Under the pieces are notes generated by a model. It had not been told where the DNA came from. It saw nothing but the letters and a program-made list of their open reading frames with translations, and did no database searches. Both the position numbers and the translations under genes were made by a program. From positions 1 to 32,000 of the forward strand of contig JACOEJ010000040.1 in assembly GCA_024998645.1 (NCBI GenBank): 32,000 nucleotides of DNA, given 5' to 3'. Source of the DNA: Nitrospira sp. (lineage in GTDB: Bacteria; Nitrospirota; Nitrospiria; Nitrospirales; Nitrospiraceae). Of this stretch, positions 1-32,000 are shown in pieces (positions within the stretch are counted from its first letter, which is position 1; each line of letters opens with the position of its first letter).

Positions 1-539
1 CCTGTGCCGACCGCCGCGACGAACGCGTCGATCTTTCCGTCCAGGGCATCCAGGATCTCCGGTGCCGTGGTCATCCGGTGCATCGCCGGGTTTGCCGGGT
101 TCGAAAACTGATCCGGCATGAAATAGCTCGGGTTCTGGGCCAGGATGCTCTCTGCTTCCTTAATGGACCCTTTCATCCCTTCCCATGCGGGAGTCAGGAC
201 CAGCTGTGCCCCGTAGGAGGACAGCAGGCTCGCCCGTTCCATGCTCATGCTTTCCGGCATGACCAGGATGAGCTTATAGCCGCGTACGGCTGAGACCAGG
301 GCCAGGCCGATGCCGGTATTGCCACTGGTTGGCTCCACGATGGTGCCGCCCGGCTTCAGTTTGCCCTGCCGTTCGGCCTCATTGATCATGTTCAGGCAGA
401 TGCGATCCTTGACGCTGCCGCCCGGATTGAAAAACTCCACCTTGCCGTAGATCGTCGCCGAGCCTGGCTTAGACAGCCGGTTCAAGCGGACAAGCGGTGT
501 CTTTCCGATTAATTCGGTAATTTCTTTATGCATAATCAT
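1..539 (-). CDS. Cysteine synthase (CysK/CysM family), 3' end outside window
   Basis: Only the N-terminal 179 residues are present; the gene runs off the left edge. The product is a PLP-dependent fold-type II enzyme that makes cysteine from an activated serine (O-acetyl- or O-phosphoserine) and a sulfide donor in the cytoplasm. The start reads MIMHKEITELIGKTPLVRLN, the classic N-terminus of this family. It is followed by the PLP-lysine motif GGSVKDR and the phosphate/substrate loop EPTSGNTGIGLA. A GGGAGGAGG purine tract at 549-557 precedes the ATG at 539; an in-frame ATG at 533 is the alternative start. The stop of the upstream sulfur-carrier gene is 2 bases before this start, so the two are surely cotranscribed. 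That pairing suggests a CysM-like enzyme using protein thiocarboxylate rather than a plain CysK, but the specificity loop is not in the window. Confidence 0.93.
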   Translation of the reverse strand, partial: MIMHKEITELIGKTPLVRLNRLSKPGSATIYGKVEFFNPGGSVKDRICLNMINEAERQGKLKPGGTIVEPTSGNTGIGLALVSAVRGYKLILVMPESMSMERASLLSSYGAQLVLTPAWEGMKGSIKEAESILAQNPSYFMPDQFSNPANPAMHRMTTAPEILDALDGKIDAFVAAVGT

Positions 540-541
540 CG

Positions 542-742
542 TCACCGGCCTCCTCCCATGTAAAAGAGGAATTCGACCAGATCGCCCTCTTTAAGGGTGG
601 TGGTGGCGAGATGTTCCCGTTCGATCATTTTGTCATTGACCTCGACCGCAACCATCTGCGGATCGATCTTCTTGAGCGTGAGCAAATCGAGGACGCTGCC
701 GCTTTGGATGTCCTCTGATTTCCCATTGACCTTGACCTGCAT
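542..742 (-). CDS. ThiS/MoaD/CysO-like sulfur carrier protein
   Basis: This is a 66-residue ubiquitin-fold sulfur carrier starting MQVKVNGKSE. It contains the motif VAVEVNDKMIEREHL and ends LVEFLFYMGGGR. Family members carry sulfur as a C-terminal Gly-Gly thiocarboxylate for thiazole, molybdopterin or cysteine synthesis. The ATG at 742 is preferred because GGGAG (748-752) sits 5 bases upstream; a TTG at 754 would include that site in the coding region. The gene lies 2 bases upstream of the cysteine synthase, with no thiG or thiF in view, which favours a CysO-type role over thiamine synthesis. The C-terminus ends in Gly-Gly-Gly-Arg rather than a free glycine, so the arginine may need proteolytic trimming, as for CysO-type carriers processed by a JAMM protease. 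Confidence 0.85.
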   Translation of the reverse strand: MQVKVNGKSEDIQSGSVLDLLTLKKIDPQMVAVEVNDKMIEREHLATTTLKEGDLVEFLFYMGGGR

Positions 743-836
743 GGATTCTCCCAAGTTGGCCTAGAGATTAAGGAATTTCAGGACGTTAACAAAGAGTCTC
801 CGCCCTTGTCAAGGCAACGAGGGCCTGGCACGTTGC

Positions 837-864
837 TTGACTTTCGTTCGGCTCCCCATACACT
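837..864 (+). promoter_or_regulatory. Sigma70-type promoter for the six-gene operon
   Basis: A -35 TTGACT (837-842) and -10 TACACT (859-864) are separated by 16 bases. Transcription would start near 871, just before the GGAGGA at 878-883 and the ATG at 891. This placement also argues against an upstream start at 837 for the first gene. Confidence 0.6.
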
Positions 865-890
865 ATGCGACCCTCTCGGAGGAGCCGTCG

Positions 891-1268
891 ATGTGGAAAC
901 AAAATTTCATGTTTCGCGCCCTTGAGGCAACCCCTCTCAAGGAGTCCGAGCAAGAACTGTTTCATGAAACTGACCCGGCGATGGATAGCGCCGGACTGCA
1001 GTTAGAGAAGTTTTTGTCCGTTTGGATTCAGGGAGAGGGCGAGGACGATAAGCCGTCGATATATACCGGCGTCTATGTTCGCACCGCCACGCTGGATTTT
1101 CAGAAACGGGTGGGATTTCTTCAGCCCCTTCAAGGACGGTCGCATCAGATCAAACAACAGCTGACGCCAGGCCAGAAAGCATTCCTGCGTGGCTGGCTCA
1201 GTGCCCATTCCGCCCAGGCGTGGGACGCGTCCGACGATCACTTTCGAGATCTCTTCGAAGTCGAATGA
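891..1268 (+). CDS. Conserved hypothetical protein, 125 aa
   Basis: I do not recognise this family. The start MWKQNFMFRALEATPL at 891 is chosen because GGAGGA (878-883) lies 7 bases upstream and a good promoter overlaps any earlier start. The protein is acidic and soluble, with no signal peptide or membrane segment. It has a central stretch predicted to be beta-rich (SIYTGVYVRTATLDFQKRVG) and ends with a helical region rich in Trp and Asp. Its TGA overlaps the ATG of the downstream nuclease gene (ATGA, 1265-1268), so translation is probably coupled. It is the first gene of a compact operon; its role is unknown. Confidence 0.75.
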   Translation: MWKQNFMFRALEATPLKESEQELFHETDPAMDSAGLQLEKFLSVWIQGEGEDDKPSIYTGVYVRTATLDFQKRVGFLQPLQGRSHQIKQQLTPGQKAFLRGWLSAHSAQAWDASDDHFRDLFEVE

Positions 1269-1825
1269 CGAGGCGGTGCTTGCCAGCTTTCTGCCAATCT
1301 TTTCTTCGATGTGCCCTCTGCGTCACCTGCGTGGCAGGAAGCGTGATCGGTTCAGCCCATGCCACAAGCATCGAGGTGTACTACGCGCCCGAAGATGAGC
1401 CGCTGACGAAACTGTCGAAGATCTACGATCATGCCTCACGCTATATTTACGTGGCCGTGTATGGCTTGACCTCGCCGCTGGCAGTGAAAGGCCTGGTCGA
1501 GGCGAAGAAGCGCGGCCTCGACGTGCGCGTGATTACGGATCGGGAGAGGCTCACGGATCAAAAGCAAAAGACCGCGGTCGAGACCTTGCACCTGGCCGGT
1601 ATTCCCATCCTTGTCAATCAGCACGACGGGCTGATGCATCTCAAACAAGTGGTGATCGATGACGAGATCAACGCGTCCGGATCTATGAACCATACCGGCA
1701 GCGGGAATCGTTACAACGACGAGCGGCTGGATGTGATACGAGATCACGCGATTACGGCTCAGGCGAGAGAGAAGTTTTTGACGATGTGGAGAGATCAGCA
1801 GCGCTACTATCTCTGGAAACCATAG
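1265..1825 (+). CDS. Exported phospholipase D-like nuclease (Nuc/EndA type)
   Basis: This 186-residue protein has a single PLD-superfamily catalytic motif: H125, K127, D132, then GS at 139-140 and N142 (HLKQVVIDDEINASGSMN). A single HxK half-site at this length fits the Nuc/EndA group, which dimerise to form one active site and cleave DNA or RNA phosphodiesters through a phosphohistidine intermediate. The N-terminus has basic residues, a hydrophobic cysteine-rich stretch and GSAHA, consistent with a signal peptide cut near residue 33, so it should act in the periplasm. The start overlaps the preceding stop; longer in-frame starts at 1220 lie inside the upstream gene. Phospholipase activity cannot be excluded from sequence alone. 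Confidence 0.85.
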   Translation: MTRRCLPAFCQSFLRCALCVTCVAGSVIGSAHATSIEVYYAPEDEPLTKLSKIYDHASRYIYVAVYGLTSPLAVKGLVEAKKRGLDVRVITDRERLTDQKQKTAVETLHLAGIPILVNQHDGLMHLKQVVIDDEINASGSMNHTGSGNRYNDERLDVIRDHAITAQAREKFLTMWRDQQRYYLWKP

Positions 1826-1836
1826 GCGGGACACGC

Positions 1837-3132
1837 GTGGCAGGGACTATCGTCGAAACAGACATTGCTGTGGTCGGGGCCGGAGGCGGAGGCGCCGTGC
1901 TGGCGCTCGCGCTGGCGCAGCAGGGGATCAAGACGATCGTCCTGGAGCAGGCTTCAGGTCCGCCGCAGGGGCTACGTGGAGAGATTCTTCAGCCGAACGG
2001 TCAACAAGTATTAGATCGATTGGGATTGCTCAAGAAGTTGCCGGTGGACTCGACCAGGCCGATCCGCAAGTTTCATTTCTGCCGGGTGGGTGGCGAACGG
2101 TTGTGCACGATCGACTACGGAGAGTTGCCCGCGCCCTACAACCATGCCGTCGTGACGTTGCCGAATGTGGCGCACCACGCCATCCTCGATGCGATCCAGG
2201 CCGAACCGTCGGTTGCGCTCTGGTATGGGGCCAGCTTTGTGAGTCTGGTGAAGGAGGGGACGCAGGTGAGCGGTCTGACCGCGACGCGTGGTGGTGAAGA
2301 GGTCACTATTCGTGCGAAGGTGGTCGTCGGGGCCGATGGCGCTTTTTCCAAGGTCCGGCAGGCCCTGCAGATTCCGGCGGATGTGCATCTCTATCCGCAG
2401 GGGTATCTGATCGCGATTCTCGATTCGCCGGTCCCGGTTACCGAGGCGAAATACTTTGTCGGCAAGAAAACGATTCTCGGGCTGTTCCCGGCGGCCGGCG
2501 ATAAGGTCTATTGCTTCTATATGATCCCGACCGGGTCCTACGACCGTGTGAAGGAACAAGGCCTTCCGGCTTTGCAGGAGGCCTGGATCGCCGTCGATCC
2601 CACGCTCAAGCCGCTGTTTCAGCGATTGACGGATTGGAGCCAGACGGCGTTCATGCCGACCGGGCGTGTGCGGACACCGACCTGGGTGGCGGACGGAGCG
2701 GTGCTGATCGGCGATGCGGCTCATGCGATGAATCCGCACGCGTCCCAAGGCCGCATGCAAGCGATGGTCGACGCGATGACGCTCGCGGACTTGTTGCCGG
2801 AATGTCTGGCTGAGCGGAATTTCTCCGCGGCGAAGTTGAAAATCTACGAGGATGCCCGGCGTCCCCAGGTCACGATGTTGCAACGATTGGCGGATGAACA
2901 GGTCTTGTTCTGGAACACGGCGAATCCCGTCATCGGGTTTCTTCGCAACCGGGTCTTCCGCACGCTGGATCGGAATTCACGGCTGCGGTATCGTGTCTTG
3001 TCCACAACTGCGGGATTGCGGCAATCGGCGCCGTTTTCATTGATCGATCGAGTCATGGCAGCAGGATTTCTGCCGGATCCGTTTGCCAGGAATACGGCAG
3101 CAGGAATGACGAGGTTACACGATGGCAGGTAG
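1837..3132 (+). CDS. FAD-dependent monooxygenase (UbiH/aromatic hydroxylase superfamily)
   Basis: This 431-residue flavoprotein uses a GTG start at 1837, with GGCGGG about 6 bases upstream. The Rossmann dinucleotide motif is DIAVVGAGGGGAVLALAL near residue 10, with E37 placed to bind the FAD ribose. The conserved GADGAFSKVR (DG motif) is near residue 167 and the GD motif GDAAHAMNPHASQG starts at 292. This order is that of class A flavin monooxygenases, which hydroxylate aromatic or isoprenoid substrates with NAD(P)H and O2. Geranylgeranyl reductases and halogenases share the fold. The substrate is unknown. The gene starts 11 bases after the nuclease gene and its last 11 bases overlap the next gene, so all three are likely translated together. 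Confidence 0.88.
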   Translation: MAGTIVETDIAVVGAGGGGAVLALALAQQGIKTIVLEQASGPPQGLRGEILQPNGQQVLDRLGLLKKLPVDSTRPIRKFHFCRVGGERLCTIDYGELPAPYNHAVVTLPNVAHHAILDAIQAEPSVALWYGASFVSLVKEGTQVSGLTATRGGEEVTIRAKVVVGADGAFSKVRQALQIPADVHLYPQGYLIAILDSPVPVTEAKYFVGKKTILGLFPAAGDKVYCFYMIPTGSYDRVKEQGLPALQEAWIAVDPTLKPLFQRLTDWSQTAFMPTGRVRTPTWVADGAVLIGDAAHAMNPHASQGRMQAMVDAMTLADLLPECLAERNFSAAKLKIYEDARRPQVTMLQRLADEQVLFWNTANPVIGFLRNRVFRTLDRNSRLRYRVLSTTAGLRQSAPFSLIDRVMAAGFLPDPFARNTAAGMTRLHDGR

Positions 3133-3886
3133 TGAATGGGTGATCGACGGACTGCCGGATGAGTATCAGCAGCACTTGCGAGCCTATGTGAAGGACGTTC
3201 AGCGGGTGTATGGCGACTCACTCGATGGCGTGCTTCTGTATGGCAGCGCAGTACGCGGCGAGTTTCTGCCGGGACGCTCGAATCTGAATATTGTCCTGGT
3301 GGTGAAATCCACCAAGGCGGACCAACTCAAGAAGTATGGTGCGCTGCATCGCCGGTGGGCCAAGGAACAGATTGTCGTGCCGCTGTTTGTGACGCAGGCC
3401 GATTTACCGGCGATGGCGCTGGTGTTTCCTCTCGAGTATCTGGAAATGCAGGAGCAGCATCGGCTCCTCGCCGGACAGGACCCGTTCGTCGGGTTTAAGG
3501 TCGATCAGCGCCACCTCCTTGCCGAAGTGCTGCAGAGCTTGCGGGGGAATCTGTTGCGCGTGCGCCAGCGCTTTATCGAAGGCGGGGGGACGGAAGAGGC
3601 CATTACGATTCTCTTGCCTTTGTCGCTAACGGCGATGCTGCCTTGTCTGCGCGGGGTGCAGCGATTGTTGGGGCGGCCGGTGTTGTCGCAAGGTGAGCCG
3701 CTCTTGAAGGATTTCGAAACGTTCTTGTCCCTCGATCTGTCGGGCCTGCGCGATGCCTGGTTGCTCAAGCGCGGGCAGATCTCGCCGGGGCAAAAGGAAA
3801 TACCCAGGCTGATGGAGCGGTATCTTGAGTGTTGTGAACGGCTGGGGCAATCCGTGGAAGCTCGACTGACGCAGGAACCGGCGTGA
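3122..3886 (+). CDS. Nucleotidyltransferase-fold protein lacking the catalytic aspartates
   Basis: This 254-residue protein carries the pol-beta-type nucleotidyltransferase signature LLYGSAVRGEF at residues 38-48. In active members the next segment contains an Asp-x-Asp pair that binds metal; here it reads RSNLNIVLVV, with N54 and N56 in those places. Catalysis of nucleotide transfer is therefore unlikely, and a binding or regulatory role fits better. The C-terminal half is helical, as in substrate-binding domains of this superfamily. The ATG has GAGG (3111-3114) 7 bases upstream, inside the end of the monooxygenase gene. The TGA overlaps the GTG start of the next gene. No substrate can be named. 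Confidence 0.8.
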   Translation: MAGSEWVIDGLPDEYQQHLRAYVKDVQRVYGDSLDGVLLYGSAVRGEFLPGRSNLNIVLVVKSTKADQLKKYGALHRRWAKEQIVVPLFVTQADLPAMALVFPLEYLEMQEQHRLLAGQDPFVGFKVDQRHLLAEVLQSLRGNLLRVRQRFIEGGGTEEAITILLPLSLTAMLPCLRGVQRLLGRPVLSQGEPLLKDFETFLSLDLSGLRDAWLLKRGQISPGQKEIPRLMERYLECCERLGQSVEARLTQEPA

Positions 3887-4635
3887 TCGGCATGCTGAAA
3901 AAAATCGTTTCAGCGATGGCGTCAATGAGCCTGCTGCTGCTCATTATGATCGGAGCTGCGGAATCGGCGCTCTATGATCGCCCGAAGGAACGCGCGCCCT
4001 TGCCCGGTCCGATGGGGTATGTCAGCGATCATGCCGGCGTGCTGGATGCGGAGTGGAAAGAGCGGATTCGTTCTGTCTGTCAGGATCTCGAACGAAAAAC
4101 CGGGGTGGAGATGGTGGTGGTCACCGTGCCGTCGATTAAGCCTTTTCTTTCGGCCAACGAATATGCAGCGGCGCTCTATGGGAAATGGGGGATCGGATCG
4201 GCGCAGCAGGAACATGGAGTGATGGTGCTCGTCTCCGTGGAAGAGCGGCAGGCGGCGATGACGTTGGGGCGCCAGATGCTTCCCATTATCACACCGACAA
4301 TCATGACCGACGTCGGCGGTGGCACGTTGCTTCCTGCGATTCAGCTCGGGCATTTCGGTGAAGGCTTGTACCGGACCGTGGTTGCGCTCGCGACTCCGGC
4401 TCAAGAGGTGCGGGTTGGGACGCTGCCTAAGCACCATTTCAAAGGCGTCGGTTTCTGGATCACCCTCTTCACCAGCCTTGGGGCGATGTCCTTCTTCTGG
4501 TGGATCAGCCGCCCGGACCTGCGACATCCCTATCGCCGCATTCAACGTGGCGAGTATTGGGGCACAGGGCAGGGTGGCTTCGGCGGCAACTGGGGCGGGT
4601 TCGGCGGTGGAACGAGCGGGGAAGGCTACAAGTAG
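3883..4635 (+). CDS. TPM-domain membrane protein (YgcG-like)
   Basis: This 250-residue protein has an N-terminal hydrophobic segment (MASMSLLLLIMIGAAESA), then a TPM domain from about residue 45 (GYVSDHAGVLDAEWKERIRS, TGVEMVVVTVPS, YGKWGIGSAQQEHGVMVLVS). A second membrane segment lies near residues 185-205 (FWITLFTSLGAMSFFWWIS). The C-terminal tail is glycine-rich (GQGGFGGNWGGFGGG), as in YgcG relatives. The TPM domain should lie outside the cytoplasm. Proposed roles for the family include photosystem repair phosphatase and envelope functions, but none can be assigned here. The GTG at 3883 overlaps the previous stop; ATG 3892 is the alternative. The usual LemA partner is not adjacent. Confidence 0.85.
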   Translation: MIGMLKKIVSAMASMSLLLLIMIGAAESALYDRPKERAPLPGPMGYVSDHAGVLDAEWKERIRSVCQDLERKTGVEMVVVTVPSIKPFLSANEYAAALYGKWGIGSAQQEHGVMVLVSVEERQAAMTLGRQMLPIITPTIMTDVGGGTLLPAIQLGHFGEGLYRTVVALATPAQEVRVGTLPKHHFKGVGFWITLFTSLGAMSFFWWISRPDLRHPYRRIQRGEYWGTGQGGFGGNWGGFGGGTSGEGYK

Positions 4636-4668
4636 GCAGTGGTACTCTCACCAAAAAGGAGCAGCATC

Positions 4669-4764
4669 ATGGGCAAAGGTCAGGACAAGAAGAAAGAGAC
4701 CAAAAAGAAACCGTCGAAGACCATGGCAGAGAAAAAGGCGGCGAAACGAGAGAAGGGCAAGTAA
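4669..4764 (+). CDS. Lysine-rich 31-residue peptide
   Basis: A short reading frame begins MGKGQDKKKETKKKPSK and ends EKGK. It has a strong Shine-Dalgarno, AAGGAG (4655-4660), 8 bases before the ATG, and follows the TPM gene by 33 bases on the same strand. About 45% of residues are lysine or arginine and there is no hydrophobic segment, so nucleic-acid or ribosome binding is conceivable. The well-placed ribosome site and operon position are the support. I do not recognise a named family. Confidence 0.6.
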   Translation: MGKGQDKKKETKKKPSKTMAEKKAAKREKGK

Positions 4765-4804
4765 CGCCGAGGGCTGGCCTTCCGATCGAGCATCTTCTGA
4801 AGAT

Positions 4805-4820
4805 ACCTCGCATTCGAGGT
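4805..4820. terminator. Hairpin between convergent genes, weak terminator candidate
   Basis: ACCTCG-CATT-CGAGGT forms a 6-bp stem with a 4-base loop, followed on the plus strand by TCTTG. It lies between the end of the lysine-rich peptide gene and the 3' end of the convergent minus-strand gene. The T-run is too short for a confident call. A second small palindrome (ATCTTC-T-GAAGAT, 4792-4804) abuts it. Confidence 0.3.
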
Positions 4821-4861
4821 TCTTGAAGGATGCCGCGAGACTAACCGTTGGTGAAGGAATC

Positions 4862-5302
4862 CTATGGCTTGGGCGAGGCCGACAATGATTCTTTCCCTGC
4901 CCAGTTGGTTGCGGTGACGCACAATCCTATTTCTGATGCGGTCACGGGAATATCGCTGATGGTGACTTGCGCACCGCCGTGAGGGTCATTGGTCCACACG
5001 CGAATGGCAGTTGTTGGAGCTCCCTTGGCGCTTAGATAGATAGTTGTGTAGGCGAGGTCGGTGAGCAAGGCTCCATTCTGACTCTTCGTCGGTTCGAGGT
5101 AGGAAACGGTCAGGCTGGTTTGGGTGGCGGGAAGAGATTTGAGGAACGTCGGACAACCAGCTGGCAGCGCCATGCCTGTGGTGGTCTCCTTGCGCACTTC
5201 AGTGGTCAAGGCGCTCTTTTGGAGCATGAGCTGCTCGGTTTCGCAGCCGGCGCTGGTCAATCCGACCAACAGGCACGCACAGGTTGCTGTCGTCACGTTC
5301 AT
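4862..5302 (-). CDS. Small exported protein, possible lipoprotein with beta-sandwich domain
   Basis: This 146-residue protein begins MNVTTATCACLLVGLTSAGC, a short signal sequence ending at a cysteine. The residues before that Cys (Ser-Ala-Gly) are an imperfect lipobox because Leu is missing at -3, so lipidation is possible but not certain. The rest alternates beta-type segments (TSLTVSYLEP, AYTTIYLSAKG, AIRVWTNDP, ATNWAGKES) in a pattern reminiscent of fibronectin type III domains. AGAGGA precedes the ATG by about 10 bases. It lies 29 bases after the DUF5069 gene and is probably the last gene of that operon. The function is unknown. Confidence 0.7.
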   Translation of the reverse strand: MNVTTATCACLLVGLTSAGCETEQLMLQKSALTTEVRKETTTGMALPAGCPTFLKSLPATQTSLTVSYLEPTKSQNGALLTDLAYTTIYLSAKGAPTTAIRVWTNDPHGGAQVTISDIPVTASEIGLCVTATNWAGKESLSASPKP

Positions 5303-5331
5303 ATTGTGGTGTCCTCTGGCTCGGCAGTCGG

Positions 5332-5772
5332 TTACGCGATCACCATTCGTCGCGGTACGTCTCGGCCCTCCTCCAGGTCCTGTAGATCGGACCAGGCGGT
5401 CAGATCGGTCCGTGAAGGATCCACGGCGTCGCGGTATTTGTTGAACTTCTCCAGGCTCTCGGGAGAACTGGGGCCGCGCGCCAACAGCTTTTTATTCCAT
5501 TCATCTAATTCAGCTGTCGGATGCGGCTTGGCCGTCTGCCGAAACCAGGCGGCGACTCCTTCATCTGCCGGATTCGTTTTCACTGCCGCTGTGAATTGAT
5601 CGCTGGTGATCCCGACGAACTCCAACAGCCGTTCATCCATCGGGCAGGGATAGATATATTCGCCTTCGGTGCCGACGAGAACGGCGCGGCACTTGTCGAT
5701 CATCCGCGCGAGATGAACGTAGCCTTCCAGCTTGACCCGCATGCTTCGTGGAAATGAGGTTCTGAGATCCAT
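5332..5772 (-). CDS. DUF5069 family protein
   Basis: This 146-residue soluble protein begins MDLRTSFPRSMRVKLEGYVH and continues ARMIDKCRAVLVGTEGEYIY and CPMDERLLEFVGI, the arrangement I associate with DUF5069 (a family of unknown function found in Nitrospira, Verrucomicrobia and others). The C-terminal half is charged and helical. The ATG at 5772 is chosen because family members begin at this DLR sequence; the 4-codon extension to 5784 adds nothing conserved. No catalytic motif can be named. It follows the DUF3386 gene on the same strand, separated by a strong hairpin (5794-5825). Confidence 0.75.
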   Translation of the reverse strand: MDLRTSFPRSMRVKLEGYVHLARMIDKCRAVLVGTEGEYIYPCPMDERLLEFVGITSDQFTAAVKTNPADEGVAAWFRQTAKPHPTAELDEWNKKLLARGPSSPESLEKFNKYRDAVDPSRTDLTAWSDLQDLEEGRDVPRRMVIA

Positions 5773-5793
5773 GCCTGCGTGCACCGCCCATTT

Positions 5794-5825
5794 CCCGTCC
5801 GCTCCTCAAACAGGGAGCGGACGGG
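5794..5825. repeat. Perfect 12-bp inverted repeat between DUF3386 and DUF5069 genes
   Basis: CCCGTCCGCTCC (5794-5805) and GGAGCGGACGGG (5814-5825) pair perfectly around an 8-base loop. The hairpin begins 10 bases after the DUF3386 stop on the minus strand. No T-run follows on either strand, so it is not a standard intrinsic terminator. It may stabilise the upstream mRNA 3' end or attenuate the downstream genes. Confidence 0.7.
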
Positions 5826-5834
5826 AGGATGGCT

Positions 5835-6509
5835 CTAGAGCAATTTGTGATTGGTGAAGGTCAGGTTCTTCACAATGACCTGGCCGTTCTCAAACGCAAT
5901 GATGCGGCGGGTTGCGGGCAGATCAGCCGCTCCCACGCGCACATGCGTGTCGGTGAAGCTCTCGACATTGTTCAGCTTGCCGTCAGTGGGGGAGTAGTAA
6001 TAGACAGTGTATTTGGTGGTCAGGTTCTTCTGATCCTGCGTAACGGAACTTTCTTCGACATTGATCGAGAAGGCAAACGGGGTCATGCCCGGATGGGCCA
6101 TCTTGCGGTTAATCTGGGTGATGCGGTTATCTTTAATCCGGTAGAAGGAGTTCGATCCGTGGATATCGAGCTTGGTGCCGAACGGGTGGCCGTCCTCTTC
6201 CATGGTGAGGGAGTACTTGCCGTCTGATTCCTCGAAGCTCCGGGGGCCGCGGTGGACGGCGATCATCCCGAGCTGTTCCTGAGCCCATTTTTGTACCTCG
6301 GCATCTCCGAGTTGCACCGATACTTCACGGGGGCCCTTCACCATGACCGGACCGGTGGTCACCTTTCCGTTAATATTGACGGTGAGATCAGCGGTGAAGC
6401 CGTTGAAATCTTTCGGCCAGCGGGCGGTCTTCTCGAATGCCTGGCGCATGACCTCACGGGCTTTGGGGTCATCGGCGACGGTGGATTGCGGGGCTGTATG
6501 CATGGACAT
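5835..6509 (-). CDS. DUF3386 family protein
   Basis: This 224-residue protein begins MSMHTAPQSTVADDPKAREV and continues with NGFTADLTVNINGKVTTGPV and HRGPRSFEESDGKYSLTMEE. It ends in beta-rich sequence (TTKYTVYYYSPTDGKLNNVE, VIVKNLTFTNHKLL). I read this as DUF3386, a family of unknown function known mainly from cyanobacteria. No signal peptide is evident, so a cytoplasmic location is likely. AGGAGA (6517-6522) lies 7 bases before the ATG at 6509, and a consensus -10 is upstream, which rules out the longer frame to 6569. It is probably the first gene of a three-gene operon with DUF5069 and the small exported protein. Confidence 0.78.
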   Translation of the reverse strand: MSMHTAPQSTVADDPKAREVMRQAFEKTARWPKDFNGFTADLTVNINGKVTTGPVMVKGPREVSVQLGDAEVQKWAQEQLGMIAVHRGPRSFEESDGKYSLTMEEDGHPFGTKLDIHGSNSFYRIKDNRITQINRKMAHPGMTPFAFSINVEESSVTQDQKNLTTKYTVYYYSPTDGKLNNVESFTDTHVRVGAADLPATRRIIAFENGQVIVKNLTFTNHKLL

Positions 6510-6539
6510 GATCAAGTCTCCTGTGAATGTAGTGGTGCG

Positions 6540-6569
6540 ATTATACCTACCGGGTTTGACAGGGCTCAA
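6540..6569 (-). promoter_or_regulatory. Promoter for the DUF3386 operon
   Basis: On the minus strand TTGAGC (6569-6564) and a consensus TATAAT (6545-6540) are 18 bases apart. The predicted start of transcription near 6533 leaves a leader of about 24 bases with the AGGAGA ribosome site. Confidence 0.6.
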
Positions 6570-6655
6570 TGGGGAAGAATCTATTCGTCTACCAATGAGC
6601 CCAAGTGCGTCTGGCGCGCCTCTGAGGCCTGAATTTTATGGTGCGAGCAGCCTGT

Positions 6656-6684
6656 TTCAACATTTGTGTGATTTCTGATATAGT
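6656..6684 (+). promoter_or_regulatory. Possible promoter for the Lys/Pro/Ala-tailed protein gene
   Basis: TATAGT (6679-6684) matches the -10 consensus at five of six bases. TTCAAC (6656-6661), 17 bases upstream, is a weak -35. The leader to the ATG at 6755 would be about 65 bases. Confidence 0.4.
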
Positions 6685-6754
6685 TCCGCGAGTTTTTACC
6701 TGTTCGGCAGGCCTGGTGTCTGTTTGAAGGGATGCTAGAAGAGGATGGAGTAGA

Positions 6755-7183
6755 ATGGAACGACGCGCTGCCTCCCATACTGAAGAAGAAGAAATGAACC
6801 AACGCCGCAAGCTGTTGAATGCGGCGAAACGGGGCGATCAGAAAGCCATCGGGAAACTGTTTGAGCTGTACCAAGTGCGGGTGATGAACCCGGATCAGCT
6901 GACGAAGATCAATAAAGTGTATGCCGCCATGCCGATACCGGTGAAGTCGGGATCGTCGAGATCCAGCCGGCAGTCAGCCAAAGCGGGCAAGCAGCCTCCC
7001 ACAAAACCCGGCGTATCGGCGAAGCCCGCTCTGGCAGCGAAGTCGGTAAAATCAGCCAAGCCGGAAAAGCCGGCGAAGCCAGCCAAACCCACAAAGCCGG
7101 TGAAAGCAGAAAAACCTCCAAAGTCTGCGATTCCTGTTGCCAAGAAAGTCACGAAGCAACCGGCGAAACGGAAAGCCAAGTAA
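6755..7183 (+). CDS. Basic protein with histone H1-like Lys/Pro/Ala tail
   Basis: The 142-residue product has two parts. Residues 1-60 form a helical domain (MNQRRKLLNAAKRGDQKAIG, KLFELYQVRVMNPDQLTKIN) preceded by an acidic EEEE run. Residues 61-142 are a low-complexity basic tail with repeated KPAK, KPEKP and KPTKP units ending PAKRKAK. Such tails occur in bacterial H1-like nucleoid proteins, which bind DNA or RNA without sequence preference; that role is an inference. GGAG at 6747-6750 is 4 bases from the ATG, slightly close. An internal ATG (codon 14, MNQRRK) is an alternative start that would drop the acidic leader. It converges with the ClpS gene. Confidence 0.72.
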   Translation: MERRAASHTEEEEMNQRRKLLNAAKRGDQKAIGKLFELYQVRVMNPDQLTKINKVYAAMPIPVKSGSSRSSRQSAKAGKQPPTKPGVSAKPALAAKSVKSAKPEKPAKPAKPTKPVKAEKPPKSAIPVAKKVTKQPAKRKAK

Positions 7184-7212
7184 TCCATCCCCGCCCCGCC
7201 TGGGTGCGCGAC

Positions 7213-7509
7213 TTACTGCACGACCACGCGTAGGCCTCCGCTCGCCAGCCCTGACGCAATCTGCTCGGCTTGCTGTGTCTCTCCCTCAAAGACCATCGCC
7301 TCTCCCTCATGATCGATCTGATACGCGAGCTCAAAGGCGCGTGACGAGGTCATGCCCGGCACATACTTACACAGCAGCGCGATCACTTGCTGATAGGTGT
7401 GGCAGTCACAATTATAGACAATCACACGGGCTTCAAGGCCGTCATCGGTCCCCGTACCGGTCTCTTCAGTCACGTCAGGGGTAGTCAGCGGAAAGGATGG
7501 TTTCGCCAT
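7213..7509 (-). CDS. clpS: ClpS-like ATP-dependent Clp protease adaptor
   Basis: This 98-residue protein has an unstructured acidic N-terminus, then the ClpS core: ARVIVYNCDCHTYQQVIALL, SSRAFELAYQIDHEGEAMVF and a final beta strand GLRVVV. ClpS binds N-degron substrates and delivers them to the ClpAP or ClpCP protease. In the usual motif Asn-Asp-Asp the first two residues and a later His grip the substrate's amino end. Here it reads N33-C34-D35, so the first Asp is replaced by Cys, while H67 is kept. Substrate preference may differ from the standard adaptor. No clpA lies next to it. Confidence 0.85.
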   Translation of the reverse strand: MAKPSFPLTTPDVTEETGTGTDDGLEARVIVYNCDCHTYQQVIALLCKYVPGMTSSRAFELAYQIDHEGEAMVFEGETQQAEQIASGLASGGLRVVVQ

Positions 7510-7542
7510 GGCCGAAAAGTGTAGCAGAGTCTTGAGAGGAGG

Positions 7543-8223
7543 TTAATACCCGGTTCTGATTATCAGATGGTTGGGAAGCCGCTCGTTTTCTCGGTCGAGC
7601 GTTCGGCCGAACAGCTGAAAGTGTGCGGACGAATCTGTGGCGGTTGTTACCTGTAGGTTGTGTGCCAGTTGAATCGTATAACACTGGGCCGCGGCGGTCT
7701 TGATCAATGCCAGGCCATATTCGAAACGAAAGGCGGTATCTCCGCTCAGCCGTTCGCAGCTCAACTGTTGTACGGCCTTGACAGTGAACGGTTGGTGGAG
7801 AAAACTCTCGTCCATGAGTCGGAGCAGTGCCGCGGGGCCCGGCAAGGTATCGCGGCCAATTGTCATGGCATGTGTGGGATCGAAGAGACCGCGCTGAAAG
7901 CGCCGGTCTTCCCGGATCGCTGCATGGAAGAGCGTTCGCCACCGAATATCGGCCAAGTCACGGTCGATGGAGATCCGGCTGGCGTCGCTCAGCGGTCCGC
8001 TGACGTTGTGACCTTGAACCAGTCGGCCCGTGGTCACCAATTCTGGAAATGTTCCCCCCATGCGATCAGCAAAGGCGGTGGTTCCTGAGAAGGGGCTCAG
8101 CTGGAGCGCCATGTAATCGCGAAAGTGGACACGGCGAAACCGTGCGAGGAGGCGTTGCAGCGTCTCCTCATGGCAGAGATGGAACGGGTAGAACAATGCA
8201 TCGGTGGTTGGTGTGGGATTCAT
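7543..8223 (-). CDS. Conserved hypothetical protein, 226 aa
   Basis: I do not recognise this protein. It starts MNPTPTTDALFYPFHLCHEE at the ATG 8223; a TTG two codons upstream is possible, and neither has a clear ribosome site. The sequence is soluble and mixed alpha/beta, without signal peptide or membrane segment. Notable stretches are FRRVHFRDYMALQLSPFSGT, ISIDRDLADIRWRTLFHAAI and the C-terminal TIQLAHNLQVTTATDSSAHF. The gene is 33 bases downstream of nothing but ClpS's start and reads toward it on the same strand, so they may be cotranscribed. It diverges from the antiporter gene with only 34 bases between starts. Confidence 0.72.
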   Translation of the reverse strand: MNPTPTTDALFYPFHLCHEETLQRLLARFRRVHFRDYMALQLSPFSGTTAFADRMGGTFPELVTTGRLVQGHNVSGPLSDASRISIDRDLADIRWRTLFHAAIREDRRFQRGLFDPTHAMTIGRDTLPGPAALLRLMDESFLHQPFTVKAVQQLSCERLSGDTAFRFEYGLALIKTAAAQCYTIQLAHNLQVTTATDSSAHFQLFGRTLDRENERLPNHLIIRTGY

Positions 8224-8257
8224 CGACAATCACAGGGAGTCATGTTAGGTTCCGGCC

Positions 8258-9331
8258 ATGAAACGAATCTTTACATCCTGGCTCGATGTGCTTCTCGTCT
8301 TCATTCCTGCTGCACTTGCCCTTGAACTGCTGAAGGCCGATCCGCTCTTGGTCTTTGCTGCTTCTGCCTTCGCCATCATTCCACTCGCCGGCATGCTGGG
8401 CCGCGCGACCGAGCACCTCACGTCGCATGTCGGTGCCGGGATCGGCAGTCTGTTGAATGCCTCACTGGGGAACGCCGCAGAGCTGATCATAGCACTCGCC
8501 GCGCTTCGTGAGGGGCTCCATGATGTGGTGAAGGCATCTCTGACCGGTTCCATTCTGGGCAACATCCTGCTGGTTCTCGGGGCGTCTATGGTGGCCGGCG
8601 GGTTGAAGTATGAACGGCAGAAATTCAACCAAACCGCGGCAGGCATGGGCTCCAGTCTATTACTATTAGCGGCAGTCGGCTTGATTATTCCTGCGCTCTT
8701 TCATTTCACCGCCGCGGATCGGGGCGTGACGATCGAACGGGAGTTGAGTCTGGAGATCGCCATCGTGCTCTTCGTGATGTATGGGCTCAGCCTCATGTTC
8801 TCACTAAAGACCCATCGCCATTTGTATGCAGGGGAATCGCATGATGCGGAGGATCTCGGGGAACAGCCCTGGAGCTTCCGTATGTCCGTGGCCGTGCTGA
8901 CGGTGGTCACCACCTTGATCGCCGTGATGAGCGAACTGTTGGTCGGAGCGATCGAACCGACCGCGCACAAACTGGGTTTGACGCAGGTCTTCGTCGGCGT
9001 GATTCTGGTGGCATTGGTCGGTAATGCGGCGGAGCATTCGACGGCGGTCCTCATGGCGATGAAGAATAAAATGGATTTGGCCTATGGCATTGCCGTGGGG
9101 TCGAGCCTGCAAATTGCTCTCTTAGTCGCGCCGGTGCTGGTCTTTGCGAGCTATCTCTTTGGAACCCCTCTGGACTTGATCTTTACGCCGTTTGAAGTGG
9201 CGGCGGTGACGATCTCGGTGTTTGTCGTGGGCTTCGTCGCGATCGACGGGGAATCGAACTGGATGGAGGGCGCGATGCTGGTCGGGGTATACGCGATGCT
9301 GGCGATCGCCTTCTATTTTCTTCCGGCTTGA
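8258..9331 (+). CDS. Calcium/proton antiporter (CaCA superfamily, CAX type)
   Basis: This 357-residue integral membrane protein has about eleven hydrophobic segments. Both CaCA alpha repeats are evident: [19 protein letters not shown] (GNAAELI at 71-77) and [17 protein letters not shown] (G255 onward), whose acidic residues bind the cation. The acidic hydrophilic stretch [14 protein letters not shown] between the halves fits the acidic loop of CAX proteins. It should export Ca2+ (or other divalent cations) in exchange for protons across the inner membrane. Length and architecture match the family. The ATG at 8258 follows a weak AGG. The divergent unknown gene begins 34 bases away, so its promoter must overlap that gene. 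Confidence 0.93.
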
Positions 9332-9341
9332 GCGGCGCCGG

Positions 9342-9548
9342 TCACACCTTATCCATATCGATCACTTCAGTCGCATCCCACAAATTTTTCCACTCGGCAT
9401 CGGCCAGGTCTTTCTCGCGATCAGCATGGGTTTCGGTTCCGAACGCGAGCGGTGCGGTCTCTATGGGTTCGGGGACCGGCTGTGAGGCTGCGGTCGGTTC
9501 CGCCTGGCCGGGCTTGCGTTTTTTTGCAGGATCCATGTTGACGGGCAT
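9342..9548 (-). CDS. Small hypothetical protein, 68 aa
   Basis: The reading frame begins MPVNMDPAKKRKPGQAEPTA and ends WKNLWDATEVIDMDKV. It is hydrophilic, with a basic Pro/Ala-rich first half (probably disordered) and an acidic helical second half. Support comes from a good ribosome site: GAGGTG lies about 5 bases before the ATG at 9548. It is 84 bases downstream of hemW, where a TTGACA is found. No function can be suggested. Confidence 0.55.
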   Translation of the reverse strand: MPVNMDPAKKRKPGQAEPTAASQPVPEPIETAPLAFGTETHADREKDLADAEWKNLWDATEVIDMDKV

Positions 9549-9573
9549 GAGTCACCTCGCGTGAATGAATAAT

Positions 9574-9603
9574 AGTGTCTCCTTCCGAAGCGCCGGTTGT
9601 CAA
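9574..9603 (-). promoter_or_regulatory. Weak promoter candidate before the 68-aa gene
   Basis: A consensus TTGACA (9603-9598, minus strand) is followed 18 bases later by GACACT (9579-9574), a poor -10 match. It lies in the gap between hemW and the 68-residue gene, so that gene could be transcribed separately. Confidence 0.3.
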
Positions 9604-9632
9604 TGGCATGGCAGGCGATGAAAGAGCCGGGC

Positions 9633-10763
9633 TCAGAACAGCTCTGATGCCACGCTATCGGCAAAACGGCAGCCCAGGGGGGTGAGTGTGATCCGGTCGT
9701 GTTCGTTGACGATCAGACCCCGTTCAGTGAGTTGTGCGAGGATATCGCGTTGTCCTGCATCCTCAATGGCGAGGTTGTTCGGGACCCCCTTCAATAATCG
9801 AAGACCGAAAATCAGGGCATCGCGTCGCTGTTCTTCGTGGGTCAGCATGCGGCGATCCGCGACCGGAAGGTGATCGTTCTGCAGTTGGCCGGCGTAGGCG
9901 TCGAGATTGGCAATATTGCCGAATCGGCTTCCGGCGATGTAGGACTGTGCGCTGGGGCCGAGGCCAAGATAGTCGCCGTCGGTCCAATAGAGCAGATTGT
10001 GGCGACAGGCATAACCAGGCCTGGCGTAATTCGAGATTTCGTAACGGGTGAATCCAGCTGAAGCCAGCACGCTCTCTGTTGCCGTTTCCATTTCAATCTG
10101 AAGCGTTTCGTCCGGTGCAGGGACCAGCCCCTTGGCGATATCCTGAGCCAGCTTGGTGTGGTCTTCGATCGTCAGGGCATAGCAAGAGATATGTGTCGGG
10201 TCGAGGGCGAGGAGTGAGTGCAGGGTAGCTGTCCATGACGCGAGGCTTTGGCCTGGCAGCCCGTACATGAGGTCCAGGTTGATATTTGAAAATCCTGCCG
10301 TTCGGGCATCTTGGACGGCCTGCTCAGTGTCGGATACCGTGCCCGGGCGGCCGATTGGAATGAAGTCTTGGGGAGCCATCGACTCGGCCCCCAGGCTGAT
10401 CCGATTGAAGCCGGCTTCGGCGAGGACTCTCAAATCCTGGCGTGTGACCGTTGAGGGGTGAGCTTCGATGGTCACTTCGACGTCGGGTGTGACGGAATAG
10501 GTGTTTCGGATACGGTCCAGGAGTGCAGCGAGCTGTAGAGATGGAATAACCGTGGGCGTTCCCCCTCCGAAGTAGATGCTCCGAAGCGCGCGTCCAGCAA
10601 GTACATTCTGCTGGTGATAGAGGGTCAGTTCACGTGCAAGTGCTGAAAGGAAGGCTTCGATGCGAGCCGGTGTGGCGATCTCCAGGTAGAAGGCGCAGAA
10701 ATGGCAGCGCTGCCGGCAGAGCGGAACGTGAATATAGAGCCCGATGTCTCTTTGCGGCGGCAT
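9633..10763 (-). CDS. hemW: HemW-like radical SAM heme chaperone
   Basis: This 376-residue radical SAM protein carries the cluster motif C16-x3-C20-x2-C23 (VPLCRQRCHFCAF). It has the SAM-binding GGGTPT (IYFGGGTPTVIP) and LGAESM, DLMYGLPGQ and YEISNYARPG segments typical of HemW/HemN-like enzymes. The C-terminal domain (RRDALIFGLRLLKGV) matches the HemW tail. HemW binds heme and is thought to deliver it to respiratory proteins; older annotation as oxygen-independent coproporphyrinogen oxidase is probably wrong because HemN has extra N-terminal sequence. Length is right for HemW. The start is 2 bases after the stop of the 88-residue gene, so the two are coexpressed. Confidence 0.9.
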   Translation of the reverse strand: MPPQRDIGLYIHVPLCRQRCHFCAFYLEIATPARIEAFLSALARELTLYHQQNVLAGRALRSIYFGGGTPTVIPSLQLAALLDRIRNTYSVTPDVEVTIEAHPSTVTRQDLRVLAEAGFNRISLGAESMAPQDFIPIGRPGTVSDTEQAVQDARTAGFSNINLDLMYGLPGQSLASWTATLHSLLALDPTHISCYALTIEDHTKLAQDIAKGLVPAPDETLQIEMETATESVLASAGFTRYEISNYARPGYACRHNLLYWTDGDYLGLGPSAQSYIAGSRFGNIANLDAYAGQLQNDHLPVADRRMLTHEEQRRDALIFGLRLLKGVPNNLAIEDAGQRDILAQLTERGLIVNEHDRITLTPLGCRFADSVASELF

Positions 10764-10765
10764 GG

Positions 10766-11032
10766 TTAGATTTTGAAGGGTTGGGGTTTTCCGAAATCCC
10801 TCTCAACGACGACTTCGATTTCGTCGAGGGCGGATTTTCCTCGATTGCGAATGTGCGCCGCCCAGCTTGGGTGGCGGCGTAAGGACTCAAAGACCATCTT
10901 GAGAATGTCCGGCTTGATACGGGCTTCCCACTCGCTAGTCCAGGCTCGCTGATCCTCGTCCCCGTCGTAGTCGTCCGGAAAACTGGCTTCCAGGCTGAAT
11001 CGGAGAGTGAAGGATTGTTCTTCGCGGTACAT
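10766..11032 (-). CDS. Conserved hypothetical protein, 88 aa, upstream of hemW
   Basis: This small acidic/basic mixed protein begins MYREEQSFTLRFSLEASFPD. It contains an acidic loop DDYDGDEDQRAW and a helical segment (WEARIKPDILKMVFESLRR), and ends VVERDFGKPQPFKI. No family is recognised. GAGG lies 6 bases before the ATG at 11032. It is 2 bases from hemW, so a role alongside it is possible but unproven. The upstream region is shared with the divergent fmdB operon. Confidence 0.72.
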   Translation of the reverse strand: MYREEQSFTLRFSLEASFPDDYDGDEDQRAWTSEWEARIKPDILKMVFESLRRHPSWAAHIRNRGKSALDEIEVVVERDFGKPQPFKI

Positions 11033-11044
11033 AAGTGCCTCGCA

Positions 11045-11073
11045 TTGCGATCTGAGCAGGGTGATTTTATAAT
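11045..11073 (+). promoter_or_regulatory. Promoter for the fmdB operon
   Basis: TTGCGA (11045-11050) and a consensus TATAAT (11068-11073) are spaced 17 bases apart. The -10 region is TTTTATAATGGG; read on the opposite strand it gives TATAAA, so it could also serve the divergent 88-aa/hemW genes, though no good -35 is seen there. Confidence 0.6.
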
Positions 11074-11097
11074 GGGACCCAACAAGGAGTGTGATGC

Positions 11098-11328
11098 ATG
11101 CCTATCTTCGAATATGTCTGTAGCGAATGTAAACACCGGTTTGAGCTCTTGATCCATAGATCAGATGAAGCCGCTTGTCCGAAGTGTCAGGCAACAAGGC
11201 TGGAAAAGCAGATCTCTTCGTTCGGGGTTGGCGCGACCGGGGGATGGGCCTCGCCCGGCGCCGGATCCGGCGGGTCTTGTGGCAGCTGCGGCGATCCGCG
11301 GGGACCCGGTTCCTGCTCGACAAACTAG
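11098..11328 (+). CDS. FmdB-family zinc ribbon protein
   Basis: The 76-residue protein starts MPIFEYVCSECKHRFELLIH and has two CxxC knuckles (CSEC, CPKC) about 20 residues apart, the FmdB/CxxC-type regulatory zinc ribbon. The tail is rich in Gly, Ser and Cys (GSGGSCGSCGDP), common in this family. Members are small presumed regulators or RNA/protein-binding factors, without an established general role. AAGGAG (11084-11089) lies 8 bases before the ATG. It heads a three-gene operon. Confidence 0.9.
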   Translation: MPIFEYVCSECKHRFELLIHRSDEAACPKCQATRLEKQISSFGVGATGGWASPGAGSGGSCGSCGDPRGPGSCSTN

Positions 11329-11337
11329 GCGGCCCTC

Positions 11338-11658
11338 ATGGAATCAGAGGAACTCCTGCAACGTGCGATCGGGATCATCGGGCAATCTGATCCGATTATT
11401 AAGCTTCTTCAGCAAGTGAAAATGGGCAAGATGAAGCCTGAAGATGCGGGATTGCGTGCCGTCATTGAGGCCTGGCTTGGGACCTATGAGAAGGTGATCA
11501 GGACCGAGGGGTTGACTCAATCGGCGCTCCGGCGAATCGATCCTTCCCCTCGGGTGGCCGTCTTGCTTGAGGCTGGTGTCCTGCATGTCGATCAGCCTGC
11601 TGTGCGCGGACTCGAAAAGACTTTTTCCCAAGCCTTGGCTCAAGCTCCTGCCGGGTAG
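11338..11658 (+). CDS. Conserved hypothetical protein, 106 aa
   Basis: No family is recognised. The protein begins MESEELLQRAIGIIGQSDPI and appears mostly helical and soluble, with KMGKMKPEDAGLRAVIEAWL and SALRRIDPSPRVAVLLEAGV in the middle. It has no cysteine motif, signal peptide or membrane span. It starts 9 bases after the FmdB stop and ends 11 bases before the next gene, so it is the middle gene of a tight operon. Confidence 0.7.
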   Translation: MESEELLQRAIGIIGQSDPIIKLLQQVKMGKMKPEDAGLRAVIEAWLGTYEKVIRTEGLTQSALRRIDPSPRVAVLLEAGVLHVDQPAVRGLEKTFSQALAQAPAG

Positions 11659-11669
11659 CAGGGTTGACG

Positions 11670-12329
11670 ATGCCTATGCGAGCCGTTCTCGTCGTCTTGC
11701 TCGTACTGTTCTCTGTTCCTGCAAGAGGAGCGGAAGAAGGAGCGGGGATCGGCCCTCTCCAATTCTTGAGCCTGTCTCAGTTTGCCGCCATCATTCCGCA
11801 AGACATCCAGTTTCTGGATGATGCGCCCTCCATTGAAAATTTTCTGACTGCCTTGGACGGCCGGCCTCCCGATTGGCCTGTAATTTACGGGCATGGCCAT
11901 CATGACCCCGGGCATGATGACCGGCTGTTCGCCCTTAATCGTGAACGTGATGCGAGCCGTGCCGGACATTCCGCGTTGGCCAAGCGGATCGCATTTCGGT
12001 GGTCGGGAGAATTGTCTCGATTCGATCCGGAGGTGCAGGGCTTTTCGGTGGCGGTGGGACCGGTGTTTACGACGACGCGATGGGGCCAGGTTCGTTTCAA
12101 ACCGGATGATCTGCCGGGGGGGCTCAAAGCGATCCCTCCGGCAGGCTCAGTGGATCGATTGCAGCGGGAGCTTGCCGCGGGAAAGACTGTGGAACTTGCC
12201 GTCATTATCGTCGGTCGTCTCATTCCGGATGAATCGATCGTGTACGACTTCTCTCACGATCAAGACGGGCTTGGCCTCATCATGCCTTTTGTCCATGTTG
12301 AGGAGGTGCACTACGCACTTTCTCCTTAG
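11670..12329 (+). CDS. Exported hypothetical protein with His-rich motif, 219 aa
   Basis: The N-terminus MPMRAVLVVLLVLFSVPARG is a signal peptide with a likely cut after ARGA, so the mature protein is periplasmic or secreted. The mature part has a His/Asp-rich patch YGHGHHDPGHDDRLF near residue 75 that could bind metal. It is followed by beta-rich sequence (IAFRWSGELSRFDPEVQGFS, WGQVRFKPDDLP, VELAVIIVGRLIPDESIVYD). No known domain is recognised. The ATG at 11670 has AGCAGGG about 6 bases upstream; a TTG at 11664 is less likely. It closes the operon led by fmdB. Confidence 0.68.
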   Translation: MPMRAVLVVLLVLFSVPARGAEEGAGIGPLQFLSLSQFAAIIPQDIQFLDDAPSIENFLTALDGRPPDWPVIYGHGHHDPGHDDRLFALNRERDASRAGHSALAKRIAFRWSGELSRFDPEVQGFSVAVGPVFTTTRWGQVRFKPDDLPGGLKAIPPAGSVDRLQRELAAGKTVELAVIIVGRLIPDESIVYDFSHDQDGLGLIMPFVHVEEVHYALSP

Positions 12330-12660
12330 CTCCTAACAATCCCTCCCTCGGTTTCCCCTCGCCTCATTGAATTCATCTGCTCATCAGTCATAGTCACAAG
12401 TACGTAGCTGATCCGGCATAGGTTAATGTTCTCTCTGTATGAAGAGCCAGCCAGGGTGTGTCACGTTGTGGACATGATTTGAAGGCGCCTGCCGTACACC
12501 AGCTGTAGGGAATGTCCCTCAGCGGGGTCTGATGCGGCAGGATAATGCCTCGATTCATATAGGGATACCAGGCAGCGTCGAAGAACGAGCCTCAGGGTAT
12601 TGGTCTTGCTCAACCAACGCACCACAGGATGAGACCTCGGTTTCATAAAGGAGGTCCGTT
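12330..12660. other. Intergenic region before the DUF1800 gene
   Basis: This 331-base gap has no convincing gene. A weak plus-strand promoter candidate is TTGAAT (12367-12372) with CATAGT (12389-12394) 16 bases on. A strong AAGGAGG (12648-12654) ends the region and fixes the DUF1800 start. A minus-strand frame at 12461-12646 has no ribosome site and is not called. The long leader could hold regulation, but no recognised structure is seen. Confidence 0.6.
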
Positions 12661-14862
12661 ATGGCGTTAGTCAAGGACGAGCAAAACAGTATGTTGTCAA
12701 CAATTGCCGAATCGATGTGGCGGCGACCTAGTCGAATCTCCATTTTCGTGGCCCTCTCACTATGGTCGACAGGTGGGGGGAGCATTCCTATCTACGCGCA
12801 TGAGGGCGGGGTGCATCCGGTTTCAGATTCTCCTACTGCATCGCGACACTCGCTCCTCAAACCTGTTCGGCCGGTTGATTCGACCCTGTCGGGAGTGAAG
12901 GAGGGGGCACCGCTTCCCTCAGTTGCTGAACCTGGCCAGAGATCCTCCAAGAAGAAGAAAGCCAAAGCGACCATCAACACGCCGGCTACTGAATTCCAGC
13001 GATCATCGGCGATAGAGCCAACGGCGCAGGCACAAACGAAGATGGAAGAGAGTACGAGTGGGATGAAACCAGCGAGTTCCATTGCACCCGGAGTGCCGGT
13101 GATGGCCGGGGCCGGTATGTCTACGATGATGAGTGGGACTACGGCCATGGCCGCCGCCGCATCGAGTGCCGGCGCTGCGATCGCAGCGGCTGTACCCAGT
13201 GCAGTGGCCAGCTCCGTGGTTGGGGGACCATCGACACCATCCAACAAGAGCATTCAGCGGTTGTCCGCCGGGATTCCAGGACTCACACGCGTGGTTTCTA
13301 CCCCGCTTCCTCCTGAAGCAATTGCAACGCCGGCCCCGCCGCTCGATCCTCCTACCTCGGGGCTTCCGGCAGCGCCGGCGAACTGGTTCGGCTATCACGT
13401 GTTGAATCGTCTGACCTTTGGAGGCACTCCCAATCAACTCAATACGGTGTCTCATATGACAGCGGATCAGGCAAGGGATTGGGCTACTGGATACATGAAG
13501 GAACAGCTGGGCCTCGATCCGGCACAGCCTTGGCCGACGAACCTCCATTCGACCTCTCCGTTGCCGGCCGCTATTCCCATCGTGGATACCGATACAGATT
13601 TCCGTCTGGCGGCCGCTCGGGGTACCTGGAAGAAAGATGATCCTGAGCCGGCTGTATTGAAGCCGGAGCTTCAGCAAGTCCAAGACCATGACCTCATCAG
13701 GAAGCTGTATAGCCGGCGTCAGTTGCTCGAGAAGATGGTCTATTTCTGGGATAACCATTTCAACACCGACTACCGGTCGCATTTCCGTGGCCAATACGAA
13801 GTCTATGAGAATGAAGCCTTTCGGGCTCAGGCCTATGGGCGGTTTGTAGACTTGTTGATTACGAGCGGGAAGAGCCCGGCCATGATGGTGTATCTGAATA
13901 CCGATGTGAATAAGAAAGAGAATCCGAACGAGAACTATGCGCGCGAGGTCTTGGAACTCCATACCCTTGGAGTGGATGAGCAGGGGCATCCGGCTGGATA
14001 TACCCAAGCGGATATCAACGAAGCTGCTAAAGCATTTACCGGTTGGACGGTGCCGGAAGGTTCAGCGCCCGGGTTTCGTTTTGTGTCCAGTCGGCACAGC
14101 CCGGGAACCAAAACGGTGCTGGGGCAGTCGGTGTCGTTTGACGGGAGTGGACCAACCGAAGGGGAGCGAGTGTTGCAAATTGCAGCCAGCCATCCCTCAA
14201 CCGCCAGGCATCTGGCTAAGAAGCTCTGTGAGTACTTCGTCAGTGAAACACCGTCTTCTGCGTTAATCACTGAAGTGGCATCAGTATTCAGCGATTCAGG
14301 AGGCGATATACGCAAAGTGTTGATCGCTATCGTCATGTCGGCGGACTTCAACAATGTGGCCAACTATCGAAGTCTGGTGAAGACGCCCTTGGAGTACGTC
14401 GTCGGGCTCTATCGCAATCTCGGAGTCTGGTCATCGCATGAGCCCATCCGACGGCGGCTGACGGCGACCGGGCAGGGATTGTTCGAAATGCCTCCACCGA
14501 CTGGATACAAAGAGAAGTCCGAGCATTGGCTGAACACCTATGTCCTATTCCATGAGACGGCAATGGCCTACGAAGCCACAATCCCGGGATTTGGCTCGAC
14601 CATCCGATTCGGATCGGATACGAACGGAGGGCTTACTCGTCTGTGGTTAAAGGGCCTTGGTTTGAGGACGGAGGCAGACGTCTTAGGATTTCTCCTGAAT
14701 CTCACGAATGACCGAGTGGCCACGGCCACTGAGTATCAAATTTATCTGACGACGTTGCGAAGTGGCGGGGGGACATTCAATCTGGACAATTCGAGCACCG
14801 AAGCGGCGCTCGACCGGACGTTGGCGAGCATGCTCACGAATCCGCGCTATCTCTATCAATAG
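12661..14862 (+). CDS. DUF1800 family exported protein
   Basis: This 733-residue protein has a signal-like segment after a long N-region (RISIFVALSLWSTGGG, cut near IYAHEG). Residues about 90-240 form an Ala/Pro/Thr/Ser-rich, probably disordered linker. The DUF1800 domain starts near residue 242 with NWFGYHVLNRLTFGGTPNQL. Landmarks are MVYFWDNHFNTDY, NENYAREVLELHTLGVDEQG and AAKAFTGWTV, then KKLCEYFVSE and the C-terminal LASMLTNPRYLYQ. DUF1800 proteins are almost always paired with a DUF1501 protein, as here, and the pair is thought to work outside the cytoplasm. No biochemical activity is established. Length is at the larger end because of the linker. The AAGGAGG ribosome site is 6 bases from the ATG. 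Confidence 0.9.
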   Translation: MALVKDEQNSMLSTIAESMWRRPSRISIFVALSLWSTGGGSIPIYAHEGGVHPVSDSPTASRHSLLKPVRPVDSTLSGVKEGAPLPSVAEPGQRSSKKKKAKATINTPATEFQRSSAIEPTAQAQTKMEESTSGMKPASSIAPGVPVMAGAGMSTMMSGTTAMAAAASSAGAAIAAAVPSAVASSVVGGPSTPSNKSIQRLSAGIPGLTRVVSTPLPPEAIATPAPPLDPPTSGLPAAPANWFGYHVLNRLTFGGTPNQLNTVSHMTADQARDWATGYMKEQLGLDPAQPWPTNLHSTSPLPAAIPIVDTDTDFRLAAARGTWKKDDPEPAVLKPELQQVQDHDLIRKLYSRRQLLEKMVYFWDNHFNTDYRSHFRGQYEVYENEAFRAQAYGRFVDLLITSGKSPAMMVYLNTDVNKKENPNENYAREVLELHTLGVDEQGHPAGYTQADINEAAKAFTGWTVPEGSAPGFRFVSSRHSPGTKTVLGQSVSFDGSGPTEGERVLQIAASHPSTARHLAKKLCEYFVSETPSSALITEVASVFSDSGGDIRKVLIAIVMSADFNNVANYRSLVKTPLEYVVGLYRNLGVWSSHEPIRRRLTATGQGLFEMPPPTGYKEKSEHWLNTYVLFHETAMAYEATIPGFGSTIRFGSDTNGGLTRLWLKGLGLRTEADVLGFLLNLTNDRVATATEYQIYLTTLRSGGGTFNLDNSSTEAALDRTLASMLTNPRYLYQ

Positions 14863-14888
14863 TTGGACGATCATTGAGAGGGACAACC

Positions 14889-16226
14889 ATGGACCACTGT
14901 CATTGCTGCTCATCGGCGTTCCAACAGGTATCACGTCGGACCGTATTGAAACGGGCCATGGGCCTGGCCGCCACAGCGTTAGCCGCCAACATGTTTCCTT
15001 TGGAGATGCTGTTCAAGAGCCGGGCGTATGCAGCGAGCAATGCGGGCAAAACATTGGTGGTCGTCTTTCAACGCGGCGGCAATGACGGTCTCAATACGAT
15101 CGTGCCCTATTCGGATCCTCAGTACTATGTTATGCGCCCTCGGTCAACCAACGGTGGCATCGGTATTCTGCCGCCGGGGTCCGGCGATGGATCAGGCTTT
15201 GACCTGACAGGGACCGGCTTTGCAATGCATCCGTCTATTCTTCCCTTGCACGGGCTCTATACCAGCAATCGTTTAGCGGTCCTGCCGGCTGCGGGGTTTG
15301 CTGGCAGTACGCAATCGCATTTTACGGACCAGGACACGATCGAACATGGTTTCCCGGAGCAACGGGACGGATGGTTGAATCGATATCTGGCTGCAGTACC
15401 GGCTGCTGGTACGTCCACCATTCGGGCCGCCGCGATTGGCGACGATGTCGCCAAGTCTTTGCGCGGGACGGTGCTGGTTCCTTCACTGACCGATGTGTCC
15501 TCGTTCAGCTTCGCCCGCCTTGGGTCATCCAAGGCCGCGTTGGAAGCGAATCTACGCGCCATGTATGCTCAGGATCCGGCGTCGAGTACCACGAATCCAG
15601 CTCGAGCGGCGGTGTATGCACTGGGGCCGGAACTCATGAGTCGGGTCGCGGCAATCGAGGGAATTGGCGCCGCTGCTCCGCAAAACGGTGCGACATACCC
15701 TAACAGCACGTTCGGGCGTGAAATGCGGGATCTTGCCCATATCATTCGTTCGGGCCTCGGGCTTGAAGTGGCCACCGTGGATATCGGCGGGTGGGATACG
15801 CATGATGATCAAGGGGCGGGTGGCGCGGCAGCCAATCGTCAAGCCGGGCGACTCGCGGATTTTGCCGGCGGCATCCGGGCCTTTGTTGATGATCTGGGGC
15901 CGCTTATGAATAATGTGGTTGTGATGACCTGTACCGAATTCGGTCGCACGGTCAGGCAAAATGCGAGCGGGGGAACGGACCATGGCAAGGCTTCGGCCTG
16001 GTTCCTGGTCGGCGGATCTGTGAAGGGTGGGGTGTATAAGGGCGTTGCCGGCTGGCCCGGCTCATTAACGGAGGCCAATCTCGATGAAGGGCGGTACATC
16101 AGACCAACGGTCGAGTTCAGGGATATTTTTGCTGATGTGCTGGTCAAGCATTTCGGCACCAGCACCTCAGAGCTCGGTGCTGTCTTACCTGGCCACGTCC
16201 ATACGCCCGTCGGGCTGTTTGTCTAG
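14889..16226 (+). CDS. DUF1501 family protein with Tat signal
   Basis: This 445-residue protein begins MDHCHCCSSAFQQVSRRTVL. The twin-arginine motif SRRTVLKR is followed by a hydrophobic stretch (AMGLAATALAANMF), so it should be exported folded by the Tat pathway. The DUF1501 core follows: LVVVFQRGGNDGLNTIVPYS, HPSILPLHGLY, QSHFTDQDTIEHG, VDIGGWDTHDDQG and CTEFGRTVRQNASGGTDHGK. The Asp/His-rich arrangement resembles the alkaline phosphatase/sulfatase fold, and the early CHCC motif is typical. GAGAGGG lies about 6 bases before the ATG at 14889. It follows the DUF1800 gene by 26 bases; the two are probably one operon. Confidence 0.92.
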   Translation: MDHCHCCSSAFQQVSRRTVLKRAMGLAATALAANMFPLEMLFKSRAYAASNAGKTLVVVFQRGGNDGLNTIVPYSDPQYYVMRPRSTNGGIGILPPGSGDGSGFDLTGTGFAMHPSILPLHGLYTSNRLAVLPAAGFAGSTQSHFTDQDTIEHGFPEQRDGWLNRYLAAVPAAGTSTIRAAAIGDDVAKSLRGTVLVPSLTDVSSFSFARLGSSKAALEANLRAMYAQDPASSTTNPARAAVYALGPELMSRVAAIEGIGAAAPQNGATYPNSTFGREMRDLAHIIRSGLGLEVATVDIGGWDTHDDQGAGGAAANRQAGRLADFAGGIRAFVDDLGPLMNNVVVMTCTEFGRTVRQNASGGTDHGKASAWFLVGGSVKGGVYKGVAGWPGSLTEANLDEGRYIRPTVEFRDIFADVLVKHFGTSTSELGAVLPGHVHTPVGLFV

Positions 16227-16456
16227 TGGTGGCGATCGGGAGATGATTGCCGTGGGTGCTCGTTGTTGTCTTCCTCGGGACTGGTCAATGCTGCCAGGAT
16301 CAGAGGTGACTGGTGCGTGGATGCCGCGCCCTTCTTCCAGCCCCCTCTTTCGAACTAACCTTTCTGCACTCTAACCAAAGCCAGCTTTCCGAGGTACAGT
16401 TCTCTCTAGCTGCACGAAGATATATTCTGATCGTGTCCGCTACGGGAGGTTGGATA

Positions 16457-16975
16457 ATGAGTATTCTTGAGTTGCTTGGTATCTTGGGGCTGGCGACGAT
16501 AGCGGCCTATGCCATAGGGCGGTTCGGCAACCTCGAGTGGCATCGCCCTCTGGTATGGAGCGGTGGCAGTCGTTCTCGTTTGGCCTTGAAGAGAAGTTGG
16601 AAAGCCGACTATGTCAGTGAAACGACGCCGGCCTATTTTCACTATGTGCGGAGACGCTATCGGTACGAGATTCGTTGTCCTATTCGGTATTGCATCAATG
16701 GGCAGATCAGAGAGGGCATGGTGGTCGATATGACAAGGGAGGGGTGGCGTCTTAAGGGACAGGACGCATTGGCTCCGGGAATGATTCTGAGCCTTGAGGT
16801 CGCGTTGCCCGGTGCGGCCTCGTCACTACCGATTGCCCGTGCGGTTGTGCGTTGGGTAGAGGGGAGAGAGTGCGGGGTGAAGCTTGAACGGATGGAGCCG
16901 GAACCTGCAGCCCAACTGAGTCAGTTTTTCAGCACACTCTCGCAGGGCGTGAACGTGAGGCCAAAAGTAGCTTAG
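16457..16975 (+). CDS. Membrane-anchored PilZ-domain protein (cyclic-di-GMP receptor)
   Basis: This 172-residue protein has one N-terminal membrane segment (ILELLGILGLATIAAYAIGR) and a cytoplasmic PilZ domain from about residue 65. The c-di-GMP binding motifs are present: R69-x3-R73 within RRRYRYEIRCP, and D91-x-T93-x-x-G96 (DMTREG), a Thr variant of the usual Asp-x-Ser-x-x-Gly. It should sense c-di-GMP at the inner membrane; the output is unknown. The ATG at 16457 has GGAGG (16446-16450) 6 bases upstream; the longer frame to 16313 has none. The 230-base gap before it shows no clear promoter. Confidence 0.85.
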   Translation: MSILELLGILGLATIAAYAIGRFGNLEWHRPLVWSGGSRSRLALKRSWKADYVSETTPAYFHYVRRRYRYEIRCPIRYCINGQIREGMVVDMTREGWRLKGQDALAPGMILSLEVALPGAASSLPIARAVVRWVEGRECGVKLERMEPEPAAQLSQFFSTLSQGVNVRPKVA

Positions 16976-16994
16976 TCTGGATGGCTCAGAGTCG

Positions 16995-17879
16995 TCAGAA
17001 ACTGTCTTTGGCGCATCGAAACCCGGTTCCGCTCGGGCGACTGTCCATAATTCCCCAGTCTCGATCACTAGTCCGTAAGCTGATTGCCGGTTTCAGCCAG
17101 GATCCGCCTCGCATGGACTTAATGGCGCCTCGATCAGGTCCACCCGGGTCGCTGAGTGGAGCCGACCGGTAATAGTTCGGATCATACCAATCCTGCACCC
17201 ATTCGGCGGCGTTGCCGGCGAGGTCATGGATACCATACGGGCTGGCTCCGTCGGGGAAGCTTCCTACGGGTAGAGTCAAAACTTCTCCCTTGATGCCTTT
17301 CTCTTTGACCAGCCGTGCCCCGTCGCCCTTGATCCAGAACGCCTCCCAATCGGCGCCGCTTTGAAACTCAATGGTTTGCCCGGCCCAATAGCTGGCGCTG
17401 TTCGCTTTCTTCCAACTCCAGTCGTTGCCCCAGGGATAGCGGCGTCCGTCGGTTCCTCGCGCGGCCTTTTCCCATTCGGCTTCGGTGGGCAGGCGCTTAC
17501 CGGACCACCGGCAATAGGCCACGGCATCTTCCCAGCTCACATTCACCACCGGGTGTTTGGCGATGGCTTGTGGATAGATAGCACTGTCCCAGATCGTCGA
17601 AGCCTGATTATTGTTTGCGGGCGGGCGGTGACCGGTCGATTGGACAAAAGCGGCATAGTCCTGATTGGTTACTTCGAACCGATCAAGGAAGAATGCGTGG
17701 AGGAAGACCAACCGTTCGGGATGTTCGTCAGCCAGACCGTCGCTGCCTTCCGCGGTGCCCATTCGATATTCCCCGGCGGGGATCAATGCCATATCAACGG
17801 CAGGTTCGGCTCCAAAGGCGGGAAATATCGCGCTGACGATCAGGAGGGTTTGGAGCACTCCTCTCATCCGCGCCGGCAT
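16995..17879 (-). CDS. Exported SUMF1/FGE-fold protein without FGE cysteines
   Basis: This 294-residue protein begins MPARMRGVLQTLLIVSAIFP with a signal peptide cut near FGA-EP. The C-type-lectin-like SUMF1 fold is clear: MALIPAGEYRMGT, FFLDRFEVTNQDYAAFV, HPVVNVSWEDAVAYCRWSGK, RLPTEAEWEKAARG, YPWGND, IHDLAGNAAEWVQDWY, SMRGGSWLKP and GTGFRCA. True formylglycine-generating enzymes carry two copper-binding cysteines just after the GGSW-like motif; here that stretch is LKPAISLRTSDRDWG with none. It is therefore probably a different member of the fold. The ATG (17879-17877) overlaps the upstream stop (TAATG), so it is translationally coupled to the di-iron protein gene. Confidence 0.85.
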   Translation of the reverse strand: MPARMRGVLQTLLIVSAIFPAFGAEPAVDMALIPAGEYRMGTAEGSDGLADEHPERLVFLHAFFLDRFEVTNQDYAAFVQSTGHRPPANNNQASTIWDSAIYPQAIAKHPVVNVSWEDAVAYCRWSGKRLPTEAEWEKAARGTDGRRYPWGNDWSWKKANSASYWAGQTIEFQSGADWEAFWIKGDGARLVKEKGIKGEVLTLPVGSFPDGASPYGIHDLAGNAAEWVQDWYDPNYYRSAPLSDPGGPDRGAIKSMRGGSWLKPAISLRTSDRDWGIMDSRPSGTGFRCAKDSF

Positions 17880-18628
17880 TAGGGTTTTTTGAGGCCGCAA
17901 GCCTTGGCGACAGCATCACGATAGGTCAGCCAGAGCCGCAGACTACGCTTCACTGCACCGAGAATCGCTTGTTGCGTTGTCGCGGATGGAGCGTTTTGAG
18001 TGACCATGTCGTATGCATCGTGCCGATGACCGGATTCAACGAGCTGGTGGGCCCGAATGAGATCCATGCAATCCGGGGAGTTCCCATGATACCGGACAAG
18101 GGGATGGTTCTTAATAGTTGTCTCGATCTCTTCCGCCGTCTTCGGCTTGGAGGGCTCACGCAGTTCCTTCCGGTCTTTGACGCTGCCTTCCACAAAAATG
18201 GTGAGGGCTGCTGCACCCAGGACCCAGGTCGATTGTCTGGAGACCCGATCCAACCACGCGCGATAGGCTCGGCTTGCAGGCAAGGGGCGGATCTGTTCGA
18301 AATCTTTCGCGGCGAACCCTAATCCTTCCATCATCGTGAGGAAGAGTTCCGGATGGGATTTGCCGAGTGACAATCCCCCGGTATCTTCTTCATAGATGTT
18401 TTCCGCCAGCATACGTCGGACTGAAGGCGGCGGGTTGTGTCCATGAATCCGGGCGAGGAAGACGGGAAAATCGCGGACGTACACGAAGTATTCCTGCTGA
18501 AAGTGAACTTTGAGCTGATCTTTGGTCAATCGTCCGGTGGCGAAGTGATCCCATGCCCAATGGTGTTTGCCGTCCATGACTTTGAGCAATGCGTCGAGAA
18601 AGCGGGCTTGCGTGAGTCGTGATGCCAT
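17879..18628 (-). CDS. Heme-oxygenase-like di-iron protein (PqqC/TenA/CADD superfamily)
   Basis: The 249-residue all-helical protein contains KVHFQQEYFVYVRDFPVFLA, RRMLAENIYEED, SHPEL and a C-terminal H195-x3-E199-x2-H202 motif (AHQLVESGHRH). With E80/E81, H92 and E148 these could form a di-iron site like that of HDO/CADD-type oxygenases, where the pattern is His-x3-Asp-x2-His; here Asp is Glu. Family members perform oxidative chemistry, including the PqqC step and p-aminobenzoate formation by CADD; the reaction here is unknown. There are no other pqq genes nearby. GCAAGG lies about 4 bases before the ATG. Its stop overlaps the SUMF1-fold gene. Confidence 0.82.
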   Translation of the reverse strand: MASRLTQARFLDALLKVMDGKHHWAWDHFATGRLTKDQLKVHFQQEYFVYVRDFPVFLARIHGHNPPPSVRRMLAENIYEEDTGGLSLGKSHPELFLTMMEGLGFAAKDFEQIRPLPASRAYRAWLDRVSRQSTWVLGAAALTIFVEGSVKDRKELREPSKPKTAEEIETTIKNHPLVRYHGNSPDCMDLIRAHQLVESGHRHDAYDMVTQNAPSATTQQAILGAVKRSLRLWLTYRDAVAKACGLKKP

Positions 18629-18632
18629 CGTA

Positions 18633-18958
18633 CCTTGCCTTCTTGAAGGCCGCCTCGCGAGAATCGTCAGACTCTGTGAGGACGGCGTGAATCCAATTGC
18701 TACTCAAAACCCTGAAGAGATTCCTGCCCCTCTGACCTATAACACGTTGCGGCGGGCCGGCTTCTTAACGGATTGTTCTCTAACCGATGCCTTCGTAAAA
18801 GGTTTGCCGGACTCATTTTCCTCAATGCCGCAGGCGACGACGCCACGGCATTCTGCACAGGCCAACCGCATGCTTGGGCGCGTCTTTCAGGTCCGCGAGT
18901 GGAACAGATGCTGGCGGTGTCGGGCGGCCGAGAGCATCGCGTAGAAAGTGCGGGTGCG
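18633..18958 (+). pseudogene. Frameshifted duplicate of the 93-aa gene at 21525
   Basis: DNA here matches 21471-21806. The first 55 bases (leader with CCTTCTTGAAGG and GAGGAC) are about 85% identical to the leader of the intact gene. The coding part starts with GTG in place of ATG at 18689 and reads VNPIATQNPEEI (intact: MNPITIQNPDEI). It then shifts frame, giving LIFLNAAGDDATAFCTGQPH (intact: PIFLNATGEDATAFYKGQPN), shifts again to VREWNRCW, and again to LAVSGGREHRVES. At least three frame changes are needed to follow the intact protein, so no full product can be made. It lies between the di-iron protein gene and the asnB 3' end. Confidence 0.85.
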
Positions 18959-19058
18959 TCCGTACTCACGTGGGAGTGTAAAGAGGAGAGCGGGAAAGTG
19001 CAAATGCTTGTGTGAATCGTTCTCGAATCTATGTGCCAGAAAGGAAGTCAGATATGTG

Positions 19059-19090
19059 CGATGCGCATCGCTGTGAAATGTGTTTCACAG
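19059..19090. repeat. Two adjacent palindromes 3' of asnB
   Basis: CGATGCGCATCG (19059-19070) is a perfect 12-base palindrome. It abuts CTGTGAAA-TGTG-TTTCACAG (19071-19090), an 8-bp stem with a 4-base loop. No T-run follows on either strand, so this is not a standard terminator. It lies about 130 bases beyond the asnB stop, in a gap (18959-19221) with no other recognised feature. Confidence 0.65.
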
Positions 19091-19221
19091 ATTTCGAGTA
19101 GCGCGCCGGACGAAGAATGAGTGGGTCATGTTTTGCGCGACGGTTCGCACTGCCGGCAGATTGGCTGATGGTGTTCCTGGGCGGTCCTACTCTAGCGAAG
19201 CACCGGAGTGGCCGGTGTCGG

Positions 19222-21135
19222 CTAAAGGGATTCACGATTCAACGGGATGGGCAAAGGGGCGTCGTTCGAGAGCGTGGCCAGAATTTCGAACTGGGCCACG
19301 TTAAATAGTCCCTGAGAAACGTCGGCATGTCCAGATCGGTGTCGCTGGAGATCCTCCACAATCGCACTTACGTTGTAGATGCCTCGCTCACGAACTGCTC
19401 GGGTCGCCAGAAGGTCCTGCATGGGTTCATACAGATCATGGGCAAACCATTTGCGGGTCGGGACAGGGAATCCCATCTTATCGACGCGGGTTCGTACGGA
19501 CTCTGGAATGCGGTGACGCATGGCTTCTCGGAGTACAAACTTGTTCCACGGGCCACGGAGTTTCCAGTTCGTCGCCATATTGAAGACCAGGGATACCAAG
19601 CGATAGTCAAGGAATGGAAGTCGGGTTTCCACGGAATGTGCCATTGAGTTACGGTCTTCAATTCTCAAATACAGGGGGAGCGGGTTGTGTTCCACGGAGT
19701 ACTTCTGTATTGCGTCGAGCGACAAGTCTAGATAATCCGGCACGTCCTTGTGAAAGTGTCGGCTAAGATCTGGCCTATACCACGCGTTGCCCTGCGTTTT
19801 CCGTTGGTGCTTCGTAACAGAAAAGGAATGGTATGCAGGAATGTGGTGACAGGCGGTGATGCCGACTTTCTGGATCGATGAGGCAAACCGCTTCCATGCG
19901 CACCCGCCATGCGCTGATGTGTACTGTTGAATCTCGTTCCATGCATCCCCGAGGCGGCCCTGACGAATCAGCATGGCCCAGTAGTCAGGGAAATAACTGG
20001 AATATCCTCCGATGATTTCGTCTGCGCCTTGGCCGCACAGCACCACGCGTATTCCCTGACCTGCCGCCAGCCTTAGAAGGTCAAATCCAACGATCGCGTT
20101 AAGGGAGTGGACCGGTTCATCTTGAAACCGGATGACCGTGGCCATCTTGTCCCACAGTTCACGAGGTCCTTCTTGAAATTGGTGGAGGGTTGCCCGTGTC
20201 TGTGCCACGGTCTCATTGATATAGGCCGATTCGTCGAACTCCTTGGCGATAAAAGAAAACGCGTGGAGTGCAGTCGCCCGCTCGCGTTCTGAGTCTCCTT
20301 TGAGCTGCGCCAGCAAGCAAATAATCGCCGTGGAGTCCAATCCGCCGGACAGCGTCACACCGACCGGCTGATCACTCCGCATGCGCAGCCGGATTGAATC
20401 CTCGAAGAGCTCGCCAAAGGCCTGAGCTGGATCTGTGCAGGTCATCGAGGGGATCGCATTCAGTGACCAATAGCGCCACTCCTTCCAGTGTCCGTCGGTG
20501 TCCAGCTCAAATGCGGTGCCGGGAGGAAGTTGGTGGATACCGGTGAAGAAGCGCTCTTCGTCGTCTGTGAGTGTGCCTTGAAGGAGGAATTTCGAGGCAA
20601 CCTCCCAATTGACTCCGCCCTGGTACAGCCCCGATGTCCGGAGCGCTTTGATCTCTGAGGCAAATAGCGCATACCGGTCGGTACGATAGTAGAAGAATGG
20701 CTTGATTCCGAAACGATCACGAGAGCCGAAGACGCGGCCACTCAGTCGATCGTAGATGAGGAAGGCCCACATTCCATTGAGCCTCTGCAAACAATCAGGT
20801 CCCCATTGTTGGTAGGCGTGGAGGAGAACTTCTGTGTCACCGGTTGATCGAAAGCTGTGTCCAAGGGACTGAAGTTCCCGGCGCAATTCGATGTAGTTAT
20901 AAATGGCCCCGTTAAAGACCAGGACGAGTTGACCGTTCTCGCTGATCATGGGTTGGTGAGCTGTGGGTGTGAGGTCCAGGATGGCCAATCTTCTGAAGCC
21001 AAGACCCACAGACCCGGACGAGTAGAATCCGCCTTCGTCCGGCCCCCGATGAAGGAGCGCAGAGGTCATCCGGTCAACTGCCTGCTTGTCAGCTGGCAGA
21101 CCGTTAAATCCGACCATTCCGGCGAAACCGCACAT
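19222..21135 (-). CDS. asnB: Glutamine-hydrolysing asparagine synthetase
   Basis: This 637-residue enzyme begins MCGFAGMVGF: Cys2 is the glutaminase nucleophile of class II amidotransferases. HRGPDEGGFY, LAILDLTPTAHQPM, FNGAIYNYIELR and GDTEVLLHAYQQWG complete the glutaminase domain (to about 190). The synthetase domain has the PP-loop VTLSGGLDSTAI, then VVLCGQGADEIIGGY and RIEDRNSMAHSVETRLPFLD. It makes asparagine from aspartate, glutamine and ATP; relatives of this length also sit in surface-polysaccharide clusters and amidate sugars or peptides, but no such genes adjoin. No Shine-Dalgarno is visible before the ATG. It sits alone between an intact gene and its decayed copy. Confidence 0.93.
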   Translation of the reverse strand: MCGFAGMVGFNGLPADKQAVDRMTSALLHRGPDEGGFYSSGSVGLGFRRLAILDLTPTAHQPMISENGQLVLVFNGAIYNYIELRRELQSLGHSFRSTGDTEVLLHAYQQWGPDCLQRLNGMWAFLIYDRLSGRVFGSRDRFGIKPFFYYRTDRYALFASEIKALRTSGLYQGGVNWEVASKFLLQGTLTDDEERFFTGIHQLPPGTAFELDTDGHWKEWRYWSLNAIPSMTCTDPAQAFGELFEDSIRLRMRSDQPVGVTLSGGLDSTAIICLLAQLKGDSERERATALHAFSFIAKEFDESAYINETVAQTRATLHQFQEGPRELWDKMATVIRFQDEPVHSLNAIVGFDLLRLAAGQGIRVVLCGQGADEIIGGYSSYFPDYWAMLIRQGRLGDAWNEIQQYTSAHGGCAWKRFASSIQKVGITACHHIPAYHSFSVTKHQRKTQGNAWYRPDLSRHFHKDVPDYLDLSLDAIQKYSVEHNPLPLYLRIEDRNSMAHSVETRLPFLDYRLVSLVFNMATNWKLRGPWNKFVLREAMRHRIPESVRTRVDKMGFPVPTRKWFAHDLYEPMQDLLATRAVRERGIYNVSAIVEDLQRHRSGHADVSQGLFNVAQFEILATLSNDAPLPIPLNRESL

Positions 21136-21524
21136 GTATAGTTAGTCGCCCTTCGTCATTGTCTTAAGTGGAGATGTGCCGCCGACTGTCCGAGTCCTGC
21201 ACACTTTCGCTTCGTTCCGACTGCACTGAGTTCGGCGGTCATCTTGTTCTAAACAGGTACCGTAATATCGGAAGAAGATCGAGTAATCTCAAGTTTTCAA
21301 TGACTGTTGTTCTGTATAAAAATCTTCAGGGCAGGATCCCATCTGTCAAGTGACGTCAGGTCGAGTAAGGCTTAAAACAACCCTAGAAGTTCCTAGGGAG
21401 AGAGTGTGGCGTACCCTACGCTGATCTCACCGGGAAATCATCCATACGGAAGGGGGGGAGGGCGGTAATTCTTGCCTTCTTGAAGGCCCCCTCGTTAGAA
21501 TCGCAAGACTCTAAGAGGACAGCG
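21136..21524. other. Intergenic region between asnB and the 93-aa gene
   Basis: This 389-base divergent region is visibly richer in A/T than its neighbours and has no gene. It holds two small inverted repeats (21381-21421) and, at 21471-21524, the leader that is duplicated at 18633. On the asnB strand TTGAGA near 21295 and TATTAC near 21269 are 19 bases apart, a marginal promoter; a TTGACA also occurs near 21350 without a good -10. Confidence 0.55.
21381..21421. repeat. Tandem inverted repeats upstream of the 93-aa gene
   Basis: CCCTAG-AAGTTC-CTAGGG (21381-21398) and GCGTA-CCC-TACGC (21409-21421) are two perfect short inverted repeats 10 bases apart. They lie about 105 bases before the ATG at 21525. 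Their spacing suggests operator sites for a dimeric regulator, which is a guess. The duplicate at 18633 does not include them. Confidence 0.5.
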
Positions 21525-21806
21525 ATGAATCCAATTACTATTCAAAACCCCGACGAGATCCTGACCCTCTTGGCTGACGTCGCCTTGCAGGGGCCGGGCT
21601 TTTCAACAGACTGCCTTCTGGACTATGTGCTCGAAGAAGGGTTTACAGAACCTATCTTCCTCAACGCCACCGGTGAAGACGCCACGGCATTTTACAAAGG
21701 CCAGCCGAATGCCTGGGCAGTCTATCAGATTCGTGAGTGGAAACGAGTGCTGACGGTTTCCGGCGGTGGCCGAGAGCGTCGCGTCCAAATCAGAGAAACA
21801 CCCTAA
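21471..21806 (+). repeat. Intact copy of a duplicated ~330-base unit (partner at 18633-18958)
   Basis: The unit comprises a 54-base leader and the 93-residue gene. Both copies share CTTGCCTTCTTGAAGGCC at the left edge and the sequence GACGCCACGGCATT inside the gene. They are in direct orientation, about 2.8 kb apart, on either side of asnB. Confidence 0.8.
21525..21806 (+). CDS. Hypothetical protein, 93 aa, member of a local duplicated family
   Basis: The protein begins MNPITIQNPDEILTLLADVA and includes DCLLDYVLEEGFTEPIFLNA, TGEDATAFYKGQPNAWAVYQ and REWKRVLTVSGGGRERRVQI. It is small, acidic and soluble, with no signal peptide or membrane segment. I do not recognise the family. GAGGAC lies about 6 bases before the ATG at 21525; an in-frame start at 21480 would lie in the duplicated leader and is not favoured. 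Presence of a decayed copy at 18633 shows the gene has been duplicated locally. A stem-loop follows its stop directly. Confidence 0.78.
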   Translation: MNPITIQNPDEILTLLADVALQGPGFSTDCLLDYVLEEGFTEPIFLNATGEDATAFYKGQPNAWAVYQIREWKRVLTVSGGGRERRVQIRETP

Positions 21807-21843
21807 GCGCTGTTCGATCGTAAAAAGGCTGAGCGAACAGTGC
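21807..21843. repeat. Stem-loop immediately after the 93-aa gene
   Basis: GCGCTGTTCG (21807-21816) pairs with CGAACAGTGC (21834-21843) through ten pairs, one a G-T wobble, around a 17-base A-rich loop. It starts right after the stop codon. No T-run follows, so termination would need Rho or the structure may protect the mRNA end. Confidence 0.5.
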
Positions 21844-21897
21844 CGATGCACGTACGATTTGCCAGGCGATCCTTAGATAAGGAACGGTAATTTCTCT

Positions 21898-22134
21898 ATG
21901 AGAATGCGGTATCTAACCACAGCGCAGGATATCGGGGAACTCGGGTTCATCAAAAGTCTGTGCGAGGCCAATGGTATTGCCTGCTTATTTCAGGATGAAC
22001 ATGTGAGTAGTCTGTATCCTGGTGTTTTGGACTTGTGTTGCCAGGTGATGGTGGATGAATCCGAATGGGAGCGGGCAAAGGCGCTGATCAGCCGCTTGCG
22101 TCTGCCGATTCGAGAAGTCGCACCATCGTCATAG
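21898..22134 (+). CDS. DUF2007 putative signal-transducing protein
   Basis: This 78-residue protein begins MRMRYLTTAQDIGELGFIKS and continues LCEANGIACLFQDEH and VMVDESEWERAKALISRL. The pattern (surface-exposed domain for locating ligands, ending in a helix after DESEWERAKAL) is that of DUF2007 (PF09413), small alpha/beta proteins related to PII-like folds, function unknown. AAGGAA is 13 bases from the first ATG, so the ATG at 21904 is also possible. It converges with the next gene. Confidence 0.8.
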   Translation: MRMRYLTTAQDIGELGFIKSLCEANGIACLFQDEHVSSLYPGVLDLCCQVMVDESEWERAKALISRLRLPIREVAPSS

Positions 22135-22170
22135 CGGGATCGCACCTCTATCGTTGACTCTCAGTCTCGG

Positions 22171-22647
22171 TCATCGTGGAATCTTTGGATGGGGAGAGTC
22201 TGCCGGGAAGTCGGTTGGCTTACGTTCCCCGGATCCTTCATACCACCCGCCGATCAGCAGGCCTTCTTCGAAATAGAGATAGCGGTGTTTCACCTCGGAT
22301 GTACTGATCCAATCCTCGAAAATCCATTCCTCGCGACGTAGTCCTTCCTTCGTGAAGGATGTATTGATCGTCTGTGGTCCTCCCCAGGATTTGAGGACCT
22401 GGTCTTTCGACATGCCGGCCATCACCCGGCGCTGCTCAATATGCTTCTTAAAATCCGGATCCCTCAGTTGAACGGCAAGAGGGACGACGACCATCATCAG
22501 AAAAGAGAGAGTCAGCCCTGCATAGATGATTTTGCGGACGAGCGGGCGTCGAATAAACGATTGCTCGTCCTGGTGGACCGGGACCTGTTCGGGGGCAGAA
22601 GGAGTCTGTTCCATAGTCGTAATTGCTTCCTGAATGAGCTGGCGCAT
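22171..22647 (-). CDS. Membrane protein with BamE/SmpA-like domain
   Basis: The 158-residue protein has a hydrophilic N-terminus, one membrane segment (IIYAGLTLSFLMMVVVPLAV, about residues 40-60) and an outer domain with VMAGMSKDQVLKSWGGPQTI, REEWIFEDW and HRYLYFEEGLLIGGWYEG. The helix-helix-then-strands pattern with MSKDQVLKSWGGP resembles BamE/SmpA-like lipoproteins, which help outer-membrane assembly, but this one has an uncleaved anchor rather than a lipobox. ATG 22614 (MEQTPSAPEQ) is an alternative start; neither has a close ribosome site. The exact role is unknown. Confidence 0.7.
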   Translation of the reverse strand: MRQLIQEAITTMEQTPSAPEQVPVHQDEQSFIRRPLVRKIIYAGLTLSFLMMVVVPLAVQLRDPDFKKHIEQRRVMAGMSKDQVLKSWGGPQTINTSFTKEGLRREEWIFEDWISTSEVKHRYLYFEEGLLIGGWYEGSGERKPTDFPADSPHPKIPR

Positions 22648-22771
22648 GCTAACTAAGGGGGGTAGGGTGAGTCAAGCTAACAGGGCAGGATCTCAGGACA
22701 ATTTAGCAGGGTAGCCCTGGCCAAGATCATGACAGCCTTGGTGAGGCCACATGGTACGGATGAGGTCAACG

Positions 22772-23410
22772 ATGAAACGAACTGCCTATCGGCTCAGATC
22801 AATCAGACCGTGGTTGGGATGGATCATGCTGGCCGGGTTGCTGCTGCTTGGCATCGATCCGTATCCCTTTCAGGCCCATGCCACGACGATTTATTCCTAT
22901 ATCGATGAGCAAGGCAATCCCCGGTTTAGTGATTCGATGGAAAATATTCCGGAGAAGTATCGGGCGAAGGTAAAGACCCATGAGCAGGCGACACCCCAGG
23001 AGCACCCTCCGTCTGCCTTAGATTCTGTGAGGGCAGTCGTCTCTCCGTCGGCCATTGCGTCATTCAAACAAAAGATAGCGGAGTTGCTTCAGGGCTTCGG
23101 CATTGCACTTCCCTCTGCTTCCATGAAAACAGCATCGGTGCCATCAACGGCCCCGACATCGGACATGAACTCTTCGCAATCGCAGATTGTGAACTATGCC
23201 GGTGCGGCAGCGGTTGTGCTCTTGCTCGTGATGTATTTTAGTAAGAGCCAACTGATGCGTCTGTTGGCCCTCTGCCTGCTTGTGACGCTCGGTGTGGCGA
23301 CGCCGATTCTGCTCTATGTGAGTGATGATGGTCCGATGACGAGTATGAAGGGACGAGTGACGGCAGTGGGACAAGCTCAACAAGACCGTTTCAAACAGGT
23401 CGGGCATTAG
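22772..23410 (+). CDS. DUF4124-domain membrane protein
   Basis: The 212-residue product has a signal-like segment (WLGWIMLAGLLLLGIDPYPF, cut near AHAT). A DUF4124 motif follows (TIYSYIDEQGNPRFSDSMEN), a short beta domain found in many exported proteins. After a Ser/Pro/Thr linker come two membrane segments (YAGAAAVVLLLVMYF and LMRLLALCLLVTLGVATPIL). The ATG at 22772 is chosen because GAGG (22762-22765) lies 6 bases upstream; ATG at 22751 and 22760 are also in frame. The domain would face the periplasm. No partner is evident in the neighbourhood. Confidence 0.75.
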   Translation: MKRTAYRLRSIRPWLGWIMLAGLLLLGIDPYPFQAHATTIYSYIDEQGNPRFSDSMENIPEKYRAKVKTHEQATPQEHPPSALDSVRAVVSPSAIASFKQKIAELLQGFGIALPSASMKTASVPSTAPTSDMNSSQSQIVNYAGAAAVVLLLVMYFSKSQLMRLLALCLLVTLGVATPILLYVSDDGPMTSMKGRVTAVGQAQQDRFKQVGH

Positions 23411-23446
23411 GCGAGAACGCTCTGCCGGCCTCTCCTGCGAGGTGTC

Positions 23447-24235
23447 CTATTCAGCGTATTGAGGCACCGGAATCTTCTTGGGTTGCGTAGCGGGTGAGGG
23501 AATCACCCGTTCCGCAAATTCCGGCGAGTAGGGATTCACGACGGCCTCGTGGGTGTGACGCTGGCGCTGTTTGACCAGCTGGAGGCTTTGCGTGCTGATT
23601 TCCATCCGGTCGATCGTCGCCTTCGTCGTTAAGCGATCAGGCAACCCTTGCAGCGAAAACAGCTGATACGTCAGTGTCCAGTCCAGTTGCTCTTTCCCTT
23701 TCTCCTTAATCAAGAACCTCGCGGCGTCTGACGGAGGGCCCTTAAAAAGCAGTATCCAGATATTCGAACGAAATGCCGGTGCCTGGGGATCTCGCGAGGG
23801 GCTGAATTCGGGAACCAGCGCGGGGACCTGGGCAATGGGAACCGGCGGCGTGAATTCAATGTCCACAAGCCGCACATACAGAGGACGAGTGTCGCTCGTA
23901 TCGTTGGGGTCGACGGCGTAGGCGAAGGAGTAACGCACGTCGATGCCGTTTCGGGTAAATGTATACACGTCTTCGCCGTTTTCCGGCGAGACCAGCTTGC
24001 TGAAGTATTTCTGCCAGTCGGTGATGGGGTAGTAGGTGAAGACCCGGAGGGCGGACTTTCTGTCCCGCACAGCCTGGGGCATACCCAGCCGTTCGTGGAG
24101 TTCTTTTTGTGTGAGACCGAGGAATCCGTCTTCGAAATAGGGTGCAGCCATAAGCCGCTGGGGGACACATAGCAGAACGCTGAGGAGAAGCATCCACGTG
24201 AGGCGGTACCTGGAGCGTCGAGTCGGCAATGGCAT
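23447..24235 (-). CDS. Exported hypothetical protein, 262 aa
   Basis: The N-terminus has arginines then a hydrophobic stretch ([19 protein letters not shown]) ending at a likely signal cut, AA-PYFED. The mature part has [20 protein letters not shown], a helix-turn pattern reminiscent of BamE/SmpA domains, then [16 protein letters not shown] and mixed strands. No family is recognised with confidence. The GGAGG (24236-24240) directly abuts the ATG at 24235, which is too close; it is 6 bases from an in-frame TTG at 24229, so the true start may be that TTG. It diverges from metH. Confidence 0.68.
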
Positions 24236-24297
24236 CCTCCGTATGGTGTCGGCATCGTATCGACAGGGCTAAAGGTCTGTCAAGAAAGAGGTCTGGC

Positions 24298-24326
24298 TTG
24301 CCGGTCCGGTACCCTTTCAGTATCAT
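24298..24326 (+). promoter_or_regulatory. Promoter for metH
   Basis: TTGCCG (24298-24303) and TATCAT (24321-24326, five of six consensus bases) are 17 bases apart. Transcription would start near 24333, leaving a leader of about 32 bases, too short for a cobalamin or SAM riboswitch. Confidence 0.5.
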
Positions 24327-24364
24327 GGCGTTCTTATAAAATTTGTCACGGGAGATATTTACCA

Positions 24365-27300
24365 GTGGGTAATTCCTCACAGACTTCAATAGAGCAACTG
24401 ATCCAGAGGCGAATCCTGATCCTCGATGGAGCGATGGGGACCATGATTCAGCAACGGAAGCTGGATGAGGCGGCCTTTCGCGGCGAGCGCTTCAAGGATT
24501 GGAAGCAGGACCTCAAGGGCCATAATGATCTCTTGAATATTACGCAGCCGGCCATCATTGAGGACATCCACCGGCAGTATCTCGAAGCCGGGGCGGACAT
24601 CGTCGAAACGAATACGTTCAACTCGCAGGCGATCTCTCTTGCCGACTATCATATGGAGACGCTGGGCTACGAACTATCGAAGGCCGGGGCCGAATGTGCC
24701 AAGCGGGCAGTTCTCAAAGTTCAAGCGGCTCAACCCGGGCGACAATGTTTCGTGGCAGGCGCCATCGGGCCGACGACGAAAACGTCGTCTATTTCGACGG
24801 ACGTCAACAACTCGGCCGCACGAGGAACGACCTACGAAAAGCTCGTCGCGGCCTACAGCGAGCAGGTTCGTGGTCTGCTCGATGGCGGAGCCGATCTCCT
24901 GCTTGTAGAAACGATATTCGATACACTCAACGCCAAGGCCGCGTTCTTTGCCATCCAACAGGTCTTCGACAATGGCGGACGCCTGGTGCCCGTCATGGCC
25001 TCGGTGACATTCATTCAAGCCGGCAGCAATCGTGGCGTGACGGGGCAAACTGTTGAAGCGTTCTGGAATTCGATCTCGCATGTGCCGCTACTGAGCGTCG
25101 GAATGAACTGTGCGCTGGGGCCGAAGGAAATGCGGCCGTTGATCGAAGAGTTGTCCCAGATCGCACCGATCTATATCAGTTCGCATCCAAATGCCGGGCT
25201 GCCCAATCCGTTGCTGCCCACGGGATTTCCGGAAACACCCGAGACGCTTGCACCGCAGTTGCGGGACTGGGCGCAGAACGGCTGGCTCAATATTGTAGGC
25301 GGCTGTTGCGGGACCACGCCGGACCATATCAAGAAGATTGCCGAAGCGGTGCGCGGCCTGAAGCCCAGGCCGATTCCAACGGTCGAACCCTATACGCGTT
25401 TGAGCGGGCTTGAAGCGGTCACTCTTCGGCCTGATTCGAACTTCGTCAATATCGGTGAACGGACCAACGTGACCGGCTCGCCGGCCTTTTCAAAGCTGAT
25501 CCTGGCCGGCGACTACGAAGCCGCCCTTTCTGTGGCGCGACAACAAGTCGAAGGCGGCGCGCAGATCATCGATATCAACATGGATGAAGGCATGCTGGAT
25601 TCCAGGGCGGCGATGGAGAAGTTTCTCCGTCTCATCGCCTCGGAGCCGGATATCTGCAAAGTGCCGATCATGGTCGATAGCTCCAAGTGGGAGGTGCTGG
25701 AAACCGGCCTCAGAAATATTCAGGGCAAAGCCATTGTCAACAGCATCAGCCTCAAAGAAGGCGAAGAGAAGTTTGTCCAGCAGGCGACGCTGGTCCATCG
25801 GTACGGAGCGGCCGTCGTCGTTATGGCGTTCGATGAGCAGGGGCAGGCCGATACGCTAGAACGAAAGAAGGAGATCTGTGCGCGCTCCTATAAGATTCTG
25901 ACGGAACGGGTGGGTTTGCCTGCGACCGATATCATCTTCGATCCCAATATTTTGACCGTCGCAACCGGTATCGAAGAGCACAACAACTACGCGGTGAATT
26001 TTATCGAGGCCACCCGGTGGATTAAGAAGAATTTGCCCGGCGCCAAGGTCAGCGGCGGGATCAGCAACATCTCATTCTCGTTCCGCGGGAACAACGTGGT
26101 TCGTGAAGCAATGCACGCGGCATTTCTCTATCATGCCATCAAGGCTGGCCTCGATATGGGGATCGTGAATGCCGGTCAGTTGGCGGTGTATGAAGAGATA
26201 CCCAAGGACCTGCTCGAATTGGTCGAAGATGTGTTGCTAAACCGGCGACCTGACGCCACCGAACGGCTTGTGAATTTCGCCGAGACGGTGAAACAGAAGG
26301 GGAAAGCCGTCGTTAAAGATGACGAGTGGCGTAAGGGGACTGTCGAAGAGCGGCTGTCGCACGCCCTGGTCAAAGGCATTACAGATTTCATTGATCAGGA
26401 TACGGAGGAAGCGCGCCGGAAATATCCGAAGCCGTTGTCGGTTATCGAGGGCCCGCTGATGGCCGGAATGAACATCGTCGGTGACCTCTTCGGATCCGGC
26501 AAGATGTTTTTGCCGCAAGTCGTGAAGAGCGCGCGGGTCATGAAAAAGTCCGTCGCCTATCTTATGCCCTTTATGGAAGAAGAGAAGAAGCGGGTGGGTG
26601 GCTATCAGGCGCAAGGGAAAGTCTTGCTCGCCACAGTGAAAGGCGATGTGCACGACATCGGGAAAAACATCGTCGGCGTGGTGCTGGGTTGCAATAACTA
26701 TGAGGTAATTGATCTCGGCGTGATGGTGTCCTGTGAAAAAATCCTGGCGGCGGCAAAAGAGCTCAAGGTCGATGTGATCGGATTGAGCGGTCTCATTACG
26801 CCGTCGCTGGATGAAATGGTGCATGTCGCCAAGGAAATGACCCGCGAAGGTTTTACCGTGCCTCTGCTCATCGGAGGGGCGACGACCAGCAAGGCTCACA
26901 CGGCGGTAAAGATCGCCCCGTCCTATGCGCCATCGGTGGTTCATGTGCTGGATGCCTCGCGGGCGGTGGGGGTCGTGGGAAGCTTGATCAGTCCGTCACA
27001 GAAGCCGGGGTTCGTACAGCAGGTGCGGGATGATTACGAGCGGATGAGGCAGGCGCATCAAGACCGCGGTGCCAAGCCGGTGTTGCCGATCGCGAAAGCA
27101 CGTGCAAACAGGTTTACCTCTGACTGGGCAACGTTTGAGGTCCCTGTGCCGTCCTTCCTGGGAGTGCGGACGATCAGTGACCAACCTTTGAGTGAACTGG
27201 TGCCTTTTATCGATTGGTCGCCGTTCTTTCATACCTGGGAATTGAGGGGCCGCTATCCCGCTATTTTCAACGATGCGACGGTCGGCTCGAAGGCGAAGGA

Positions 27301-28060
27301 ACTGTATGACGATGCGCGTCGATTGCTGGACGAGATCATCCAAAAGAAGTTGCTGACCGCGAAGGGAGTGTACGGATTCTTTGCCGCAGCAAGTGTGGGT
27401 GACGACATCGAACTCTATCAAGATGCGACGCACATGCAGCGGGTAACAACCATCCATACGCTCAGGCAGCAATCAGAAAAGCCTCAGGGCCAGCCGAATC
27501 TCGCACTGGCCGACTATGTGGCCCCTCACGACTCAGGCCGGGCGGATCACATCGGGGCCTTTGCGGTGACGGCGGGGATCGGCTTGGATGAGTTGTGTCG
27601 TCGATTCGACAAAGACCATGACGACTATAACTCGATTATGGCGAAAGCCTTGGCTGATCGACTGGCGGAGGCCTTTGCTGAATTTCTTCATAAACGCGTC
27701 CGCGATGAATGGGGCTATGGAAAACAGGAGACGTTGTCGACCGATGAGCTGATTCGCGAAAAATATCGCGGTATCCGTCCTGCTCCTGGCTATCCGGCCT
27801 GCCCCGACCACACCGAGAAGCGACTCTTGTTTGATCTGCTTCAGGTCGAACAGAACGCCGCCATCATGCTGACTGAAAGCTTTGCCATGTTGCCAGCTGC
27901 GGCGGTCAGCGGGTTCTATTTCGCTCATCCAGAGGCGAAATATTTCGCAGTGGGGAAGATCGGAAAGGATCAAGTCGAAGATTATGCCCACCGAAAAGGG
28001 ATGGACCTGCGCACAGTCGAGCGCTGGCTTTCGCCGAATCTCAACTACGAATCCGCCTAG
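24365..28060 (+). CDS. metH: Cobalamin-dependent methionine synthase, full length
   Basis: This 1231-residue cytosolic enzyme transfers methyl from methyltetrahydrofolate via cobalamin to homocysteine. All four modules are present. Homocysteine domain (1-330): zinc ligands C249 (MNCALGP), C314 and C315 ([10 protein letters not shown]). Folate domain (about 360-620): [43 protein letters not shown]. Cap and B12 domain (about 660-910): [20 protein letters not shown], with H763 as the cobalt ligand. SAM-dependent reactivation domain (920-1231): [20 protein letters not shown]. Length nearly equals E. coli MetH (1227). The start is GTG at 24365 with GGGAGA (24350-24355) 9 bases upstream. It appears monocistronic. 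Confidence 0.97.
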
Positions 28061-28136
28061 CGGTTCTGGTTCTAAATCAAAAGATCCTGTTGGAGCGCGC
28101 CAAAGCCTGAGCGGTGTGGTTGGGTCAGGTCAGAGG

Positions 28137-28643
28137 CTAGACGGCTGTCTCAAGCACATCGGTTGATGCATTCAGGCGGGCTGTTTGGAGCGCTTGGAAG
28201 ATCGAGCGGTAGCGTGCCTCAGCCCACGAGTTGAACGATTCCGCGTCGGCAAACACGAGGTCCCACGCTTTTGCGGGATCCAGAAACAATAGGTGCTGAG
28301 TATGGTCGGCCTTAGAGAGATGGACGACCAGAACGGCTGAGCTCCCGGTCAGGCTAATGTCGGTGAATACATGAAGCTTCTCTGATGCCGGAAGGTGGCT
28401 GTCTCGCATCGCCGCTTCGGCAATCGGTTCGTAGAGTCGACGCAGAAACTGAGCGGTCACCTCATGAGCATTTGAGGGACTTAAGAGTCGAGGGTTGGGT
28501 TTTTCTCCGAAGAGGTTCTCCGTGAGATATGTGGCGGCCTCCCAAGTCGGCATGACACCGGATGTCACCAACGCCTCACAGAGGTAGGCAATCCAATTTC
28601 TGCTTGCAGTCCGCTTCTGGAGCGCAGTGGTCTTCTTGGCCAT
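28137..28643 (-). CDS. Hypothetical protein, 168 aa
   Basis: The protein begins MAKKTTALQKRTASRNWIAY and is soluble, with helices then strands (EKLHVFTDISLTGSSAVLVV, HLLFLDPAKAWDLVF). No signal peptide, membrane span or catalytic motif is evident and I recognise no family. The start at 28643 is chosen over one seven codons upstream because the leading MMKGSPI looks unconserved; AAAGGG lies about 12 bases upstream. A near-consensus promoter at 28724-28752 serves it, so it is transcribed separately from the HD-GYP gene on the same strand. Confidence 0.68.
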   Translation of the reverse strand: MAKKTTALQKRTASRNWIAYLCEALVTSGVMPTWEAATYLTENLFGEKPNPRLLSPSNAHEVTAQFLRRLYEPIAEAAMRDSHLPASEKLHVFTDISLTGSSAVLVVHLSKADHTQHLLFLDPAKAWDLVFADAESFNSWAEARYRSIFQALQTARLNASTDVLETAV

Positions 28644-28723
28644 GATCGGCGACCCTTTCATCACGAATGTCGGTAACAGCCTTCGGAACGTGGTGGTGAT
28701 GTGGTTCCGGTGGAATGAAAAAA

Positions 28724-28752
28724 AGTATATCGGTGAGGGGAAACGCGGTCAA
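28724..28752 (-). promoter_or_regulatory. Promoter for the 168-aa gene
   Basis: On the minus strand TTGACC (28752-28747) and TATACT (28729-28724) are exactly 17 bases apart, each matching five of six consensus bases. The start of transcription would be near 28717, about 75 bases before the ATG. It lies just after the stop of the HD-GYP gene. Confidence 0.62.
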
Positions 28753-28770
28753 CGAATTGCGAAGAATGCG

Positions 28771-29910
28771 CTAGGCAGCAGTGGAGTCTTGTCTGGAGCA
28801 GTCGGCATATTGTTCGTGGATGCGGCGAAGATCTTCAGGGGATGACAGGAAGAGGTCAAGTAATTCCGGGTCGAAATGTTTGCCGCGCTCTTTGATCATC
28901 AAGTCGCGGGCGTGTTCGAAGTCGAACGCCGGTTTATAGACCCGGGCAGTGGTCAGGGCATCGAAGTTGTCGGCAATGGAGGCAATACGGCCTTCAATGG
29001 GAATTTCTTCGCCTTTCAATTTGCGAGGGTATCCGGTTCCGTCATAGCGTTCGTGATGCGTCCAGGCAATGATCGCGGCGACCTTCAGCAGTTCGGAATC
29101 AGATCCGGAGAGAATCTTGTAGCCGATTTCTGCATGCTGGGAGATGACGTCGAATTCTGCTGCAGTGAATTTCCCCGGTTTGAGAAGCACATGATCCGGA
29201 GTCCCGATCTTGCCGATATCATGCATCGGGCTTGCGGTGCGAATCAGGTCAACCCGCTCCGGCGCTAGACCGAGCTTGCGTGCCAGCAATTCGCAGTAGT
29301 GGCTCATCCGTTGGATATGCTGGGCGGTAGAGCTGTCACGGAACTCGGCGGCAATAGCCAATCGTTCGATGGTTTCTTCCCGGGAGAGGCGGAGTTCTTT
29401 CTCGCTGCGCTCCAGCCACTCAAGGGCCTGCTGCAAGGCCATCGTTCTGGTTCTCACGATATCTTCAAGATTGTCCCGATGTAAGCGGTTTTCGATTTCC
29501 AACCGGCGGCGGCGCAAGGCATTGGCGACATCGATGAGCACTTCGTTTGATTCGAAGGGCTTGACGATATATCCGAAGGCTCCCATGTCGAGAGCCGCAT
29601 TCGCCAGCACGGAGCTATCGAGGCCGGTGACCATGATGGCGGCAATATGTGGACGATCAGCGAGCAGATTCCGGACGAGATCCATGCCGGACTCTCCGGG
29701 CATGTTCACGTCGCACAACATCAAGGCGAAGGGCTGTTCATCAATCCGCTGCCGGGCCTCACGCGCATCGGCGGCGAGTGTGACGGTATAACCATGAGTT
29801 TGGAGCATGTAGCCCAGCAGACGGCGAATCGGTTCTTCATCGTCGACAACCAGAATATTCCGGTTTTCAAGGAGGGCTTGTTGTGTATCCCGATCAGGCA
29901 AAGTAGGCAT
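28771..29910 (-). CDS. Response regulator with HD-GYP cyclic-di-GMP phosphodiesterase domain
   Basis: This 379-residue protein has a receiver domain (residues 17-130): acidic pair D23-D24, phospho-acceptor D67 (LCDVNMPG), and K117 (YIVKPFE). A predicted coiled coil spans about 138-180. The HD-GYP domain follows: H230-D231 in SPMHDIGKIG, HHERYDGTGYP with GYP at 293-295, and IASIADNFDALTT. Such proteins hydrolyse c-di-GMP (or related dinucleotides) after phosphorylation by a sensor kinase; the kinase is not in the window. The ATG at 29910 has no strong ribosome site, but the domain begins close after it. Confidence 0.93.
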   Translation of the reverse strand: MPTLPDRDTQQALLENRNILVVDDEEPIRRLLGYMLQTHGYTVTLAADAREARQRIDEQPFALMLCDVNMPGESGMDLVRNLLADRPHIAAIMVTGLDSSVLANAALDMGAFGYIVKPFESNEVLIDVANALRRRRLEIENRLHRDNLEDIVRTRTMALQQALEWLERSEKELRLSREETIERLAIAAEFRDSSTAQHIQRMSHYCELLARKLGLAPERVDLIRTASPMHDIGKIGTPDHVLLKPGKFTAAEFDVISQHAEIGYKILSGSDSELLKVAAIIAWTHHERYDGTGYPRKLKGEEIPIEGRIASIADNFDALTTARVYKPAFDFEHARDLMIKERGKHFDPELLDLFLSSPEDLRRIHEQYADCSRQDSTAA

Positions 29911-30350
29911 GGAGTTATTGCGGTATTGAGGTTGAGTGAAGGGTATTGTATAGAATCATTATCGGCTTGTTTTGTGGACTCTTGAGAGTCACGTGAACTG
30001 CCCGAGATTCTGCACCTTTTATGCCAATCAATGGCGTCGGCGCGCCGAAGGTTGCAACGCTCTGCAGACGATGATCCATGGGACTGAGCGTCGCATGAAA
30101 TGTCTTTGCCAGCAAGCCGTTCGTGCCTTTTAGACGGAAGCACCCTTCCGTTGTGTGACGAGGGGGCAGGCGGTCGACTAAACAGCTATCTGTACAGAAT
30201 GTGTCTGCGGCATAGGCGTATTTCGTACAATTAAAGAGCCGCGCAGAGTAGAGATTGAGCGTGAATAGTCGATGCGCGCTGGTTTGCGCTTTGGGCAGGG
30301 GTCCACTATAATCCCACTCTCACTTTTGAAGACGAGAAGGGGAGTATGCG
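29911..30350. other. Divergent intergenic region between the HD-GYP gene and rph
   Basis: This 440-base gap holds no convincing gene. Two small inverted repeats are visible: GACTCT-TG-AGAGTC (29977-29990) and ACGGAAG-CACC-CTTCCGT (30134-30151). On the HD-GYP strand TACAAT occurs about 45 bases before its ATG without a good -35. The rph promoter is at its right end. The length would allow a small RNA, but I cannot support one. Confidence 0.5.
30284..30312 (+). promoter_or_regulatory. Promoter for rph-rdgB
   Basis: A perfect TATAAT (30307-30312) is preceded at 17 bases by TTGCGC (30284-30289), matching the first three -35 positions. The leader to the rph ATG would be about 32 bases and includes AAGGGGAG. 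Confidence 0.58.
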
Positions 30351-31094
30351 ATGAGCGCGGTAGCCGGATTAGTACGATTTGATGGCAGACGGAAGGACCA
30401 GCATCGGCCGGTCAAAGTCACGAGGAATTTCACCAAGCATGCCGAAGGCTCCGTTCTCATTGAAATGGGAGATACTAAGGTCATTTGCACGGCGTCAATC
30501 GAAGAAAAAGTGCCGCCGTTTCTCAAAGGCAAAGGGAGTGGCTGGGTAACGGCCGAATACTCCATGCTTCCCCGTGCAACGCATGAACGGACTTCCCGTG
30601 AAGCCGTCAAGGGGAAGCAAGGAGGACGGACGCTTGAGATTCAGCGGCTGGTTGGTCGAGCACTGCGGTCGGTGACTGACATGACGCAAATGGGCGAGCG
30701 GAGTATCTGGATCGACTGCGATGTGATTCAAGCCGACGGGGGAACGAGAACCGCGTCGATTACCGGGGCGTTTATTGCATTGGCCGATGCATTCACCGTG
30801 CTGAAGAAGAAGGATTTGATCAAGCGCCTTCCGCTGACTGACTATTTAGCGGCGATTAGCGTCGGTAAAGTCGGTGGGGAAGTCATGGTGGACTTGGCCT
30901 ATACCGAAGACTCAATGGCCGAAGTGGATATGAATCTCGTGATGACCGGACGAGGCCGGTATGTCGAAGTTCAAGGAACTGCAGAAAAGACTCCCTTTGC
31001 CAAGCAGGATATGGACGAATTTCTGAATCTTGGCTGGCAGGCGATTCAGCGTCTCACCGCTATTCAAAAAGAACTTATTGGATCATTGGACTAG
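30351..31094 (+). CDS. rph: Ribonuclease PH
   Basis: This 247-residue enzyme removes 3' extensions from tRNA precursors by phosphorolysis. Family landmarks are [40 protein letters not shown], the phosphate site [39 protein letters not shown] and [20 protein letters not shown]. Length matches the family (about 240). AAGGGGAG sits about 6 bases before the ATG. The next gene begins 9 bases after its stop, so rph and rdgB are cotranscribed, an arrangement common in bacteria, and two tRNA genes follow on the same strand. Confidence 0.96.
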
Positions 31095-31103
31095 CAGGCT
31101 GCT

Positions 31104-31711
31104 GTGATTTCAGAAGTCGTCCTCGCGACGAGAAACAGGCACAAAGTCGAAGAATTGACAGCCTTGCTTGGAGATCTGGGCATTCGGATCCGCACGCTGG
31201 CTGATTTTCCGCACGCACCTGAGGTTGAAGAAGACGGTGCGACCTGTGAGGCCAATGCCATCAAGAAGGCTTGCGAGATCGCGAGGGCGACGGGGCTGAC
31301 GGCCGTGGCCGACGATACCGGGTTGGAAGTGGACGCATTGGATGGCAGGCCTGGCGTCTATGCAGCCCGCTATGCGGGGGAGCAGGCAACCTACGAAGAC
31401 AATTGTCGCAAGCTGGTTCAGGAACTTGAGGGCGTTCCGCACGAACGACGGACTGCTCGATTTATCACGGTAGCAGCCATTGCCGTGCCGGGAGAGCCCG
31501 TTCAGGTGACGCAGGGGGTTTTAAACGGGTATATTACGGAAAAATCCAGCGGATCAAAAGGATTTGGATATGACCCGGTCTTCTATGTCCCGGAGTTGAA
31601 GGCGACATTAGCGGAGATTTCTGCTGAGCAGAAGAATCGCATCAGTCATCGCGCGAAGGCGTTTCTACAAGCCAAGGAACTCCTTCGTGCACGGCAGTCT
31701 GAGAGTACCGT

Positions 31712-31721
<10 letters not shown>
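31104..31721 (+). CDS. rdgB: XTP/dITP diphosphatase (RdgB/HAM1)
   Basis: This 205-residue enzyme hydrolyses non-canonical purine triphosphates (ITP, dITP, XTP) to monophosphates, keeping them out of nucleic acids. It begins MISEVVLATRNRHKVEELTA (GTG start at 31104). It contains CEANAIKKACEIA, AVADDTGLEVDALDGRPGVY, the SGSKGFGYDPVFYVPE loop and ISHRAKA, all canonical. The last codons (GTC GGG GCG TAG) overlap the 5' end of tRNA-Pro: the final ten bases of the gene are the first ten of the tRNA, and the stop is formed by tRNA bases 8-10. Confidence 0.95.
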
Positions 31722-31790
<69 letters not shown>

Positions 31791-31801
31791 TCGTGCTTTG
31801 T

Positions 31802-31825
31802 GCGTGCCGCACGCCACTTTCTCTT
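31802..31825 (+). terminator. Weak terminator candidate between tRNAs
   Basis: GCGTG-CCG-CACGC (31802-31814) is followed by CACTTTCTCTTTT. The stem is short and the T-run is broken, so it may instead be a processing spacer in a tRNA-Pro/tRNA-Arg transcript. Confidence 0.25.
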
Positions 31826-31865
31826 TTCCCACTATGAGCGGTACGCGGGAACTTAGGTTTGACGT

Positions 31866-31942
31866 GCGCCCGTAGCTCAGTTGGATAGAGCAACGGCCTT
31901 CTAAGCCGTAGGTCGCTGGTTCGATTCCAGCCGGGCGCACCA
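31866..31942 (+). tRNA. tRNA-Arg (anticodon TCT)
   Basis: A 77-base cloverleaf: acceptor GCGCCCG pairs with CGGGCGC (31932-31938), followed by A and an encoded CCA (31940-31942). The stem ACGGC/GCCGT encloses CTTCTAA, giving anticodon TCT. The T-arm contains GGTTCGATTCC. It lies 77 bases after tRNA-Pro. Confidence 0.96.
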
Positions 31943-31958
31943 CGTTAGTCAGCCATCC

Positions 31959-32000
31959 ATGCGTAGAATCTTCCGTCCTCTTCCTCTCGCCGTCATCGGT
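31959..32000 (+). CDS. Possible start of an exported protein, cut by window edge
   Basis: An ATG at 31959 opens MRRIFRPLPLAVIG, 14 codons with no stop to the window end. Arginines followed by hydrophobic residues look like the beginning of a signal peptide. There is no clear ribosome site, so this is tentative. Confidence 0.3.
   Translation, partial: MRRIFRPLPLAVIG

Follow-up and report, generated by a model that had tools for sequence, protein, structure and literature searches.

When a gene is duplicated, the two copies can undergo complementary losses and jointly keep the ancestral functions, a process known as duplication-degeneration-complementation, or subfunctionalisation. Two further systems come close to the locus described here. 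The excludon with a long overlapping 5' leader is known from Listeria (Wurtzel et al. 2012, as presented in PMC4179725 and PMC7154746), and the noncontiguous operon is represented by menE-menC-MW1733-ytkD-MW1731 of S. aureus (PMC7154746).

Our locus lies in a Nitrospira genome and was analysed within a stretch of 32,000 nucleotides, referred to below as the window; a literature search found nothing on it. It is built around S93, a 93-residue gene present genus-wide in Nitrospira, and a divergent operon (Table 1). The ancestral arrangement of the two looks like a nested antisense, excludon-like pair. As in the excludon as outlined in those sources, the genes would be divergent neighbours, with the promoter of one lying beyond the other and its leader antisense to the whole neighbouring gene. 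In comparison with the Listeria case, ours is known from sequence alone, namely from the conservation of a promoter-like element in the corresponding place and strand, and mutual exclusion is putative. Two further differences from the excludon in those accounts are that the leader here measures about 340 nt and covers one small gene and that in this Nitrospira clade the pair appears to have been taken apart. The noncontiguous operon, as far as its description in that source goes, shares a gene nested antisense within another transcription unit; the nested gene here would occupy the leader ahead of the first gene instead of a place between two genes of the operon. The locus also resembles duplication-degeneration-complementation, with two copies of the S93 unit that have complementary losses and would together keep the ancestral functions, although the functions split are one gene and the promoter of its opposite-strand neighbour, not two expression domains.

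Table 1. Features of the S93 locus and their positions in the window
Feature	Position	Strand	Basis or remark
FGE-sulfatase-domain gene	16995..17900	-	22-bp overlap with the end of the preceding gene
Haem-oxygenase-like gene (iron-containing redox enzyme), first in operon	17879..18628	-	PF14518
Ribosome site AAGAAGGCAAGG of the haem-oxygenase-like gene	18633..18644	-	overlaps the former S93 -35 box
Left, degenerate S93 unit; apparently now promoter plus leader for the minus-strand operon on its left	18634..19066	+	alignment, shared lesions
Destroyed S93 -10 box, GAGAAT for TAGAAT	18659..18664	+	lost in 5/5 left copies; kept in 10/10 right and single copies
Promoter-like TTGCAC-N17-TACACT, pointing left towards the haem-oxygenase-like gene	18975..19003	-	12/12 in 5/5 left copies
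Islet between the copies	19067..21470	.	GH141-like beta-helix gene held now or formerly in relatives, absent here
asnB-type glutamine amidotransferase, islet remnant	19222..21135	-	PF00733, PF13537, TIGR01536
Intact right-copy S93 promoter, TTGCCT-N18-TAGAAT	21472..21501	+	
S93, intact, 93 residues	21525..21806	+	no Pfam or NCBIfam match
Decayed right-copy counterpart of the promoter-like element, CGGCAC-N17-TACGAT	21817..21845	-	8/12

Positions 18634-19066 are a degenerate copy of 21471-21806, and asnB lies between the two on the minus strand. The sequence-only reading of this DNA had proposed such a direct repeat around asnB, with leaders about 85% identical. We recovered it independently and in register: blastn joins the left and right copies over 316 nt at 75% identity, and three matching blocks (54 nt in the leader, 85% identical; 82 nt, 78%; 25 nt, 84%) keep a spacing of 2837-2842. 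The left unit had been ended at 18958, which is too short although the unit itself is real; its homology reaches 19011-19015 in the comparison with single-copy relatives and 19066 in the comparison with the left copy of a related genome, G014. The extra 3' part past 18958, missing from the earlier reading, is the part that matters most. Also missing there was the observation that asnB lies on the strand opposite to both S93 copies. An Rfam search of the window returned two tRNAs only.

The S93 family has no match in Pfam or NCBIfam, its AlphaFold model is poor (pLDDT 57), and no relative of solved structure was found at a convincing E-value (best 0.12). Its promoter scores at least 11/12 in 73 of the 76 loci outside the clade and is intact in all five right copies and all five single copies. 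The ribosome site of the divergent operon, AGGCAA, is present in 73 of the same 76 loci, with a start codon 2-12 nt further on in 69. With no more than 2 mismatches allowed, a palindrome in the leader matches 11 times in this genome and its reversed control 5 times. We set aside an attachment or regulon site as its role; the ribosome site and -35 box, which overlap, account better for its conservation. The haem-oxygenase-like gene is still under strong selection, as its dN/dS of 0.02 (window against G014) indicates.

The left copy of S93 had been described as having a GTG start and at least three frame changes, and this holds: a 1-nt loss turned the ATG into GTG, and changes of -1, +1, -1 and -3 follow. 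Because these lesions are common to five assemblies, sequencing error, which had been offered as a possible refutation, is excluded as their cause. The broken reading frame and S93 promoter, together with large internal deletions in three of the left copies, could suggest a plain decaying pseudogene in which the leader and the 3' element survive by chance or slow decay. We regard this as very unlikely. The 12 core sites of the element show zero change over about 0.75 substitutions per site (left-copy branch lengths, summed by hand), for which the chance is about 1e-4, and the decay is concentrated between two kept ends: pairwise differences among left copies are 0.058 in the ribosome-site part, 0.280 in the body and 0.154 in the 3' flank, while right and single copies differ by 0.114 in the body and 0.340 in the 3' flank. 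Since the apparent promoter and the ribosome site of the neighbouring operon are kept, the left copy is not simply dead; this "pseudogene" is probably not junk and appears to persist solely as promoter and leader of that operon.

The minus-strand element that closely follows the S93 stop codon resembles a promoter reading back through the whole of S93 into the operon. It consists of two sharp conserved blocks and a variable spacer, with position, strand and spacing conserved, and it scores 12/12 in all left and all single copies (five of each) and 7-9/12 in all five right copies. Outside the clade it reaches at least 10/12 on the minus strand in 64 of 76 loci, compared with 0 of 76 on the plus strand and 1 of 357 random regions, and falls below 10/12 in 8 loci (one of them masked); these scores use hexamers picked after inspection of the sequences and loci that are related to one another. 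The full motif has a single match in this genome, and 60 matches were found in 59 of 79 genomes, every one beside the 3' end of S93. Such near uniqueness per genome would also suit a regulator binding site or another DNA element, with the operon promoter elsewhere in the leader, as would the poor match to the E. coli consensus (a generic promoter scan did not report TTGCAC/TACACT) and the near-direct repeats AGTGTAA/AGTGCAA that the blocks form on the plus strand. We consider this unlikely, given that the blocks are 17 apart in 68 of 76 loci and vary least in TTG and TA-A-T, as -35 and -10 boxes would, and that the direct repeat is broken by TTGCTT in 20 of 76 loci. In single-copy genomes the element lies between S93 and DUF2007, and it might belong to the 3' end of the former or the upstream control of the latter; we give this hardly any weight, as the element was lost in 5/5 right copies despite intact, adjacent S93 and DUF2007 and was kept in 5/5 left copies, where both are gone.

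Taken as the promoter of the operon, the element has a fate that mirrors that of S93. The five left copies (products of a single duplication, not of five separate events) all carry it perfectly but no longer have the S93 -10 box or an unbroken S93 frame. All five right copies have kept S93 and its promoter and have lost the element, losses that need not be independent events. The single-copy relatives examined (5/5) keep both features undivided. Because the losses are complementary between left and right and both features are kept in single copies, this reciprocal decay reads, at the sequence level, as duplication-degeneration-complementation. In the interpretation that we think probable, S93 was duplicated with a two-gene insert between the copies, and each copy kept only what its own neighbour needs. 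Ancestrally, the haem-oxygenase-like/FGE operon would have had a 5' leader containing S93 in antisense orientation, with the operon promoter just beyond the S93 stop and the operon ribosome site overlapping the -35 box of S93; we infer that the transcripts overlapped and formerly interfered with each other. In one clade the unit from the ribosome site through the putative antisense promoter was duplicated, and an islet of two genes, a GH141-like beta-helix protein and asnB, ended up between the copies. The left copy, which lost the S93 promoter and frame, would then have gone on supplying the operon with its promoter, leader and ribosome site, and the right copy would have remained the S93 gene while losing the antisense promoter. 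The overlap would thereby be undone, with two formerly head-on overlapping genes now separated.

The product of asnB scores 413 bits against TIGR01536, glutamine-hydrolysing asparagine synthase (cut-off 267), and has MCGFAG (Cys2) and SGGLDS at 263. It falls below the cut-offs of TIGR03108 (XrtA/PEP-CTERM amidotransferase; 372 bits against 817) and TIGR03104 (N-acetylglutaminylglutamine amidotransferase; 375 against 570). Its dN/dS against G014 is 0.10. Relatives at 53-60% identity occur in polysaccharide clusters; the two whose neighbours were scanned, L150 and L175, hold glycosyltransferases, sugar epimerases and FemAB-like genes, and L175 a carbamoyltransferase gene too. Unlike these, asnB here stands alone, outside any such cluster. 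The AT-richer flank that had been noted is there (49.0% GC at 21136-21470, 56.4% in the window), and the claim that asnB has no ribosome site is nearly right, the sole purine-rich stretch upstream of its ATG, as judged by eye, being AAGGG at 13 nt. In relatives, the long minus-strand ORFs of the islet are asnB or a beta-helix gene only. The latter exceeds the gathering scores of PF21231 (GH141 insertion domain, 67.9 bits) and PF13229 (56.0 bits) and is classed as GH141-like with a predicted right-handed beta helix and putative enzyme activity. It occurs in 3 of 79 genomes of the genus, always between the same two S93 copies, and adjoins asnB in G014 and asnB remnants in G002. For this reason we reject asnB as an independent single insertion; the local duplication of the sequence-only reading stands, and its lone asnB insert is replaced by the remnant of a two-gene islet that, judging from these comparisons, has eroded in different ways in different species. 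Plasmid relatives reach at most 39% identity (best 8 of 38 matches) and a phage search gave no match, so both sources were rejected.

The left copies nest among the clade's own S93 genes, and an origin outside the clade is rejected (AU p 0.017). The duplication, which takes in the upstream control sequence as had been proposed, is therefore local, with one local ancestor, and relatives with a single S93 copy and without asnB were found as anticipated. The suggestion of a recombination-prone region has some support because the tree of the left flank differs from that of the remaining region, grouping the double-copy genomes against the species tree (AU 0.986 versus 0.024 and 0.002); recombination between species seems to have taken place here. 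This grouping would also fit circular DNA carrying the islet and the S93 segment of a close relative, integrated by homologous recombination in place of tandem duplication and insertion, and a long direct repeat around genes missing in relatives is the footprint expected of such an event. We hold this origin to be possible but somewhat doubtful. Since the left copies cluster with the clade's genes, only a close relative could have been the donor; no integrase or transposase was found among the 17 window proteins scanned or the long minus-strand islet ORFs of relatives; and the homology of the right end of the islet to the S93 3' flank, of which it might have been a leftover, is not significant. 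Circular DNA concerns the origin of the repeat and is compatible with reciprocal decay.

For the reciprocal decay that we favour, the wider reading would be that the antisense messages of the operon and S93, complementary along all of S93, form a genus-wide switch, which duplication and decay dismantled in one clade, making a "pseudogene" a live promoter and leader; we see the chances of this as evenly balanced. If it is true, the clade is a natural knock-out of antisense coupling. Close species differ in whether these two genes are coupled or uncoupled, and the effect of the antisense overlap on expression is therefore testable by comparison. The locus is also a reminder that a gene copy broken by frameshifts can still have a function for an adjoining gene. 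For the host, a nitrite-oxidising bacterium, S93 and the neighbouring operon are likely a regulatory pair, unstudied and kept across a genus that is central to nitrification.

The S93 protein, encoded by a 93-residue gene, was found in 73 of the 79 genomes of the genus and had no match in Pfam or NCBIfam. Nearly all of the 80 relatives' loci that were retained carry the titles Nitrospira, Nitrospiraceae or Nitrospirae/Nitrospirota (one is uncultured Nitrosospira). Among the loci listed, the usual order is an FGE-like and a haem-oxygenase-like gene, both on the minus strand (the operon), then a gap of roughly 58 bp, plus-strand S93 and, mostly, DUF2007; L084, L096, L106, L111 and L128 are without the haem-oxygenase-like gene, and there the FGE gene adjoins S93. 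In L067 and L151 (G011 and G069, a two-genome lineage) an additional 4-5 kb separates DUF2007 from the next gene. The S93 promoter, TTGCCT-N18-TACAAT/TAGAAT, scores at least 11/12 in 73 of 76 loci outside the window's clade (control 1/352), and its -35 box, read on the opposite strand, doubles as the divergent gene's ribosome site: 73/76 loci contain AGGCAA, and in 69 a start codon follows 2-12 nt later.

The 3' flanks across the genus show GAGTGTAAAG...AAAGTGCAA just downstream of S93, which on the minus strand reads TTGCAC-N17-TACACT, a promoter-like element pointing toward the haem-oxygenase-like gene. Its hexamers were picked after looking at the sequences, and with them 64 of the 76 loci outside the window's clade (the 80 retained minus four inside; these loci are related to one another) score at least 10/12 on the minus strand, compared with 0/76 on the plus strand and 1/357 random regions. 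Eight of the 76 fall below 10/12, among them four that reach 9 and L140, where the sequence is N. The profile of 71 aligned loci consists of two sharp blocks and a variable spacer, and the -10 ends, on its downstream side, a median of 13 nt beyond the last sense codon of S93, so that a transcript would start near the S93 stop and run across all of S93; from the coordinates, the putative leader in the window would be about 340 nt long. Searching whole genomes with at most 1 mismatch finds the element in 59 of the 79 genomes (60 matches; 2 for the reversed pattern), each lying no more than about 300 bp from the 3' end of an S93 copy, and in all five double-copy genomes the sole match falls in the degenerate copy. 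The two matches in G056 belong to its two intact S93 loci, L077 and L104, which lie on separate contigs and both carry an antisense element; the bin perhaps contains two strains. The element is still present in L084 and L096, with a spacer of 18 nt. A generic promoter scan detects the S93 promoter in G068 and did not report the element, which is a poor match to the E. coli consensus.

The sequence-only reading had described a direct repeat with a frame-broken left copy and asnB between the copies, and all of this holds. The repeat comprises three in-register blocks of 78-85% identity at a spacing of 2837-2842 (316 nt, 75%, by blastn) and extends beyond the gene end, to about 19011-19066; the left copy has an ATG one base short, plus -1, +1, -1 and -3 changes; and asnB, with GATase_7 and Asn_synthase domains, lies between the copies on the minus strand. 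When the window (W) was compared in detail with the loci of nine relatives, G014, G002, G040 and G039 also had a degenerate left copy, and G068, G067, G023, G070 and G069 had one S93 copy and no insert, so that single-copy relatives without asnB do exist. A DNA search with the left copy across the 79 genus genomes (matches in 51) found no additional degenerate copies. All five left copies lack one base of the start codon, have the -1 at GAGTGG-AAC and are missing GGT, and all have an insertion at GGGC, of one base in W and of two in the other four; because the lesions are shared, sequencing error is out as their source and they must be old. Three left copies have much of the S93 body deleted, with both ends untouched.

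Features of the duplicated region and the window, with the content of each islet (the DNA between the S93 copies)
Feature	Position	Strand	Description
S93 repeat, left edge	18634 and 21471		sharp, at CTTGCC; sequence alignment
Two tRNA genes	31712-31785 and 31866-31939	plus	right end of the window
W islet			asnB, no beta-helix gene
G014 islet	L143 6752 (contig end, within asnB)		597-residue beta-helix protein; asnB truncated by contig end
G014 intact S93 copy	L144 about 9265-9820 (window orientation)		behind an N gap, beside an apparent transposase fragment (by eye)
G002 islet			beta-helix gene and asnB scraps
G040 islet			beta-helix gene, no asnB
G039 islet			neither gene; ~60 bp from left 3' flank to right copy

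The two copies have decayed reciprocally. In all five left copies, which are one lineage and not independent events, the element scores 12/12 and the S93 -10 is destroyed (GAGAAT, GAGAAC, GAGAAT, AAGAAC, GAGAAC); in all five right copies the element is down to 7-9/12 and the S93 -10 is TAGAAT; in all five single copies both are intact. Pairwise difference among left copies is 0.058 in the ribosome-site segment, 0.154 in the 3' flank and 0.280 in the body, and right and single copies show the reverse (body 0.114, 3' flank 0.340). The copy still attached to the operon has preserved the parts on which the operon would depend, and these same parts have decayed in the copy cut off from it. Mainly because of this natural experiment, we read the element as the putative promoter of the operon rather than assign it to S93 or DUF2007.

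Local duplication, as first proposed, agrees with the trees. The left copies form one group with 100% support, and the two tested in the broad tree (W and G014) fall among the S93 genes of their own clade, which includes G070; an origin outside the clade was rejected for these two (AU 0.017; the program flagged 5000 replicates as a low number). Five right-hand genes give ((W,G002),((G014,G023),(G068,G067))),(G039,G040), with G070 outside, a topology that nests single-copy genomes within double-copy ones; support for joining G068/G067 to G014/G023 is only 41%. The left flank (16995-18633) unites all five double-copy genomes, and two versions of the species topology were rejected for it (AU 0.002 and 0.024; G023, whose contig starts inside the flank, was left out). 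This disagreement suggests recombination through the flanks, by which either the filled allele spread or else the empty allele returned, and we rank neither first. Divergence ratios are uneven over the whole region, so recombination may be general across it. Positions 11201-12600 are strongly divergent (0.22-0.28 differences from G068, G039 and G040), beside well conserved genes.

The proposal that asnB was inserted on its own fared less well, for relatives' islets also hold a beta-helix gene, whose protein contains a GH141 insertion domain and which occurs in 3 of the 79 genus genomes, in every case at this site. The asnB of W has 91% identity to that of G014, 52-54% to the next best elsewhere in the genus and up to 60% to relatives in other genera of the family (295 genomes searched); polysaccharide genes surround two of its relatives, at L150 and L175. 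In searches for asnB-type amidotransferases many genus genomes yield at least a dozen matches, the largest number being 18, in G003. The dN/dS values (asnB 0.10, beta-helix gene 0.13-0.18) indicate purifying selection. Probably the islet represents a pair of polysaccharide-modifying genes that is now disappearing piece by piece.

In a limited literature search we found no report of an excludon-like pair undone by duplication and reciprocal loss. The ancestral layout that we infer would resemble excludons with long 5' leaders, as outlined in PMC4179725 and PMC7154746, and also the noncontiguous operon, as outlined in PMC7154746.
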